64,000 bases of DNA, from positions 2,073,501 to 2,137,500 of the forward strand of contig NZ_CP048829.1 of the NCBI RefSeq assembly GCF_019355395.1, in the 5' to 3' direction. Positions 1-64,000 of the stretch are shown here, piece after piece. Source of the DNA: Chordicoccus furentiruminis. Lineage in GTDB: Bacteria > Bacillota > Clostridia > Lachnospirales > Lachnospiraceae. The translations under genes were made by a program, and so were the position numbers. The notes under the pieces are model-generated. The model was not told where the DNA came from. It worked only from the letters and a program-made list of their open reading frames with translations, and ran no database searches. Position 1 is the stretch's first letter, and every line of letters starts with the position of its first letter.

Positions 1-2
1 AG

Positions 3-41
3 GAGACGGTGATGGCTGCGATCGCGGGAGGTGAGAGCTGA
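3..41 (+). CDS. Sugar ABC transporter ATPase, C-terminal end only
   Basis: Only the last twelve codons are inside the window, reading ETVMAAIAGGES and a TGA stop at 39-41. The tail resembles the C-terminus of ribose/galactose-type sugar ATPases, which often end in a short stretch with an M-A-A-I pattern; the ATPase near the right edge of this window ends similarly (KIMSAILNAG). The stop overlaps the next start codon as TGATG, so it is the upstream member of the permease operon. Identity rests on this short tail and on the two permeases that follow. Confidence 0.6.
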   Translation, partial: ETVMAAIAGGES

Positions 42-1090
42 TGAAAACGTGGAATAAACTGAAGAAGAGCCCGCTGTTTCTTCCGATTCTCTGTCTCTTC
101 CTGGTTCTTCTGATCAATCTGTTCAAGGATGTGAGCTTCTTCTCAGTCTCGATCAAGAACGGCGTCCTCTACGGCCGTCTGATCGATGTTCTGAACCGCG
201 GTTCTGAGATCGCGATCCTCGCCGTCGGCCAGACACTGGTGGTTGCGGTTTCGGCGGGAACCGATATCTCGGTCGGGTCGGTGATGGCGCTGGCGGCCTG
301 CGGCGGCTGCATGGTGCTGACCGGCTACGGGAACACTTCGGTGACGACGGTGCTCTATCCTATCGGAATCGGCATTCTCGTCGGCATCATCTACGGCATT
401 GTCTGCGGCATGATCAACGGCGCGATGGTCGCGAAGCTGAAAATTCAGCCGATGGTCGCCACGCTGATCCTGTTTACGGCCGCGCGCGCGGTGGGGCTTC
501 TGCTCTGCAACAACCAGATCACCTATATCCGCTATGAGCCCTACAAGTATCTCGGAAACTTCCTGCCGGGCTGCCCGATTCCGACGCCGATCCTTGTGAC
601 AGTCGTCGTGATTCTGATCGCGGAGCTGATTCTGAAGAAGTCGTCGCTGGAGCTGTATATCCAGTCGGTCGGCATCAACAGCCGGGCCTCCCGGATCTGC
701 GGCATCAACTCGGACATGATCTGCTTCATCTGCTACACGATCTGCGGCCTCTGTGCGGGCATCGCGGGCATGATCGCCTCGTCCCGCATCTACTCGGCGG
801 ATTCCAACAACATCGGCCTCAACTACGAACTGGACGCGATCCTTTCCGTGGCGCTCGGCGGCAACTCGCTGGCCGGCGGCAAGTTCAATATGGCCGGTTC
901 GATCATCGGCGCTTATACGATTCAGGCGATCACCACCACGCTGCTGGCGATGGGCGTCTCCACGGATCAGGCGCCGGTCTTCAAGGCCGTCATCGTCGTC
1001 GTCATCGTCGTCGTCCAGTCCCCGGTCTTCAAGAACTGGAGAGCGAGACAGGAGAAGAAAAAGGCAGCCGGAAAGGAGGCCGTTGCGTGA
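41..1090 (+). CDS. Sugar ABC transporter permease, YtfT/RbsC type
   Basis: Integral membrane permease of a simple-sugar ABC importer (BPD_transp_2 family), 349 residues with about eight to ten hydrophobic segments. The family signature TDISVGSVMAL is near residues 74-84, and a second conserved stretch, SVALGGNSLAGG, is near 268-279. The protein ends in a short basic tail (RARQEKKK). Its start overlaps the stop of the upstream ATPase, and its stop overlaps the next permease start as TGATG. Two consecutive permeases of this type are characteristic of the E. coli ytfT-yjfF galactofuranose system rather than of single-permease ribose systems. The YtfQ-like binding protein at 5.7 kb agrees with this. 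Substrate is inferred, not shown. Confidence 0.85.
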   Translation: MKTWNKLKKSPLFLPILCLFLVLLINLFKDVSFFSVSIKNGVLYGRLIDVLNRGSEIAILAVGQTLVVAVSAGTDISVGSVMALAACGGCMVLTGYGNTSVTTVLYPIGIGILVGIIYGIVCGMINGAMVAKLKIQPMVATLILFTAARAVGLLLCNNQITYIRYEPYKYLGNFLPGCPIPTPILVTVVVILIAELILKKSSLELYIQSVGINSRASRICGINSDMICFICYTICGLCAGIAGMIASSRIYSADSNNIGLNYELDAILSVALGGNSLAGGKFNMAGSIIGAYTIQAITTTLLAMGVSTDQAPVFKAVIVVVIVVVQSPVFKNWRARQEKKKAAGKEAVA

Positions 1091-2136
1091 TGGAAAAGAA
1101 TAAGACAGCCGCCGCGGGAAAGCGGATCAACGGCAACAATCTGCTGCTTCTCATCACCTGCGTCCTGTTCGTCGTGATGTACGCGGCGGGATGCGTGATC
1201 TACGCGGACAAGGGCTTCACCCATTTCCAGACCTTCCTGAATCTGTTCATCACGAACGCGGGCCTGATCTGCGTCACCTGCGGCATGACCTGCGTCATGC
1301 TGACGGGCGGCATCGATATTTCGGTCGGTTCGCTGATCGCGATGGACTGCATGATTCTGGCGGACGGGATGACGAACAAGCATATGAACGCGATTGCCCT
1401 TGTCGTCTTCGTGATGGTCATCGGCGTCGTCTTCGGGCTGGTTCAGGGCTTTCTCGTCAGCTACATGGAAATACAGCCGTTCATCGTCACGATGGCCGGG
1501 ATGTTCTTCGCACGCGGCATGACTGCCGTGATCAATACGGATCAGGTCTCCATCACCATGGACGCCTCGCCGCTCTTCTACGGATGGGCGAACGCGAAGA
1601 TCACGCTGCCGGCGTTCCTCGGCTACGCCAACCGCAAGGGGCGCATGATCGCGCCGTTCATCCGGCCGACCGTCATCATCGCGCTTCTGGTTGTCGTCGC
1701 GATCTGGTTTGTTCTGAAATACACGAAGTTCGGGCGCGTCCTCTACGCGGTCGGCGGCAACGAGCAGTCGGCAAAGATGATGGGTCTGAACGTCCGGAAG
1801 GTGAAGCTGGAGGCGTATGTGCTTTCTTCGGTTCTCTGCTCCATCGGAGGCATCCTGTTCTGCCTCAACACGATGACCGGCGCGGTCACGCAGGCGAAGG
1901 GACTTGAGATGTCCGCCATCGCGGCCGCTGTCATCGGCGGCACGCTGCTGACAGGCGGCGTCGGGAACGTCTGGGGCTCTCTTGTCGGCGTGCTGATCAC
2001 CGGTACGATTACAACCCTTGTCATGACCAACGGCAAGCTTCTCTCAAGCTGGGCCAACATCATGACGGCTGCTCTTCTGTGCGTGTTCATTCTCCTGCAG
2101 AGCGTGTTCGCGTACATCAAGAACAGAGGGAAGTAA
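1090..2136 (+). CDS. Sugar ABC transporter permease, YjfF type
   Basis: Second membrane permease of the same importer, about 348 residues. It carries the same family signature, GGIDISVGSLIAMD, near residue 76, and VIGGTLLTGGVGNVWGSLVG near the C-terminus. A GTG at 1087 is in frame immediately before the ATG at 1090. I prefer the ATG because it makes the same TGATG overlap with the preceding stop that is seen at position 41. The protein pairs with the upstream permease to form the membrane channel and is followed by a strong terminator, so it closes the transport operon. Confidence 0.85.
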   Translation: MEKNKTAAAGKRINGNNLLLLITCVLFVVMYAAGCVIYADKGFTHFQTFLNLFITNAGLICVTCGMTCVMLTGGIDISVGSLIAMDCMILADGMTNKHMNAIALVVFVMVIGVVFGLVQGFLVSYMEIQPFIVTMAGMFFARGMTAVINTDQVSITMDASPLFYGWANAKITLPAFLGYANRKGRMIAPFIRPTVIIALLVVVAIWFVLKYTKFGRVLYAVGGNEQSAKMMGLNVRKVKLEAYVLSSVLCSIGGILFCLNTMTGAVTQAKGLEMSAIAAAVIGGTLLTGGVGNVWGSLVGVLITGTITTLVMTNGKLLSSWANIMTAALLCVFILLQSVFAYIKNRGK

Positions 2137-2158
2137 TACATTCTCTTCATGCTATACG

Positions 2159-2187
2159 GAAACGGGCGTCCGCCGGACGTCCGTTTC
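2159..2187 (+). other. Hairpin just after the permease operon
   Basis: Thirteen-base stem GAAACGGGCGTCC / GGACGTCCGTTTC with one G-T pair and a 3-base loop, 22 bases after the permease stop. No T-run follows, so it may protect the mRNA 3' end or assist the terminator downstream rather than terminate by itself. Confidence 0.5.
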
Positions 2188-2198
2188 GGCGTACGCGG

Positions 2199-2258
2199 AG
2201 CGCGGCGCAGAGACTGCATTGAGGACGGTCCTGCTGCAGAAGCGTGCCGCGCTTTTTT
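2199..2258 (+). terminator. Intrinsic terminator of the sugar permease operon
   Basis: AGCGCGGC (2199-2206) pairs perfectly with GCCGCGCT (2246-2253) and is followed by six T. The long loop contains further pairing potential (CTGCA/TGCAG). It separates the transporter from the regulator gene at 2380. Confidence 0.7.
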
Positions 2259-2352
2259 ATTCCGGCGGATATTTCCGGGGAGCGGCCGGAGCGGAACTTT
2301 TCCGGTGTCAGGGGCGCGGCTGCCCGGAACGGGGTTCGGAAACGGTCTGAAA

Positions 2353-2363
2353 TGTGGTACGAT
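2353..2363 (+). promoter_or_regulatory. Probable extended -10 promoter for the two-component genes
   Basis: TGG-TACGAT (TG at 2355-2356, -10 at 2358-2363) lies just upstream of a GGAGG ribosome site at 2370-2374. No good -35 is visible, which fits an extended -10 promoter. Confidence 0.35.
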
Positions 2364-2379
2364 AGACGCGGAGGAGCGT

Positions 2380-4056
2380 ATGATCCGGGTATTTTTAGTG
2401 GAAGACGAATATATCATCCGGGAGGCGATCAAGCGGACCGTCGACTGGAGCGCGGCGGGCTGCGAGCTGGTCGGCGAGGCAGGAGACGGAGAGAAGGCGT
2501 ATCAGATGATTCTGAAGGCCGAGCCGGACATCCTGATCACCGATATCCGCATGCCTTTTATGGACGGACTCGATCTCTCGCGTCTCGTGCGGAAGAAGCT
2601 TCCGAAGACGAGAATCGTGATCTTGAGCGGCTATGATGACTTCGCCTACGCCAAGGAGGCGATTTCGATCGGTGTCACCGAGTATCTGCTGAAACCGGTG
2701 TCCGGGGCGAAGCTGATGGATACGCTGAGGACCGTGAGCAAGGGAATTGAAGCGGACCGGCAGCAGACCAACTACAAGGAGGTCTACGAGGCGGAGCATG
2801 CCGAGAGACTGAAGTACGAGAAGCAGAATCTGATCCGCAGCGTCATCGACGGCAAGCTCGCGATGGCCGACGTGATCGAGCGCGGTCAGACGCTGGGCGT
2901 CAGTCTCGCGGCGGCGTATTACGGCATCATCCTGATGCAGCTGAGTGTCAGGGACAGCGAGAGCGCAGGGGCGGATCAGGAGCCGGCGGCCATCGCGGAC
3001 GCGCTGGCCGCCATCCTCGATATGGCGGAGCAAAAACCCGACATCGGGCTCTACGAGCAGATCGGAGGCGTCGTGGTGATGCTGGTGATGGCGCCTGATC
3101 CCGACACGCTGAAGCGGCGGACCGGGGAGGAGCTGCGCACGGCAGCCGGCATCGCCGGCGGCTCGCCGGACATTCTCTTCTTCGCGTCGGTCGGGGAGCC
3201 GGTCGAACGGATCCGCGAGATCAATCAGTCCTACCGGGAAGCGAACCGGCGGTTCGCCAGAAGGTTCCTCTGCGATGCCAGCCGGATCTTCACCGGTGAG
3301 GACGAGGAGAAGGAGAACGCTGATACGGCTGTTCCGGAGCGGAAGCGGGACGAAGACGCCTTCTCTCTGAGCGGGTTTGACATCGGAAAGATCGACCGCC
3401 GGATGCTGTTTCATTTCCTGCGGAGCGGAACGGAGCAGGATGTGCCCGCCTTCGTGAAGGACTGCTTCTCGGGGCTGTCGGCGGCGAATCTCAACTCGCA
3501 GATGGTCCGTCAGTATATCGTGATGAATACCTATCTGACGACGGCCTCCTTCCTGCAGTCGGCGGGACTCGACAACGAGACCATCGAGAAAAAACTGGGT
3601 CGGTTCACGGATCCCGCGCGGATCGCGTCGGTGGACGGGATCGCGGAGTATCTGTCGAAAATCTTCACGGCGGCGCTGGAGGCGCGGGACGCGCAGTCGG
3701 AGAGCCGGTACGGCTCCATCGTGGCGGAGGCGAAGCAGTATATCTACCGGAATTTCACGCAGAACGACATTTCGCTCGGCACTGTGGCGGAGGCGGTGGG
3801 CGTCAGCGCGAACCATCTGAGCCGCCTCTTCAGTTCCTCGACGGGCAGCACGTTCATCGAATTTCTGACGGAGGTGCGGATGGAGAAAGCGAAGGACATG
3901 CTGCTGACAACGGAGGCGCCGGGCTCGGAGATCGCGCTGGATGTCGGCTATTCGGACCCGCATTACTTCTATTATATCTTCAAGAAGACGCAGGGAATGA
4001 CGCCGAAGGAGTTCCGGCAGGAGCGGGCGAAGGACGGGGAGCCGGACCAGAGCTGA
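2380..4056 (+). CDS. Response regulator, YesN type (receiver + AraC HTH)
   Basis: A 558-residue transcription regulator. The receiver domain fills residues 1-120: acidic pair E8-D9, phospho-acceptor Asp55 in ILITDIRMP, and the conserved YLLKPV lysine. A variable middle follows, then two AraC-type helix-turn-helix motifs at the C-terminus (VAEAVGVSANHLSRLF, and IALDVGYSDPHYFYYIFKK with TPKEFR). The reading frame runs open upstream to 2149, but the ATG at 2380 has GGAGG nine bases before it and begins exactly at the receiver fold, so I chose it. It lies 18 bases from the histidine kinase gene and probably controls the neighbouring sugar importer. The target operator was not identified. Confidence 0.9.
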   Translation: MIRVFLVEDEYIIREAIKRTVDWSAAGCELVGEAGDGEKAYQMILKAEPDILITDIRMPFMDGLDLSRLVRKKLPKTRIVILSGYDDFAYAKEAISIGVTEYLLKPVSGAKLMDTLRTVSKGIEADRQQTNYKEVYEAEHAERLKYEKQNLIRSVIDGKLAMADVIERGQTLGVSLAAAYYGIILMQLSVRDSESAGADQEPAAIADALAAILDMAEQKPDIGLYEQIGGVVVMLVMAPDPDTLKRRTGEELRTAAGIAGGSPDILFFASVGEPVERIREINQSYREANRRFARRFLCDASRIFTGEDEEKENADTAVPERKRDEDAFSLSGFDIGKIDRRMLFHFLRSGTEQDVPAFVKDCFSGLSAANLNSQMVRQYIVMNTYLTTASFLQSAGLDNETIEKKLGRFTDPARIASVDGIAEYLSKIFTAALEARDAQSESRYGSIVAEAKQYIYRNFTQNDISLGTVAEAVGVSANHLSRLFSSSTGSTFIEFLTEVRMEKAKDMLLTTEAPGSEIALDVGYSDPHYFYYIFKKTQGMTPKEFRQERAKDGEPDQS

Positions 4057-4074
4057 GGACGGAGACTGGGGATT

Positions 4075-5595
4075 ATGTTCCGGAAAAAAGGAGAAAAGGA
4101 CCACGCGGGGAAGCGGCGCGGCGGGATCCGCAGGAAGATCATGCTGCTGGTCTGGATGTCCGTGCTGCCGATGACGGCGGTGGCCGTCTACGCGATCTTC
4201 ACCATCGACGCGTTTTACCAGCAGTACGACCAGAGCGTGCAGAACATCACGATGATTAATGATTATAACGTCTCGTTCGAGAAAAATATGAACGGGACGA
4301 TGTACTACATCATTGTCGAGACGTACGACTGGAATGAGCTGAAAAACAAGGACAGCACCGGCAATCCGTACGTCCAGATCCGGGAGTTCAAGAAACGGCT
4401 CGGCGAGCTCCGCCGGACGACGACGGATGTGAGCACCCGGAGCGACATCGACGCGATCGGAAAGATGCTCGATTCTCTGAAGCTGCGGATCGACGACATC
4501 ATCGTCAACGTGGAGAAAGGCGACCGCTACGACGAGAGCATGGAGATGCTGAAGGCCAACATCAACACGCTCACCGGCCTCATCCAGAAGGACATCGTGG
4601 ACTACATCTCGCTTGAGGTGGCCAATATGGAGCGGGTGCAGGCAAGCATTTCCCGTCAGGTTTCCTGGTCGATGACGGTCCTCATCCTTCTGGTCTGTGT
4701 CCTGCTCGCCCTGACGCTGCTCACCGCCACCGGCATTTCCAGAAGAATCACCGAGCCGATCCGCCGGATGTGCGCGAAGACGGAGCAGTTCGCGCGCGGA
4801 GACTTCTCGGTGCGGATCGGGACGCGGAGCGGCGACGAGCTGGATACGCTGGCGGACAGCTTCAACAGCATGGTGACGGAGATCGGAAAACTGGTGGAAG
4901 ATATCCGGATCGAGCAGAAGAACGCGAAGGACGCCGAGCTGAGGATCCTGCAGGCCCAGATCAACCCGCATTTCCTCTACAATACGCTGGACGCGATCAT
5001 GTGGCTGGTCGAATCGGGACAGAAGGAGCAGGCGGTGAGCATGGTCTCCTCGCTGTCGGACTTCTTCCGGACGACGCTCAGCAAGGGACGTGACTGGATC
5101 ACGGTGGCGGAGGAGCGGAGCCATATCCGCAGCTATCTGGAGATTCAGCGGTTCCGGTACGCGGACATTCTGGACTACGAGATCGATATTCCCGAGTCGA
5201 TCGAGCACTATTTCGTGATGAAGCTGACGCTGCAGCCGATCGTGGAGAACGCGCTGTATCACGGGATCAAGAACAAGCGGGGAAAAGGCCTGATCACCGT
5301 CCGGGGACGGGAGGAAGGAAACGATCTTCTGTTCACGGTGGAGGACGACGGGATCGGCATGATGCCGGCCGAGCTTGACCGGATGCGGAAACTGATCGCC
5401 GGTGAGATCGCGACGGATCACTCGAGGCACGGCTTCGGCATCGCGAATGTGGAGCAGAGGATCCGTCTCCGCTACGGTGAAGGCTACGGGGTCAGCGCCG
5501 AGAGCGAGTACGGCGTCGGAAGCCGCATCACAGTCAGGATCCCGAAGGTGATCCATCCTGACGGCGAGGAAGGCGTCCGGCCGGAGGCCGGCTGA
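4075..5595 (+). CDS. Sensor histidine kinase, YesM/LytS-like family
   Basis: A membrane histidine kinase of 506 residues. A basic N-terminus is followed by a membrane segment near 23-44, an extracytoplasmic sensor region of about 150 residues, a second membrane segment near 197-217, a HAMP linker (ITEPIRRM onward) and the His_kinase domain with the phospho-acceptor His299 in QINPHFLYNTLDAI. The ATP-binding domain has PIVENALYHGI, DDGIGM and HGFGIANVEQR. This family pairs with YesN-type regulators, matching the gene just upstream. The sensor region is short; ligand detection could go through the binding protein encoded immediately downstream. That link is inferred from gene order. Confidence 0.9.
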   Translation: MFRKKGEKDHAGKRRGGIRRKIMLLVWMSVLPMTAVAVYAIFTIDAFYQQYDQSVQNITMINDYNVSFEKNMNGTMYYIIVETYDWNELKNKDSTGNPYVQIREFKKRLGELRRTTTDVSTRSDIDAIGKMLDSLKLRIDDIIVNVEKGDRYDESMEMLKANINTLTGLIQKDIVDYISLEVANMERVQASISRQVSWSMTVLILLVCVLLALTLLTATGISRRITEPIRRMCAKTEQFARGDFSVRIGTRSGDELDTLADSFNSMVTEIGKLVEDIRIEQKNAKDAELRILQAQINPHFLYNTLDAIMWLVESGQKEQAVSMVSSLSDFFRTTLSKGRDWITVAEERSHIRSYLEIQRFRYADILDYEIDIPESIEHYFVMKLTLQPIVENALYHGIKNKRGKGLITVRGREEGNDLLFTVEDDGIGMMPAELDRMRKLIAGEIATDHSRHGFGIANVEQRIRLRYGEGYGVSAESEYGVGSRITVRIPKVIHPDGEEGVRPEAG

Positions 5596-5652
5596 TAAGG
5601 AACGGCGGATCGGTGTTATGTCAATGTCTGCGTCGGAAGGAGGGGGACGGAG

Positions 5653-6732
5653 ATGAACTGGCTGAGAATGGCGGCCGCGGCCGGATGCGCGGCGCTGCTG
5701 GCGGGCTGCGGCGCGCCTGCGCTTCCCTGGACGGCCGGAAGCGGGGAGACGGCGTCGGCGGAAAGTTCGTCCGACGCCGGCCTGATCACGGTCGGATTTG
5801 CCCAGGTGGGAGAGGAGTCCGACTGGCGCAGGGCCAATTCGGTCTCGATTGAGGATGCATTTTCCACAAAAAACGGGTATCGCCTGCTTTTTGATGACGG
5901 ACAGAACGATCCCGACAACCAGATCGTGGCGATCCGGAACTTCATCCAGCAGGAAGTCGATTACATTGTGCTGGAGCCGATCATCGAGGACGGCTGGGAT
6001 ACAGTGCTGAAGGAGGCGAAGGAGGCCGGGATCCCCGTGATCGTCGCGGACCGTCAGATCCGCGTGCAGGATGACTCCCTGTACGCCGCCTGGGTCGGAT
6101 CGGACTGCCTTCTCGAGGGACGGATGGCGTGTGAGTGGCTGCACGCGTGGTGCGCGGCGAAGGGAATTCCCGACGAATCGCTGAAGATCGTCAATCTTCA
6201 GGGTACACTCGGCTCGACACCGCAGATCGGCCGGGACGGAGCGCTGAAGGAGTCCTGCAGCGCGTACGGCTGGGAGCTTCTCGCCCAGACGAGAGGCGAG
6301 TTTACGCAGGCGAAGGGGCGCGAGGCGATGGAAGAAATGCTCGCGGCCTATCCTTCTCTCAATGTCGTGTACTGCGACAATGACAACGAGGCGTACGGCG
6401 CGATCGACGCCATTCTGAAGGCGGGACGGACGCCCGGTACGGATCTCGCGGGGGGAGACATTCTGGTGATCTCCTTTGACGCCGCGAAGAAGGCGCTGAC
6501 CTACGTGAAGAACGGTCAGATCGCCGTGGACGGTGAGTGCAATCCGCTGCACGGGCCCCGGATCCGCTCGATCATCGAAAAGCTGGAAGAGGGCGGGGAG
6601 GTCAGCAAGACGCAGTATGTCGAGGAAGGGCTGTTCGCCGCCGACAGCACGGTTCCATCCGTGACGGCTGACGGCATCACCCGGGACGTGACGGTGGTGA
6701 CGCAGCGTGTCATTGACGACCGCTCCTACTGA
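5653..6732 (+). CDS. YtfQ-like sugar-binding lipoprotein
   Basis: A 359-residue periplasmic-binding-protein-like protein (PBP type 1 fold). The N-terminus has a lipobox, LLAGC, with Cys19 as the likely lipid anchor. The mature part begins ITVGFAQVGEESDWR, which resembles E. coli YtfQ (TVGFSQVGSESGWR). Further family landmarks are NQIVAIRNFI, WDTVLKEAKEAGIPV, DRQI, LEGRMACEWL and NLQGTLGSTPQIGR. It follows the histidine kinase by 57 bases and no transporter gene follows it, so it is either a second receptor for the YtfRT/YjfF importer or a sensory receptor working with the kinase. Galactofuranose is the best-guess ligand, from family resemblance only. Confidence 0.85.
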   Translation: MNWLRMAAAAGCAALLAGCGAPALPWTAGSGETASAESSSDAGLITVGFAQVGEESDWRRANSVSIEDAFSTKNGYRLLFDDGQNDPDNQIVAIRNFIQQEVDYIVLEPIIEDGWDTVLKEAKEAGIPVIVADRQIRVQDDSLYAAWVGSDCLLEGRMACEWLHAWCAAKGIPDESLKIVNLQGTLGSTPQIGRDGALKESCSAYGWELLAQTRGEFTQAKGREAMEEMLAAYPSLNVVYCDNDNEAYGAIDAILKAGRTPGTDLAGGDILVISFDAAKKALTYVKNGQIAVDGECNPLHGPRIRSIIEKLEEGGEVSKTQYVEEGLFAADSTVPSVTADGITRDVTVVTQRVIDDRSY

Positions 6733-6806
6733 GCCGGTCCGTACGGGAAACGCCGTCCGGCCGGGAGATTGTCCGGAATAAAAACTTTTCCAACCGCTTT
6801 ATTCTA

Positions 6807-6815
6807 TGCTATCAT
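6807..6815 (+). promoter_or_regulatory. Extended -10 promoter upstream of aspartokinase
   Basis: TGC-TATCAT, with -10 at 6810-6815, lies in a locally AT-rich stretch about 90 bases upstream of the start codon. A weak TTTTCC occurs about 18 bases upstream. Confidence 0.45.
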
Positions 6816-6904
6816 GTGACAGACATGCCGCGGCCGCGCGCAAGTCGCGTGGAGCCCTCAAGCGGAGGCTGAAGCAGGCAGGATGATGGAGGAAGGCAGA
6901 AAAG

Positions 6905-8227
6905 ATGATCAAAGTAGTCAAATTCGGAGGGAGTTCGCTGGCGGATGCCACACAGTTCGGAAAAGTGGCCGACATCATCCACGCGGATCCGTCGAGGGTG
7001 TTCGTCGTACCCAGCGCGCCCGGACGCCGGTATCCGACGGATACAAAGGTGACGGATATGCTGCTGAAAGCGTATGATCTGGCCGCCGCGGGCAGCGGGG
7101 AGCTGGACGCGCAGCTTGATGCCATAAGGGAGCGGTATGACGCCATTATTTCCGGTCTTTCGCTGGACTTCTCTCTCGACGGGGAATTTGCGGAAATCCG
7201 GAAGAATCTGAAGGAGCATCCGGAGCGCGATTACGCGGCTTCCCGGGGCGAATACCTGAACGGCCTCGTGATGGCCGCCTATCTCGGCTTTGATTTCATC
7301 GATCCTTTCGATGTGATTTTCTTCAATGAAGAGGGCGGCCTTAACGCCTATAAGACCGAAAAGGTGCTCTCCGCACGGCTCAGGGAGACGGAGCACGCGG
7401 TGATCCCCGGCTTCTACGGACAGGGAAAGGACGGGAAAGTGAAGACGTTTTCCCGCGGAGGATCGGACGTCACGGGCTCCATCGTCGCCAGTGCGGCGAG
7501 GGCGGATATCTATGAGAACTGGACCGATGTGTCGGGCTTTCTCATCACGGATCCGCGGATCGTGAAGGATCCGGCGCCGATCCATACCATCACCTACCGT
7601 GAGCTCCGTGAGCTGAGCTACATGGGAGCCTCCGTTCTTCACGAGGACGCGATCTTTCCGGTCCGCTCGAAGGGGATCCCGATCAACATCCGGAACACGA
7701 ACTGCCCGGAGGACGAGGGAACCTGGATTGTGGAAAGCACGGCGAGAAAGCCGAAGTACACGATCACGGGCGTTGCGGGCAAGAAGGGTTTCTGTGCGGT
7801 GCTGATCACGAAGGCGATGATGAACTCCGAGATCGGCTTCGGGAGAAAGGTGCTCCAGGCGTTTGAGGAGAACGATATTTCGTTCGAACACATGCCGTCC
7901 GGCATCGATACGATGACCGTCGTGGTGCATGAGAGCGAGTTCCTCGATAAGGAGCAGCGGGTGGTTTCCACGATCCACCGGCTCGCCTCGCCGGATTCCG
8001 TCGAGATCGAGTCGGGACTTGCGCTGATTGCCGTCGTCGGACGCGGCATGAAGTCGATGTGCGGCACGGCGGCCCGGATCTTTTCCGCTCTGGCCCACGC
8101 AAGGATCAACATCCGGATGATCGATCAGGGGTCCTCCGAGCTCAACATCATCGTCGGCGTCGCCAACGAGGACTTCGAGAAGGCGATCCGCGCGATCTAT
8201 TCGATTTTCGTGGAAACGCAGCTTTGA
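6905..8227 (+). CDS. Aspartate kinase (long form, 440 aa)
   Basis: Phosphorylates aspartate as the first step to threonine, methionine and lysine. The N-terminal kinase domain begins VVKFGGSSLAD (the KFGGSS phosphate-binding motif). It continues with SRGEYLNGLVMA, FSRGGSDVTGSIVA and DVSGFLITDPR. The C-terminal third has two ACT regulatory folds (ITKAMMNSEIGFGRKVLQAF and IAVVGRGMKSMCGTAARIF). Length and the SRGEYLNG pattern fit the longer aspartokinase class. A GGAGGAAGG site precedes the ATG. It is not beside other pathway genes; a second, shorter aspartokinase lies at 26.2 kb next to homoserine dehydrogenase, so this may be the isozyme with different feedback control. Confidence 0.93.
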   Translation: MIKVVKFGGSSLADATQFGKVADIIHADPSRVFVVPSAPGRRYPTDTKVTDMLLKAYDLAAAGSGELDAQLDAIRERYDAIISGLSLDFSLDGEFAEIRKNLKEHPERDYAASRGEYLNGLVMAAYLGFDFIDPFDVIFFNEEGGLNAYKTEKVLSARLRETEHAVIPGFYGQGKDGKVKTFSRGGSDVTGSIVASAARADIYENWTDVSGFLITDPRIVKDPAPIHTITYRELRELSYMGASVLHEDAIFPVRSKGIPINIRNTNCPEDEGTWIVESTARKPKYTITGVAGKKGFCAVLITKAMMNSEIGFGRKVLQAFEENDISFEHMPSGIDTMTVVVHESEFLDKEQRVVSTIHRLASPDSVEIESGLALIAVVGRGMKSMCGTAARIFSALAHARINIRMIDQGSSELNIIVGVANEDFEKAIRAIYSIFVETQL

Positions 8228-8288
8228 TAGAAGAAGAGTCAGCCTTTACGGCAGCCGGACAGAGGGGGTGCGGAATCTCCATCCGCGT

Positions 8289-8317
8289 TTGCAACCGGTT
8301 ATCTCCGAACGTATAAT
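8289..8317 (+). promoter_or_regulatory. Promoter TTGCAA-17-TATAAT for the exonuclease gene
   Basis: TTGCAA (8289-8294) and TATAAT (8312-8317) are separated by 17 bases. The expected transcription start falls only a few bases before the ATG at 8327, leaving no room for a ribosome site, so the message may be leaderless. Confidence 0.7.
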
Positions 8318-8326
8318 GATTCACTG

Positions 8327-9301
8327 ATGAACTATATTGTATTCGATCTTGAATGGAATCAGTGCCCGGACGGCAAGGCCGCCTCGGTCGCGTCGCTTCC
8401 TTTTGAGATCATTGAAATCGGGGCCGTCAGGCTCTCACAGGAAAAGAAGTATATTGACAGCTTTCATGCGCTGATCCGGCCGAGGGTGTACCGGCGCCTC
8501 CATGCGGAGACGCGCCGGATCATCGGACTGAGGGAGGCGGATCTCGCGGGAGGACGCTCCTTCCCGGAAGCGGCGGACGCGTTTTTCCGATGGTGCGGCG
8601 AAGACCCTGTGTTCTGCACCTGGGGACCGGGGGATCTCACGGAGCTGCAGCGGAATCTCCGCTATTACGGAATGCTCGGCAGACTGCCCGGCCCGATTCT
8701 CTACAAGGACGTCCAGAAGCTGTTTGCGATCGCCTTCGAGACCCGGTCCGTGCGGCGTTCGCTTAGTTTCGCTGTATCTTTTCTGCAGCTTCCGGAGGAC
8801 GGCGCCTTTCATTTCGCGAAGGAGGATGCGGCCTACACCGCGCGGATCCTTGCGAAGATTCCGGATGAGGTGATCGCGAAAAACGATTCCATCGACTGCT
8901 TCCAGAATCCGAAGACAAGGGAGGAAGAGATCTTTCTCCGGTTCGAGACCTATGAGAAATTCATCTCGCGGGAGTTTGACACCCGGGAAGCGCTGATGGC
9001 GGACCGGGAGGTCACGGCGGTCCACTGCTTTCAGTGCCACTGCAACGTGCGCCGTGTCATCCGCTGGTTCGCGGACGGAAGCGGCCGCAATCATCTCGCT
9101 GTGGGATTCTGCGAACGGCACGGTTTTGTCAAAAGCAAGATCCGGGTCAGAGAAGCGGAGAGCGGGCGGTTCTACGCGATCCGGACGACCCGGCTGATCA
9201 GCGCGGGGGACGTCCGGAAGATCAGAAAAAAGCAGACAAATCTACGCCTGAAGCGGCAGAACAGAAAAGAATATCCGCATCAATGTTCACACACGACCTG
9301 A
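8327..9301 (+). CDS. DEDD-family 3'-5' exonuclease
   Basis: A 324-residue protein whose first 185 residues form a DnaQ/ERI-1-like exonuclease domain: YIVFDLEWNQ supplies the first Asp and Glu, FEIIEIGAVRL the next strand, and HFAKEDAAYTARIL the last conserved His/Asp region. The C-terminal part (from about 225) contains CFQCHCN and a later Cys-x-x-His (CERHG), suggesting a small zinc-binding tail. Likely acts on short RNA or DNA 3' ends; similar proteins resemble KapD. Its start is well supported by the exonuclease motif, yet no ribosome site precedes it and a consensus promoter ends ten bases upstream. Substrate unknown. Confidence 0.8.
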   Translation: MNYIVFDLEWNQCPDGKAASVASLPFEIIEIGAVRLSQEKKYIDSFHALIRPRVYRRLHAETRRIIGLREADLAGGRSFPEAADAFFRWCGEDPVFCTWGPGDLTELQRNLRYYGMLGRLPGPILYKDVQKLFAIAFETRSVRRSLSFAVSFLQLPEDGAFHFAKEDAAYTARILAKIPDEVIAKNDSIDCFQNPKTREEEIFLRFETYEKFISREFDTREALMADREVTAVHCFQCHCNVRRVIRWFADGSGRNHLAVGFCERHGFVKSKIRVREAESGRFYAIRTTRLISAGDVRKIRKKQTNLRLKRQNRKEYPHQCSHTT

Positions 9302-9309
9302 GATGCCCA

Positions 9310-9318
9310 TGCTATAAT
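9310..9318 (+). promoter_or_regulatory. Extended -10 promoter of the wall hydrolase gene
   Basis: TGC-TATAAT, with a perfect -10 at 9313-9318, lies 51 bases upstream of the proposed start. No matching -35 at 17 bases; TTCACA at 9286 is slightly too far. Confidence 0.6.
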
Positions 9319-9368
9319 CGGAGCAGACAGACGAAGGGAACGGATCAGACGGAAAGGGAGTGGAAGCT

Positions 9369-12300
9369 TTGAAGAAGAGAAATCAGCTGGTCAGCTGCCT
9401 GCTGACCGGAATGCTTATCGGAGGAACGGCCGTCAGTACGGCCTGTGCCGCGCCGGCCGTGACGGTCGGCGCGGATGCCGCGCAGGATGCGGCAGCTGAG
9501 GATCAGCAGGCGGATCAGACGGATAAGAAGAATGAGCCGGCCGCACCCGCCGCTCAGGCTCCGTCTTCCGCAGAAGACAACCAGCCGGCCGCGCCGTCCG
9601 GCGGCAGCGGTGAGGGCGGGTCTTCCTCATCCGGCTCCGCGGAGACAGGCGGATCCGGGATGGAGGGCGGAAATCAGAGCAGCTCCGGGAGCGGGAATCA
9701 GGGCGGCACGGGCTCCGAGAGCGGAAGCCAGAGCGGTTCCCCGGAGAACCCAGCCGATCCGGATTCCGGAAAGACGGATCCGGGCTCAGGGACGACTGAC
9801 CCGGCTGATCCGGACTCCGGAAAGACGGATCCGGGTTCAGGGACGACTGACCCGGCTGATCCGGACTCCGGAAAGACGGATCCGGGCTCAGGGACGACTG
9901 ACTCGGATGATCCGGACTCCGGAAAGACAGACCCGGATTCCGGAAAGACGGATTCGGATGAAGAGGCGGAGAAGAAGGCCGAGGAAGAAGCGAAGAAGAA
10001 AGCCGAGGAAGAGGCGAAGAAGAAAGCCGAGGAAGAGGCGAAGAAGAAAGCCGAGGAAGAGGCGAAGAAGAAAGCCGAGGAAGAGGCGAAGAAGAAAGCC
10101 GAAGAAGAGGCGAAGAAGAAAGCCGAGGAAGAGGCGAAGAAGAAAGCTGAGGAAGAGGCGAAGAAGAAGGCCGAAGAGGAAGCAAAGAAGAAGGCTGAGG
10201 AAGAGGCGAAGAAGAAGGCCGAAGAGGAAGCAAAGAAGAAAGCTGAGGAAGAGGCGAAGAAAAAGGCCGAGGCGCAGCGCCGCACAGCCTCGAACCCCCG
10301 CTCGTCCGGGCGCGCGTATTACTCCGGAAGCTATCTCGCTTCGGCGGTGCAGCGTCAGCTCGCCCTGAACGCCGGTTTCCGGCAGATTCCGAAGAAGTAC
10401 GCGCTGGCTGCGGGAAAAGCCGGAACGGTGATCAATCTTTATGAAGGCAAGGGGACCGGTACGCGCGTTGTCGGAACGATGACGGCGGGCAGTCTCTGCT
10501 TCATCATCGACGATGAGAACGAAGACTGGATCTTCGTGGAGTCCGGCGATGTCAGGGGCTTCGTGCGGAAAGGCGATATCACCAGCGGCCAGGACGTGAA
10601 CCGGATCGTCAAGTCCGCCGGAGAGGACAGGATGAAGCTGGCCGTTCTGAAGGTGAACGCGCTGGACAACGCGGCGTACCGCTATTCGCTTTATACGACA
10701 AAGCCGGTCGTCAATCTGATCGGCGGCCTCGACACGGCCAGCGCGGACCGTCAGTCGATCGTCAGCTATGCAATGCAGTTCCTCGGCAATCCTTATGTCT
10801 GGGGTGGAGAGTCGCTGACAAACGGGACGGACTGCTCCGGCTTCACCATGCAGATCTATCGTCATTTCGGCATCGAACTGCCCCGCTGCTCCTATGAGCA
10901 GGCGGAAGTCGGCGTGAAGATACCGGTTTCCGAGGCGGAGCCGGGCGATCTGATCTTCTATGCCCGGGACGGAGCCGTTTATCATGTTCTGATGTCGATC
11001 GGAAACGGGATGGCGATCAACGCGAGCTCCTCCACCACGGGCATCATCATCTCAAAGGTCAATACGGACAAGGCGTGCTGGGCGGTCCGGATTCTGAACG
11101 ACACCCGTCCAGAGACCGTGACAGTGAGCGGCGGAGACACGACGCAGGCGTCCTCACTGGTGGCGGAAGGACGGTCGGCTTACGAAGGAGACGCGGCGGC
11201 GCAGGAGAAGATCATCGAGGCGTATGCGGCAGCTTCGGAGAAGGAGTGGAACGCTTACGGATTCTGCCGGTCCGTCCTGATTGCCCAGGCGATTCAGGAA
11301 TCCGGATGGAACGCCTTCGGCGGCTCGGCGGCCAGCGTGCAGGCGTCGGACAACAACGTGCTGGGTATGAACGCCGAACTGCTGAACAGCCGCTGGATCA
11401 GTCCCTGGACGGGAGGCTCCGTCAGCCGGCTGGTGCCTCAGTACACAGGGAGCGGTACGTCGTGGGGCTTCGAATCCATGCGGACATACGAGGACATCGA
11501 GTCCTGCATGATGGATTACGCGGCCTTCAAGATCGGCCTTCATCCGGAGCTTCGCGGCGTGACGGACGTCAATACCGTGATCTCCGTGGGACTCAGGGGC
11601 TACGCCACCGATCCGCAGTACCAGGACAAGATCCGTGCGATCATCGACCAGTATGACCTCACGAAGTATGACACGGTTTCCGGCCTCCATGAGCAGGGCG
11701 AGGTGACGGTGCAGCAGTCCGGAGAGAGCACAGCGGAGACAGCGTCCGCGAGCACAACGGAGACAGCATCCGGGAGCACAGCGGGCACGGCTGAGGCGGC
11801 ATCCGAGAGCACAGCGGGCACAGCGGAGACGGCATCCGAAAGCGCGGAGAGCACGGATGCGGCGGCTTCCGTCAGTCAGCCGGAGGAGAGCGAACCGTCT
11901 GAAGCCGGTGTGTCCGGAGAGGTGCTGACCGCGGCGGAGACAGATCAGACGGATCAGACAGAGGAAGCTGGCGCACAGCCGGAATCGGATGATATTCCGG
12001 AAGAGGCGGATCCGGATTCGGAAGAGACATACACCGCCTCCGGCGAGACCACGGACGCGAGGAGCGACAGCGGAGCGGCCGGCTACTCAAGGGAAGAGCT
12101 GGAGAAGATTTATGCCATTGTGGCCGCGGAGGATGATACCTCCTATGACGGCGCGCTGGCCGTGATCTCGACGGCAATGAACCGGGCGGACAGCAACTAC
12201 GGCGGATACGGCACCACCGCGCTGGCCCAGCTGAGCGCCCCGGGACAGTATGCGACGGATTACGCCACGCGTCTTGGCGGCAATGTGCCCGACTTTGTGC

Positions 12301-12422
12301 GCCAGGCGGTCAACGACTGTCTGGTGGGAGGCGTCCGGAACACGGACTGCACCGGGATCGCCAACTCCGATGCGAACGGAGACGCCACGCAGATCGGGGC
12401 GAACTGGTATTTCCACAGCTGA
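9369..12422 (+). CDS. Secreted multidomain cell-wall hydrolase (SH3, NlpC/P60, glucosaminidase-like, SleB-like)
   Basis: About 1017 residues. Signal peptide near residues 1-30, then a Ser/Gly/Pro/Asp-rich region with 17-residue repeats. Next is a 13-unit Glu/Ala/Lys heptad-like repeat, an SH3-like domain near 340-430, and an NlpC/P60 peptidase near 460-565 with TDCSGFTMQI and the His in VYHVLMSIG. A glucosaminidase-like domain follows near 605-770 (IAQAIQESGWNAFG, NNVLGMNA). After a second Thr/Glu/Ser-rich linker comes a C-terminal segment resembling SleB-type Hydrolase_2 (AVISTAMNRA, GANWYFHS). It would cut peptide and glycan bonds in peptidoglycan. The TTG at 9369 is preferred because GGAAAGGGAG ends eight bases before it, whereas that site overlaps the GTG at 9360. 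The third hydrolase assignment is the least certain. Confidence 0.85.
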   Translation: MKKRNQLVSCLLTGMLIGGTAVSTACAAPAVTVGADAAQDAAAEDQQADQTDKKNEPAAPAAQAPSSAEDNQPAAPSGGSGEGGSSSSGSAETGGSGMEGGNQSSSGSGNQGGTGSESGSQSGSPENPADPDSGKTDPGSGTTDPADPDSGKTDPGSGTTDPADPDSGKTDPGSGTTDSDDPDSGKTDPDSGKTDSDEEAEKKAEEEAKKKAEEEAKKKAEEEAKKKAEEEAKKKAEEEAKKKAEEEAKKKAEEEAKKKAEEEAKKKAEEEAKKKAEEEAKKKAEEEAKKKAEEEAKKKAEAQRRTASNPRSSGRAYYSGSYLASAVQRQLALNAGFRQIPKKYALAAGKAGTVINLYEGKGTGTRVVGTMTAGSLCFIIDDENEDWIFVESGDVRGFVRKGDITSGQDVNRIVKSAGEDRMKLAVLKVNALDNAAYRYSLYTTKPVVNLIGGLDTASADRQSIVSYAMQFLGNPYVWGGESLTNGTDCSGFTMQIYRHFGIELPRCSYEQAEVGVKIPVSEAEPGDLIFYARDGAVYHVLMSIGNGMAINASSSTTGIIISKVNTDKACWAVRILNDTRPETVTVSGGDTTQASSLVAEGRSAYEGDAAAQEKIIEAYAAASEKEWNAYGFCRSVLIAQAIQESGWNAFGGSAASVQASDNNVLGMNAELLNSRWISPWTGGSVSRLVPQYTGSGTSWGFESMRTYEDIESCMMDYAAFKIGLHPELRGVTDVNTVISVGLRGYATDPQYQDKIRAIIDQYDLTKYDTVSGLHEQGEVTVQQSGESTAETASASTTETASGSTAGTAEAASESTAGTAETASESAESTDAAASVSQPEESEPSEAGVSGEVLTAAETDQTDQTEEAGAQPESDDIPEEADPDSEETYTASGETTDARSDSGAAGYSREELEKIYAIVAAEDDTSYDGALAVISTAMNRADSNYGGYGTTALAQLSAPGQYATDYATRLGGNVPDFVRQAVNDCLVGGVRNTDCTGIANSDANGDATQIGANWYFHS
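9756..9959 (+). repeat. 51-bp tandem repeats in the hydrolase gene
   Basis: Three near-identical 51-bp units start at 9756, 9807 and 9858, with a diverging fourth from 9909. Each encodes a 17-residue DPDSGKTDPGSGTTDPA-type unit, a probable wall-spanning flexible linker. Confidence 0.9.
9960..10271 (+). repeat. 24-bp tandem repeats encoding EEAKKKAE (13 units)
   Basis: Thirteen 24-bp units; the first reads EEAEKKAE, the rest EEAKKKAE. Synonymous changes (gag/gaa, gcc/gct) differ between units, so the array is not a very recent expansion in every unit. The peptide should form one long charged helix of about 104 residues. Confidence 0.92.
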
Positions 12423-12448
12423 GAACAGAGAAAGAGAATCGGAACGCC

Positions 12449-12485
12449 GGGGAGGGCGGCCGCGGGAGGCGCGGCCGCCCTCCCC
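12449..12485 (+). terminator. Strong GC hairpin after the hydrolase gene
   Basis: Perfect 15-bp stem GGGGAGGGCGGCCGC / GCGGCCGCCCTCCCC with a 7-base loop, 26 bases after the stop codon. No T-run follows, so it may pause or protect rather than terminate alone. Confidence 0.6.
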
Positions 12486-12551
12486 GCGTCCCGGAGAAAA
12501 CCGGCCGGACACCAATCGGACCGGTGAACATGATCCGTCCGGATGATCCGC

Positions 12552-12601
12552 CCGGCCGGACACCAGCCGAACTTCATGAATCGGTCCGGCGGCCGTTTTT
12601 T
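12552..12601 (+). terminator. Probable terminator with T6 before the ileS promoter
   Basis: GGCCGGAC (from 12554) can pair with GTCCGGCGGCC near 12584-12594, with inner pairing GCCGA/TCGGT, followed by six T at 12596-12601. Together with the hairpin at 12449 it isolates ileS from the hydrolase gene. Confidence 0.5.
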
Positions 12602-12652
12602 CGGCGGACTGCAATCGATTTCATGGAAACCGGCCGCGGCCGGGCGTTTCTC

Positions 12653-12682
12653 TTGACACGCGCTTGCGGCAGTCTGTAGAAT
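12653..12682 (+). promoter_or_regulatory. ileS promoter TTGACA-18-TAGAAT
   Basis: TTGACA (12653-12658) and TAGAAT (12677-12682) are 18 bases apart. The implied leader runs about 165 bases to the start codon. I looked for a T-box in it (the conserved GGTGGNACCGCG element) and did not find one. Confidence 0.75.
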
Positions 12683-12854
12683 ACTGAGTTGCAGGATTCA
12701 AGTGAAGACTGCGCGGCATGAACCGGAGCGTGCGGCGCCTCTGCACCGGGAAAAGCGGACAGGCGGAAGGCCGTCAGGCCGCCGGCTCATCAGCGGAGCG
12801 GGTGAAGAGAAAACCCGCCCGTCAGAAAAAGAAGCAGGAAGAAAGGTACCAGTC

Positions 12855-15800
12855 ATGTACAAAAAAGTCGATACGGACATGAATTTCGTCGATCGGGAGA
12901 AGGAGACGGTCCGGTTCTGGAAAGACCACGACATCTTCAACAAAAGTATCGAGGAGCGGGAAGGATGCCCCACCTATATGTTCTATGACGGCCCGCCGAC
13001 CGCCAACGGCAAGCCGCATATCGGGCATGTTCTGACCCGTGTTATCAAGGATACGATTCCGCGCTATCACGCGATGAAGGGCGAGCAGGTCCCGCGGAAG
13101 GCCGGATGGGATACCCACGGCCTTCCGGTCGAGATCGAGGTGGAGAAGCAGCTTGGCCTGGACGGCAAGGAGCAGATCGAGCAGTACGGGGTGGAACCCT
13201 TCATTAAGAAATGCAAGGAATCCGTCTGGAAATATGAAGGCATGTGGCGCACCTTCTCCGACACGGTCGGATTCTGGGCGGATATGGATCATCCGTATGT
13301 CACGTATCATAATGACTATATCGAGTCCGAGTGGTGGGCGCTGAAGGAAATCTACAACAAGGGCCTTCTGTACGAGGGATACAAAATCGTTCCATACTGT
13401 CCGCGCTGCGGTACGCCGCTTTCCAGCCACGAGGTGGCGCAGGGCTATAAGACGGTGAAGGAACGTTCCGCCATCGTCCGCTTCCGCCTGACCGGTTATA
13501 CCTACGACCGCGCCACGAAGCAGGACGTGCCGAACGATCTGACGAAGGACGGGGAGGTCTACTTCCTCGCCTGGACAACGACGCCCTGGACGCTTCCCTC
13601 CAACGTGGCGCTCTGCGTCAATCCGGACGATGAGTACGTCAAGGTGAAGGCGGCCGACGGCTATACCTATATTATGGCGCGGGCGCTGACCGATACGGTG
13701 CTCGGAAATCTCGACGGGGAGAAGAAGCCCGAGATCCTCGCTTCATGGAAGGGAACGGAGCTTGAGTACGTGGAGTACGAGCCGCTCTATGAGTGCGCGA
13801 AGAAGAAGGCGGACGCACAGCACCGCAAGGGTTTCTATGTGATGGTCGATTCCTATGTCACGATGACGGACGGCACCGGCATCGTCCATATCGCGCCGGC
13901 CTTCGGCGAGGATGATAACCGGATCGGTAAAAAGTACGATCTGCCGCTGGTGAAGTTCGTCAACGAGAAGGGCGAGATGACGGAGGAGACACCGTTCGCG
14001 GGTATGCGCGCGAAGCCCTCCGAGAAGGAGATCAGGGCCGGCGCCGTGAGCGCCGATCCGGAGGTACTGAAGGATCTGGAGAAATCCGGCAAGCTGTTCT
14101 CCGCGCCGAAATTCGAGCATGACTACCCGTACTGCTGGCGCTGCGACACGCCGCTCCTCTACTATGCACGAGAGTCCTGGTTTATCCGGATGACGGAAGT
14201 GAAGGATGACCTGATCCGCAACAACAGCCTGATCAACTGGATTCCGGCTTCCATCGGAAAGGGACGGTTCGGGGACTGGCTTGAGAACGTCCAGGACTGG
14301 GCGCTTTCAAGAAACCGCTACTGGGGCACGCCGCTCAATATCTGGGTCTGCGATGACTGCGGAGAGAAGATGCCCATCGGCTCTATCAGTGAACTGAAGG
14401 AGAAGGCGGACAACTGCCCGGACGGGATCGAGCTTCACAAGCCCTATGTCGATCAGGTCACGATCACCTGCCCGCACTGCGGCGGCAAGATGCACCGGGT
14501 GCCCGAGGTGATCGACTGCTGGTTTGATTCCGGCTCAATGCCCTTCGCCCAGCTTCACTATCCGTTTGAGAATCAGGAGCTGTTCAAAAAGCAGTTCCCG
14601 GCGAGCTTCATCTCCGAGGCGGTGGACCAGACCCGCGGATGGTTCTACTCGCTGCATGCGATTTCGACGCTGCTCTTTAATGAGCCGGCGTTTAAGAACT
14701 GCATCATCATGGGCCTTGTTCAGGACGAGAACGGACAGAAGATGTCGAAGTCGAAGGGAAATGCCGTCGACCCGATGGACGCGCTCGGCAAATATGGAGC
14801 GGACGCGATCCGATGGTATTTCCTCACCAGCTCGGCCCCCTGGCTTCCGAGCCGGTTCTACGGCAAGGCCGTGCAGGAGGGACAGAGAAAGTTCCTCGGC
14901 ACGCTGTGGAACACCTATGCGTTCTACGTGCTGTACGCGAACATTGATCAGTTCGACGCGACGAAGTACAAGGCGGACGACGCGACGCTGAGCGTGATGG
15001 ACCGCTGGATCCTCTCCAGGCTCAACTCGACGATCGGGACCGTTGACAAATACATGGCGGCCTACCGGCCGACCGAAGCCGGCAAGGCGCTGCAGGATTT
15101 TGTGGATGATCTTTCCAACTGGTATGTCCGCCGCAGCCGCAGCCGCTTCTGGGCTCACGGCATGGAGCAGGACAAGATCAACGCCTATGAGACGCTCTAC
15201 ACCTGCCTGAAGACGACGATCCTTCTCGCCGCGCCGATGATCCCGTTCATGACGGAGGAGATCTACCAGAACCTGGTCCGCACTGTCGAGAAGGACGCGA
15301 AGGAGAGCATCCATCTCTGCGATTATCCTGTGGCGGATCAGAGCCGGATCGACCGTGATCTCGAGGAGCGGATGAAGCATGTCCTCGACATCGTGGTCCT
15401 CGGGCGTGCGGTCCGGAACAGCAGCGGTATCAAGAACCGTCAGCCGATCGGCCGGATGTACATCAAGGCGCCCTATGAGGTGTCCACGTACGATCAGGCG
15501 ATCATCCTGGACGAGCTGAATGTGAAGAGCCTTGAGTTCCGGGATGACGTGAGCGAATTCGCGGGCATTTCCATCAAACCGGATTTTGCCGCGATCGGGC
15601 GGAATTTCCCGAAGGAGCAGAAGGGCGTCGTGATCGGCGCGATCCGGAAGCTGGATCCCGCGGAGGCGGAACGGGAGCTGCGGACGAAGGATACCGTGAC
15701 GCTCGTGATCGATGGCGCGGAGACGGAGGTTTCCAAAGACAATCTGCTGATCGAGACGCAGAAAAAGGAAGGCTTCGAGGCGATGACCTCCGGAAATCTG

Positions 15801-16091
15801 ACGGTGGTGCTGGACAAGCACCTGACGCCGGAGCTGATCGAGGAGGGCTTCGTGCGCGAGCTGATCTCCAAGATCCAGACGATGCGCAAGGAAGCAGGCT
15901 TCGAGGTGATGGACCGAATCCGCGTCAGCGCGGCCGGAAACGAGAAGCTGCAGAAGGTCATGGAGCGCAACCGCGGGCAGATCTGCCGCGATGTGCTGGC
16001 CGACGGGATCGGATTCGGCGAGCCGGAAGGCTATGTGAAGGACTGGACAATCAACGGCGAGCCTGTGACGCTGGGCGTCGTAAAACAGTGA
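12855..16091 (+). CDS. ileS: Isoleucyl-tRNA synthetase
   Basis: Charges tRNA-Ile with isoleucine; class I synthetase of 1078 residues. The first signature is the HIGH motif in NGKPHIGHVLTRV and the second is KMSKS in QKMSKSKGNAVDP. The CP1 editing domain lies between them (TTTPWTLPSN region). Cys pairs CPRCG, CDDCG and CPHCGGK suggest zinc sites. The frame is open upstream to 12702, but the ATG at 12855 is preceded by AAAGG at a good distance and starts at the family N-terminus (MYKKVDTDMNFVDREK). The size and domain order are those of the longer, eukaryote-like IleRS type found in many Clostridia. A terminator follows. Confidence 0.96.
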   Translation: MYKKVDTDMNFVDREKETVRFWKDHDIFNKSIEEREGCPTYMFYDGPPTANGKPHIGHVLTRVIKDTIPRYHAMKGEQVPRKAGWDTHGLPVEIEVEKQLGLDGKEQIEQYGVEPFIKKCKESVWKYEGMWRTFSDTVGFWADMDHPYVTYHNDYIESEWWALKEIYNKGLLYEGYKIVPYCPRCGTPLSSHEVAQGYKTVKERSAIVRFRLTGYTYDRATKQDVPNDLTKDGEVYFLAWTTTPWTLPSNVALCVNPDDEYVKVKAADGYTYIMARALTDTVLGNLDGEKKPEILASWKGTELEYVEYEPLYECAKKKADAQHRKGFYVMVDSYVTMTDGTGIVHIAPAFGEDDNRIGKKYDLPLVKFVNEKGEMTEETPFAGMRAKPSEKEIRAGAVSADPEVLKDLEKSGKLFSAPKFEHDYPYCWRCDTPLLYYARESWFIRMTEVKDDLIRNNSLINWIPASIGKGRFGDWLENVQDWALSRNRYWGTPLNIWVCDDCGEKMPIGSISELKEKADNCPDGIELHKPYVDQVTITCPHCGGKMHRVPEVIDCWFDSGSMPFAQLHYPFENQELFKKQFPASFISEAVDQTRGWFYSLHAISTLLFNEPAFKNCIIMGLVQDENGQKMSKSKGNAVDPMDALGKYGADAIRWYFLTSSAPWLPSRFYGKAVQEGQRKFLGTLWNTYAFYVLYANIDQFDATKYKADDATLSVMDRWILSRLNSTIGTVDKYMAAYRPTEAGKALQDFVDDLSNWYVRRSRSRFWAHGMEQDKINAYETLYTCLKTTILLAAPMIPFMTEEIYQNLVRTVEKDAKESIHLCDYPVADQSRIDRDLEERMKHVLDIVVLGRAVRNSSGIKNRQPIGRMYIKAPYEVSTYDQAIILDELNVKSLEFRDDVSEFAGISIKPDFAAIGRNFPKEQKGVVIGAIRKLDPAEAERELRTKDTVTLVIDGAETEVSKDNLLIETQKKEGFEAMTSGNLTVVLDKHLTPELIEEGFVRELISKIQTMRKEAGFEVMDRIRVSAAGNEKLQKVMERNRGQICRDVLADGIGFGEPEGYVKDWTINGEPVTLGVVKQ

Positions 16092-16099
16092 GCGGACCG

Positions 16100-16132
16100 A
16101 CGGCTCCGCCGCTTCGGCGGGGCTGCCGTTTT
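16100..16132 (+). terminator. Intrinsic terminator of ileS
   Basis: ACGGC-TCCGCCG / CGGCGGGGCTGCCGT stem closed by a short loop, followed by TTTT. It starts nine bases after the ileS stop. Confidence 0.75.
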
Positions 16133-16171
16133 CCGGAAATCCGGGGATACAAAATAAAGGAGGCACAGCAT

Positions 16172-18631
16172 TTGAGCACGACGAAGAAGCTGAAGGGATT
16201 CGACAAGGAGCGGTTTATCGAGGACGTGAAGACCAACGTCAGGAAGCTTTACCGTACGGATCTGCAGTACGCGAGTCAGGAGCAGATCTTTCAGGCAGTG
16301 GCGGACGTCATCGAGGATACGATCATCAACCAGTGGATGGATTCCTGCAAGCGGTTCGGGGAGCAGAAGAACAAGATCGTCTACTACCTTTCGATGGAAT
16401 TCCTGATCGGCCGGGCGCTGGGCAACAATCTGCTCAACCTCGGGGAATACGAGGATGTGAAGGAAGCGCTGGACGAGCTGGGCCTCGATATCAACGCGAT
16501 CGAGGATCAGGAGCCGGACCCGGCGCTGGGCAACGGTGGACTCGGCCGGCTGGCCGCCTGCTTCATGGATTCGCTGGCCACCGGCGGCTACCACGCCTAC
16601 GGCTGCGGCATCCGCTACCACTACGGGATGTTCAGACAGAAGATCGAGAACGGCTATCAGAAGGAAGTGCCGGACAACTGGCTGAAGAACGGCTACCCGT
16701 TCGAGCTGAAGCGCCCGGAGCATGCGAAGGAGGTCCGCTTCGGCGGCAACACCCGCATCGAGTATGATCCCGCGACCGGCCGCAACCGTTTCATCTACGA
16801 GAATTATTCCTCGGTCCGTGCCGTCCCGTACGATATTCCGGTCGTCGGCTACAAGAACGGCGTCGTCGACGCGCTTCGGATCTGGGACGCGGAAGCGATC
16901 AACCGCTTTGAGCTGGCTTCCTTTGACCGGGGCGAGTACGAGAAGGCGGTGGAGCAGGACAATCTCGCCCGCACCATCACAGAGGTGCTCTACCCGAACG
17001 ACAACCATATGGCCGGCAAGGAGCTCCGGCTGAAGCAGCAGTACTTCTTCATCTCCGCTTCCGTGCAGGAGGCGCTTGAGAAGCATCTCGGCATGTACGG
17101 CACGCTGGACAACCTTCCGGACAAAGTGGCTTTCCAGCTCAATGACACGCATCCGACCGTGGCGATTCCGGAACTGATGCGCCTGCTGATGGATGAGTAC
17201 GGCTACGGCTGGGATCAGGCGTGGAATCTTACGACGCGGACCTGCGCCTATACGAACCACACGATTATGGCGGAAGCGCTGGAGAAATGGCCCATCGATC
17301 TTTTCTCGCGCCTGCTTCCCCGGATTTATCAGATCACGGAAGAGATCAACCGCCGCTTCCTCTGCGAGATTCAGGAGCGGTATCCGAACAACCCCGACAA
17401 GATCCGCAATATGGCGATCATCTATGACGGTCAGGTGCGGATGGCCTATCTGGCGATTGTCGGAAGCCACAGCGTAAACGGTGTAGCCGCGCTTCACACG
17501 GAGATCCTGAAGAAGGACGTGCTGAAGGATTTCTACGAGATGATGCCGGAGAAGTTCAACAACAAGACGAACGGCATCACCCAGCGGCGCTTCCTGCTCC
17601 ACGGCAATCCGGAGCTGGCGAAATGGATCACCGACAAGATCGGCGACGGCTGGATCACCGATCTCTCCCAGCTGTCCCGGCTGAAGCTCTATGTGGACGA
17701 TCCGAAGGCGCAGCAGGAGTTCATGAACATCAAGTACAGGAACAAGCAGCGCCTCGCGGCGTATGTGCTTGAGCACAACGGCGTGGAGATCGACCCCAAT
17801 TCCATCTTCGATGTGCAGGTCAAGCGGCTGCATGAGTACAAGCGCCAGCTGCTCAACATCATGCATGTGATGTACCTCCGGAATCAGCTGAAGGAACACC
17901 CGGAGATGGACTTCTATCCGAGAACCTTCATTTTCGGCGCCAAGGCGTCGGCCGGCTACGAGATCGCGAAGCTGATCATCAAGCTGATCAACTCGGTGGC
18001 GGCCAGCGTCAACAACGACCCGGATCTGAAGGGCAAGCTGAAGGTGGTCTTCATCGAGGACTACAAGGTCAGCAACGGAGAGATCATTTTCGCCGCGGCG
18101 GATGTATCCGAGCAGATCTCGACCGCCTCGAAGGAAGCGTCCGGCACCGGCAACATGAAGTTCATGCTGAACGGCGCGCCGACGCTGGGCACCATGGACG
18201 GCGCCAACGTCGAGATTGTGCAGGAAGTGGGCGGGGAGAACGCGTTCATCTTCGGCCTTTCCTCGGATCAGGTGATCAACTACGAGCACAACGGCGGGTA
18301 TGATCCGAACTATATCTTCAACACCGACGGAGAGATCCGGAAGGTGATGGTCCAGATGATCAACGGAACCTTCGACCCGGATACGGAGCTGTTCCGGCCG
18401 ATCTACAATTCGCTTCTGACGAACCGCTACGGCGCTCCGGACAAGTATTTCATTCTGGCCGACTTCCGGGCCTATGCAGAGGCGCAGCGGAAAGTGGAGG
18501 AGGCGTACCGCGACCGTACGCGCTGGGCGAAGATGGCGATGATGAATACCTTCTCGGCCGGCAAGTTCTCCTCGGACCGCACGATCCGGGAGTATGTCGA
18601 CGATATCTGGCATCTGGATCCGGTGCGCTGA
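16172..18631 (+). CDS. glgP: Glycogen/alpha-glucan phosphorylase
   Basis: Releases glucose-1-phosphate from alpha-1,4-glucan by phosphorolysis. About 819 residues, the usual size. Family landmarks: YLSMEFLIGRALGNN, EPDPALGNGGLGRLAACF, ALQLNDTHP-like segment FQLNDTHPTVAIPELMRLL, VKRLHEYKRQLLN, and the pyridoxal-phosphate lysine region EASGTGNMKFMLNG followed by GTMDGANVEI. The frame is open from 16088, overlapping the ileS end, but the TTG at 16172 has AAAGGAGG eight bases upstream and begins at the conserved N-terminus, so it is the likely start. It stands alone, between terminators, without other glycogen genes nearby. Confidence 0.96.
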   Translation: MSTTKKLKGFDKERFIEDVKTNVRKLYRTDLQYASQEQIFQAVADVIEDTIINQWMDSCKRFGEQKNKIVYYLSMEFLIGRALGNNLLNLGEYEDVKEALDELGLDINAIEDQEPDPALGNGGLGRLAACFMDSLATGGYHAYGCGIRYHYGMFRQKIENGYQKEVPDNWLKNGYPFELKRPEHAKEVRFGGNTRIEYDPATGRNRFIYENYSSVRAVPYDIPVVGYKNGVVDALRIWDAEAINRFELASFDRGEYEKAVEQDNLARTITEVLYPNDNHMAGKELRLKQQYFFISASVQEALEKHLGMYGTLDNLPDKVAFQLNDTHPTVAIPELMRLLMDEYGYGWDQAWNLTTRTCAYTNHTIMAEALEKWPIDLFSRLLPRIYQITEEINRRFLCEIQERYPNNPDKIRNMAIIYDGQVRMAYLAIVGSHSVNGVAALHTEILKKDVLKDFYEMMPEKFNNKTNGITQRRFLLHGNPELAKWITDKIGDGWITDLSQLSRLKLYVDDPKAQQEFMNIKYRNKQRLAAYVLEHNGVEIDPNSIFDVQVKRLHEYKRQLLNIMHVMYLRNQLKEHPEMDFYPRTFIFGAKASAGYEIAKLIIKLINSVAASVNNDPDLKGKLKVVFIEDYKVSNGEIIFAAADVSEQISTASKEASGTGNMKFMLNGAPTLGTMDGANVEIVQEVGGENAFIFGLSSDQVINYEHNGGYDPNYIFNTDGEIRKVMVQMINGTFDPDTELFRPIYNSLLTNRYGAPDKYFILADFRAYAEAQRKVEEAYRDRTRWAKMAMMNTFSAGKFSSDRTIREYVDDIWHLDPVR

Positions 18632-18685
18632 CCGGGACAGGCATCCGAATGCTCTTCGGGGCCGGGATGCCTCCTGACGGAAGGC

Positions 18686-18731
18686 GGGGCCTCCGGGCGG
18701 GAACGAATGATTCCGCCGGGAGGCCCTGTTT
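18686..18731 (+). terminator. Terminator of glgP
   Basis: GGGGCCTCCGGGCGG pairs with CCGCCGGGAGGCCC (18712-18725) around a short AT-rich loop, then CTGTTT. An additional small hairpin (GGCATCC / GGATGCC) precedes it. Confidence 0.7.
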
Positions 18732-18885
18732 CGGTGCAGGCACCGGCTCCGGTCACGACCGTCCTGAGTCCATTCGCTCGCGTAGTCCGTCCGGCCCTTC
18801 CTGCCGGACAAGTCCTCAGGCAACTGACGCCGGATGCCCGGCGCGTAAAAGCGAGACGCCGCGGCCGTTTGGACCGCTCACAGAG
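18732..18885 (+). other. Structured stretch between two terminators
   Basis: No credible gene. It contains CCTGAG...CTCAGG enclosing a 7-bp hairpin GTCCGGC/GCCGGAC, then a CGCCGG/CCGGCG hairpin, and ends in the terminator at 18886. No clear promoter of its own was seen, so a small RNA is only a possibility. Confidence 0.3.
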
Positions 18886-18935
18886 AATCCCCGATATCGC
18901 GGAGCGAAAGCATACGCGGTTATCGGGGATTTTTG
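18886..18935 (+). terminator. Intrinsic terminator, AATCCCCGAT stem
   Basis: AATCCCCGAT (18886-18895) pairs perfectly with ATCGGGGATT (18922-18931), followed by a T5 run. Works in the + direction. No gene ends directly before it other than glgP 250 bases upstream. Confidence 0.8.
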
Positions 18936-18955
18936 CTGTGCAGCGCGAATAGGGC

Positions 18956-18984
18956 GTGACACAGCAGGGGCATGGTTGTATAAT
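18956..18984 (+). promoter_or_regulatory. Promoter GTGACA-17-TATAAT
   Basis: GTGACA (18956-18961) and TATAAT (18979-18984) with a 17-base spacer, 61 bases upstream of the GTG start at 19045. Confidence 0.75.
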
Positions 18985-19044
18985 TTCCATGATTATGGAA
19001 AATTCTACCGTTTCCGATGGTAAGGTGGAAAAGGGGTAAACGAA

Positions 19045-22000
19045 GTGGATAAAGCAGAATATATCAGCAAGCTGGAGCAGATCAATTCGCTGGCGGAGGC
19101 CGGCGATTTCCGCGGCGCATCCGACGTGGCTGATGAGATTGACTGGAGGCATGTGAAGAGCGTCCGGACACTGTCGATGATCGGCGAGATCTACGAGGCG
19201 AATCACAGGTACGAGGAGAGCCTCCGCGTCATGAAGTACGCTTACCGGCGCTCCGCCTCCAGCAAGACGGTGCTCTACCGGATCTGCGAGCTGGATATCC
19301 GGACGGGAGACTTCGACGAGGCGAAAAAGTTCCTCAATGAGTTCGAGCAGAACTCGCCCAACGACACGTCCCGCTATATTCTGAAATACAAGCTGCTTCG
19401 CGCGGAAAAGGCCCCGCTCGACGACCAGATTCAGGTCCTTCGGGAATACAAGAACCACGAATACACCGAGCGCTGGGCTTATGAGCTCGCGAAGCTTTAT
19501 CTGAGGAACGGCCAGAAGGAGAAATGCATCGAGGAATGCGATGACATGATTCTCTGGTTTTCCGAGGGAAAGTACGTCACAAAGGCGATGGAGCTGAAAA
19601 TGCAGCTCGATTCCCTGACCCCGTCCCAGCAGATCAAGTACGACGCGGCGGTCCGGCGTCAGGCTGAGGAGAAGGCCGCGCTCGTGACGGAGGAGCAGCA
19701 GCCCGCGGAGGAACCGGTCGTGCTGAACGGCATGGAGACCGTGGAGAAGGCGGTGGATGCCGCCGAGGATGAGGAAGAGGAGAAGCCGAAGGTCTCGGCG
19801 GAGGAAGCCATCACGAAGATGGATGAGGCGGCCGGTTCCGCCATCGGAGACCGGAACGTGATGGAGCTGAAGGCGGCTCACAGCGGTGAGGAGACGAAGA
19901 AGAAGGAAAAGAGCGGAAGCGAGAAGCTGCAGCACCGTCTGCTAGGCAGCATCCGGGCCGTATTTTCCGGCATCAGACCGGTGGACGACGCGGAGGACGA
20001 GGACGCGGACATGAAGATCGCGGCGGAGCCGGGAACGACGCACGCCCCGCTTCCGATCGATACGGCCGCGCAGCCGGAGCCGGCGGAGCCGTCTGAGGCT
20101 GACGCGAAGGAGGCGGAGCCTGCCGTGGACGCGGAGGCGCTGGCTGCCGCGGTGAAGTCTGACGGAGGAGAGGTCAGAAAGCTGGAGCAGGAGGCCGAAG
20201 AGAACGCGTCTTCGGTCGCGAAGAGACTGACGCGCGTGTTCGGAAAAAAGGAGACGCCGAAGTCACGGGAAGAGGCGCAGGACGACGCGATCGACCGCGC
20301 GCTGGACGAAGAAAAGCCGGATACCCTCGATCTCGAGAAGCTGTTCGCGGAGACGGCGGGCGAATTCGCCAGTGAGGTCGCTTCCGGACATTACGAGCTG
20401 ACGGATACCGTGGTGCATACTCCGGACGACGGACCGGAAACGGCTGCCGGCACGCCGGAAGCCGAAGAGGACAAAACGGAGGAGACGGCGCCTGCGGAGC
20501 CGGCGTCCACGGCGAAGAGCTTTACGGAGCAGGTACGCGAGGCCGCGAGGGCGGCTGGTATCAAGGACCCGGATGAGGAGTCGCGCGAACGGCAGGCGGC
20601 GGCTGAGGCCGAGAAGGAAGCGGAAGCCGTAAAGCAGGTCGCCGAGGCAGCCGCTGAACCGGCGGTGACGGACGCGGCGGAAGCGGCCGCGGCGTCCGCC
20701 GCACGGCACGCGTCCGAGGAGGACGAGGAGGATCTGCTCGAACGGCTCGATCAGGAAGAGATGCCGGAGGAACCGGTCGTGGCAGCCGGTCCGGCGGCTG
20801 TGATCGGTGACACCCGGACGGAAAGCGCTGCGGCGGAAGCGGCTGAGCACAGCGAAGGCACGGAAGAGAGTCCGGAAACGGAAGCGGCTGAGCATGAGGA
20901 CGACCGGGGAGAAAGACCGGAAACGGCTGAGCACGGTGAAGACTCGGAAGAGCGTCCGAAAGCGGAACCGGCTGAGCGCGATGATGACCGGAAAGAAGCA
21001 GACTCCGGGTCAGATGCGCCCGGGACAGGCGCGGAGCCGGAATCCGGAGAAACGGCCGCGGAAGCGGAGACAGCGCCGGGTGAGACGGAGAAGGACGGGC
21101 AGTCGGAGAAGGACGAAACCGGCACAGTACTCAGCCGTGAGACGGATGAGTCGCTGGGGCTGACAAGAGAATTCCATTTCCAGGAGGAGATCGAAAAGAT
21201 TCTCGCCGAGAGGCGCGAGCGCCGCAGGCAGGAAGCCGGCGAAGCGGAGGAGAAGCCGATCCGGAGCCCGGAGGAGGCCGCAGGCGAGACCGTCGCGAAC
21301 GCGCTGGCCGGCATCGGCCGGACGGCAGACGGGAAGGCGGAAAGCGTCCGTACGTCCGGAGACGGAGACGATACGGAGAAGGACGGGGAGACTGCGGAAG
21401 CGGCCGGGTCCGGTGAGAAAGAGAACGGCGAAGCCGGACCGGAACCGGCGCAGCCGGAGGAAAACGGGACGATCGGGGAAGACGGAGCGGAAACACCGGT
21501 GAGAGAGCCGCAGGAAAGCGGCCGGACCGCTGCGGCAAGTCTCTCTGAGGAACTGGATTCGATTTTCGACGGAGAAGATTCCGTACCCTCTACGGCGGCG
21601 GTGTTCGCGGAGCAGGACGAGGAAGGCGGAGCCGAGGCGGACGAGGAGCTTCTGAAGGAATACGGGGAGACGGCGTCTGCGGAGGATGCCGTGCCGCCTG
21701 AGGAGACGAGCCGGGAGCAGCTGATGAACCTCGCGCCGGTAAAGGATCCGGCGGCGGCCCGTTACGAGATTTCCGACGATCCGGACGAGCTTGAGAAGGT
21801 GCCGGTCGAGGGACGGAAATTCACCGCGGCGGAGGCGAAGGCGTTTTCCTATTTCGCGAAGATTCCGGGTATCGACTACCAGGCGACATCCGCGCTCGCG
21901 GATGTGCACAATCACAGCGGAGACAAGACCTCCCGCAGCGGCAACATCGCGATCATGGGACGGCCGGGCTCCGGGAAGACGCGTCTCGCGGACGCGCTGA

Positions 22001-22557
22001 TCCTCTCGATCTGCCTTGATCTTCATATCGAGGCGGCCAAGGTCGGAAAGATCGTGTCGGATGCATTTAACAAAAAGGATCCGGCGGCGGTTGTGAAGAA
22101 GCTTGCGGGCGGATTCCTTCTGATCGAGGCGGCCGGCGCGCTGAGCGACGAGGCGGTCGAGCGGCTTGGCAAGGCGATGGAGTTCCGGACCGACGATCTG
22201 GTGGTGATCCTCGAGGACGAGAAGCAGGATCTCCGGCGGCTGTTCAGCAATCATCCTGATTTCGCCGCGAAATTCACCAGCCGCATCACGGTTCCCGTCT
22301 TCACCAACGACGAACTGGTCGGCTTCGGCAAGGTGTACGCGAAGGAGAACGGATACAAGCTGGACGAGATGGCGACGCTTGCGCTGTACACGATGATCGG
22401 CGATAACCAGAAGGACGCCGAGCCGGTCACGGTGGGCCGGGTGCGCGACATGCTGGATCGGGCGATCGACCGGTCCGGAAGAAAATTCCGCTTCGGAAAG
22501 GGAGCGGATAAGGAGGACGGCCTGATCGTTCTCCATGAGAAGGATTTCAATTTCTGA
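19045..22557 (+). CDS. Large TPR / acidic disordered / AAA-like ATPase protein
   Basis: A 1170-residue protein of unknown function. Residues 1-190 are helical repeats of TPR type (EAGDFRGASDVADEI, YEESLRVMKYAYRR, CIEECDDMILWF). Residues about 190-920 are extremely rich in Glu, Ala, Asp, Pro and Gly with no cysteines and little hydrophobic content, so probably disordered. The last 220 residues form an AAA-type nucleotide-binding domain: Walker A GRPGSGKTRLAD, a Walker-B-like FLLIEAAGALS and a sensor-like stretch, with similarity in layout to CbbX/SpoVK-type ATPases. The Walker B acidic pair is replaced by E-A, so hydrolysis may be weak. GTG start with GGGG upstream. It has its own promoter and stands alone. 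Cytoplasmic, no signal peptide. Confidence 0.75.
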   Translation: MDKAEYISKLEQINSLAEAGDFRGASDVADEIDWRHVKSVRTLSMIGEIYEANHRYEESLRVMKYAYRRSASSKTVLYRICELDIRTGDFDEAKKFLNEFEQNSPNDTSRYILKYKLLRAEKAPLDDQIQVLREYKNHEYTERWAYELAKLYLRNGQKEKCIEECDDMILWFSEGKYVTKAMELKMQLDSLTPSQQIKYDAAVRRQAEEKAALVTEEQQPAEEPVVLNGMETVEKAVDAAEDEEEEKPKVSAEEAITKMDEAAGSAIGDRNVMELKAAHSGEETKKKEKSGSEKLQHRLLGSIRAVFSGIRPVDDAEDEDADMKIAAEPGTTHAPLPIDTAAQPEPAEPSEADAKEAEPAVDAEALAAAVKSDGGEVRKLEQEAEENASSVAKRLTRVFGKKETPKSREEAQDDAIDRALDEEKPDTLDLEKLFAETAGEFASEVASGHYELTDTVVHTPDDGPETAAGTPEAEEDKTEETAPAEPASTAKSFTEQVREAARAAGIKDPDEESRERQAAAEAEKEAEAVKQVAEAAAEPAVTDAAEAAAASAARHASEEDEEDLLERLDQEEMPEEPVVAAGPAAVIGDTRTESAAAEAAEHSEGTEESPETEAAEHEDDRGERPETAEHGEDSEERPKAEPAERDDDRKEADSGSDAPGTGAEPESGETAAEAETAPGETEKDGQSEKDETGTVLSRETDESLGLTREFHFQEEIEKILAERRERRRQEAGEAEEKPIRSPEEAAGETVANALAGIGRTADGKAESVRTSGDGDDTEKDGETAEAAGSGEKENGEAGPEPAQPEENGTIGEDGAETPVREPQESGRTAAASLSEELDSIFDGEDSVPSTAAVFAEQDEEGGAEADEELLKEYGETASAEDAVPPEETSREQLMNLAPVKDPAAARYEISDDPDELEKVPVEGRKFTAAEAKAFSYFAKIPGIDYQATSALADVHNHSGDKTSRSGNIAIMGRPGSGKTRLADALILSICLDLHIEAAKVGKIVSDAFNKKDPAAVVKKLAGGFLLIEAAGALSDEAVERLGKAMEFRTDDLVVILEDEKQDLRRLFSNHPDFAAKFTSRITVPVFTNDELVGFGKVYAKENGYKLDEMATLALYTMIGDNQKDAEPVTVGRVRDMLDRAIDRSGRKFRFGKGADKEDGLIVLHEKDFNF

Positions 22558-22577
22558 CGGAGCGATGCTCCGGACGG

Positions 22578-22619
22578 ATGGCCCGCTTCTGAAATCTCAG
22601 ATTTCACGAGCGGGCCATC
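22578..22619 (+). terminator. Long hairpin after the TPR/AAA gene
   Basis: GATGGCCCGCT / AGCGGGCCATC outer stem with an inner GAAATC/GATTTC stem, starting 21 bases after the stop. No T-run, so terminator strength is uncertain. Confidence 0.5.
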
Positions 22620-22667
22620 CTCATACAATCGTATCTCCGGCGGACCGGAGAAGGAAGGACAGACGGC

Positions 22668-23567
22668 ATGAAGAAACAGCCTTATCTGGGCAGCCCCGTA
22701 CACACCGCCGCCGTGCTGCGCAGCCATGGCATCACGGCACGGAAAAAGTACGGCCAGAACTTTCTGGTTGATGCGGATGTGCTGGAGGAGACGGTTCGGG
22801 CGGCCGGCCTTACGGAGTCGGACGGTGTTCTCGAGATCGGGCCCGGGATCGGCACACTGACCCAGTATCTCGCGTTTTCGGCCGGGAAAGTGGTGGCGGT
22901 GGAGATCGACCGGACGCTGCTCCCTGTTCTTGAGGATACGCTGATGGGCTGGAACAACGTCGAGGTCGTGAACGGCGATATTTTAAAGATGGATCTGGAG
23001 GCGCTTGTCCGTGACCGGTATGAAGGGCGCCCGGTCAAGGTGGTGGCGAACCTTCCCTACTACATCACGACTCCGATCATCATGAAGCTGTTCGAGAGCG
23101 GTGCGCCCATCGAGAGCGTCACGTGCATGGTCCAGAAAGAGGTGGCCGACCGGATGCAGGCGCAGCCGGGGTCGAAGGAATACGGCGCGCTCTCGCTGTC
23201 GGTTCAGTATTTCGCACGCCCGGAGGTGGTCCGGATCGTGCATCCCTCATCCTTTATGCCGCAGCCGGGCGTGGACAGCGCGGTCGTGCATCTGAAGCGC
23301 TATCCGAAGCCGCCGGCCAGCGTGACGAATGAGACGCTTCTCTTCGAAGTGATCCGCGCCTCCTTTAACCAGAGGAGAAAGAAGCTGACCAACGGCATCG
23401 CGGGCTTCGGGCCTTTCCTTAAGAAAACGGACGGAAAAGGATACGTTTTCACGAAGGAGGACGCAGCCAGAGCGCTCATGGCGGCAGGACTCTCTCCGGA
23501 CGTCCGGGGCGAGAAGCTGTCGCTTGAGGAGTTCGCGAGACTGACCGATTCGCTGCTGTCGCGCTGA
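22668..23567 (+). CDS. rsmA: 16S rRNA dimethyladenosine transferase KsgA/RsmA
   Basis: Dimethylates two adjacent adenines near the 3' end of 16S rRNA during small-subunit assembly. It has 299 residues. The AdoMet site is VLEIGPGIGTLTQYL with the acidic VAVEID that follows; the catalytic N-L-P-Y motif is VVANLPYYITTPIIMKL. The N-terminus has the family's KKYGQNFLVD. The C-terminal helical domain includes ASFNQRRKKLTNGI. GGAAGGA precedes the ATG. It is followed by prfB, which has its own promoter. Confidence 0.96.
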   Translation: MKKQPYLGSPVHTAAVLRSHGITARKKYGQNFLVDADVLEETVRAAGLTESDGVLEIGPGIGTLTQYLAFSAGKVVAVEIDRTLLPVLEDTLMGWNNVEVVNGDILKMDLEALVRDRYEGRPVKVVANLPYYITTPIIMKLFESGAPIESVTCMVQKEVADRMQAQPGSKEYGALSLSVQYFARPEVVRIVHPSSFMPQPGVDSAVVHLKRYPKPPASVTNETLLFEVIRASFNQRRKKLTNGIAGFGPFLKKTDGKGYVFTKEDAARALMAAGLSPDVRGEKLSLEEFARLTDSLLSR

Positions 23568-23590
23568 TGCCGCCCGGATCCGATTCAGCC

Positions 23591-23619
23591 TTGCGCAGCG
23601 ATTCAGTTTCCTGTATAGT
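23591..23619 (+). promoter_or_regulatory. prfB promoter TTGCGC-17-TATAGT
   Basis: TTGCGC (23591-23596) and TATAGT (23614-23619), 17-base spacer, giving a leader of about 115 bases that contains a small GAGGCGG/CCGCCTC hairpin at 23702-23719 just before the ribosome site. Confidence 0.6.
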
Positions 23620-23740
23620 TAAGAGCTGAGCAGCCTCGGCACGTCCGTCCCGGCCTGAGTTACGCGGAGGAGACGGAACGGCCGCAAATTGTTTTGTTTG
23701 AGAGGCGGAAAGCCGCCTCGGAAGAAAGAGGGTGAGACTA

Positions 23741-24881
23741 TTGGTAGAGTTAGATCCGATCAGACTCGAGCTGAATACCTACGACAAGCCATTAGTTGAA
23801 ATGAGGGATTCACTTTGACCTCGCTGTCAAAGAGAAACGCATTCAGGAATTAAACAGAGAGATGGAAGATCCGCACATCTGGGACAATCCGGAAGAGGCG
23901 CAGAGAAAGATGAAGCAGCTCGCCTCCCTGAAGGAAGATGTGAACGGATACAACAATCTGGTCGAGAACCGAAATGACATCCGGGATATGATCGCGATGG
24001 CCGACGAGGAGCCGGACCCGTCGCTGGTGCCGGAGGTTCAGGAGATGTTCGACGACTTCAAACAGAAATTCGACGCGCTGCGCATGAAGACGCTGCTGTC
24101 CGGCGAATATGACGGATGCAACGCCATCGTCACGCTTCATGCCGGAACCGGCGGCACCGAGGCCATGGACTGGACCGGCATGCTGTACCGGATGTACACG
24201 CGCTGGGCGGAAGCGCACGGCTTCCAGGTGGAAGTTCTCGACCAGCTCGAGGGCGATGAGGCCGGGCTGAAGTCCGTCACCTTCCAGGTGAACGGAGAAA
24301 ACGCCTACGGCCTGCTCAAATCCGAGCACGGCGTGCACCGGCTGGTGCGCATCTCGCCGTTCAACGCCAACGGAAAGCGGCAGACGTCCTTCGCAGCCTG
24401 CGAGGTGATGCCGGATATCGAGGAGGATCTCGACATCGAGATCGATCCGAAGGATATCCGGATCGATACCTACCGTTCCTCCGGAGCGGGCGGCCAGCAT
24501 ATCAACAAGACGTCCTCCGCGATCCGGATCACGCATTTCCCGACCGGAATCGTCGTGACGTGCCAGAACGAGCGGTCCCAGTTCCAGAACAAGGACAAGG
24601 CGTTCCAGGAGCTGAAGATCAAGCTGTTCATGCTGAAGAAACAGCAGAACGCCGAAAAGCTCGACGACATCCGCGGCAAGGTGACGGAGATCGCGTGGGG
24701 AAACCAGATCCGTTCGTATTTCCTGCAGCCGTATCAGCTGATCAAGGATCTGCGGACAGGTGAGGAGCAGACCAACGCGCAGAAGGTGCTGGACGGGGAC
24801 ATCGATCCGTTCATCAACGCGTACCTGAGATGGACGGCCCTCGGCAATACCGATCAGACTGACAAACCGGAGAACAGATGA
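23741..24881 (+). CDS. prfB: Peptide chain release factor 2, programmed +1 frameshift
   Basis: Recognises UGA and UAA stop codons and triggers peptide release. The gene is in two frames. It starts at TTG 23741 behind AGAGGGTG and reads 25 codons to MRDSL; an in-frame TGA at 23816-23818 interrupts it, and skipping one base at CTT-TGA-C continues with DLAVKEK through to 24879. Total about 379 residues. The long frame alone (from ATG 23862) would lack the N-terminal domain start. The peptidyl hydrolase motif GGQ is in SSGAGGQHINK and the stop-codon-reading SPF tripeptide is in VRISPFNANG. This frameshift autoregulates RF2 levels: low RF2 favours shifting. It is followed after 22 bases by homoserine dehydrogenase. 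Confidence 0.95.
23813..23819 (+). promoter_or_regulatory. RF2 programmed frameshift site CTTTGAC
   Basis: CTT-TGA-C is the canonical RF2 shift site: slippery CTT, in-frame TGA stop and a following C that weakens termination. AGGG (23804-23807) lies upstream as the Shine-Dalgarno-like stimulator. The protein read through the shift (RDSL-DLAVK) matches the family junction. Confidence 0.93.
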
Positions 24882-24903
24882 TCCGGGAAAGGAGACGTTC
24901 GAC

Positions 24904-26127
24904 ATGGCAAAGACAGCAGTGATGGGCTGCGGTACCGTCGGGTCCGGCGTTGTCCGCGTTCTGATGATGAACGCGGATGCGATCGCGCGGCGTGTCGGCG
25001 AGCCGGTGGAGGTGAAGCGGGCGCTGGACTTAAGAGAGTTCCCGGGCACGCCGATCGGGAAGATCCTGACGCATGATTTCAACGACATTCTGAACGATCC
25101 GGAGATCACGGTCGTCGTCGAGACGATGGGCGGTCTAAGACCTTCCTATGAGTTCACGAAGCAGCTGCTGATGGCGGGGAAGAGCGTCTGCACGTCCAAC
25201 AAGGAGCTGGTCGCCGAGCATGGCGTCGAGCTTCGCCGGATTGCGCGCGAGCACGACGCCAACTACCTCTTCGAGGCGAGCTGCGGCGGCGGCATCCCGA
25301 TCATCCGGACGCTGAACGAGTCACTGACCGGTGAGGAGATCGAGGAGGTCACCGGCATCCTCAACGGCACCACGAACTATATCCTGACCAACATGACGAA
25401 TGACGGCAAGGATTTCGACACCGCGCTCCGGGAGGCGCAGCAGAAGGGCTATGCTGAGCTGCATCCGGAGGCGGACATCGAGGGATATGACGCCTGCCGG
25501 AAAATCGCGATCCTGTCCTCTCTGGCCTACGGGTGCCATATCTCCTACAAGGATATCCTGACCGAGGGCATCACGAAGGTGGACGAGGCCGATATCGACT
25601 ACGCCAAGACGATGAACTGCCGGATTAAACTGCTGGCGACATCCCGCCGCGAGAAGCACGGCATCTGGGCACTGGTCGCGCCGATGGTCATCGGACAGGA
25701 AAACCCGCTGACGACCTGCGACGGCGTGATGAACGCCGTGATGGTGAAGGGAAATGCAGTCGGCACCACGATGTATTACGGCTCCGGCGCGGGCTCCCTG
25801 CCGACCGCCAGCGCGGTGGTGGGCGATGTGATCGACTGCGTGCGCCATACGGGCCGGGTGATTGCCGCCGACTACAGCGCAGAACCCTGCACGCTGATGC
25901 CGGTTGACGAGGTGGAGCGTCCGTTCTTCGTCCGCTACAGAGGGACGGAGGCAGAGGCGGTCAACACCTTCGGCGCGATCAAGCATACCCGTCATCTTGA
26001 GAAATACAGAGGCGAGTTCAGCTTCGTCACGAGAAAACTGGCCGAGAAGGAGTTCCGGGATCTCGCGGCGTCCGATCAGCGCGTGATCAAGTGGTTCCGG
26101 CGCGGCAAGAAGGAAGAGCAGGAGTGA
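24904..26127 (+). CDS. hom: Homoserine dehydrogenase
   Basis: Reduces aspartate semialdehyde to homoserine, leading to threonine and methionine. It has 407 residues. The nucleotide-binding site is VMGCGTVGSGVVRVL; the catalytic domain contains the family's SCGGGIPIIRTL, GILNGTTNYILTNM and ADIEGYDACRKIAIL. The C-terminal regulatory part is shorter and less ACT-like than in typical 430-residue enzymes (it ends FRRGKKEEQE), so feedback control by threonine may differ. It lies 22 bases after prfB and is followed by a terminator and then a second aspartokinase, so both threonine-pathway genes are adjacent but may be transcribed unequally. Confidence 0.95.
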   Translation: MAKTAVMGCGTVGSGVVRVLMMNADAIARRVGEPVEVKRALDLREFPGTPIGKILTHDFNDILNDPEITVVVETMGGLRPSYEFTKQLLMAGKSVCTSNKELVAEHGVELRRIAREHDANYLFEASCGGGIPIIRTLNESLTGEEIEEVTGILNGTTNYILTNMTNDGKDFDTALREAQQKGYAELHPEADIEGYDACRKIAILSSLAYGCHISYKDILTEGITKVDEADIDYAKTMNCRIKLLATSRREKHGIWALVAPMVIGQENPLTTCDGVMNAVMVKGNAVGTTMYYGSGAGSLPTASAVVGDVIDCVRHTGRVIAADYSAEPCTLMPVDEVERPFFVRYRGTEAEAVNTFGAIKHTRHLEKYRGEFSFVTRKLAEKEFRDLAASDQRVIKWFRRGKKEEQE

Positions 26128-26155
26128 AAACGGCGGGATCAAGCCGTGAAGAAAA

Positions 26156-26190
26156 GGCGCGTCCGGGCGGACGCGCCGGCTCTTTTTTTT
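26156..26190 (+). terminator. Terminator/attenuator between hom and aspartokinase
   Basis: Perfect 9-bp stem GGCGCGTCC / GGACGCGCC with a 4-base loop, then five bases and eight T (26183-26190). It ends 14 bases before the next start codon, so it may act as a partial terminator controlling the downstream gene. Confidence 0.8.
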
Positions 26191-26204
26191 GAGGACGGAC
26201 ATCT

Positions 26205-27434
26205 ATGATCAGAGTGAAGAAATATGACGGCTCCGCCGTCGGAACGCCGGAGCAGATGATGGCGGCTGCGGCGCAGTGCGCGGAGGATTACCGCACGGGC
26301 GACGATGTGGTGGTGATCCTCTCATCCTCTTCCGATGCGGCGGAAGCACTGGAAAGGGAGGCCGCGGCGCTGAATCCGAAGCCGCCGAAACGCGAGCGGG
26401 ATATGCTGCTCGCGACAGACCAGCAGAGAACCGCCTCCCTGATGGCCATCGCGCTGGACGCCATCGGGATACGGGCGGTTTCGCTCAATGCGTTTCAAAC
26501 GGAGACCGTGACGATCGGCGGCTACGGTAGCTCACGGATCCGGAGCATCGACACGACGAGAATCCTTCACGAGCTGGAGGACCGCCGGGTTGTCATCGTG
26601 ACCGGAGGCCAGGGAATCAACCGCTACGGAGACGTGGCGACACTGGGACCGGGCGGCGCGGACGCCACCGCTGTGGCACTCTCCTACGCGCTGAAAGCGG
26701 ATACCTGTGAGATCTACACGGAAAAAGGCGGCGTCTATACTGCCGATCCGGCGGTCTGCCCGGGGGCCAGACTGGTGAAGGAGCTCACCTACGACGAGCT
26801 GATGGAACTCAATCTGTCCGGCCATCCGGCGGTGACGAGCCGCTCCGTGGAACTCGCGAAGCGCTACGGGATCACGCTGGTGCTCCGCTCGCTCGGGACG
26901 GGCGAAGCCGGCACAACGGTCAGGGAGGAAAGAGACGTGGAACAGATGATTATCAGCAGCGTGACACTGGACGAATCGGCGGACCGGATCTCCGTGATCG
27001 GCCTTCGGGATGAACCGGGCGTGGCCTTCCGGCTGTTCAGCCTTCTCGCGAAAGCCGGCATCAATATCGACCTGATCCTTCAGTCCTTCGGCCATGACGG
27101 CCTGGAGGACATCTGCTTCACCGTGGCGGATCCGGACGCGGACCGGACAATGCAGCTGCTGGAAGATAACCAGAAGCGGCTGAAGTTCCAGCGCCTTGAT
27201 CTGAACCGCAGCAAGGCGAAGCTGACGGCGGTCGGGGCCGGCCTCATCGGCAACGCCGGCTGCGCCGCGAAGCTCTTCGAGGCGCTTTACAACGAGGGGA
27301 TCAATATCGATATGATCACTACATCGGAGATCCGGATGACCGTCCTCATTGACCGTGCAGACGGCGAACGGGCCGTCCGCGCCGTTCACGACGCCTTCGG
27401 GCTCGGGACAGCGCCCGGCTGGACGGAGGCGTAA
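26205..27434 (+). CDS. lysC: Aspartate kinase, LysC type (409 aa)
   Basis: Second aspartokinase in the window. The kinase domain has GGQGINRYGDVATLGPGG-ADATAVALSYALKA followed by CEIYTEKGGVYTADP. The C-terminal part has two ACT domains (GLRDEPGVAFRLFSLL with AGINIDLILQS, and VGAGLIGNAGCAAKLF with GINIDMITTSEI). The N-terminal phosphate-binding loop reads VKKYDGSAVGT instead of the usual KFGGSS/T, an unusual change at an otherwise conserved glycine; the aspartokinase at 6.9 kb keeps the standard motif. It sits just downstream of hom, separated by a terminator, and ends before a bidirectional terminator. Feedback behaviour cannot be read from the sequence. Confidence 0.92.
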   Translation: MIRVKKYDGSAVGTPEQMMAAAAQCAEDYRTGDDVVVILSSSSDAAEALEREAAALNPKPPKRERDMLLATDQQRTASLMAIALDAIGIRAVSLNAFQTETVTIGGYGSSRIRSIDTTRILHELEDRRVVIVTGGQGINRYGDVATLGPGGADATAVALSYALKADTCEIYTEKGGVYTADPAVCPGARLVKELTYDELMELNLSGHPAVTSRSVELAKRYGITLVLRSLGTGEAGTTVREERDVEQMIISSVTLDESADRISVIGLRDEPGVAFRLFSLLAKAGINIDLILQSFGHDGLEDICFTVADPDADRTMQLLEDNQKRLKFQRLDLNRSKAKLTAVGAGLIGNAGCAAKLFEALYNEGINIDMITTSEIRMTVLIDRADGERAVRAVHDAFGLGTAPGWTEA

Positions 27435-27521
27435 GCCGCCGGCATCCCGGAACGCCGCAGCGCTGCAGCTGAATCGCGTCTTCCGGGAAGATCACGGGGC
27501 TGCCCCGGGTTTCGGGTATCG

Positions 27522-27569
27522 AAAAACGCTGCCGCATGTCTGGCAATTCAGACACGCGGCAGCGTTTTT
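27522..27569. terminator. Bidirectional terminator between lysC and ferredoxin
   Basis: AAAAACGCTGCCGC (27522-27535) pairs with GCGGCAGCGTTTTT (27556-27569), with an inner TGTCTG/CAGACA stem. Run of A on one side and T on the other makes it work for both converging genes. Confidence 0.9.
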
Positions 27570-27578
27570 GTCCCGCTT

Positions 27579-27749
27579 TTACTGCTGGGAGATGGCGCCT
27601 GTCGGACATCCTTCCGCGCAGGTTCCGCAATCAACGCACTCATCCGGGTTGATTTCGTAATGAGATTCACCCTCGGAGATCGCGCCGACCGGGCAGTTCT
27701 CCGCGCAGGTTCCGCAGCTGACGCACTCATCAGAGATCACATATGCCAT
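27579..27749 (-). CDS. 2[4Fe-4S] ferredoxin, 56 aa
   Basis: Small electron carrier. It begins MAYVISDECVSCGTC and has two typical cluster motifs: C-x2-C-x2-C-x3-C-P in the first half (ECVSCGTCAENCPVG) and again in the second half (ECVDCGTCAEGCPTG), about 28 residues apart. It ends in QQ. This is the classical clostridial ferredoxin size and layout. AGGAGG lies seven bases upstream of the ATG, and a good promoter precedes it. It is convergent with lysC and divergent from the GGDEF gene. Physiological partners (for example hydrogenase or pyruvate:ferredoxin oxidoreductase) are not in this window. Confidence 0.95.
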   Translation of the reverse strand: MAYVISDECVSCGTCAENCPVGAISEGESHYEINPDECVDCGTCAEGCPTGAISQQ

Positions 27750-27787
27750 GACTTTGTCCTCCTTTTCATTGTGAAAACCCTATGCGT

Positions 27788-27816
27788 ATTTTATGCCATG
27801 CCGCACTCTTTTACAA
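27788..27816 (-). promoter_or_regulatory. Ferredoxin promoter TTGTAA-17-TAAAAT
   Basis: On the minus strand, -35 TTGTAA (27816-27811) and -10 TAAAAT (27793-27788) are 17 bases apart, about 40 bases upstream of the start codon. Confidence 0.7.
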
Positions 27817-27901
27817 GTAAAACTTGGAGACGGCCGGTGCGTTCCGGACCGTTCCGGATCTACTTAATTTTTCTGACTTTATTTTTCTCGAAATGTATTC
27901 G

Positions 27902-27910
27902 TGGTATACT
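27902..27910 (+). promoter_or_regulatory. Extended -10 promoter of the GGDEF gene
   Basis: TGG-TATACT (-10 at 27905-27910) in an AT-rich stretch. Start about 47 bases before the ATG at 27964. Confidence 0.55.
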
Positions 27911-27963
27911 GATATTGTTATTCCTTTGCAGATTGCGGTGTCGGCAGAGCACCCGCGAACGGA

Positions 27964-29469
27964 ATGCATTTTGAAAGACGGAACCGGATCGGATCTTCCG
28001 GAGTCCGTATCGGAAAGAAAGGTGAATGGAAGGATACTCTGTATCTGAAAAAAATGGCATCAGGTGAAATTCAGCATAATTGTATCAGGCTCAGACTGTC
28101 AGAAGATATCCCGGCGCCCTATGCGGTGTTCCGGGTTTTGTTTGATTCCTCGCGCAGCCGGGTGGTGAATACGCGGTATATATATGTCAATGACGCGTAC
28201 TGCAATATAGCGGGGCTTCAGAGAGAAGAACTGATTGATCACGAGTTTCTGGAACTGTACTCTCTGAGCAATGTCTGGTTTCCTTATTGTCAGCAGGCGC
28301 TCGAGGAGCGAAAGGCGGTGCATGCCTGCTTCTATTCGGAGGAAGCGAAACACTGGCTTGATTTCACGGTAGGTCCTGCGTCCGCACCGGACACCGTCTC
28401 CTTCATCTTCACCAATGTGGATGAGTCCGTTATGAAAAGCCGGCGTGAAAAGAATACCGACGAGATCATTCTCCTTATCTCCAAGCTTCTGAATAATGGT
28501 GAAGACTTCAGGATAAGCATGAACCATGCGCTGGAACAGCTCAGCGCCTTTATTCATCCGGACCGGCTGTATGTTCTGGAAACAGATGGAAAGACCGCCA
28601 GCAATACCTTTGAGTGGTGTGCGGAAGGCGTGACGCCGGAGATTCGGACATTGCAGAATCTGAACTATGATGACTATCTCGGCGGATGGGAAAAGTACCT
28701 GAAAAAGAGCGCGAGTGTCCTGATTGCGGATATCGAGGAGCTCAGGGAGGACGATCCGGTGGACTATGAGAACCTGAAACGGCAGGGGATCCATCGGCTG
28801 GCGGCTGCGCCGTTTTATGACAGCGGAAAGCTGATCGGGTATCTTGGCGCGGATAACTATGAGCGGAATGACCTCGTCAATACGCAGGCCGTTCTGAATT
28901 CGATTTCATACTTCATCGGCGCGAAGATCGTCAACCACCGGCTGATGGAAGACCTCAACCGGCTCAGCAGAACGGATACGCTGACCGGTGTGTTCAACCG
29001 CAATGCCATGATGGAGAGCATGAAACAGCTCGCAAAGCGGCATGTTCCGGTCGGCCTTGTCTATGCGGATGTGAATAATCTGAAGTATATCAACGATACG
29101 GGAGGACACGAGAAAGGCGATCAGGCGCTGCAGAGCGCTGCGGAGATGCTGGCATCCCGGTTCGGGAAGGAGAATGTATACCGGGCCGGCGGGGATGAGT
29201 TCGTGGTGATGGTTCCGGATATAGCACAGCAGGAATTTGATACGGATTACGAAGTGCTTTCTGCAAAACGAAGGGACCGGAATCCCGAACAGTTTTCTTC
29301 CGGTGCATACTGGTGCGCTGACAGCAGCGGAATCGAAGAGGCACTGCGGATTGCCGATCAGCAGATGTATGAACAGAAGCGGCTTTTTTATGAGAGAAAA
29401 GGATTCGACCGAAAAGAAAGCTGTAGTTTCCGGGACAGAAACGGAAGGCTATCTCGCCGGCTTTGCTGA
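27964..29469 (+). CDS. PAS-GAF-GGDEF protein, probable diguanylate cyclase
   Basis: Probably makes cyclic di-GMP. A PAS-like fold lies near residues 40-155 (YIYVNDAYCNIAGL, FIFTNVDESV), a GAF-like region near 175-330 (DRLYVLETDG, RLAAAPFYDSGKLIGYLG) and a GGDEF domain near 340-480 (RTDTLTGVFNRNAMM, VYADVNNLKYINDTGG, AGGDEFVVM). The signature reads GGDEF, so the active site looks intact. No membrane segment. The start is uncertain: ATG 27964 gives 501 residues but has no good ribosome site; ATG 28054 (MASGEIQHN) starts closer to the PAS fold. A 13-codon frame with a weak ribosome site (ATG 28026) enters an A7 tract at 28048-28054; one base fewer there would join it in frame. The EAL gene follows 29 bases later. 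Confidence 0.88.
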   Translation: MHFERRNRIGSSGVRIGKKGEWKDTLYLKKMASGEIQHNCIRLRLSEDIPAPYAVFRVLFDSSRSRVVNTRYIYVNDAYCNIAGLQREELIDHEFLELYSLSNVWFPYCQQALEERKAVHACFYSEEAKHWLDFTVGPASAPDTVSFIFTNVDESVMKSRREKNTDEIILLISKLLNNGEDFRISMNHALEQLSAFIHPDRLYVLETDGKTASNTFEWCAEGVTPEIRTLQNLNYDDYLGGWEKYLKKSASVLIADIEELREDDPVDYENLKRQGIHRLAAAPFYDSGKLIGYLGADNYERNDLVNTQAVLNSISYFIGAKIVNHRLMEDLNRLSRTDTLTGVFNRNAMMESMKQLAKRHVPVGLVYADVNNLKYINDTGGHEKGDQALQSAAEMLASRFGKENVYRAGGDEFVVMVPDIAQQEFDTDYEVLSAKRRDRNPEQFSSGAYWCADSSGIEEALRIADQQMYEQKRLFYERKGFDRKESCSFRDRNGRLSRRLC

Positions 29470-29498
29470 GCGGATCACGAGAAGGAGCCGCAGTTTGT

Positions 29499-32400
29499 AT
29501 GAAGATATATGAGTTTTCAGCTGACACGCGGGCATTCATAGAAAATATACCCATCCCGATCGCGGTGTACCAGTATATCGAAGATCAGATCAGGCCGCTT
29601 CTGGTTTCCAAGGCCTATCTTGAGCTTTTCGGATACGGCAGCTGTGAGGAAGCGATTTACGGTCTTGGCAGAGATCTGTACAGGAATGTTCATCCCGACG
29701 ATATCGCCAGGATGGAGCAGCATTCCTATCGTTTCGCCGCGGGGGATGGAGCGTACGATATTGTTTTCCGGAACAAGAGGGAAGACCAGACGGAGTACCG
29801 CCTGATTCACGGAACAGGCAGGCACATCACGGTGGACGGCGCAAATCTCGCCTTCATCACATACACGGATGAGACGGCGGACGCGGGCCATGACCAGATG
29901 GTCAAGGCGGTGCTGACGACGCTGTCCGGCAGGTATTCCTCATCGGAAAGCGCTGAATTTACAAAGCATTATGACGACCTGACGGGACTGCAGAATATGA
30001 CGCATTTTTTCGATTACGCTGCGGCGGACATTGAGAAGATCCGGGAGAAGGGTCAGGTGCCTGTCGTCATGTACTTCGACCTGCGCGGACTGAAGGAGTA
30101 TAACAACCGATACGGACTCAAGGTCGGAGACAGACAGATCAAGGCTCTTGCGGAGCTGATCGGGACCTGTTTCGGGAGAGACAGGGCTTCCCGTTTTGAA
30201 AGCGACCACTTTGTCGTATACGCGGAAAACGATCAGATCGAATCAAGGCTGAACGCGCTTTTTTCGCAGATGAAAAAACTGGGCGATGGGAACAATCTGG
30301 CCGTAAAGACCGGCATTTTCAAATTTGAAAACAACGGCACCAGACTGGCAGACGCATGCGACAAGGCCAGACTGGCCTGCGAATCCGTTTTACAGACCAC
30401 AGCATCGGAGTACGCCTGGTTTAACGACGCCATCCGGGAAGATAACGCTCTGAAATTTCATATCATGCGGAATTTCGACAAAGCGCTGGAGAGCGGATGG
30501 ATCCATGTTTACTATCAGCCCATTATCCGTACGATGACAAAAACAGTGTGCAGCTTTGAGGCACTGGTGAGATGGCTGGACCCCGGGTACGGCATGATTC
30601 CCCCGGGACGTTTTATCCCCATCCTGGAGGAAACCGGTCAGATCTACAGACTGGATCTCTACATGTTCGAACAGGTTTGCCGCAAATACGCACAGATTAA
30701 GAAAAACGGGAGCAATCCGGTCCCGGTATCGGTGAACCTCTCGAGGAAGGACTTTCTGCATGACGATCTTCCGGATTCGATTGACGGAATCTCACGGAAA
30801 TATGGCGTGCCGAGAGAGTTCACCAATCTGGAGATTACGGAGAGCTTTTTTGTCAAAAATATCGACAAGGTGGACCATTTTATCCGCCGGTTCCATCAGA
30901 TGGGCTACAAGGTGTGGATGGATGATTTCGGAGCGGGCTATTCGTCGCTGGGTGTTTTGAAAAAGTATTCCTTCGATGAGCTGAAGCTCGATATGTCGTT
31001 CCTGCGGGACTTTGATGAAAAGTCAAGACAGGTCATCACGGCTGTGGTGCGGATGGCGAAGCAGCTGAACGTTTCGACGCTGGCCGAAGGCGTGGAAACG
31101 GAGGAGCAGTTTCTCTTTTTGAGAAAAATCGGATGTGAAAAAATACAGGGGTATTATGTCGCGCGGCCCATGCCGATAGAAAAACTGGCCCCTTATCTGG
31201 AAGAACGGGGATTTGATCTGGAGCCGGCGATGTGGCGATCCTATCTGACGAAGCTCAGCCGCATCGACTACCTCACGGACAAGCCCCTCTGTGTTTTGGA
31301 TGACGACGGCGTGAATCTGAAGATTCTCTTTGTCAATGAGGCTTACAGAGAGAGTTTAGCAAAGGACAATGTGCGGGATCTGAAAGGCTGGGAACATAAA
31401 ATGAACACGCCCGGCGACCCGATCCATATTTTCCACAGGCAGTATGCCGATCAGCAGCTCAGGAAACAGAAAGGCCCTCAGACGACGTCCTATCCTTCCG
31501 GCGATCACTACATGCAGCTCACGGGATCCGTGGAGGCGGTACAGGAGAACCATTATCTTTATACGGTCCATATCCAGTATGTGAAAGTCAATGTTCAGAA
31601 CTTTCAGCAGGCGACGATGGCGGCCATGAGCGACCTGTATTATATGTGCCATGACATCGCCGTCTTCGACCTGAAAAACGACACGGTGGAAGGCGTAAAA
31701 TCTTCTCTGTCTGATCAGCCGATGGGAGTGGGAGCAGAGAAAAAGGGCATCTCCTCGGTTGTCGGGGCCTGGACGGAGAAGTACTGCTATCCGCCGGATC
31801 GGGAGAGGTTTCTGGAATTCATTGATGCTGCTGCCATGAAATCCCGTCTGGAGCGGAACCATGATCTTATGGGGATTTTCCGGAGCCTGACGGCCTCGGG
31901 AGAATACCGATGGTTCCTCCATATCATCATTCCGATGCAGCGGTCTGATTTCAACAAGGCGCTGCATGTTACGGTCCGGACGGAACTCGATGAAGCAAGA
32001 ATCACCAAGATCGTATCTTCGCTGGGCGACGTCCGATACAGAAAGGAAAGCCGGGGGATCGCAGGGGAAGTCCTCTGGAAAAACATGGTTCTGAATGCAG
32101 AACGCATGTATTTCTGGAAGGATGCAAAGAGAAGGTTTGCCGGCGCAAGCGAGAGTTTCCTCCGGTATTTCGGGCTTCATTCGGAAAAGGAGATCATCGG
32201 AAAAACGGATGAGGATATCGGGTGGCACATCGATCCGGAACCTTTCAAAAAGGACGAGGAGCAGGTATTAAGCGTCGGAAAGAAGATCTGCCGGCAAAGA
32301 GGGGATTGCATTGTGAACGGCACAAACCGGGAAATCATCGCAAGCAAGATCCCGGTCTACCGAGATGGCCGGATCATAGGGATTCTGGGGACCGTGATCG

Positions 32401-32915
32401 ACGCGGAGGAGGCGCGGCGGTTCATTGGAGAAGAGAGAAGACTTTCATGCGTTGACTCGGTTACCGGACTTTCCAATGCCCGCGGTATTTCGGACAGCGT
32501 TTATCACTATCTTGTCGAATACTGGCGTACGGGCGAAGATTTTACGATGATCGAGGTATTTGTTCCCGAGTACAGTGAGATCGTAAAGCTTTACGGGGAC
32601 AGCTCGGGAGACTGTCTGCTGCGGGAAATCGGCGGGATCCTGAGAGACTGCGGCGGGACGAACTGCGTGATCGGAAGGGCGGAGGAAAGCTATTTCTACC
32701 TGCTGATGAAGTTCCGCGGCAGAGAGGAAGTGAGAAACATTGCGAAAAAGATCCGGTCGGCCATAGAGCCCGTGAGAAAGGCCGGGCAGTGGAGCGGAAA
32801 CTGCAGCGTCGTGATCAGGGCTTCCTTCACAGATCCTTCCAGCATAGACAAAAACTTTTTTTCTCGCGGACTGCCGGGGATCATCCTCAACAGCAGGAAC
32901 AGCGAAGACCTCTGA
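29499..32915 (+). CDS. PAS / degenerate GGDEF / EAL / PAS protein, probable c-di-GMP phosphodiesterase
   Basis: Large regulator of 1138 residues. N-terminal PAS near 10-135; degenerate GGDEF near 155-290, where the signature is FESDHF; and an EAL domain near 320-570 with intact motifs (FEALVRW, LEITES, DDFGAGYSSL, ELKLDMSF, LAEGVETEEQ), so phosphodiesterase activity is likely. Two or more PAS-like folds follow (about 590-970) and the C-terminus is a second degenerate GGDEF-like fold (VDSVTGLSNARG, IGRAEESYFYLL). No membrane segments. The ATG at 29499 is preferred over 29463 because AGGAG lies 11 bases upstream. It is directly behind the GGDEF gene, so a make-and-break pair for c-di-GMP is likely co-transcribed. 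Confidence 0.88.
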   Translation: MKIYEFSADTRAFIENIPIPIAVYQYIEDQIRPLLVSKAYLELFGYGSCEEAIYGLGRDLYRNVHPDDIARMEQHSYRFAAGDGAYDIVFRNKREDQTEYRLIHGTGRHITVDGANLAFITYTDETADAGHDQMVKAVLTTLSGRYSSSESAEFTKHYDDLTGLQNMTHFFDYAAADIEKIREKGQVPVVMYFDLRGLKEYNNRYGLKVGDRQIKALAELIGTCFGRDRASRFESDHFVVYAENDQIESRLNALFSQMKKLGDGNNLAVKTGIFKFENNGTRLADACDKARLACESVLQTTASEYAWFNDAIREDNALKFHIMRNFDKALESGWIHVYYQPIIRTMTKTVCSFEALVRWLDPGYGMIPPGRFIPILEETGQIYRLDLYMFEQVCRKYAQIKKNGSNPVPVSVNLSRKDFLHDDLPDSIDGISRKYGVPREFTNLEITESFFVKNIDKVDHFIRRFHQMGYKVWMDDFGAGYSSLGVLKKYSFDELKLDMSFLRDFDEKSRQVITAVVRMAKQLNVSTLAEGVETEEQFLFLRKIGCEKIQGYYVARPMPIEKLAPYLEERGFDLEPAMWRSYLTKLSRIDYLTDKPLCVLDDDGVNLKILFVNEAYRESLAKDNVRDLKGWEHKMNTPGDPIHIFHRQYADQQLRKQKGPQTTSYPSGDHYMQLTGSVEAVQENHYLYTVHIQYVKVNVQNFQQATMAAMSDLYYMCHDIAVFDLKNDTVEGVKSSLSDQPMGVGAEKKGISSVVGAWTEKYCYPPDRERFLEFIDAAAMKSRLERNHDLMGIFRSLTASGEYRWFLHIIIPMQRSDFNKALHVTVRTELDEARITKIVSSLGDVRYRKESRGIAGEVLWKNMVLNAERMYFWKDAKRRFAGASESFLRYFGLHSEKEIIGKTDEDIGWHIDPEPFKKDEEQVLSVGKKICRQRGDCIVNGTNREIIASKIPVYRDGRIIGILGTVIDAEEARRFIGEERRLSCVDSVTGLSNARGISDSVYHYLVEYWRTGEDFTMIEVFVPEYSEIVKLYGDSSGDCLLREIGGILRDCGGTNCVIGRAEESYFYLLMKFRGREEVRNIAKKIRSAIEPVRKAGQWSGNCSVVIRASFTDPSSIDKNFFSRGLPGIILNSRNSEDL

Positions 32916-33069
32916 AGAAAAGGGCGGCACGATATGGCGGGATTTCTTCCGCGGATGGGAGACGCGGCGGAATCTTCTCCTTGCCAGTGCGCCGCGTTTG
33001 GGCTTATAATGGCGCTGCCCGCATGATGCGGGGAAGCAGCAGTGAAGTGTTTTTTGCGGAGGTTTGCAT

Positions 33070-33348
33070 ATGGCACAGATTTCAAAGGATATGACGATCG
33101 GGGAGATCCTGATGGTCGATTGGGATACAGCACCGGTACTGATGAGCATGGGCATGCACTGCCTCGGCTGCCCGGCGTCTCAGGGCGAGACGCTGGAGGA
33201 AGCGGCGATGGTTCACGGACTGGACGCTGACGTGGTGGAGAAGGCCGTGAACGAATTCCTCGCGGACAAGGCAAAGACGGATGCGAAGATTCAGGAGACG
33301 CTGGCCGCGGAGGACGCGGCGGAGGAAGCGAAGAGCGCTGAAGCCTGA
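33070..33348 (+). CDS. DUF1858 redox-disulfide domain protein
   Basis: A small protein of about 92 residues with the DUF1858 domain, a family often described as hybrid-cluster-associated redox disulfide proteins. It shows [20 protein letters not shown] followed by the paired cysteines MHCLGCPAS and then a helix ([13 protein letters not shown]). The C-terminal 25 residues are Ala/Glu/Lys-rich. A TTG at 33064 is in frame, but the ATG at 33070 has GGAGG about eight bases upstream. Function in redox sensing or iron-sulfur chemistry is family-level knowledge; no hybrid-cluster protein gene is nearby. A strong terminator follows. Confidence 0.85.
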
Positions 33349-33376
33349 GCGTTTCCGAAGCGGGAGCGCAGTACAG

Positions 33377-33419
33377 AAAAACAGAGCCGGATTCCCAGTC
33401 GGGGATCCGGCTCTGTTTT
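33377..33419. terminator. Terminator after the DUF1858 gene
   Basis: AAAACAGAGCCGGAT pairs with ATCCGGCTCTGTTTT around a short loop; both sides have A/T runs, so it can serve both strands. Confidence 0.85.
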
Positions 33420-33555
33420 GCCGATCGGATCTGAAAAAGCGCCCGGAGATTCCGCTCTCTATGCGAGTCCGGCTGAGGACTGCCATATCCGATTCACTCT
33501 TAATGAAAAGGTTAATCCCCGGCTATGCTGGGGAGGATGAATCGCGCCTGCGGGT

Positions 33556-34368
33556 TCAGCCTTTCAGCGCGGCGAGCTCCTGCAGAGCGGAATGCGCGAT
33601 GACGGCGTGTCCGTGCTCCGTGTAGTAGGCTTCCGTGGCCGCCGCGTAGCGGACCGGCGCGCCGTACTCAGAAAGGATGTTGCAGATCTTGTTGTACTCC
33701 TCCGGCGTGTGAGCGGACTGATGAATCACCAGCAGATAGCGCTTCTCCTTCTCGAGATGGAAGAGTGTGTTCTTGCCGCGGTAGAATCCGCGCAGCGCGG
33801 CGGCGGCACCGATGACGTCATCAAGCGAAAGAAACGAGTAGAGCCGGGTCATGACCGGCGCCGGTCCGCCGGCGGCGCGGGCGTCGGAGGCGTCGGACGC
33901 GGTACGTTTCTTCCCGTTTCCGCCCGCCGCCGGTGTCTTGGCCGCGCCGGACGGGTGGGAGGCTGCCTCGTCGGAACGGGACGGCTTCTGGCTCTTCTTG
34001 TCAACGTATTTGCGGAACGTATCCAGAATGTCGTCCGCACCGCCGATCGGCGGCGTTTCATCGTCGGGCAGCACATTGCTCGCCGAGAACTTCGCGAAGC
34101 GGGTATCCAGCTCCTCCGGATCCTCGACCTTGGTGATCATGACGACCAGCGCGTTTTCCCGCTGGGGGATCGCCTCGATCATCAGCGGCATATTGGCATC
34201 ATTCGAGAAGCCGCAGGAACGGAACGCCTCGGTCAGCATGTCACGGAACAGCGCGCGCGCCTTCTCGGATCCGTAGGCCAGCTCGCTGAGTACGATATGG
34301 CGCTGCTCAAGATCCTCGCGGGTCAGAGTGCAGCGAATCTGGTTCTCACTGATTTTTTCTACCTTCAT
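33556..34368 (-). CDS. mecA: Adaptor protein MecA
   Basis: MecA brings substrates to the ClpC-ClpP protease. 270 residues. The N-terminal domain begins MKVEKISENQIRCTLTREDL, with ELAYGSEKARALFRDML as in the family; the C-terminal domain has LYSFLSLDDVIGAAAAL, KNTLFHLEKEKRYLLVIH and LSEYG. They are joined by a Lys/Ser/Ala-rich linker of about 60 residues. The frame is open to 34461 but the ATG at 34368 follows GGGAGATC and starts at the family N-terminus. It is alone on the minus strand, convergent with the DUF1858 gene. Substrate range in this organism is unknown. Confidence 0.93.
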   Translation of the reverse strand: MKVEKISENQIRCTLTREDLEQRHIVLSELAYGSEKARALFRDMLTEAFRSCGFSNDANMPLMIEAIPQRENALVVMITKVEDPEELDTRFAKFSASNVLPDDETPPIGGADDILDTFRKYVDKKSQKPSRSDEAASHPSGAAKTPAAGGNGKKRTASDASDARAAGGPAPVMTRLYSFLSLDDVIGAAAALRGFYRGKNTLFHLEKEKRYLLVIHQSAHTPEEYNKICNILSEYGAPVRYAAATEAYYTEHGHAVIAHSALQELAALKG

Positions 34369-34631
34369 TCTGATCTCCCTGTGATAATTAAGGCCATTAT
34401 ATCGTACGCTGTCAAGACTGTAAACGGCGTACGGGATTGGAGAAACACGAAAGCCTGCCACACGCCGGCCCGTGCGGGGGACGGGAATCCCGGAGGAGCA
34501 CGCCGGCGTCCGCCGGCGGCTGGCGCTTTCCCGTTCGAGGGCGGGGACTCCGGATACCCGTCTCCTCCGGAGCGCTGATAAAAGAATGCATCCGGATTCT
34601 GTCAGGATTCAACCGGGTTCGTGCAAACCGC
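34369..34631. other. Intergenic stretch upstream of mecA
   Basis: No credible gene on either strand. It holds GC-rich short inverted repeats (for example CGGAGGAG near 34490 and CTCCTCCG near 34562). The promoter of mecA must lie near 34385-34430, where the sequence becomes AT-rich. Confidence 0.3.
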
Positions 34632-34659
34632 TTGACCCGGAAAGGGAGCGTGATAGAAT
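34632..34659 (+). promoter_or_regulatory. Promoter TTGACC-16-TAGAAT with no gene directly behind it
   Basis: TTGACC (34632-34637) and TAGAAT (34654-34659) are 16 bases apart. The next credible protein start is about 590 bases away (35249). Confidence 0.65.
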
Positions 34660-34665
34660 CGGGAA

Positions 34666-35019
34666 CGTAGAGAGGGCCCCCTTCCTCCGGGCGCGTCCGT
34701 ACGCGTCCGCTGTTAAAGCGATCACGGAATATGCTGACGGTACGGCCGCGCCCCCGCTCAGGCGGGCGGCCGGTGCGGCTGATTTCCGGGCGGCCGCCGG
34801 ACCGGCGTCCGCGCAGGTTTGCGCGGACGCGGTCCCGGAGCCGCCCGGGTCACGCGGCGCGTCCGGTCTGTCCGGACCGGACCGCGGAAAGGAGGCGCCT
34901 TCAGACCGGCGGAAAACGCCGATGGGATGAAAGACTGAAATAAGATAAAGGAAGTGAATACGCACGGCCGGCAGCGACAGACTGCTTGCGGGAGGAGGGA
35001 CTGCCGGCCGGTCCGTTTT
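34666..35019 (+). ncRNA. Candidate structured non-coding RNA or long leader
   Basis: About 350 bases from the predicted start of the promoter at 34632 to a terminator-like hairpin (34966-35019), without a credible protein. It contains a perfect 11-bp hairpin, GCGTCCGCGCA / TGCGCGGACGC with loop GGTT (34805-34830), extended by CCGGACC / GGTCCCGG, and several other GC-rich helices. I compared it by eye with RNase P RNA, tmRNA, SRP RNA and common riboswitch cores and did not recognise any. It could also be an untranslated leader for the GH18 gene. Confidence 0.3.
34966..35019 (+). terminator. Terminator-like hairpin GGCCGGCAG/CTGCCGGCC
   Basis: Perfect 9-bp stem (34966-34974 and 35001-35009) with a 26-base loop, followed by GGTCCGTTTT. 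The large loop lowers certainty. Confidence 0.5.
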
Positions 35020-35248
35020 CAGGATGAAGAGAATCGAACCGGGGACATCGTACATCGGCTGTGCACGCGTCCCCGGTCTTGCTGTGCGCCGAGGGCAAAT
35101 GCATGTGGAGTTTTACGGCGGTTTGTGCCATAATATTCCCTGAATATACGCGGATGGATCCTGAGAGGGGCGGTGTTTTGCAGCTGCCGGAGCGAAGCCG
35201 GACAGCAGAAGAGGATCCTCTTTTGCCGGGAGGCGGTCGGGAGTACAG

Positions 35249-36955
35249 ATGGACAGACAGAACCGGAAACAGGAGCTGAGGAGGCGCGCCGTGCTGGCAG
35301 CGGCGCTGCTGGCGGCGCTCGCCGCCGCGGCCCTTGCGCTGTTTCATTATATGCCTTCCCGAAAGCATATGACGGCGGCGGATTACTACGGTTTTTCCGG
35401 CAGCCGCGATCTCGCCGTGATTGTGGACGACACGATTTCGGAGGAGCCGGGCGTGCTGATCGACGGTCTGCCGTATCTTCCTTATTCGATTGTCGCGGAG
35501 AAAATCAACCCCGCGCTCTATTACGACGAGCCGGCCTCGCTGCTGATCCGGACGACGCCGACCGAAATGGAAACCCTGGACCTGGGCTCCGGCAGCACGG
35601 AGAACCGGGAGGCCGTGCTGCAGGAAGGAAAGCTGTATCTCGCACTGTCCTATGTCGAATCGGTCACCGCGATGGAGGCTCACTACTATGAGTCGCCCGG
35701 CCGGGAGGTGATCCGCACCAACGGGACCCTTCTGGCCGCTTCCTTCAGCAAAAACGCCGCGGTGCGCTACCGGGCGGGGATCAAGAGCCCGATCATCCGG
35801 GATATGAAGAAGGGCGACAGGGCCTATGTGCTGGATACGGACGCGGACGGAAGAACCAGCGGCAGCAAGGTGAAGGGCTGGACGTACGTGATGACGTACA
35901 ACGGATACAGAGGCTATGTGGATGAAAATGCGCTCGGAGAAGCCGCTGCGGAGACACTGAACCTCGAGAATCCGGGCGGAGAGTACACGACGGCGGATAC
36001 CGGAATCAGCGGGAAAATCAACATGGTCTTTCACCAGACGACGAGCCGCTCCAGCAACCGGACGATGCTCGGCGCGCTGAAGAAGGCGGAGGGCGTGAAC
36101 GTGGTGGCGCCGACCTGGTTTTCCCTCGATGACACGGAGGGCGGGCTGACCGACATCGCGAGCCGTGCGTATGTGGCCAAGGCGCATCGTCTGGGCGTCA
36201 GGGTCTGGGCCGTGCTCAACGATTTTGACGGCGGGATTTCCTCCGCGGATGAAACCGCCTCGGTGCTTGCTTCCTTTGAGGCCCGCACCGCGGTCATCGA
36301 CCGGGTGGTGGAGCGCGTCACGAAGGCGGGCGCGGACGGAATCAATGTGGACTTCGAGCTGGTACGGGAGAGCAGCTCGGCTGCATTTTCCGAATTCATC
36401 AGGGAGCTTTCCATCCGGTGCAGGGAGAAGGGACTGGTGCTCTCAATTGACGCGTATGTTCCGACCTACACGAAATATCTCGACCGTAAGGAGTATGCCG
36501 CCGTTGCGGACTTTGTCGTGGCGATGTGCTACGATGAGCATACGGCCGGCTCGGAGGAGGCGGGATCCGTCGCGTCTCTGCCGTTCGTGAAGAAGGGCAT
36601 TGAGGACACGCTGGCGTATGTCCCGAAGGCGAAGCTGATCGCGGCGATCCCCTTCTATACGCGGGTGTGGACGACGGAGGACGGGAATACGCCGTCCGGC
36701 AAGGCATACGGCATGGATGCCGCCGCGTCGTATGTGGAGGAAAACGGCCTCACAGAAACATGGGACGAGGAAGACGGCCAGTACTACGCGGAGAAGACGG
36801 AGGGCGGCACAAAGACGCAGGTCTGGCTCGAGGACATCTCTTCCGTCAAAAAGAAGATGGAAGCGATTCAGGAGGCGGACTGCGCGGGCGTCGCGGAATG
36901 GAAGCTCGGGCTTGAGAGCCGCGATGTGTGGGCCGTCATTCAGTCATTCATCTGA
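35249..36955 (+). CDS. Membrane-anchored GH18-like glycosidase with SH3-like domain
   Basis: A 568-residue protein with an N-terminal basic stretch and a single membrane segment near residues 13-32 (signal anchor), so the rest lies outside the membrane. Residues about 40-165 resemble a copper-amine-oxidase-like/stalk domain, residues 165-235 an SH3-like domain, and 250-565 a glycoside hydrolase family 18 barrel related to YaaH/SleL-type wall enzymes. The catalytic signature is ADGINVDFE, with the terminal Glu as the acid. Further barrel strands: GVRVWAVLND, LVLSIDAYVP, VAMCYDEH, IAAIPFYTRVW. It probably cuts N-acetylglucosamine-containing wall or spore glycan. It starts with an ATG behind GGGAG and is followed by the DivIVA-like gene. 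Confidence 0.85.
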   Translation: MDRQNRKQELRRRAVLAAALLAALAAAALALFHYMPSRKHMTAADYYGFSGSRDLAVIVDDTISEEPGVLIDGLPYLPYSIVAEKINPALYYDEPASLLIRTTPTEMETLDLGSGSTENREAVLQEGKLYLALSYVESVTAMEAHYYESPGREVIRTNGTLLAASFSKNAAVRYRAGIKSPIIRDMKKGDRAYVLDTDADGRTSGSKVKGWTYVMTYNGYRGYVDENALGEAAAETLNLENPGGEYTTADTGISGKINMVFHQTTSRSSNRTMLGALKKAEGVNVVAPTWFSLDDTEGGLTDIASRAYVAKAHRLGVRVWAVLNDFDGGISSADETASVLASFEARTAVIDRVVERVTKAGADGINVDFELVRESSSAAFSEFIRELSIRCREKGLVLSIDAYVPTYTKYLDRKEYAAVADFVVAMCYDEHTAGSEEAGSVASLPFVKKGIEDTLAYVPKAKLIAAIPFYTRVWTTEDGNTPSGKAYGMDAAASYVEENGLTETWDEEDGQYYAEKTEGGTKTQVWLEDISSVKKKMEAIQEADCAGVAEWKLGLESRDVWAVIQSFI

Positions 36956-37001
36956 CGGATTTCCGGAAAACCCGGAGTGCAGGGAAAGGAGCGGTAAAAC
37001 G

Positions 37002-37985
37002 ATGGACGATATGATGTTCAAGCAGGCCATCAGAGGATTCGACAAGGAGGAGGTGCTGGCTTACATCCGCGATCAGCAGAGCCGGCACGGCCAGCAGATC
37101 CTGCAGATGGAGCGGGACATCCGGAAGCGGGACAAGGTGATCTCGGAGCTGAAGAGCCGCATCGTCCTCAAGGATGAGCAGCTGGACCGTCTGGAGAACG
37201 AGATCCGGACAAAGTACCAGAAATATATCGACAACTACAACCAGATCGGGGAGCTGATCTACGAATCACGCGTCCGGGGCGACAAGATCGTCGCGGACGC
37301 TCACGAGAAAGCGGATCAGGTGCTGGCGGACGCGGACGCCAGAGCGAGAAGGCGGATCGCCGGTGTGCAGGGCGAGATCGATGCGAAGCTGCAGGACGGG
37401 AAGAAAAAGTATCTCAGAGTGCAGGACGAGATGAACGAGATCGTTGATCTCTTCAATCAGATGCAGAGAAAATTCATGCAGTCCTACAAGGAGGTGCATG
37501 AGATCATCCAGAGCATGCCGGCTTCTCTTGACGACATCGATCTGACGGACGGCGACGAGGAGACGGACGACGGGCTGGACCGGGAGCTGCTGCTGGACGA
37601 CGCGCTGGACGCCGACGACTTTGACGACAGCGATCTCGACGAGCTGCTTCATTTCTCGATCAATGCGAGCGATCTCGACGATGACGACGATCCGGAGGAT
37701 TTTACTGCGTTTTCGGACAAGGCGCCTTCGGACAAAGAAGCGGGAGCGGCTGCGGACGGCGGACCTTCCGGGAACGCGGAGGAGACGTCGGGATCCGGGG
37801 CGGCGGAGGAAACAGCCGCCTCCCTTGCGCCGGAGACGGAAGAGCCGGCCGTATCGGGCGAAACGGCCCCCGGCGGGACGGCTGCGGACGGAAAGACCCC
37901 GGAAGACGAAGCGCTCACCGGCGCGGAAACGGCTTCATCCGGACCGGAGGACGGCGGCGCGGATGAGAAGGAGCGGCTGTCCTGA
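37002..37985 (+). CDS. DivIVA-like coiled-coil protein
   Basis: A 327-residue protein. The start MDDMMFKQAIRGFDKEEV-LAYI has the DivIVA N-terminal pattern (F, R-G-F/Y-D, V, Y), known in this family to bind curved membrane. Residues 25-170 are a charged coiled coil (RKRDKVISELKSRIVLKDEQ). Residues 180-327 are a very acidic, Asp/Glu/Ala/Ser-rich tail that is probably disordered. The frame is open to 36717, overlapping the GH18 gene, but the ATG at 37002 with AAAGGAG upstream is the natural start. Probable role in polar or septal organisation, perhaps linked to the wall enzyme encoded just upstream. Its stop overlaps the next start as TGATG. Confidence 0.82.
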   Translation: MDDMMFKQAIRGFDKEEVLAYIRDQQSRHGQQILQMERDIRKRDKVISELKSRIVLKDEQLDRLENEIRTKYQKYIDNYNQIGELIYESRVRGDKIVADAHEKADQVLADADARARRRIAGVQGEIDAKLQDGKKKYLRVQDEMNEIVDLFNQMQRKFMQSYKEVHEIIQSMPASLDDIDLTDGDEETDDGLDRELLLDDALDADDFDDSDLDELLHFSINASDLDDDDDPEDFTAFSDKAPSDKEAGAAADGGPSGNAEETSGSGAAEETAASLAPETEEPAVSGETAPGGTAADGKTPEDEALTGAETASSGPEDGGADEKERLS

Positions 37986-39052
37986 TGAAAACGGAAATTG
38001 TCAGGGTGGCTCCTGAGGCCATCGACGGCGCGGCGATCGAGCGCGCCGGCGCGATTCTGAAGAGAGGCGGGCTGGTCGCGTTTCCCACCGAAACCGTTTA
38101 CGGGCTGGGCGGAGACGCGCTCAACCCGGAGGCGTCGAGAAAAATCTACGCGGCGAAGGGGCGGCCTTCGGACAATCCGCTGATCGTCCATATCGCGGAT
38201 ATGGCCCATCTGGAGCCGATCGTCACGTCAGTGCCGCCGCTGGCGGAGAAGCTGGCGGAAGCCTGGTGGCCGGGGCCGCTGACGATGATCTTCGGCAAGA
38301 CGGATCTCGTGCCTTATGAAACGAGCGGCGGACTCGATACGGTGGCGGTGAGGATGCCGGTCCACCCGGTGGCCGCCGCGCTGATCCGCGCCGCGGGCGG
38401 CTATATCGCGGCGCCCAGCGCCAACACCAGCGGCCGGCCGTCGCCGACCGTCGCGCAGCATGTGATCGACGATCTTGACGGCAGGATCGACATGATCCTC
38501 GACGGCGGGGAGGTCAATATCGGCCTTGAATCGACGATTGTGGATTTCACGGAGGATGTTCCGGTGATCTTAAGACCCGGCTACATCAGTCTTGAGATGC
38601 TCCGGGACCTTCTGGGCGACGTCCGGGTTGACCCCGGCATCACCAGCGAAGGCGAGGAGCGGAATGTGCGCCCGAAGGCGCCCGGCATGCGCTACAGGCA
38701 CTACGCGCCGAAAGCGCCGCTCACAATCGTTGAAGGCCCGACGGAGGCCGTGATCCGGAGGATCAACGAGCTTTCGCTGGAGCAGATGGCGGCCGGCCGC
38801 CGCGTCGGGGTGATCGCCACCGACGAGACGAAGAACCGCTACCACGCGGACAGCGTGCTGGATATCGGGAGCCGGAGCGACGACGAGGCGATCGCCCGTC
38901 ATCTGTTCCGGGTGCTCCGCACCTTTGACGACGAAGGGATGGACGTGCTGTACACGGAATCGTTCGACACGCCCCGTATGGGGATGGCGATCATGAACCG
39001 TCTTCTGAAATCCGCCGGACATCAGGTGATCCGGGCGGACGAAAACGGGTGA
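37985..39052 (+). CDS. ywlC: L-threonylcarbamoyladenylate synthase (Sua5/YwlC)
   Basis: Makes threonylcarbamoyl-AMP for the t6A37 modification of ANN-decoding tRNAs. It has 355 residues, with the YrdC domain in residues 1-200 (GGLVAFPTETVYGLGGDA, KGRPSDNPLIVH, AEAWWPGPLTMIF, APSANTSGRPSPT) and the C-terminal Sua5 domain near 220-350, as in the long Bacillus-type enzyme. The ATG shares its first base with the preceding stop (TGATG), suggesting translational coupling with the DivIVA-like gene. It is followed after 72 bases by upp. Confidence 0.94.
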   Translation: MKTEIVRVAPEAIDGAAIERAGAILKRGGLVAFPTETVYGLGGDALNPEASRKIYAAKGRPSDNPLIVHIADMAHLEPIVTSVPPLAEKLAEAWWPGPLTMIFGKTDLVPYETSGGLDTVAVRMPVHPVAAALIRAAGGYIAAPSANTSGRPSPTVAQHVIDDLDGRIDMILDGGEVNIGLESTIVDFTEDVPVILRPGYISLEMLRDLLGDVRVDPGITSEGEERNVRPKAPGMRYRHYAPKAPLTIVEGPTEAVIRRINELSLEQMAAGRRVGVIATDETKNRYHADSVLDIGSRSDDEAIARHLFRVLRTFDDEGMDVLYTESFDTPRMGMAIMNRLLKSAGHQVIRADENG

Positions 39053-39124
39053 GACGGCGTATCTGCCGGGCGCAGCGGCCGTCCGGCAACGGCAGCAGAC
39101 AAAGACAGACGAAGGAGGCTTCTT

Positions 39125-39754
39125 ATGGGTAAACTGATCATCATGGATCATCCGCTGATCAAGCATAAAATCGGCATCATCCGGGATGAGCGGACCGGGA
39201 CGAAGGAGTTCCGCGAGATGATTTCCGAGATCGCGATGCTGGAGTGCTACGAATCGACGCGGGATCTGCAGCTCGAGAACGTGGAGATCACGACGCCGAT
39301 CTCGAACACGACGGTGAAGCGTCTCGCGGGCAAAAAGCTCGCGATCGTGCCGATTCTCCGCGCGGGCCTCGGTATGGTGCCCGGCATGGAGGCGATGATT
39401 CCCTCCGCGAAGGTCGGCCATATCGGTATGTACCGGGATCCGGATACGCTGAATCCGGTGGAATACTACTGCAAGCTGCCGGCGGACATCGAGAAGCGCG
39501 ATGTCTTCGTCGTGGATCCAATGCTGGCGACGGGCGGATCGGCCTGCGACGCGATCGCCCAGCTCAAGAAGCACGGATGCCAGCATATCCGCTTCCTCTG
39601 CATCATCGCGGCGCCCCAGGGCCTTGAGCGGCTGCAGAAGGAGCATCCGGACGTGGACATCACGGTCGGCGAGCTGGACGACCATCTGAACGAGATCGGC
39701 TATATCGTGCCGGGTCTCGGCGACGCGGGCGACCGTATTTTCGGGACAAAGTAA
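39125..39754 (+). CDS. upp: Uracil phosphoribosyltransferase
   Basis: Converts uracil and PRPP to UMP in pyrimidine salvage. 209 residues, the standard size. It begins with the family pattern [14 protein letters not shown]; the PRPP-binding loop is [30 protein letters not shown] and [13 protein letters not shown] at the C-terminus are also characteristic. GAAGGAGG lies upstream of the ATG. It is followed by dCMP deaminase, so two nucleotide-salvage genes are adjacent. Confidence 0.97.
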
Positions 39755-39776
39755 GAAACCGGAGGCGGAAGGCGGC

Positions 39777-40262
39777 ATGAGCGGGAAGAGAGAGGATTAT
39801 CTCAGCTGGGATGAATATTTCATGGGCGTCGCGTACCTGAGCAGCATGCGGTCGAAGGACCCGAACACGCAGGTCGGCGCCTGCATCGTAAGCAGGAGCA
39901 ACCGCATTCTGAGCATGGGCTACAACGGCTTCCCCAACGGCGTCTCGGACGACGAGTTCCCCTGGAGCCGGGAGGGAGAGGACCTCGAGAGCAAGTACTT
40001 CTATTCGACGCACAGCGAGCTGAACGCGATTCTCAACTACAGAGGCGGGAGTCTCGAGGGCGCGAAGCTTTACGTGACGCTTTTCCCGTGCAACGAATGC
40101 GCGAAGGCGATCATTCAGGCGGGGATCCGGACCGTGGTCTATGACTGCGACAAGTACGCCGACACCCCGTCGGTACAGGCATCGAAGCGGATGTTCGCGG
40201 CGGCGGGCGTGCGCGTGGTCCAGTACCACCGCAGCGGAAGAGAGATCCGCATCACGCTGTAA
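39777..40262 (+). CDS. Deoxycytidylate (dCMP) deaminase family protein
   Basis: Deaminates dCMP to dUMP, feeding thymidylate synthesis. 161 residues. Zinc-site motifs are HSELNAIL (His and catalytic Glu) and PCNECAKAI (two Cys). It starts [26 protein letters not shown] in two parts ([13 protein letters not shown] and [13 protein letters not shown]), typical of the dCMP/ComE deaminase family. It lies 22 bases behind upp with an RBS of GGAGG type, so the two are likely co-transcribed. Confidence 0.92.
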
Positions 40263-40321
40263 ATGCAATCGGCGGCCGCAAGGCCGTAAGGAAATCAGGC
40301 AGAAGAAGGGTAAGAACGCAA

Positions 40322-41767
40322 ATGGCTAAGGACAAAAAACTCGTAGAATCAATCACGGCACGCGATGTGAATTTCGCACAGTGGTATACCGACGTGGTGA
40401 GCAAGGCGGAGCTGACCGGCTACACGTCCGTGAAGGGCTGCATGGTCTTCAAGCCCGCCGGCTATGCCATCTGGGAAAATATTCAGAAGGAGCTGGACCG
40501 GCGCTTCAAGGAGACCGGCGTCCAGAACGTCTATCTGCCGATGCTGATCCCGGAATCCCTGCTTGACAAGGAGAAGGAACATGTGGAGGGCTTCGCGCCC
40601 GAGGTGGCATGGGTCACGGAGGGCGGCCTCAACAGACTGCCGGAGCGGATGTGCGTCCGCCCGACGTCGGAGACGCTGTTCTGTGATCTCTACGCGAAGG
40701 ATATCCAGTCCTACCGGGATCTTCCGAAGGTGTACAACCAGTGGTGCTCCGTTCTCCGCTGGGAGAAGACGACCCGTCCCTTCCTCCGTTCCCGTGAGTT
40801 CCTCTGGCAGGAAGGCCATACGGCCCACGCGACCGCGGAGGAGGCGGAGGCCCGCACCCGTCAGATGCTGAATCTGTACGCGGATTTCGCGGAGCAGTAT
40901 CTGGCGATTCCGGTGGTCCGCGGCCGGAAGACCGACAAGGAGAAGTTCGCCGGCGCCATCCGCACCTACACGATCGAGGCGCTGATGCATGACGGTCAGG
41001 CGCTGCAGTGCGGCACGAGTCATAACTTCGGCGACGGCTTCGCCCGGGCCTTCGGCATCCAGTACACGGATAAGGACAACACACTGAAGTATGTCTATCA
41101 GACCTCATGGGGAATGACGACCCGGATGATCGGTGCGATCATCATGGTCCACGGTGACGACGACGGGCTCGTTCTTCCGCCGAAGGTGGCGCCGACGCAG
41201 GTCGTCGTGATTCCGATCCGCCAGCAGGCGGAGGGCGTGCTCGAAGCGGCCCGCGGCGTTGCCGAGGCGCTTAAGAAGGCGGAGATCCGCGTGAAGCTTG
41301 ATGACTCCGACCGCTCGCCGGGCTACAAGTTTGCGGATCAGGAGATGCGCGGCTTCCCGATCCGTGTGGAGATCGGCCCGAAGGATGTGGAGAAGGGAAC
41401 CTGCGTCCTCGTCCGCCGCGACACGCGGGAGAAGATCGAGACCGCGATCCGCGATGTGCCGGCGCAGGCGGCGCGTCTTCTCGAGGACATTCACCAGACG
41501 ATGTTCAGCCGCGCAAAGGCCTTCCGCGACGCGCATACGGCTGAGGCCGGCAGCTACGGGGAGTTCTGCGACACGATTGAGACGAAGCCGGGCTTCGTGA
41601 AAGCGTATTGGTGCGGCGACCGCGCCTGTGAGGACAAAATCAAGGATGATACGCGGGCGACTTCCCGCTGCATTCCGCTGGAGGGCGGGGACGCTCCGGA
41701 GGGAGCTGCCTGCGTCTGCTGCGGCCGGAAGGCGAAGAAGCTCGTATACTGGGGCAGGGCTTATTGA
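40322..41767 (+). CDS. proS: Prolyl-tRNA synthetase, short archaeal/eukaryote-like type
   Basis: Charges tRNA-Pro. 481 residues, the length of ProRS without the bacterial insertion (editing) domain. Class II features: [20 protein letters not shown] in two blocks ([16 protein letters not shown]), [32 protein letters not shown], and the catalytic [18 protein letters not shown] region. The C-terminal domain contains a Cys set ([18 protein letters not shown]) that likely binds zinc, and it ends in WGRAY, a feature of this subclass where the terminal Tyr is conserved. Its stop overlaps the cca start as TGATG. Confidence 0.96.
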
Positions 41768-43176
41768 TGCGTCTGAAATTGCCTCCGAAAGTGGAATATA
41801 TCATCGACATTCTGCAGCGGCATGGGTTTGAAGCCTATGCCGTTGGCGGCTGTGTGAGAGATTCCGTGCTGGCCCTCACCCCGGAGGACTGGGACATCAC
41901 CACGTCCGCGAAGCCGGAGGAGGTGAAGGCCTGCTTTCGAAGAACCGTCGACACGGGGATCCGGCACGGCACGGTGACGGTCATGCTGGACGACGAAGGC
42001 TTCGAGGTCACGACCTACCGGATCGATGGCCGCTACACCGACGGGCGCCATCCGGATCAGGTGACGTTCACCCCGAATCTGAGGGACGACCTGATGCGCC
42101 GGGATTTCACGATCAATGCGATGGCCTACAACGATGAGCGGGGCCTCGTGGATCTCTACGGCGGCATGCAGGATATCCAGCGCCGCGTCGTCCGCTGCGT
42201 CGGCGATCCGGACGCGCGCTTCGACGAGGACGCGCTCCGCATCATGCGGGCGGTGCGCTTCGCCGCACGGTTCGGCTTTGCGCTCGAGCCCCGGACGCGG
42301 GACGCGATCGGACGCCACGCGGAGCATCTGCGGCTTGTCAGCGCGGAGCGGATCCGGGAAGAGCTGGTGAAGACGATCACGGCTCTCCATCCGGAGCTGT
42401 TCCGGGATTTCTACGAACTCGGGATCACGGCGGTGATCCTTCCCGAATTCGATGTCTGCATGAGGACGCCCCAGCATACGCCGCATCACGCCTACAACGT
42501 GGGGGACCATATCATCCGATCCATGTGCGAGGTGCCGGCGGAGCCGGTGCTGCGACTCACCATGCTGCTGCACGATCTGGGAAAGCCGGCGGCGAGAACC
42601 ACGGACGCCTCCGGACGGGATCATTTCAAGGGACATGCCGCCATCAGCGCGAAGATGGCAGACGCCATCCTGCGCCGACTCCGGTTCGACAACGATACCC
42701 GGAAGCAGGTGGTGAATCTGGTCCGCTGGCATGACATGAGGCCGGAGCCGACGCCGCAGGCGGTCCGCCGCGCGATGGTGACGGTGGGACCGGAGCATTT
42801 TGAGGATTATCTGGCGGTTCAGTGGGCTGACAATATGGCGAAGAGCCGCTACCATCTGGACCGGAAGATGAAACGGCTGGATGCTGTCTATCAGATTTAC
42901 CGGCGGGTTCTGGCCGACGGGGACTGCCTTCGGATCCGGGAGCTCGAGGTCAGCGGCGACGATCTGAAGGCGGCCGGGTTCAGAGGGCCGGAGATCGGCC
43001 GGATTCTCGGACTTTGTCTCGATGCCGTGCTGGAGGACCCGCGCAGAAACCGGCGTGATGTGCTGCTCGGACTGGCCGGATCGGCGGAGAAGGCGGGAAC
43101 GGCGGTCCGGGATCCGGCCTGCCTGAGTGGCGGGGACGGACAGGAGGCGGAAACGGCCGGACCGGCGGCGCGTTGA
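41767..43176 (+). CDS. cca: CCA tRNA nucleotidyltransferase (HD-domain type)
   Basis: Adds or repairs the 3' CCA of tRNAs. About 469 residues. The nucleotidyltransferase head has VGGCVRDSVL and the metal-binding D-x-D in EDWDITTSAKPEEV; the RNA-binding neck is FDEDALRIMRAVRFAARFGF. A following HD domain has HAYNVGDHI and LLHDLGKP. ATG at 41767 overlaps the proS stop (TGATG); a TTG at 41764 is also in frame but less likely. The last 30 residues are Ala/Gly-rich. Pairing with proS places two tRNA-function genes in one unit. The promoter of the next gene overlaps the last codons. Confidence 0.93.
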   Translation: MRLKLPPKVEYIIDILQRHGFEAYAVGGCVRDSVLALTPEDWDITTSAKPEEVKACFRRTVDTGIRHGTVTVMLDDEGFEVTTYRIDGRYTDGRHPDQVTFTPNLRDDLMRRDFTINAMAYNDERGLVDLYGGMQDIQRRVVRCVGDPDARFDEDALRIMRAVRFAARFGFALEPRTRDAIGRHAEHLRLVSAERIREELVKTITALHPELFRDFYELGITAVILPEFDVCMRTPQHTPHHAYNVGDHIIRSMCEVPAEPVLRLTMLLHDLGKPAARTTDASGRDHFKGHAAISAKMADAILRRLRFDNDTRKQVVNLVRWHDMRPEPTPQAVRRAMVTVGPEHFEDYLAVQWADNMAKSRYHLDRKMKRLDAVYQIYRRVLADGDCLRIRELEVSGDDLKAAGFRGPEIGRILGLCLDAVLEDPRRNRRDVLLGLAGSAEKAGTAVRDPACLSGGDGQEAETAGPAAR

Positions 43177-43201
43177 CAGGCTTATCCGCCCCTTCTATAA
43201 T
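43173..43201 (+). promoter_or_regulatory. Consensus promoter TTGACA-17-TATAAT for pepT
   Basis: A perfect match to both sigma-A boxes with a 17-base spacer (TTGACA 43173-43178, TATAAT 43196-43201). The -35 box overlaps the cca stop codon (43174-43176). About 40 bases before pepT. Confidence 0.92.
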
Positions 43202-43241
43202 CAGCCTGTACGGGTGTTTTTTATAAGACAGAGGTGACGGA

Positions 43242-44432
43242 ATGATACAGAATCAGAAGCTGATCGAGCGTTTTCTGCGCTATGTGCGGATCAACACACA
43301 GTCGGCCGAGGATACGGGGCTTTCCCCGTCCACAGCCGCTCAGTTCGACCTCGCCCGCCTGCTGGTGCGGGAGCTTGAGGCGATGGGCGCACAGGTCGAT
43401 TTCGACGACGAGCACTGCTATGTCTACGCGGTGATTCCGGGAGAGGAGCCGGCGATCGGCTTCATCGCCCATATGGATACGTCGCCGGCAGCCGGCGGCG
43501 CGGACGTGAAGCCGCGATTCATCATGAATTACAGCGGCCATGACCGGCTGCTCGACGAGAAGATGTTCCCTGAGCTGCTGAACCATATCGGCGAGGATCT
43601 GATCGCGACCGACGGGACGACGCTTCTCGGCGCGGACGACAAGGCGGGCATCGCGGAGATCATGAATCTCGCGGAGTACCTTCTTTCCCACCCGAAGGAG
43701 AAGCACCGCACGGTGGCGATCGCTTTCACGCCCGACGAGGAGACCGGGGACGGGACGAAGTTCTTTCACCCGGAACGGTTCGCGGCGAAGGAAGCCTATA
43801 CGGTGGACGGCGGTAAGCTGGGCGTCATTGAGTACGAGTGCTTCAACGCCGCCGGCGCAAGAGCGGATTTCTACGGCAAATCGGTTCATACCGGGGACGC
43901 GAAGAACACGATGATCAACGCCTCGTCGCTGGCGATGCAGTTCGCGTCCATGCTGCCTCCGGCGGAGGTGCCGGAGCACACAGAGGGATACGAAGGCTTC
44001 TATCATCTCGACGAGATGGAAGGCCGTGTGGATCACGCCGTGCTCAGGTACATCATCCGCGACCATGACCGGATCCGGTTCGAGGAGAGAAAGGAAGTGC
44101 TCCGCCGGATCGCCGCCTATATGAACGAGATGTGGCATCAGCCTGTCGTGGAGCTGACGATCCGGGACCAGTATTACAACATGCTCGATATCATGAAAGA
44201 TCATATGGATCTGGTGGAGAAGGCGGAGCGGGCTCTTGCCTCTCTGGGTGTCACGCCGCGCACGGAGCCGATCCGGGGCGGTACGGACGGTGCGGCGCTC
44301 TGCTTCCGCGGCATCCCCTGCCCGAATCTCTGTACGGGCGGCTACAACTATCACGGACCTTACGAATACGCATCCGTGCAGGAGATGGAAAAGACCGCGG
44401 AACTGCTGATTCTTCTTGCTCACGGGAATTAA
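43242..44432 (+). CDS. pepT: Peptidase T (tripeptide aminopeptidase)
   Basis: Zinc exopeptidase of the M20 family releasing the N-terminal residue of tripeptides in the cytoplasm. 396 residues. It begins LIERFLRYVRINTQS, which is typical of PepT; the metal ligands lie in GFIAHMDTSPA (first His/Asp), LLGADDKAGIAEIM (bridging Asp) and TPDEETGDGTKFF (Glu pair). The C-terminal catalytic lobe has PIRGGTDGAALCFRGIPCPN, and the last His is in NYHGPYEY. Transcribed from its own strong promoter. Confidence 0.95.
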   Translation: MIQNQKLIERFLRYVRINTQSAEDTGLSPSTAAQFDLARLLVRELEAMGAQVDFDDEHCYVYAVIPGEEPAIGFIAHMDTSPAAGGADVKPRFIMNYSGHDRLLDEKMFPELLNHIGEDLIATDGTTLLGADDKAGIAEIMNLAEYLLSHPKEKHRTVAIAFTPDEETGDGTKFFHPERFAAKEAYTVDGGKLGVIEYECFNAAGARADFYGKSVHTGDAKNTMINASSLAMQFASMLPPAEVPEHTEGYEGFYHLDEMEGRVDHAVLRYIIRDHDRIRFEERKEVLRRIAAYMNEMWHQPVVELTIRDQYYNMLDIMKDHMDLVEKAERALASLGVTPRTEPIRGGTDGAALCFRGIPCPNLCTGGYNYHGPYEYASVQEMEKTAELLILLAHGN

Positions 44433-44682
44433 AAGAAATCCGAAGAAAATGGATCCGGACCGGATTGTCCCGGGGGAAAACCAGAAAAAGGGGAACGGCG
44501 CCGGAGAACCGCCCGGCCGGATGATATAGTTACGGGACAGTACGGCCTGAGCGTGCCGGAAACTGGCAGTTCCCGCGCGCTCCGCAGCTGCCGTCCGTCT
44601 CTTGTCTTGTTTTTTACGCATGCGCGTGCGGACGGCGAGCCGCAGACGGCGTCTGAATTCATGGAAAGGCAGGGAGTGTGAA
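44433..44682 (+). other. Intergenic stretch between pepT and the hybrid kinase gene
   Basis: No gene recognised. A possible -10, TATAGT, occurs at 44525-44530 in GATGATATAGTTACGG, with no clear -35. The pairing GATCCGG / CCGGATT just after pepT may end its transcript. The start codon of the kinase is preceded by AGGGAGTG. Confidence 0.35.
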
Positions 44683-45858
44683 ATGGAAACGGACAACACA
44701 CGGATCATGAACGGAGAGAACGACACGGCCGCCAAACGGGCGATGGGCCTTCTGATGACGGTCAGCCATGAGGTTCGCGAGCCTCTGAACGCGATCACGG
44801 AGCTTACGGAGCTTGCGCTGCGCGGCAGCCTTCCGGCCTCGACGAGAGGGCAGCTTCGCCGGATCGGGGAGGCGACCCGCTATATTTCCGACATCATGTC
44901 GGACCTGCTGGATCTGTCCATGTTCGAGACGGGACGTCTGGCGCTCTCCCCGAAGGAATTTCAGCTTGACCCGCTGATCCGCGAGACGGCGGATCTGTTT
45001 TCCGTCCGGTGCAAGGCCGCCGGTGTCTCGTTCACATGCCGGGTCAGCCCGAAGGTGCGTGAAGCCTATGTGGGGGATGCGGGCCGCATCCGGCAGATCG
45101 TGACCAATCTGCTGGGAAGCGCGCTGAGCCACACCAGCCGGGGAGGGGAGATCATTCTGGATGTCCGACAGACCCGGGAAGGACATCATTCGGCGGATCT
45201 GACCTTTGCGGTGATCGACAACGGCGAGGGTTATGAACCGGAGGCGCTTCAGCATCTGACCGATGTGTATCAGACGGACGAAAACGCGGATGTGGAGCAT
45301 ACCCTCGGACTGACGATCACGTCTGACCTCGTCCAGCTGATGGGCGGCACGATGACGGTGGACTCAAAGGTCCATGTCGGCACGCGGATCACGGTGGAGA
45401 TCAGTCTGGCGCTGCCGGACGGACAGACGGGCGGGCCGAAGGAGAATGAGGAGCCGTCGGCGATCGACATCGATTTCCAGGGCCGCCGGATCCTTCTGGT
45501 GGAGGACAACCAGATCAACGCTGAGGTGACGGCGGATATGCTGGCGGCGCACGGCTTCCGGGTGGAGCATGCCGTCAACGGCGAGGAGGCGGTCACGCTG
45601 TTCGAGTCGGCGGGCTCCGGCTTCTATGACGCGATTCTGATGGATATCCGGATGCCGCGCATGAACGGGCTCGACGCCGTGCGCCGGATCCGGGCTTCGA
45701 AACACGCGGACGCGAAGGATATTCCGATCATCGCCATGTCAGCCAACGCGTTCGCCGAGGATATCGAGAAATCTCTTGCCGCCGGCATGAACGCGCACCT
45801 TTCTAAGCCGGTGGATCAGGAGACGCTGTTCAGATGTCTGGCGGAATATCTGCTGTGA
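44683..45858 (+). CDS. Soluble hybrid histidine kinase-receiver protein
   Basis: A 391-residue protein. The HisKA domain starts almost at the N-terminus, with phospho-acceptor His29 in VSHEVREPLNAI; the ATPase domain lies near 130-245 (IRQIVTNLLGSAL, VIDNGEGYEP, HTLGLTITSDLVQLMGG). A receiver domain follows near 265-390, with LLVEDNQIN, phospho-acceptor Asp321 in ILMDIRMP, and HLSKPVDQETLF. There is no membrane segment, no PAS or other sensor domain and no DNA-binding output, so input and output partners must be supplied in trans. The frame is open to 44602 but ATG 44683 with AGGGAGTG is preferred. Neighbours give no functional hint. Confidence 0.88.
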   Translation: METDNTRIMNGENDTAAKRAMGLLMTVSHEVREPLNAITELTELALRGSLPASTRGQLRRIGEATRYISDIMSDLLDLSMFETGRLALSPKEFQLDPLIRETADLFSVRCKAAGVSFTCRVSPKVREAYVGDAGRIRQIVTNLLGSALSHTSRGGEIILDVRQTREGHHSADLTFAVIDNGEGYEPEALQHLTDVYQTDENADVEHTLGLTITSDLVQLMGGTMTVDSKVHVGTRITVEISLALPDGQTGGPKENEEPSAIDIDFQGRRILLVEDNQINAEVTADMLAAHGFRVEHAVNGEEAVTLFESAGSGFYDAILMDIRMPRMNGLDAVRRIRASKHADAKDIPIIAMSANAFAEDIEKSLAAGMNAHLSKPVDQETLFRCLAEYLL

Positions 45859-45897
45859 CAGCCACAGTTGTTTCAGGTTTCAGAAAGGACGGTTATC

Positions 45898-46878
45898 ATG
45901 AGCGAAGAGCAGAAGAGAGTGGTGCTGGTCGGCTGCGGTATGGTGGGCATGAGCTATGCCTACGCGATGCTGAATCAGAATACCTGCGATGAGCTGGCGC
46001 TGATTGACTATGTGCAGGAGAAGGCGGAGGGCGAGGCGATGGACCTCAATCATTCGCTTGCCTTCTCCAACGGGCACATGAAGATCTGGCACGGCGACTA
46101 CAGCGACTGCCGGGATGCGGACATCGTGACGATCTGCGCTGGCGTCGCCCAGAAGCCGGGTCAGTCGAGACGCGATCTGCTGGCGACCAACACGAAGGTT
46201 TTCCAGTCCATCGTCGAGCCGGTGCTCGAGTCCGGGTTCAGCGGCGTGTTCCTGATCGCGACGAACCCGGTGGACATCATGACCGAGATCGTACGCCGGC
46301 TGGCGACGAATTATCTGACGGCCCACGGCGGAAGCCCCATCGACCCGAACCGCGTGGTCGGCTCCGGCACGACGCTGGACAGCGCGCGGCTCCGCTATAT
46401 GCTGGGCGATTTCCTCGACGTCGACCCGCGGAACATCCATGCCTATGTGATCGGCGAGCACGGGGACTCCGAGTTTGTGCCTTGGAGCCAGGCCAATGTG
46501 GCGACCAAGCCGGTGCTGGAGTACTGCGACGAATCAAACGGAAAGTATCCGATCGACCGCTTCGAGGACATCGAGACGGAGGTGAGGACGGCCGCGTACA
46601 AGATCATCAAGGCAAAGCGGGCGACTTACTACGGGATCGGCATGTCGCTGGCCCGGCTGTCGAAGGCGATTCTGGGCAACGAGGATTCCGTTCACACCGT
46701 ATCCACGTGGCTGACGGGCCAGTACGGAGAGTCGGGGCTGTATGTGGGGAATCCGTCCATCATCGGCGCGGACGGTGTCGTCCGCACGCTGCCGCTTACG
46801 CTGACGGATCAGGAGCTGGCGAAGTTCCACGCTTCCTGCGAGGTGCTCCGCGGCATGATCGGCGAGCTGACGTGCTGA
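45898..46878 (+). CDS. ldh: L-lactate dehydrogenase
   Basis: Reduces pyruvate to L-lactate with NADH, a fermentation endpoint. 326 residues. The NAD site is VVLVGCGMVGMSYA; the substrate loop is AGVAQKPGQSRRDLL with the Gln typical of lactate rather than malate dehydrogenases; NPVDIMTEIV and the active-site His in VIGEHGDSEFVPWS are present. Start ATG 45898 is preceded by AGAAAGGAC; an in-frame TTG at 45868 is less likely. It ends at a strong terminator. Confidence 0.94.
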   Translation: MSEEQKRVVLVGCGMVGMSYAYAMLNQNTCDELALIDYVQEKAEGEAMDLNHSLAFSNGHMKIWHGDYSDCRDADIVTICAGVAQKPGQSRRDLLATNTKVFQSIVEPVLESGFSGVFLIATNPVDIMTEIVRRLATNYLTAHGGSPIDPNRVVGSGTTLDSARLRYMLGDFLDVDPRNIHAYVIGEHGDSEFVPWSQANVATKPVLEYCDESNGKYPIDRFEDIETEVRTAAYKIIKAKRATYYGIGMSLARLSKAILGNEDSVHTVSTWLTGQYGESGLYVGNPSIIGADGVVRTLPLTLTDQELAKFHASCEVLRGMIGELTC

Positions 46879-46910
46879 ACGGGAACAGGACAGGATAAAC
46901 AGAATCGGAA

Positions 46911-46951
46911 GAGGGCGGAGCCGGCCGGACAGCCGGCCCCGCCCTCTTTTC
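46911..46951 (+). terminator. Terminator of ldh
   Basis: AGGGCGG-AGCCGGC pairs with GCCGGC-CCCGCCCT around a short loop and is followed by CTTTT. Confidence 0.85.
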
Positions 46952-47093
46952 AGACGGGACCGCGATCACGGCCGCGGCTTTTGAATCCGGAGGAATCCTC
47001 TGATCGGGAAAGGCAGTCCGGGCCGCTTCCGGGTCACGGGCGGAACTCCTGCGGCCGCACGGAACGGCTCGGGGCGAAGTGCCGCCCCCCGGG

Positions 47094-48041
47094 TTACGGG
47101 CGGAACGGACGCAGGTGAGATTCGATCCGCGTCCTGTCCAGACTCTCGCCGATGATGATCAGCACCTGCTGGCCGGCTGCGGACGGGGAAGTCCGGATCT
47201 CCCGCGGGGTCGCGTTGAGCTCGGTCCAGCTCCCGTCGGTTCCCTTCGTGAAGCCCTTGATCCGCAGGACCGTTCCGCAGAGCGGATCGGAGAAGAGGGA
47301 GGAGGCGAGCGGCGCGAGGTCGGAGGGAAGGAGTGTCAGATTCATGCAGTAGACGGAGGAAAAGTCATTGTCCTTCGCTGTCTGAAGCCGGAGATGCTCC
47401 GTCATGCGGCAGCCCGCTCTCCGGAAGGCCTCGAAATCGTCGTCGGTGAACGTACGCCAGTCCTTCGCGACGACATCTTTGCCGAGTTCGAAATGCCGGC
47501 CGCACTGAAATTCATCGCAGACGCGGTTCAGACAGTCGACGGTTCCGCGGATCTCTTCGTCCGAGGCGTCCTGCGTCCGGCTGAGGATGACCGCGCCGGC
47601 GTCGGCGATCTGAGAGACGAGCAGATACCGGGTCTCTTTTGAGAGAGGGGCGCTGAGGCGCGCGTCGACGATGGCGAGCACGCTGCCCGGCTGAAACCAT
47701 CTCTCAAGCGGATCGTCGTGCAGCACATCAAAGAATTCGTCCGCGTCGTAGATACCGGACGGCTCCACGACCACATGGCCGACGCCGGTCATGCCGTAGG
47801 TGATCAGCTTGGCCTTGAAGCGCCGCCGGTGGCATTCCGGGTCCTCCGCGATGATCATTTCCGTGTCCGCATCGGACCCGAAGGCGTTTTCGAGCAGCAG
47901 CATATCGACGTTCACCGCACCGTAGTCATTCTCGATGAAACCGGGACGAATGCCCTGACGGATCAGGTATTTCCCGTAGGCGGTGATGAAGGTGGTTTTG
48001 CCGGATCCGAGGAACCCGGTGATCAGATCAACCGGTCTCAT
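47094..48041 (-). CDS. CobW/COG0523-family P-loop GTPase
   Basis: G3E-family GTPase of the type used as metal chaperones or cobalamin-related proteins. 315 residues. Walker A is GFLGSGKTTFI; the second conserved region is ENDYGAVNVDMLLL; VVVEPSGIYD is the Walker-B/switch region; SRTQDAS stands where the family NKxD motif is expected. The C-terminal half resembles the CobW_C domain (RIKGFTKGTDGSW). The metal-binding C-x-C-C motif usual after switch I is absent; the place reads EDPECHRRR, with one Cys. Its start overlaps the stop of the upstream small gene (ATGA), so the two are coupled. Metal specificity cannot be assigned. Confidence 0.82.
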   Translation of the reverse strand: MRPVDLITGFLGSGKTTFITAYGKYLIRQGIRPGFIENDYGAVNVDMLLLENAFGSDADTEMIIAEDPECHRRRFKAKLITYGMTGVGHVVVEPSGIYDADEFFDVLHDDPLERWFQPGSVLAIVDARLSAPLSKETRYLLVSQIADAGAVILSRTQDASDEEIRGTVDCLNRVCDEFQCGRHFELGKDVVAKDWRTFTDDDFEAFRRAGCRMTEHLRLQTAKDNDFSSVYCMNLTLLPSDLAPLASSLFSDPLCGTVLRIKGFTKGTDGSWTELNATPREIRTSPSAAGQQVLIIIGESLDRTRIESHLRPFRP

Positions 48042-48316
48042 CTCTCCTCACGCTCCTTTCCGGAGACTTCGATGGACGTGATCCGCGGACGCCGTTCTTC
48101 CATCCGCCCGGCGAGACGGATCACGGCACGTCCGTCATCCGTGCGGTAAGTCTCCTGCGCGCCGCCTCCGTCCGCAGCGCGCAGCATGTGCGCGAAATCC
48201 CGGAGGATACCGGGCACAACGGCATTTCCGATCTGAACGCCTCTTCCGAAGCCGCAGATTTCGATCAGTTTTCCGCGCAGAATGCGGTCCGCGTCCTCAA
48301 TGGATACTGGTATCAT
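48038..48316 (-). CDS. Small protein of unknown function, coupled to the CobW GTPase
   Basis: A 92-residue protein I do not recognise: begins MIPVSIEDADRILRGKLIEI, contains one Cys (EICGFG) and a charged C-terminus (EVSGKEREER). The frame is open to 48493 through mobile-element DNA, but the ATG at 48316 has AGGGAGTG upstream and lies outside the insertion, so it is the native start. Its stop overlaps the start of the GTPase gene. Its natural upstream region has been displaced: the element's end and the 9-bp repeat begin 16 bases upstream of this start codon. It may be poorly expressed now. Confidence 0.65.
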   Translation of the reverse strand: MIPVSIEDADRILRGKLIEICGFGRGVQIGNAVVPGILRDFAHMLRAADGGGAQETYRTDDGRAVIRLAGRMEERRPRITSIEVSGKEREER

Positions 48317-48331
48317 GTCTTCACTCCCTGT

Positions 48332-48340
48332 CTGTACTGC
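48332..48340. repeat. Left 9-bp target repeat CTGTACTGC
   Basis: The same nine bases occur at 58623-58631, flanking the outer IS. This is the expected target duplication of one insertion event. Confidence 0.75.
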
Positions 48341-48478
48341 GTAGTGTAATGTATAACCTCTGTATAACTGTGTATAACCCTTGATTTTGGAGGATTTGCA
48401 AATAAAAAGAGCAATACCCCCTACTTTTGTGTATAATGTCAATCGCCAAACCAACATTAGAAAGAGGTGATATTGCTC

Positions 48479-48539
48479 ATGGACATTATACAATATTTGG
48501 TTGCGGTCGTGAATGACCTTTATCGCCAGAACTGCTGGC
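48479..48539 (+). pseudogene. 5' fragment of the outer IS transposase
   Basis: AAAGAGGTGA precedes the ATG at 48479. Twenty codons (beginning MDIIQYLVAVVNDLYRQNCW) and the first base of the next are intact, then the composite transposon begins at 48540. The rest of the gene continues in frame at 56960: C(48539)+TG completes a Leu codon, giving NCWLISFI. Read here alone it would stop within the IS3 end (TAG at 48554). Confidence 0.9.
48537..48539. repeat. Left 3-bp target repeat GGC of the composite transposon
   Basis: GGC before the left IS3 copy matches GGC (56957-56959) after the right copy. Neither IS3 copy alone has matching flanks on its inner side. Removing one GGC plus the composite restores the transposase frame. 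Confidence 0.85.
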
Positions 48540-48696
48540 TAAACTGTACCCTGTAGAATGGACACCGATATTTTTGGGCCTCCCCATTTTATGGACAGTA
48601 TTTTTAGGGTGAAACCCCATTCGGTGGACACTACTATAACGGTTTTTATGGTAAGCTGTATCCAATCGTCAAGGTAACAGAAAGGATTGGATTACA

Positions 48697-49143
48697 GTGA
48701 AAAAAACTCATAAGAATCCACTTACCCCTGAGCAGGTGATCCAACTGCTAAAGAACCGCTACGTGAAGAGTGCCACACAGAATTCTGTCCGTTTTACAGA
48801 AGAGTTCAAACGATACTTTTACCAGAAGCATACGTCCGGCATGACTGTACGGAGCATCTTCCTTGAATGCGGTATCGACCCTGATGTTCTCGGAGAAAGC
48901 AGGATCAGCGGTTTCTGCCACACGGTTAATGTACAGGCAAAGCGTGATACAGGTTTTTCCGATAACCGGCAGAACAATTATCGGCGGCCTCCGAAATCGG
49001 AAGATGAAACTGTCGAAAGCCGGATCAAACAGCTGGAGCATGAACTTGCCTATACACGACAGGAGGTTGAATTCTTAAAAAAACTGCAAATGGCAGATAT
49101 GGAGGCGCGGAGACAATGGGAATCCAGGCACCAGCCGAAGTAA
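48697..49143 (+). CDS. IS3-family OrfA (left copy)
   Basis: 148 residues; the DNA-binding partner of the transposase. It has a helix-turn-helix near 25-70 (FTEEFKRYFYQKHTSG, MTVRSIFLECGIDP) and a leucine-zipper-like C-terminal coiled coil (ESRIKQLEHELAYTRQEVEF). GTG start with AAAGGA upstream. An A7 run at 49077-49083 (TTA-AAA-AAA-C), with AGGAGG just before it, lets ribosomes slip back one base into the OrfB frame, yielding the OrfAB transposase. Confidence 0.9.
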   Translation: MKKTHKNPLTPEQVIQLLKNRYVKSATQNSVRFTEEFKRYFYQKHTSGMTVRSIFLECGIDPDVLGESRISGFCHTVNVQAKRDTGFSDNRQNNYRRPPKSEDETVESRIKQLEHELAYTRQEVEFLKKLQMADMEARRQWESRHQPK

Positions 49144-50087
49144 AATTTGCGCTCATATATGAAGCCATTCAGCAGGATAATAATGTCCTTAGCATATCCT
49201 TCATGTGCGAAATTGCCGGAGTTTCACGATCAGGTTTCTATGCCTGGATGAAAGCGGCCCCGGCCAGACAAAAGCGCGAATCCCGTGATCAGGCTGACTT
49301 TGTCCTGATCCTGGAGGCATATCGTTTCCGCGGTTACAAAAAAGGTGCCAAAAGCATCTACATGCGTCTGTTGCATCAGGGGATCATCATGAATATCAAG
49401 AAGATCCGGAGACTGATGAAAAAATACAGCTTGGCCTGCCCGATTCGTAAAGCCAACCCCTACAGGCGTATGGCAAAGGCTCTTGCAACAAGTAATGTTG
49501 CTCCGAATATAGTAAATCGTGACTTCAGGAAAGAACCTCGGAAGGTTCTTCTGACAGACATCACTTACCTGTTCTTTGCAACCGGGAAGTGTTACCTGTC
49601 TACGATCCTGGACGCGTTTACGCATGAAGTGCTGGCTTATCGCGTAAGCCTCAGCCTCAAGGTGGATTTTGTTCTCGAAACAGTTGATCAGCTCAGAGAA
49701 AAGCAGGGGAGTACCCTGGACAACACAACCATAGTGCATTCAGATCAAGGCTGCCATTATACCAGCTATGCATTTATTCAGAAGCTGAAGGATTCCGAGT
49801 TCGTGCAGTCTATGTCCCGGCGTGGTAACTGCTGGGATAACGCACCTCAGGAAAGCTTTTTCGGACATATGAAGGACGAGATCAGAGAACTGATTTCTGA
49901 CTGCGAGTCCTTCGAGGCCGTCCTGCCTGTCCTGGATGACTGGATGGATTACTATAATAATGATCGGTACCAGTGGGACCTTCTTAAATTGTCACCGAAG
50001 GAATACTACACGTACCTGGAAACCGGAAAATATCCTCTTCCCTGCAAAGTGCCTGGAAGCGATGGTACACAAATATCAGGGAATTGA
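49116..50087 (+). CDS. IS3-family OrfB, DDE transposase (left copy)
   Basis: 323 residues, catalytic part of the transposase. An N-terminal HTH_21-like region (VSRSGFYAWMK, GAKSIYMRLLHQ) precedes the rve-type integrase core, with catalytic Asp in LLTDITYLFF, Asp in IVHSDQGCHYTS and Glu in PQESFFGHMKDE. It is one base back relative to OrfA and the frame stays open upstream to the A7 slip site, so it is normally made as OrfAB. The ATG at 49116 might allow separate OrfB synthesis. Sequence identical to the right copy. Confidence 0.93.
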   Translation: MGIQAPAEVKFALIYEAIQQDNNVLSISFMCEIAGVSRSGFYAWMKAAPARQKRESRDQADFVLILEAYRFRGYKKGAKSIYMRLLHQGIIMNIKKIRRLMKKYSLACPIRKANPYRRMAKALATSNVAPNIVNRDFRKEPRKVLLTDITYLFFATGKCYLSTILDAFTHEVLAYRVSLSLKVDFVLETVDQLREKQGSTLDNTTIVHSDQGCHYTSYAFIQKLKDSEFVQSMSRRGNCWDNAPQESFFGHMKDEIRELISDCESFEAVLPVLDDWMDYYNNDRYQWDLLKLSPKEYYTYLETGKYPLPCKVPGSDGTQISGN

Positions 50088-50684
50088 TACCAGCCTCTCC
50101 AATAGTTTTCTGCAGAACGGGGAAACTGATATCCCTCCAGGATTGTACCCGGCTCAAACGCCGCCGCCCTTCCCCGCCCGGCTTCCGGGGCAAAGCCCCG
50201 GAACAAAAGCAAGTCAAGTATAACCACAATGGTATACCGCCAGCTTCTCCAAGGTGGGTTTATCGCTTTGGTTTCCAAGAGGCAATGCATGCCTTCCTGC
50301 GGAAGCAATAAAAAAGGCAGTACATGTGCACTGCCTCTCGCAAACCCGATATGGCGCTCGTGTCGCTCCCCAGCGTTGCACTATCCTCCATATCGGTAAA
50401 GCAGTTACACATTAACACAGGTGGCGTCATCTGACACCCCTAAAAATCAAAGTTGTCCTTGACAAGGGGTACACTTCAAACTACCCTACCATCAATCAAC
50501 ACGACAACAGCAGGATCATGGTAGTTTAACCCGTATTACACGGGTTAATTCCCAATAATATTTCTCTTTTTCTTTTAGTTTCGTCTGCTTTCATTATCGA
50601 TGATTCCTCTTTTACATTGAATTTAATGCTTTTCAGGCTTAAGCAAACACCCATATTCGGATGTGCTTATTGAAGCCTAGCACA
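50088..50684. other. IS3 right-end region and start of the composite core
   Basis: 50088-50478 is the non-coding right end of the IS3 copy, ending in its inverted repeat. From 50479 the AT-rich core starts with AACTACC, matched inverted by GGTAGTT at 50520-50526, then a TTAACCCGT/ACGGGTTAA hairpin (50526-50548). AAGCAAACACCC...TGTGCTT near 50640-50670 could form a terminator-like hairpin for the minus-strand operon. No gene recognised. Confidence 0.4.
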
Positions 50685-51473
50685 TCAATCCATTAACACC
50701 GGGATAAACTTCCTTTCCCTAAAATAGCCTATTTGAATTCTATTAGGCAAACGCGGTACAACATCTCTAAAATGACCGGACAACCTATCTGAACTGTGAG
50801 CATCAGAACCAATAACAATTTTATTGCCACCAAGCTGAACATATCTGTTTATAACAGAGTATGATGGCATTGGTTCATCGCATGAATCATTAAGAGAAGA
50901 AGTATTTACTTCCAACAAAATATTCTTATCAATCATTGTTGAAAGAATCATATCCAGTACATCGTCGTCAATAACCCATTTGTCAAAAAATAATTTAGGG
51001 AAATCCAAGTGGGCCAGCACTTGAAAGCCCCCGAGCTCGACTGTTTTTTGCATTATTTGATAGTACTCATATATTGCTTTTGATACAGACAAATTTCCCG
51101 CTCCTGGAAAGACTGAATTATAGCAGTGATGTATCCCGGCCGTTATACAGTCGAAAGGATATGAACTATATAAGGCAAACTCTTCTGGAAACAAGCTAGG
51201 TTCCGAAAACTCAATTCCACTTAGCAAAGTTAACGAACCGTATTTTTTTCGCAAGCGGTTTATTTCACGGAAATAATCATCAACAACAAAGTTCTGTTTT
51301 CTGTTATCCTTAACAATTGAAAGATTCTTTTCCGCTGAATTAAAATCCACATGTTCAGTAAAACAAATAACTCTTGTACCCGTTTTGCCGGCAATCAGAC
51401 AATAATCCTCCATCGTAGACATTCCATCAATTGAGAATTTTGAATGGACATGCATATCAACAAATTCATTCAT
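50685..51473 (-). CDS. PHP-domain metal-dependent phosphoesterase (HisJ-like)
   Basis: 262 residues. The PHP fold starts with the metal ligands FVDMHVHSKFSIDG (H-x-H), continues with FTEHVDF, LLSGIEFSEPSLFPEE, GIHHCY, LAHLDFPKLF and ends with VIGSDAHSSDRL, all typical of histidinol-phosphatase-type PHP enzymes. No histidine genes are nearby, so the substrate is open: phosphate ester, nucleotide or another. The ATG at 51473 follows GGAGGCTCG; the frame is open to 51518. AT-rich compared with the chromosome. It is last in a minus-strand operon behind the radical SAM gene. Confidence 0.87.
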   Translation of the reverse strand: MNEFVDMHVHSKFSIDGMSTMEDYCLIAGKTGTRVICFTEHVDFNSAEKNLSIVKDNRKQNFVVDDYFREINRLRKKYGSLTLLSGIEFSEPSLFPEEFALYSSYPFDCITAGIHHCYNSVFPGAGNLSVSKAIYEYYQIMQKTVELGGFQVLAHLDFPKLFFDKWVIDDDVLDMILSTMIDKNILLEVNTSSLNDSCDEPMPSYSVINRYVQLGGNKIVIGSDAHSSDRLSGHFRDVVPRLPNRIQIGYFRERKFIPVLMD

Positions 51474-51544
51474 AATCGAGCCTCCATTTGTGAAGTTCAT
51501 GCAGATCAGTGAACGCAAATACTATATCACACTCCGACATGCTC

Positions 51545-52678
51545 TTATTTATGCGATGAACCCTTTTTTCCATTCTTGCTTTTATTGTTTACATAACGTC
51601 TCTTACTTGGCTTCAATCTACTCGAAGATCCAGCATTGTTCGACGAACCTGTATCCAATTCCGAAGCTCCTTTTTTCTTGGGTGCACTCATATTGCGGTT
51701 ATTTAATCTACTTACCAATTGACCACATGCAGCTTTTATATTGCCACCTCGGGATTCTCTGATTTTCACAGTAAGTCCCACCTTATTTAACTTATCACGA
51801 AATGCAACGAGTTCCTGTTTGTTTGGTCTTCGAACTGCTTTACAATCCGTTTCATTGTATTGTAAAAGATTAATCAATACATTTTTGTCACGAAACCATC
51901 TTCCCAACTGTTTTACATCATTCGCACGATCATTTACACCCGGTATAAGCAAATATGCTATAGTAACGCTACGATTATGTCTTTCTGAATATGAGAGTAC
52001 TGATTGAACTACTTCATTTATATCATACCCTTTCATATGCGGCATGATATAGTCCCTTACATGCTGATTCGTGGCATGCAGGGATAACGTAAGTTGGATT
52101 TTTAAATGTTCTTCTCTCAACTTCTTCATCTGAGGGAGCGGTCCCGTTGTTGATATTGTTATACCATCTGTTGGAAAATCAAGTCCTTTGCGGTCTCTTA
52201 ATATATGAATGGACTTTATCACGTTATCATAATTGAACAGAGGTTCTCCCATGCCCATGAATACAATCCTATTTACTCTACCATTTATTAGTATTACTTG
52301 TTGAACTATTTCAGATGGTGTTAGATTTCTGACAAATCCATTTTCACCAGAGGCGCAAAAGATGCACCCAACAGGGCAACCTATCATGGTGCTCACGCAT
52401 ACAGTAGTACCAGTTTTTCTTTTAATGCTTACCGTTTCAATGCAATAGCCATCTGACAATTCAAAAGCATATTTCTGAGTATCCGGACCACGAAAGATTT
52501 CTTTGATAGTTATCGTTTTATACTTGTTACTACTTTGGGGACCGGAGTATAATTCGCGATAAAACTTATCCGCCTCAACTTCTCCCAATACACCAACCAT
52601 TTCAGAATATGTGTATCCATATGGATCCTTATATATATCCGTGGCTTGAACAGAAGCATTCTTAACCATATTCAACAT
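51545..52678 (-). CDS. Radical SAM RNA methyltransferase, RlmN/Cfr family
   Basis: 377 residues. The radical SAM cluster is Cys101-x3-Cys105-x2-Cys108 in IGCPVGCIFCASG. The two family-specific cysteines are Cys94 (seven before the cluster, as in RlmN Cys118 and Cfr Cys105) and Cys318 in AACGQL, the methylated one. VFMGMGEPLFNY is RlmN-like, while LTLSLHATNQHVRDYIMP and ISTTG are intermediate between RlmN and Cfr. The N-terminal part is shorter than in RlmN, and a basic 50-residue Ser/Lys/Asn tail is unusual. The family methylates A2503 of 23S rRNA (RlmN: C2, Cfr: C8 with antibiotic resistance). GGAGG precedes the ATG. Carried on a transposon, so not the housekeeping copy. Confidence 0.88.
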   Translation of the reverse strand: MLNMVKNASVQATDIYKDPYGYTYSEMVGVLGEVEADKFYRELYSGPQSSNKYKTITIKEIFRGPDTQKYAFELSDGYCIETVSIKRKTGTTVCVSTMIGCPVGCIFCASGENGFVRNLTPSEIVQQVILINGRVNRIVFMGMGEPLFNYDNVIKSIHILRDRKGLDFPTDGITISTTGPLPQMKKLREEHLKIQLTLSLHATNQHVRDYIMPHMKGYDINEVVQSVLSYSERHNRSVTIAYLLIPGVNDRANDVKQLGRWFRDKNVLINLLQYNETDCKAVRRPNKQELVAFRDKLNKVGLTVKIRESRGGNIKAACGQLVSRLNNRNMSAPKKKGASELDTGSSNNAGSSSRLKPSKRRYVNNKSKNGKKGSSHK

Positions 52679-52724
52679 ATGACCTCCAATAAAAAATCAC
52701 GCTAAGATTCGTTGCAAAAGGCAA

Positions 52725-52997
52725 TCACATTTCCTTTGCAATACCCTCCTGAAAAACTTCCATGGAATCCAACATTTTCAGAGTTCGTTCATCACTACTA
52801 AAAACTGCAAACAATGCTAAAAAAACAGTCCAATTCAATTTTTTCTTACCATTTTCAATTGCATTATAAGTTTGCCTTGAAATGCCTATCTTTTCAGAGA
52901 TATCAGCTTGGGAAGCTCCTATCCTTGCACGCAGCACAGGCAACTCTGTTACCATTGTATTGATCAGTTCCATTCTCTTACTATTGTTAAACTCCAC
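52725..52997 (-). CDS. XRE-family helix-turn-helix regulator
   Basis: 90 residues, one HTH_3 domain: LRARIGASQADISEKIGISRQ followed in the fold by TYNAIENGKKKLNW. The order scan-helix, turn, recognition helix is typical of Cro/CI repressors. GTG start behind AAAGGGG. It is first in the minus-strand operon with the methyltransferase and PHP genes and probably represses their shared promoter. There is no toxin partner of a recognisable kind. Confidence 0.88.
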   Translation of the reverse strand: MEFNNSKRMELINTMVTELPVLRARIGASQADISEKIGISRQTYNAIENGKKKLNWTVFLALFAVFSSDERTLKMLDSMEVFQEGIAKEM

Positions 52998-53100
52998 TTC
53001 TAATCCCCTTTCTAAAGAATAATTTGCTCCTTTTACTTAAGTTTGTTTAATTATCGTTCAGCAAAAGACCGCAAATATTATCTTGAATGACAACAAATTT

Positions 53101-53129
53101 ATTATAGCGCATGTCATCTATGCTGTCAA
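53101..53129 (-). promoter_or_regulatory. Consensus promoter of the XRE-methyltransferase-PHP operon
   Basis: On the minus strand TTGACA (53129-53124) and TATAAT (53106-53101) with a 17-base spacer: a perfect sigma-A match. TGACA is repeated inside the spacer (GATGACATG), a possible operator. The leader to the GTG start is about 95 bases. Confidence 0.88.
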
Positions 53130-53168
53130 TATGTCACCCTCAGCGACTTTAAATCGAGATTTATAAAA

Positions 53169-53225
53169 GTAAATGCAACTATCATAACTGGTAATAGCGT
53201 TTACCTTCGCACAAGTTGCATTTAC
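53169..53225. repeat. 11-bp perfect inverted repeat, GTAAATGCAAC
   Basis: GTAAATGCAAC (53169-53179) and GTTGCATTTAC (53215-53225) are perfect inverse copies separated by 35 bases. The right arm contains the likely left end of the IS30-family element. Confidence 0.75.
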
Positions 53226-54954
53226 CCTTTCACACTATGCAGTCATCCGGTTTTGAAGTATGCCATTTGGGTTTTAACCATGCGCCCAAAGCGCATGGAA
53301 GGTTCTCTGGAGGAGGCCGGGGGGTGGGGCAGAGCCCCACGACATCTTTGACTTTCCTCAGAATTAGCCTGCTCATAGAGCAGCCGGACCTGATTAAGAT
53401 CAATTTGAACGTCGCGTGAGTTTGAGCGGGGTGGGAACCCTTGCTCATGACTTATGGGATATGTGGAGGAGGCGGGCGAAAACTCACGTGACGTTTCTTG
53501 ACTCAGGGTTTCTCTGTTAGTTTCTTGTTCTGGTTTAAATTCTGTCGGCTGAACGTGGTATGGTCATATCTCCTTCTGACAGCAGTGGAAGGAATTAGAT
53601 ATGAGTTCATTGATCCCTGGTAATTAGAAACATCTGAACAGTGATGACAGACAGTTCATCGAAATGTCCCTGGATCAGGAAATGTCTTTCAAAGAAATCG
53701 CGAAATATCTTTGTAAGGATCCGTCCACGATCTCTCGGGAAGTTAGAAAGCACCGGATGCACGACTGGTACCATAAGGGAACCTTCTACAACAGCAAAAA
53801 TTTCTGCATCCATAGATACCACTGCAACAAGACCAACGCGTGTGGCAATATCAGGATCTGCGGGGTCAAATGTCGTTCCTGCCCCACATGCAACCAGCAT
53901 TGCAGGGATTTCGTACTGGAACGCTGTGACCGCCTGCTGAAGGCACCTTATGTATGCAACGGCTGTAAGAAAAAGATCAACCATTGTACGGTCGCCAACA
54001 AATACAGGTATAATGCGGCCTTTGCAGACCGTAAGTACAGGGAAACCCTGGCCGATTCCCGCTCCGGTATCAACACTACGGAAAGCGGTCTCCGGAAAAT
54101 GGATAAGATCATCACTCCCCTTATTTTCCAGGGGCAGTCCCCTTATCAGATCGTCACCAATCATCCTGAGCTGGGCATTTCTGTGCGGACTATGTACACC
54201 TATCTCGATAACGGACTCTTTACTGCAAGAAATATCAATCTTAAGCGAAAAGTGAAGTTTAAGCCGAGAAAATGCCACAGCACACAGATCACTGACAGGA
54301 GTGTTTTTTTCGGCCGGACTTATGATGATTTCAAAGAGATCAGTCCTGACAACTGGGTCGAGATGGATACAGTCCATTCCTCAAGAGAGTCCAAAAAGAC
54401 CCTCCTGACCTTTTATTTCAGACAGGAAAAACTGTTCCTTGCATTTCTGATGAACCGCAATACAAAAGGCGCTGTACGTCTTGTGTTCGACAGACTTGAG
54501 AAGCGGCTTGGCCTGCATTCTTTTCTCGCTGTCTTCGGGCTGATACTGACCGACAGGGGCGGAGAATTTGGAGACCCGGATTCTCTGGAGACCGGCATTG
54601 ACGGTGTCATGCGTACCACTATCTATTACTGTGATCCCATGCGCAGCAGCCAGAAAGGCGGTGTGGAGAATGTCCACACTCTTCTCAGAATGGTCCTTCC
54701 GAAGAAGACGTCTTTTGAATATCTTACCCAGTGGGATGTTAACCTCATCGTCAATCACATAAACTCCACTCCGCGGCAGATCCTCGGTGGCAGGACTCCG
54801 TATGAGATGGCGGCAGCGTCGCTGGGAGAAGATGTCCTGAAAGCACTTCAGCTTAGGCCGATTCCCCCCTGATGAAGTGAACATGACACCTAAGCTGATA
54901 AAGTATAACCGTTAACCTCTCTCAAAAAATCTGCTGTCAGACTGGATGCAACTT
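53213..54954 (+). mobile_element. IS30-family element inside the composite core
   Basis: AAGTTGCAT at 53213-53221 and its inverse ATGCAACTT at 54946-54954 probably lie in the terminal repeats, about 1.74 kb apart, around one IS30-type transposase gene. Exact ends are not certain. A 380-bp leader before the gene holds two hairpins, CCATGCGC/GCGCATGG (53278-53298) and GTGGGGC/GCCCCAC (53324-53340). Confidence 0.6.
53601..54872 (+). pseudogene. IS30-family transposase with an early stop codon
   Basis: The natural start is the ATG at 53601 behind GGAAGGA (MSSLIPGN), but codon 9 is TAG (53625-53627), probably from CAG. The same frame continues open (KHLNSDDRQFIEMSLDQ) to 54872; translation might restart at ATG 53664, giving 402 residues. 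An N-terminal HTH (SFKEIAKYLCKDPSTISREV) is followed by a zinc-like Cys cluster, and the DDE core has WVEMDTVHSS, LILTDRGGEF and QKGGVENVHTLLR. Right end is complete. Loss of the first 21 residues may impair DNA binding, so I treat it as probably inactive. Confidence 0.75.
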
Positions 54955-55017
54955 TCACATTTTTCAATGCGGCCGGTAGCATTTAGTCCAGCACTCTAAA
55001 TGTCCAGCGGTCTTTTT
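54873..55017. other. End of IS30 element and remnant before the right IS3 copy
   Basis: No gene. 54873-54954 is the non-coding right end of the IS30-family element; 54955-55017 is a short remnant of unknown origin ending in a T-rich stretch. Confidence 0.4.
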
Positions 55018-55174
55018 TAAACTGTACCCTGTAGAATGGACACCGATATTTTTGGGCCTCCCCATTTTATGGACAGTATTTTTAGGGTGAAACCCCATTC
55101 GGTGGACACTACTATAACGGTTTTTATGGTAAGCTGTATCCAATCGTCAAGGTAACAGAAAGGATTGGATTACA

Positions 55175-55621
55175 GTGAAAAAAACTCATAAGAATCCACT
55201 TACCCCTGAGCAGGTGATCCAACTGCTAAAGAACCGCTACGTGAAGAGTGCCACACAGAATTCTGTCCGTTTTACAGAAGAGTTCAAACGATACTTTTAC
55301 CAGAAGCATACGTCCGGCATGACTGTACGGAGCATCTTCCTTGAATGCGGTATCGACCCTGATGTTCTCGGAGAAAGCAGGATCAGCGGTTTCTGCCACA
55401 CGGTTAATGTACAGGCAAAGCGTGATACAGGTTTTTCCGATAACCGGCAGAACAATTATCGGCGGCCTCCGAAATCGGAAGATGAAACTGTCGAAAGCCG
55501 GATCAAACAGCTGGAGCATGAACTTGCCTATACACGACAGGAGGTTGAATTCTTAAAAAAACTGCAAATGGCAGATATGGAGGCGCGGAGACAATGGGAA
55601 TCCAGGCACCAGCCGAAGTAA
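55175..55621 (+). CDS. IS3-family OrfA (right copy)
   Basis: 148 residues, identical to the left-copy OrfA: helix-turn-helix followed by a coiled coil, GTG start, and an A7 slip site at 55555-55561 for -1 frameshifting into OrfB. Two intact identical copies mean that either could supply transposase for both single-IS and composite movement. Confidence 0.9.
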   Translation: MKKTHKNPLTPEQVIQLLKNRYVKSATQNSVRFTEEFKRYFYQKHTSGMTVRSIFLECGIDPDVLGESRISGFCHTVNVQAKRDTGFSDNRQNNYRRPPKSEDETVESRIKQLEHELAYTRQEVEFLKKLQMADMEARRQWESRHQPK

Positions 55622-56565
55622 AATTTGCGCTCATATATGAAGCCATTCAGCAGGATAATAATGTCCTTAGCATATCCTTCATGTGCGAAATTGCCGGAGT
55701 TTCACGATCAGGTTTCTATGCCTGGATGAAAGCGGCCCCGGCCAGACAAAAGCGCGAATCCCGTGATCAGGCTGACTTTGTCCTGATCCTGGAGGCATAT
55801 CGTTTCCGCGGTTACAAAAAAGGTGCCAAAAGCATCTACATGCGTCTGTTGCATCAGGGGATCATCATGAATATCAAGAAGATCCGGAGACTGATGAAAA
55901 AATACAGCTTGGCCTGCCCGATTCGTAAAGCCAACCCCTACAGGCGTATGGCAAAGGCTCTTGCAACAAGTAATGTTGCTCCGAATATAGTAAATCGTGA
56001 CTTCAGGAAAGAACCTCGGAAGGTTCTTCTGACAGACATCACTTACCTGTTCTTTGCAACCGGGAAGTGTTACCTGTCTACGATCCTGGACGCGTTTACG
56101 CATGAAGTGCTGGCTTATCGCGTAAGCCTCAGCCTCAAGGTGGATTTTGTTCTCGAAACAGTTGATCAGCTCAGAGAAAAGCAGGGGAGTACCCTGGACA
56201 ACACAACCATAGTGCATTCAGATCAAGGCTGCCATTATACCAGCTATGCATTTATTCAGAAGCTGAAGGATTCCGAGTTCGTGCAGTCTATGTCCCGGCG
56301 TGGTAACTGCTGGGATAACGCACCTCAGGAAAGCTTTTTCGGACATATGAAGGACGAGATCAGAGAACTGATTTCTGACTGCGAGTCCTTCGAGGCCGTC
56401 CTGCCTGTCCTGGATGACTGGATGGATTACTATAATAATGATCGGTACCAGTGGGACCTTCTTAAATTGTCACCGAAGGAATACTACACGTACCTGGAAA
56501 CCGGAAAATATCCTCTTCCCTGCAAAGTGCCTGGAAGCGATGGTACACAAATATCAGGGAATTGA
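55594..56565 (+). CDS. IS3-family OrfB, DDE transposase (right copy)
   Basis: 323 residues, identical to the left-copy OrfB with the Asp (LLTDITYLFF), Asp (IVHSDQGCHYTS) and Glu (QESFFGHMKDE) catalytic motifs intact. Expressed as OrfAB through the -1 shift. No disabling mutation seen. Confidence 0.93.
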   Translation: MGIQAPAEVKFALIYEAIQQDNNVLSISFMCEIAGVSRSGFYAWMKAAPARQKRESRDQADFVLILEAYRFRGYKKGAKSIYMRLLHQGIIMNIKKIRRLMKKYSLACPIRKANPYRRMAKALATSNVAPNIVNRDFRKEPRKVLLTDITYLFFATGKCYLSTILDAFTHEVLAYRVSLSLKVDFVLETVDQLREKQGSTLDNTTIVHSDQGCHYTSYAFIQKLKDSEFVQSMSRRGNCWDNAPQESFFGHMKDEIRELISDCESFEAVLPVLDDWMDYYNNDRYQWDLLKLSPKEYYTYLETGKYPLPCKVPGSDGTQISGN

Positions 56566-56956
56566 TACCAGCCTCTCCAATAGTTTTCTGCAGAACGGGG
56601 AAACTGATATCCCTCCAGGATTGTACCCGGCTCAAACGCCGCCGCCCTTCCCCGCCCGGCTTCCGGGGCAAAGCCCCGGAACAAAAGCAAGTCAAGTATA
56701 ACCACAATGGTATACCGCCAGCTTCTCCAAGGTGGGTTTATCGCTTTGGTTTCCAAGAGGCAATGCATGCCTTCCTGCGGAAGCAATAAAAAAGGCAGTA
56801 CATGTGCACTGCCTCTCGCAAACCCGATATGGCGCTCGTGTCGCTCCCCAGCGTTGCACTATCCTCCATATCGGTAAAGCAGTTACACATTAACACAGGT
56901 GGCGTCATCTGACACCCCTAAAAATCAAAGTTGTCCTTGACAAGGGGTACACTTCA

Positions 56957-56959
56957 GGC
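56957..56959. repeat. Right 3-bp target repeat GGC of the composite transposon
   Basis: Matches GGC at 48537-48539. Length fits the 3-5 bp duplications of the IS3 family. Confidence 0.85.
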
Positions 56960-58344
56960 TGATTTCTTTTATCTGCAAATATATTCCCCTTAAACAGTGG
57001 GCTTTCGATGACGCCACTTCCCCAAAATACGAGAAATTCAAAACGGATAAGCTGCCTGTCATTATTCCCGTTGAGAAAAAAGACTGGAAGCATCTCCGGA
57101 TGGAATACAAGCGAAGCCACAACGGCCGTGACCTGCCTCCAGTCAGGCGCCGGAAGGATTGTGATCTTCCTTCTGGCCTTCGCTGTCCCTGCTGCAACGC
57201 CCCCGTCGACTACATTTACCGCAATAACGGTTCCAAAGGACAATGCCTTTGTAAGGCCTGCGGGAAGATGTTTTCTCCCGGGACCAGACGCTTTAACAAA
57301 AAATTCGAGCTCCATTGCCCCTTCTGCGGCCATTCCCTTGTGCCCGTAAAGAGCCGTAAGCATTTCACCATCTGGAAGTGCGTGAATCGGAACTGTTCAT
57401 ACTACAAGAACAGCCTGAAGCATGTGGATCCCGACTCACCGAACGGCAAGAGTGACTACAAACTCCACTATCTTTACCGCGAGTTCACCATGGACTTCTT
57501 CCAGATGAAACTGGACGATGGTTCTGGAAAAGTAGCTGCTATGCGTTTCCGCAAGTTTGACCAGAACATCATGGGCTTATGTCTGACGCTCCATGTCAAC
57601 CTCCAGCTTTCCCTGAGAAAAACATCACAGGCCCTCATGGATCTCTATGGCTTCCGGGTCAGCCACCAGCAGGTTGCCAACTACTGTAAGATTGCCGCCA
57701 GATGTGTAAAGCCCTTCGTTGACCATTACGACTACCATCCCGGCTCCGCTTTTGTGGCGGATGAGACTTACATCAAGGTCCGCGGCATTAAATCTTACAT
57801 CTGGTTCATCATGGATGCGGTAAGCCGCTCCATCATCGGCTACCGGGTATCCGCCAGCCGCAGTGTCGGGCCATGTATCATGGCCATGCGGATGGCCTTC
57901 CGGCATCTGGGGAATGTTCTTCCCGAAGGCTTTAAATTCATTGCTGATGGATACAGCGCCTACCCTCTGGCCGCCCAGCAGTTCCTCTACAAGTTCGGCG
58001 AAAAGATGAAATTCGAGATTACCCAGGTCATCGGACTAACCAACAGCGATGCCGTCACAACGGAGTACCGCCCGTACAAACAGCTGATCGAGCGGCTCAA
58101 CCGCACGTACAAGGCGTCCTACCGTCACACCAACGGCTTCGATGGATTGGAAGGCGCCAACTATAATCTGGCGCTCTGGGTTGCCTACTACAACTTTCTG
58201 CGTCCTCACAGGCACAACCGCTTCCAGGTGCTCAACAAAGATCCTGACATTGAACTCGCCGGCAGCATGCCAGGCAAATGGCAGATCATGATATACCTCG
58301 GCCAGAAGGCCATCCTGGAACAGCAAAAAGCTGCGCAGGCATAA
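56960..58344 (+). pseudogene. 3' fragment of the outer IS transposase (DDE type)
   Basis: Continues the 5' fragment at 48479-48539 in frame; joined, it gives 481 residues. Two zinc-ribbon-like Cys clusters occur (CPCCNAP...CKACGKMF and CPFCGHS...CVNRNC), then an HTH-like stretch (SLRKTSQALMDLYGFRVS). The DDE core follows: FVADETYIKVRG, FIADGYSAY, and Glu in YKQLIERLNRTYKASY, with an IS6/IS240-like layout. In the present state only an internal ATG (57100) could start it, giving 414 residues with the DDE core but without the N-terminus. Zinc ribbons plus a DDE core make it possibly still partly functional. Confidence 0.88.
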
Positions 58345-58622
58345 GTCTGTTCATAGATTCTGAACCAGAGGCAGACGCCCAGGCACCCCGAAGGGGCCTG
58401 CCCTTGACGGCATGCCGCAGCTGCGTTACGCTGGGATGCCCGCGACGGGAGAAGCCTGTCTGTTCATGAGTTCCTCACCGTCGGCACAGCCACTCCAACG
58501 CAGCTCCGGCATGCTGTCAAGGGTGCCGTCTATCTGAAAAAGGTTTATTATTTGCAGTTTTCAAGGTTCCACGGGAGCCTTTATTTTTGGCTCCGCTTTT
58601 TCATAGGTTATTTGACACTACC
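58345..58622. other. Non-coding right part of the outer IS
   Basis: No gene recognised. It contains GC hairpins such as CAGGCACCCC/GGGGCCTG near 58380-58400, and ends with the inverted repeat ATAGGTTATTTGACACTAC. Confidence 0.4.
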
Positions 58623-58631
58623 CTGTACTGC
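58623..58631. repeat. Right 9-bp target repeat CTGTACTGC
   Basis: Same nine bases as 48332-48340; marks the right edge of the outer IS insertion. Confidence 0.75.
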
Positions 58632-58678
58632 GTATGCGGCGATGCCGCTGACCGGATCACAGGGCGGAGAAAGACCGC

Positions 58679-58732
58679 GCCGTGTGACCCGTGACAAGAG
58701 TGTATCACAGGGAAAGATGAATGTCACACGGC
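58679..58732. promoter_or_regulatory. Inverted repeat GCCGTGTGAC / GTCACACGGC, possible operator
   Basis: Perfect 10-bp arms at 58679-58688 and 58723-58732, 34 bases apart, lying around the minus-strand promoter. ATCACAGGG is also repeated directly (58656 and 58704). This suggests regulator binding in what was a divergent promoter region. Confidence 0.45.
58699..58727 (-). promoter_or_regulatory. Displaced minus-strand promoter, probably once of the CobW operon
   Basis: On the minus strand GTGACA (58727-58722), 17 bases, then TACACT (58704-58699) preceded by TGA (extended -10). Without the insertion it would point at the small gene and CobW GTPase at 48.0-48.3 kb, about 80 bases upstream of that start. 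Confidence 0.5.
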
Positions 58733-58744
58733 GTGACCGGATAC

Positions 58745-58774
58745 TTGACCTGGGCGGCGGATATCCGATATAAC
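58745..58774 (+). promoter_or_regulatory. Promoter TTGACC-18-TATAAC of the binding-protein gene
   Basis: TTGACC (58745-58750) and TATAAC (58769-58774), 18-base spacer, 65 bases before the ATG at 58839. Not touched by the IS insertion. Confidence 0.7.
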
Positions 58775-58838
58775 AAAGACCTGAGGAATGCACAGTTCAG
58801 CCGTCCGGTGCTGGGGACGGCGGAAAGGATGATTCAGA

Positions 58839-60512
58839 ATGAAACAATGTGGAAGAGCGGCCGTCTGGCTGCTCTGCGGCATACTGGCCGCTTCGCCGGT
58901 CAGCGTGCCGGCAGCCCTTGCGGCTCCGGGGAGAACGGAGAAGACGGGAGCGGATTCGGGCGCGTCATGGGCGGAGACGACGATCACGGACCCGCCCGTG
59001 CTGGCGGATGGCACATACAGGCCATCCGGCTTCCGCTTCGAGGGCGGAACCGGAAAGCTGACGATTGCCTGCGATTCCTTCACGGTGGAGAAGGGTGAGG
59101 CAAAGGCGGAGGTCGTCTTCTCCAGCCGCTATATCAGCTATGTGAAGGAGGACGGCACGAAGTATCAGCCCGTAAGGCAGGACGGCAGCGGCACGGCGTT
59201 TCTGATCCCGATTCAGGTCAACGCGGATACGGCGATCACAGCCTGCACGACCGCGATGTCCGCGCCCCATGAAATTGAGTACACGCTGCATCTGAGCTAC
59301 GGTCAGGACACCGGGAGCGGGGCGGAATCCGCGCTGTCCGGGACGGAGAGCGGCGGGAGCGCGGAGCCGGCGCTCTCCTCACCGGAGAAGGCGGAGGACG
59401 GCACCGCCTCTTCGGACCGGAACACCTCCTCCGCGGAGAGCGTATCCGGAGAGGGGCAGCCGCCGCAGCTCAGCGGTCTTGCTTTTGAGAAGAAGACGTC
59501 GTTCTCCTACGCGACGGGCATCGATATCTATTACTACCAGGGCGGATACAAGTTCTATGACGTGCATGACAGCGCGCAGTATCTTCAGATCCCGGAGGGC
59601 GGCCAGGTGCCTTCCGGTCTGGATGACAGCGTGCAGATCCTGCCGGCCGCGCCGTCCCATGTCTATCTCGCCGCGTCCGCCGCGATGGCGCTGATCAACG
59701 CCATCGGCGGGCTGGACGATGTCGCCTTCTCCGGGCTGAAGGCGGATGGCTGGTATGTGGACGCCGCGAAAAAGGCGATGGAAGAAGGGCGTATCGCCTA
59801 TGCGGGCAATTACAGCAAGCCGGATTACGAGCAGCTGGTGAACGGAGGCTGTGATCTCGCGGTCGAGTCGACGATGATCCTGCATACGCCCAAGGTGAAG
59901 GAGATGCTCGAGAAGCTGGGCATCCCCGTCTTTGTGGACAGGTCGAGCTATGAATCCGACCCGCTGGGCCGCCCGGAATGGGTGAAGGTCTACGGCGCGC
60001 TGCTGGGATGCGAGAAGCAGGCGGATGCATTTTTCAAAACACAGACGGACGCGATCCGGTCTATGGGAAAGGTCAGCGATACCGGGAAGACGGCTGCTTT
60101 CTTCTACGTCGATTCCAACGGGGCGGTCGTCGTCCGCAGACCGGGGGATACGGTGCCGAAGATGATCGCGATGGCCGGCGGACACTATGCGCTGGACGGG
60201 GTCGGCTCTCTTAAGGGCTCGAAGCTTTCCTCGGTCCCGATGACGATGGAGGAATTTTACGCCGCGGCGGCGGACGCCGATTATCTGATTTACAACGCGT
60301 CCATCGAGCAGCCGCTTCACAGCCTTGACGACCTTTACCAGAAGAACAGTCTCTTCCGGAAGTTCAAGGCATGCCAAAACGGCAATGTCTGGTGCGCCGA
60401 CCGCTACCTCTATCAGGCGACCGACATCACGGCGCAGCTGATTACCGATTTCCATGAGATGCTGACGGAGGGTGATGAGAGCAGGATGACGTTTCTGACA
60501 AAAGTGAAGTGA
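58839..60512 (+). CDS. Secreted metal-chelate ABC-type binding protein with extra N-terminal domain
   Basis: 557 residues. Signal peptide near 1-29 (ILAASPVSVPAALAA). Residues 45-155 form a beta-rich domain (YRPSGFRFEGGTGKLTIACD, FSSRYISYVKEDGTKY), of a kind often preceding iron-type binding proteins; its family is not certain. A Ser/Gly/Glu linker follows, then a Peripla_BP_2 domain near 215-557 (FepB/BtuF type): NAIGGLDDVAFSGL, VESTMILHTPKVKEML, DPLGRPEWVKVYGALLG, TGKTAAFFYVDSNGAVVVRR. It likely binds an iron-, heme- or cobalamin-type chelate. No permease or ATPase gene is next to it. Before the IS insertion it was divergent from the CobW operon. Confidence 0.8.
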   Translation: MKQCGRAAVWLLCGILAASPVSVPAALAAPGRTEKTGADSGASWAETTITDPPVLADGTYRPSGFRFEGGTGKLTIACDSFTVEKGEAKAEVVFSSRYISYVKEDGTKYQPVRQDGSGTAFLIPIQVNADTAITACTTAMSAPHEIEYTLHLSYGQDTGSGAESALSGTESGGSAEPALSSPEKAEDGTASSDRNTSSAESVSGEGQPPQLSGLAFEKKTSFSYATGIDIYYYQGGYKFYDVHDSAQYLQIPEGGQVPSGLDDSVQILPAAPSHVYLAASAAMALINAIGGLDDVAFSGLKADGWYVDAAKKAMEEGRIAYAGNYSKPDYEQLVNGGCDLAVESTMILHTPKVKEMLEKLGIPVFVDRSSYESDPLGRPEWVKVYGALLGCEKQADAFFKTQTDAIRSMGKVSDTGKTAAFFYVDSNGAVVVRRPGDTVPKMIAMAGGHYALDGVGSLKGSKLSSVPMTMEEFYAAAADADYLIYNASIEQPLHSLDDLYQKNSLFRKFKACQNGNVWCADRYLYQATDITAQLITDFHEMLTEGDESRMTFLTKVK

Positions 60513-60552
60513 ACCGATTTCAGGAGGCGGAACCGTCCCCTGTGCGCTGATG

Positions 60553-60593
60553 CGCGTCCGGGTCCTGTGAAGGCAGGCCGGGCTCGTTTTTTT
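60553..60593 (+). terminator. Terminator after the binding-protein gene
   Basis: GTCCGG..CCTG pairs with CAGG-CCGGGC, closing a short loop, followed by seven T (60587-60593). Confidence 0.7.
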
Positions 60594-60752
60594 GCGCAAA
60601 GCGGCCGTCTTCCGGCCGTCAGGGGAATGCAGCCGGAAGCGGCTTTCTTCTGCCTGTCAGCGGAATGTACCCGGGGAAAGCTGTATCGTTGTGATAATAC
60701 ACAATAAATAAGACTTGCAATGAGAGACATTTGACAAAATAAACACATGTAA
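60594..60752 (+). other. Intergenic stretch before the sugar transporter promoter
   Basis: No gene seen. GC-rich first half with short repeats (CAGGGGAATG and CAGCGGAATG), then sharply AT-rich from about 60690. A first TTGACA at 60731 has no good -10. Confidence 0.35.
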
Positions 60753-60781
60753 TTGACATAGTATGAAAAACAGTTTATATT
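60753..60781 (+). promoter_or_regulatory. Promoter TTGACA-17-TATATT of the sugar transporter
   Basis: TTGACA (60753-60758) and TATATT (60776-60781), 17-base spacer, with a 150-base leader. TTAC-GAAA-GTAA at 60802-60813 is a short palindrome just after the start site and might be an operator. Confidence 0.8.
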
Positions 60782-60937
60782 CTGAGTTATATAAAAGATG
60801 TTTACGAAAGTAAGCTGCGTACGGCATAAGCTCGGGAAAATAAAGAAAAACAAAGATCCGGAGGCGGTAAAAAGGGTCAGAGAGAGTGGAGACACTCTTT
60901 TAAATCATCATTCATCTCACAAAAGGAGGATGACAAA

Positions 60938-62086
60938 ATGAGATCGAGAAAGCTTTTGGCAATGGCGCTCTGCGGAGTGATGGCAGCTTCTGTCGCGGCT
61001 CCGGCGTTCGCGGATTCGTCGGTGGCGGAGGCGGCGGCAGACCGCGGCGGCCAGACGATCGGCATCGCGATGCCGACCCAGTCCCTGGAGCGGTGGAACC
61101 GGGACGGTTCCTTCCTTGACAAGCAGTTCCAGGCGGCGGGCTACAAGACGGAGCTGAAATTCTCCAACAACGATATCAAGACTCAGGTTTCCGATATCGA
61201 GAACATGATCGCCGACAAGGTCGACCTTCTGGTGGTGGCAGCCATCGACGGAGAGTCGCTTTCGACGGTTCTGGCGGACGCCAAGGACGCCGGCATTCCG
61301 GTGATCGCCTATGACCGTCTGATCATGAACACCGACGCGATCAGCTATTATGTCTCCTTCGATAACTACACGGTCGGCACGCTGCAGGGAAAATTCGTCG
61401 CGGATCAGCTGGATCTGGAGAACCAGGACGGACCGTTCAACATCGAGTTTACGGCCGGTGATCCGGCGGACAACAACGCGACCTATTTCTTCAACGGCGC
61501 GATGGATACGCTGAAGCCGTACATCGATGCCGGCAAGCTGGTGGTTCCGTCCGGCCAGACCAAATTCGATCAGGTCGCCACGGCCCAGTGGGATACGCAG
61601 ACCGCGATGGAGCGCTTCCAGAACATTCTCGCTTCCTACTACGCGGACGGCACGAAGCTCGACGTGGCGCTTTGCTCCAATGACTCCACGGCCCTCGGCG
61701 TCGCGCAGGCCATCGATTCCGACTATGCCGGCGACAACACGGTGCTCGTGACCGGTCAGGACGGCGACGAGGCGAACCTCGCCAATATCGTGGACGGCAA
61801 GCAGACGATGACGGTCTACAAGGCAGTGGCCAACGAAGCGGTGGTCACGCTGGATCTGGCCGAGGCGATTCTCTCCGGTGAGAAGCCGGACGACAAGCTG
61901 ATCTCCGATTCCAAGTGGTCCTTCGACTGCACCTATGATACGGAAACGTATGACAACGGCACGGGCGTAATCCCGTCCTACCTGCTGGTTCCGGTTGTCG
62001 TCACGAAGGACAACATGGTCAAGGAACTGGTTGACACAGGCTACTACACACAGGATTCTGACGGATATCTGCATCCGGTCGGCTGA
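60938..62086 (+). CDS. ChvE-type multiple-sugar-binding protein
   Basis: 382 residues, extracellular sugar receptor of the PBP type 1 fold. Signal peptide near 1-26 (MAASVAAPAFADSS). Landmarks of the ChvE/MmsE-like group: GQTIGIAMPTQSLERWNRDG, VSDIENMIADKVDLLVVAAID, VIAYDRLIMNT, YYVSFDNYTVGTLQ, GDPADNNATYFFNGAMD, QWDTQTAMERFQNIL and VLVTGQDGDEANL. Ligands of relatives include glucose, galactose, xylose and arabinose. RBS AAAGGAGGATG. It precedes the ATPase and permease of the same system, separated by a hairpin terminator that would keep the receptor more abundant than the transporter. Confidence 0.93.
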   Translation: MRSRKLLAMALCGVMAASVAAPAFADSSVAEAAADRGGQTIGIAMPTQSLERWNRDGSFLDKQFQAAGYKTELKFSNNDIKTQVSDIENMIADKVDLLVVAAIDGESLSTVLADAKDAGIPVIAYDRLIMNTDAISYYVSFDNYTVGTLQGKFVADQLDLENQDGPFNIEFTAGDPADNNATYFFNGAMDTLKPYIDAGKLVVPSGQTKFDQVATAQWDTQTAMERFQNILASYYADGTKLDVALCSNDSTALGVAQAIDSDYAGDNTVLVTGQDGDEANLANIVDGKQTMTVYKAVANEAVVTLDLAEAILSGEKPDDKLISDSKWSFDCTYDTETYDNGTGVIPSYLLVPVVVTKDNMVKELVDTGYYTQDSDGYLHPVG

Positions 62087-62112
62087 TCCGGTTCCTGTCA
62101 GGACTTACCCGG

Positions 62113-62145
62113 ATGGGCGGGGCACTCGCTTGCCCCGCCCATTTT
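62113..62145 (+). terminator. Internal terminator after the receptor gene
   Basis: Perfect 12-bp stem ATGGGCGGGGCA / TGCCCCGCCCAT with loop CTCGCT and TTTT behind. Lies between receptor and ATPase genes of the same operon, so probably a partial terminator. Confidence 0.85.
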
Positions 62146-62194
62146 CAGGCTGAAACGGGGAGGCGGAGGGCCCGTCTCCACAGGGGGTGTTATT

Positions 62195-63745
62195 TTGCCA
62201 GACTATATATTGGAGATGAAGAACATCACAAAGCTTTACCCCGGAGTCAAGGCTTTGGATAACGTGAATCTGCAGGTGGAGAGGGGCGAAATTCACGCGC
62301 TGGTCGGCGAAAACGGCGCGGGCAAATCGACGCTGATGAACGTGCTCTCCGGCACGATCCCTCACGGGGAATACACCGGACAGATCATTTACGACGGGAA
62401 AGAATGCGTGTTCAGCAATATTCACGATTCGGAAAAGCTCGGCATCGTCATCATTCATCAGGAACTGGCTCTGATTCCGGAGCTGACGATCGCCGAGAAC
62501 ATGTTCCTCGGGAACGAGCGGGCCGGCCGTTTCGGCCGGATCGACTGGGGCGAGACGTTCCGGCAGGCGCAGGAGCAGATGAACCGGGTCGGTCTGAAGG
62601 AGAAGTCCTCGGTTCTGATCAAGGATATCGGAACCGGAAAACAGCAGCTGGTGGAGATCGCCAAGGCACTGTCGAAGAATGTGAAGCTGCTGATTCTCGA
62701 CGAGCCCACCTCCTCCCTCAACGAGGAGGACTCGAAGATGCTGCTGGATATGCTGCTGGGATTTAAGAAGGAGGGACTGACCTCCATCATCATCACGCAT
62801 AAGCTGAACGAGGTCGCCTACTGCGCGGACCGGATCACCGTTCTCCGCGACGGCGCGACCATCGAGACGATGGACAACCCGGAGCACAACATCGACGAGG
62901 AGCGGATCATCCGGGGAATGGTCGGACGGGAGCTGACGAACCGCTTCCCCGCAAGGGAGCATAACGTAAGCGATGAGGTGATCTTCGAGGCGAGGGACTG
63001 GACGGTTTACCATCCGGTCTACACGGAGAAGTGCGTGGACAGCCACATCAGCTTCAAGGTGCACCGCGGCGAGATCGTCGGCTTTTCCGGACTGCAGGGA
63101 GCGGGACGGACCGAGCTGGCGATGTCGCTGTTCGGGAAAAGCTACGGAAGCCGGATCTCCGGCCAGGAGCTGATCAACGGCAAGGAGGTCCATCTGAAGA
63201 ACGAGCATGACGCCATTGAGCACGGACTCGCCTACGCCACTGAGGACAGGAAGGTCAACGGGCTGGTGCTTGAGGACTCCATCGCGTGGAACACGACGAT
63301 GGCGAAGCTCTCCAGGGTCAGTCACAGAGGGATTCTTGACGTCGCCGCCGAGAACCGGGCGGCGCAGGAATATGTGAAGGCGATGGACACGAAGACGCCG
63401 AGTATACACCAGCAGGCCGGACATCTCTCCGGCGGGAACCAGCAGAAGGTCCTGCTGTCCAAGTGGATGTTCGCGGAGCCGGACGTCCTGATTCTCGATG
63501 AGCCGACGCGCGGCATCGATGTGGGCGCGAAGTACGAGATCTACTGCATCATGAACAGGATGGTTGCCGAGGGCAAGGCTGTCGTCATGATTTCATCGGA
63601 GCTCCCCGAGCTGCTCGGGATGTGCGACCGGATCTACGTGATGAACGAGGGACGGATGGCGGCTGAATTTACAGCGGAGGAAGCGACGCAGGAGAAGATC
63701 ATGAGTGCGATCCTGAACGCCGGCAGGAAGGAGAAAATGGCATGA
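62195..63745 (+). CDS. Multiple-sugar ABC transporter ATPase, GguA/MmsA-like
   Basis: 516 residues with two fused nucleotide-binding domains, as in sugar importers of this family. First domain: Walker A VGENGAGKSTLMNVL, Q-loop HQELALIPELTIAENMFLG, signature GTGKQQLVEIAKAL and Walker B LLILDEPTSSL. Second domain: GLQGAGRTELAMSLFGK, signature LSGGNQQKVLLSKWM and Walker B VLILDEPTRGIDVGAKYEIY. The TTG start at 62195 follows AGGGGGTG. The stop overlaps the permease start (ATGA). The second Walker A (GLQGAGRTEL) is degenerate, as normal for the family. Domain sizes and N-terminus (DYILEMKNITKLYPGVKAL) are standard. Confidence 0.95.
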   Translation: MPDYILEMKNITKLYPGVKALDNVNLQVERGEIHALVGENGAGKSTLMNVLSGTIPHGEYTGQIIYDGKECVFSNIHDSEKLGIVIIHQELALIPELTIAENMFLGNERAGRFGRIDWGETFRQAQEQMNRVGLKEKSSVLIKDIGTGKQQLVEIAKALSKNVKLLILDEPTSSLNEEDSKMLLDMLLGFKKEGLTSIIITHKLNEVAYCADRITVLRDGATIETMDNPEHNIDEERIIRGMVGRELTNRFPAREHNVSDEVIFEARDWTVYHPVYTEKCVDSHISFKVHRGEIVGFSGLQGAGRTELAMSLFGKSYGSRISGQELINGKEVHLKNEHDAIEHGLAYATEDRKVNGLVLEDSIAWNTTMAKLSRVSHRGILDVAAENRAAQEYVKAMDTKTPSIHQQAGHLSGGNQQKVLLSKWMFAEPDVLILDEPTRGIDVGAKYEIYCIMNRMVAEGKAVVMISSELPELLGMCDRIYVMNEGRMAAEFTAEEATQEKIMSAILNAGRKEKMA

Positions 63746-64000
63746 AAGTATCAACCTTTATCAAAAAATATACGATGATCCTCGCGCTGGTCGTGGTGTT
63801 CATCTTCTTCTCGTTCCTGACGGGCGGGCGGCTGACCTACGCGCAGAACATCTCGAATCTGCTTCTTCAGAACGCGTACGTCCTCGTGATGGCCTGCGGT
63901 ATGCTCCTCTGCATCCTGACCGGCGGCAACGTCGACCTCTCCGTCGGCTCGACGCTGTGTCTCTCGGCGGCCCTGTCCGCCAAGCTGATGCAGGGAGGCG
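63742..64000 (+). CDS. Multiple-sugar ABC permease, GguB/MmsB-like (cut by window end)
   Basis: First 86 codons only. Starts MKVSTFIKKYTMILALVVVF with a membrane segment, then LTYAQNISNLLLQNAYVLVM and the permease signature GGNVDLSVGSTLCL. The ATG overlaps the preceding stop (ATGA). Gene order receptor, ATPase, permease matches ChvE-GguA-GguB type systems. Confidence 0.88.
   Translation, partial: MKVSTFIKKYTMILALVVVFIFFSFLTGGRLTYAQNISNLLLQNAYVLVMACGMLLCILTGGNVDLSVGSTLCLSAALSAKLMQGG

What the first reader, a model, noticed from the sequence alone, without database searches (positions are those of the whole stretch)
48332..58631. A transposon within an IS that can be undone base by base
Seen: CTGTACTGC flanks an outer IS (48341-58622), and GGC flanks an inner 8.4-kb unit (48540-56956). 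Joining 48539 to 56960 restores an unbroken 481-codon transposase (NCW-LISFI across the join). Neither inner IS3 copy has matching repeats on its inner side, so the unit with both copies moved as one. This gives a clear order of events: outer IS first, composite second. The IS3 copies appear identical, implying recent movement.
Basis: seen in the sequence. Interest (0 to 1): 0.7.

Follow-up and report, generated by a model that had tools for sequence, protein, structure and literature searches.

The report
Nested transposons in a bacterial chromosome
A jumping gene landed in a bacterial chromosome and was later split by a larger mobile segment carrying a few foreign genes; the order of events is clear, but this is an ordinary kind of event.

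Summary
The window's own genome carries a natural, uninterrupted copy of the outer element (99.9% identical over the part shared). It has GGC once where the window has two GGCs around 8,417 bp, and it encodes an unbroken 485-codon transposase (481 from the inner ATG). The two IS3 copies are identical over 1,939 of 1,939 bases. The 3-bp duplication fits the family: 10 of 16 distinct relatives show one at exactly these ends. Correction: the outer element probably spans 48340-58622 with an 8-bp duplication (CTGTACTG), not 9 bp; 7 of 12 distinct relatives show exactly 8 bp, none 9. It is IS6-like, resembling the long zinc-finger clade.

Outer first, inner second, is firm. "Moved as one with both copies" is only the most likely route: insertion of a one-IS circle, or recombination of such a circle with a resident IS3, would leave the same structure. 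No empty outer site was found in relatives. The cargo (37% GC in its gene part, window 57.5%) holds an RlmN-like radical-SAM gene, a PHP gene, a small HTH gene; an IS30-type transposase follows. A well-documented new member of a known kind.

The parts
48332..48339 (.). Left copy of the 8-bp target duplication of the outer element (CTGTACTG)
   Evidence: 8 bp in 7 of 12 distinct relatives
58623..58630 (.). Right copy of the 8-bp target duplication of the outer element
48340..58622 (+). Outer IS6-like insertion sequence, 10,283 bp as interrupted; 1,863 bp of its own once the unit and one GGC are discounted
48479..48539 (+). 5' piece of the outer transposase gene, from the ATG up to the insertion (a GTG lies in frame at 48467)
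56960..58344 (+). 3' piece of the outer transposase gene (zinc-finger-like Cys pairs by eye, IS6-type DDE domain)
48537..48539 (.). Left GGC of the 3-bp duplication around the inner unit
56957..56959 (.). Right GGC of the 3-bp duplication around the inner unit
48540..56956 (.). Inner IS3-family composite unit, 8,417 bp, direct-repeat ends
48540..50478 (+). Left IS3-family element, 1,939 bp (OrfA 48697-49143, OrfB 49116-50087)
55018..56956 (+). Right IS3-family element, identical to the left one
50685..51518 (-). PHP-domain, HisJ-type phosphatase-like gene (cargo)
51545..52678 (-). RlmN/Cfr-superfamily radical-SAM gene (cargo), scoring higher for RlmN than for Cfr
52725..52997 (-). Small helix-turn-helix protein (cargo)
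53664..54872 (+). IS30-family transposase inside the unit; its element may be cut at the right IS3

Best explanation
A 1,863-bp IS6-like insertion sequence inserted between two divergent predicted genes, 23 bp outside a small gene on the left and 216 bp from a periplasmic-binding-protein gene on the right, and duplicated 8 bp (CTGTACTG). Later an 8,417-bp IS3-family composite unit, two identical direct-repeat IS3 copies around low-GC cargo, came to lie in the 5' end of its transposase gene with GGC duplicated; that gene is now split. Shown: the ends, both duplications, the uninterrupted copy and the order of events. Inferred: the IS3 transposase, made by -1 frameshifting between OrfA and OrfB, inserted the whole unit in one event, as a ready-made composite or by replicative insertion of a circle with one IS3. 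The confidence given is for the nest and its order; the one-event route alone I put at about 0.6.
For: IS3 copies identical 1,939/1,939 with GGC only at the outer edges. Natural uninterrupted copy in the same genome with the triplet once and an unbroken 485-codon frame. IS3 relatives: 10 of 16 distinct show 3-bp duplications at exactly these ends; shifting both ends by 1 or 2 bases gives 0 of 16, shifting the right end alone gives 0 to 2 of 16. Outer-element relatives: 7 of 12 distinct show 8-bp duplications. The genome's only other IS3 match is a 26-bp end fragment, and the 2,680-bp cargo stretch searched (50481-53160) occurs once, so IS3 and cargo may well have arrived together. GC of that stretch is 37% against 57.5% for the window.
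Against: GGC is short, 1 in 64 by chance on its own; the uninterrupted copy carries most of the weight. 6 of 16 IS3 relatives and 5 of 12 outer-element relatives show no exact duplication. No donor copy of the composite was found: cargo DNA in 2 of 42 genus genomes including own, the other at 81% and partial; IS3 DNA at best 67% and partial in the 3 other genus genomes of 42 with at least 300-base or shorter end matches, and at best 84% over 223 bases elsewhere in 397 sampled family genomes, of which only 2 candidates each were scored; no megablast match in plasmid or phage records. No empty outer site in relatives. Reads were not available, so misassembly between the two identical IS3 copies cannot be excluded directly.
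Confidence: 0.85

Rival explanations
1. Same nest, other route, in two steps: a lone IS3 first inserted at GGC, then a circle carrying one IS3 plus the cargo joined it by homologous or transposase-targeted recombination, giving IS3-cargo-IS3 with GGC only at the outside.
For: The end state is identical. An IS2-like (IS3-family) composite in Burkholderia thailandensis forms circles with one IS and was found inserted next to existing copies without target duplication; its authors could not rule out homologous recombination (PMC6350997, passages read).
Against: It needs two arrivals of an IS otherwise absent from this genome apart from a 26-bp end fragment.
Confidence: 0.3
2. Two independent IS3 insertions that happen to bracket the cargo, followed by rearrangement.
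For: The unit contains other mobile DNA (an IS30-type transposase), so it is a mosaic.
Against: The inner flanks carry no matching triplet, the outer flanks carry the same 3 bp, and within the part shared with the uninterrupted copy no base of the outer element is missing.
Confidence: 0.03
3. Assembly artefact: repeats misjoined so that the cargo is wrongly placed inside the outer element.
For: Two identical 1.9-kb direct repeats are a classic assembly hazard (general knowledge); reads could not be checked.
Against: The genome is held as one 3.27-Mb contig, and the junctions show a family-correct 3-bp duplication that a misjoin would not create.
Confidence: 0.03

Closest known systems
IS6 family, clade i (long transposases with zinc finger and N-terminal extension; PMC7986276, passages read)
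   Same: 8-bp target duplications in the family; IS6-type catalytic domain as best family hit; Cys pairs (by eye) plus an extra N-terminal part; about 450 aa in the paper, 481 here
   Different: 1.86 kb instead of about 0.8 kb for most of the family; below the NCBIfam IS6 cut-off (72-75 against 125 bits); the paper's three clade-i members come from Halanaerobia and Thermoanaerobacter
IS3-family composite transposon of Burkholderia thailandensis (IS2-like ends, circle with one IS; PMC6350997, passages read)
   Same: Two near-identical IS3-family copies around passenger genes
   Different: 8.4 kb instead of 210 kb; a 3-bp duplication is present here; no circle shown here
Classical composite transposons such as ISApl1-mcr-1-ISApl1 (Tn6330; PMC5821093, search listing with abstract start only)
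   Same: Two copies of one IS around cargo
   Different: Different IS family (recalled: ISApl1 is IS30 family) and different cargo

Membership tests
IS3 family (inner elements) | OrfB matches the IS3 transposase model above cut-off | tested here: met
   NF033516 263.6 bits, cut-off 160
IS3 family (inner elements) | Two overlapping ORFs, the second in the -1 frame, with a slippery A run | tested here: met
   OrfA 48697-49143 and OrfB 49116-50087; run of seven A at 49077, from where the OrfB frame is open; frameshifting itself not shown
IS3 family (inner elements) | Terminal inverted repeats and 3-bp target duplication | tested here: met
   Ends; 10 of 16 distinct relatives with 3-bp duplications
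Composite transposon | Two copies of one IS around cargo, duplication only at the outer edges | tested here: met
Composite transposon | Moves as a unit | tested here: inconclusive
   No second copy or donor found
IS6 family (outer element) | 8-bp target duplication | tested here: met
   7 of 12 distinct relatives exactly 8 bp, none 9, 5 without; window consistent
IS6 family (outer element) | Transposase above the curated IS6 cut-off | tested here: not met
   Best family is IS6, but 72.1-75 bits against 125; hence called IS6-like, not filed as a member
IS6 family (outer element) | Placement with clade i in a transposase tree | not tested
   Only length and domain layout compared with the paper's text
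Cfr (cargo radical-SAM gene) | Above the Cfr model cut-offs | tested here: not met
   NF000424 185.4 against 530; TIGR04432 178.5 against 550
RlmN (cargo radical-SAM gene) | Above the RlmN model cut-off | tested here: not met
   TIGR00048 274.6 against 290; the genome's own RlmN scores 398

The most novel reading that the evidence does not exclude
The inner unit is a compact IS3-family transposon that travels as a circle with one IS3 and spreads a second, divergent RlmN-like RNA-modifying enzyme among Clostridia, which would make circle-forming IS3 composites a wider class than the Burkholderia case.
Probability: 0.2. Interest if true: 0.5.

Novelty: new member of a known kind. Interest (0 to 1): 0.22.

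Why it matters
It is a clean, base-level example of nested mobile elements, with an uninterrupted reference copy in the same genome that makes the order of events testable. It also places a divergent RlmN-like gene on a mobile unit. In itself it changes no view of transposition.

Tried and rejected
Empty outer site in relatives. The left flank matched 18 of 42 genus genomes (own included), in the others mostly at 64-76% identity and mainly within the cobW-like gene, with three short matches at 86-96%. The right-flank gene matched 35 of 42 (own included), the main matches at 36-48% protein identity. In 9 left-flank loci and 14 right-flank loci from other genomes, each only 2.3-4.7 kb long, none holds both flank genes. 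The small left gene gave no hit in 24 loci; its query was cut in the wrong frame, and repeats it correctly. So the outer target site was not seen empty; longer stretches were not examined.

Same elements elsewhere: no megablast match of 48340-58622 in plasmids or phages; no relative of the outer transposase in viral contigs; one PHP relative there, 55% identical; 18 loci with relatives of the IS3 OrfB there, the best 69%. No Rfam match in 46-61 kb at gathering thresholds. A literature search for nested elements in Lachnospiraceae gave 0 papers, which says little.

Considered and rejected: a 9-bp duplication for the outer element; independent insertion of the two IS3 copies (inner flanks); filing the cargo gene as Cfr. 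Rows set aside: 4 duplicates and 1 locus whose end was too near the contig end, two rows (L210, L212) that are the same places as L021 and L020, and L191, which has no left flank. Loci without both ends are not in the denominators.

Full report
WHAT IS THERE. The window is bases 2,073,501-2,137,500 of a single-contig genome of 3,267,205 bp; no call names the organism. The two IS3-family copies at 48540-50478 and 55018-56956 are identical over 1,939 bases. Outside them stand GGC on the left (48537-48539) and GGC on the right (56957-56959), while the inner flanks are AAC and TTT. The IS3 ends are TAAACTGTACCC... and ...GGGTACACTTCA, an imperfect inverted repeat. CTGTACTGC occurs on the + strand only at 48332 and 58623, and its reverse complement once, at 33368.

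THE TEST OF THE JOIN. It was not needed: the same genome holds an uninterrupted copy of the outer element, on the minus strand at about C1:2,933,968-2,935,765. The left piece of the window matches it 203 of 203 and the right piece 1,596 of 1,598, and the two matches overlap by exactly 3 bases in that copy, i.e. the target triplet is there once. The two differing bases are at window 58172 and 58377. A 60% identical transposase in the same genome aligns across that point without a gap.

IS THE 3-BP REPEAT REAL? GGC alone would match by chance once in 64. I looked for both IS3 ends in the IS3-related loci (47 loci). Both ends were found in 21; after dropping 4 duplicates and 1 locus too near a contig end, 16 distinct insertions remained. 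Of these, 10 have an exact 3-bp duplication at the same ends and 6 have not. Shifting both ends by 1 or 2 bases gives 0 of 16, and shifting only the right end gives 0 to 2 of 16. So the family rule is 3 bp, and the window obeys it.

CORRECTION OF THE OUTER ENDS. The same check on relatives of the outer element (29 loci plus 5 from earlier calls) gave 12 distinct insertions with both ends and both flanks. 7 of 12 have an exact 8-bp duplication, none 9, and 5 have none. 11 of these 12 start GGTAGTGT; the congener copy L115, the window copy and the second copy in this genome start CGTAGTGT; the right end is CACTACC in all 12 and in the window. The outer element is therefore best read as 48340-58622 with CTGTACTG duplicated. 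It has 1,863 bp of its own, against 1,839-1,919 bp for the 12 relatives. It is IS6-like: the best NCBIfam family is IS6, but below the cut-off (72-75 against 125 bits). The IS6 review (PMC7986276, passages) describes 8-bp duplications for the family and a clade of about 450-aa transposases with a zinc finger and an extra N-terminal part, which fits; a tree was not made.

THE SECOND COPY. The uninterrupted copy lacks the last 68 bp of the element: at the point equal to window 58554 it meets an element with an ISL3-family transposase (271 bits, cut-off 180), and words of the missing tail were not found in about 4 kb beyond. So of the two near-identical copies in this genome, one has both ends but a split gene, and the other a whole gene but only one end. 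Three copies of a more distant relative (73% over the best-matching stretch) have both ends and 8-bp duplications.

THE CARGO. Between the IS3 copies lie a PHP/HisJ-like gene, a radical-SAM gene and a small HTH gene (all minus strand, about 37% GC), and an IS30-family transposase at 49% GC, in a 57.5% GC window. The radical-SAM protein scores 274.6 bits for RlmN (cut-off 290) and 178-185 for Cfr (cut-offs 530-550); the genome also has an ordinary RlmN (398 bits). One of 41 other genus genomes has an 81% DNA match over HTH, radical-SAM and a 25-residue stub of PHP. Two annotated relatives sit near mobile or resistance genes: a 64% protein on a Paraclostridium bifermentans plasmid beside hflX and near tetracycline-resistance genes, and a 62% protein near relaxase and recombinase genes in a Monoglobus record. 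A third record had no annotation, and the surroundings of the four closest genome contigs relatives (54-62%) were compared only with this unit's own genes, of which just the radical-SAM gene matched. Its function is unknown and I do not call it a resistance gene.

HOW IT AROSE. Firm: the outer element was in place before the unit, because the unit lies inside its gene at a single duplicated triplet. Likely: IS3 and cargo came in together, since the genome's only other IS3 match is a 26-bp end fragment and the cargo stretch searched occurs once. In the genus only the own genome has the IS3; the 3 others of 42 with any match are 66-80% over up to 506 bases, or a 23-base end match. Open: en-bloc transposition of a ready composite, replicative insertion of a circle with one IS3 (a route described for IS26; for IS3 it is inference), or a lone IS3 followed by recombination with such a circle. 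All three would leave this structure. The Burkholderia IS2-like composite (PMC6350997, passages) shows that one-IS circles occur in this IS family.

VERDICT. An ordinary, well-documented nest of known kinds of mobile element, with a minor correction of the outer boundary and a clear natural reference copy.

Noticed in passing
51545-52678 (-): Second RlmN-like radical-SAM gene, below both RlmN and Cfr cut-offs; one relative (64%) lies on a Paraclostridium plasmid beside hflX and near tetracycline-resistance genes, another (62%) near relaxase and recombinase genes.
   Followed up: partly
L018:1469 (G000:C1, about 2.934 Mb): The uninterrupted outer-element copy lost its last 68 bp at an element with an ISL3-family transposase; no tail found on the other side.
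   Followed up: yes
53041-55017: Two IS30 relatives in congener G006 continue alike beyond the point where the window sequence meets the right IS3, so the IS30 element inside the unit may be cut by that IS3.
   Followed up: partly
L023 (G034:C33): A congener carries the HTH and radical-SAM pair at 81% DNA identity with only a 25-residue stub of the PHP gene, next to a carbamoyltransferase-like frame (by eye).
   Followed up: partly
L022 (G000:C1:2816568-2816593): A solitary 26-bp match to the IS3 right end elsewhere in the genome, perhaps a remnant of a related IS.
   Followed up: partly
48337-48339 and L018 left flank: Both copies of the outer element have CTG just outside the left end; chance (1 in 64) or a target preference.
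   Followed up: no
58401-58523: Inverted repeat of 27-nt arms, 93% complementary, 69 nt apart, in the non-coding right part of the outer element; no Rfam match.
   Followed up: no
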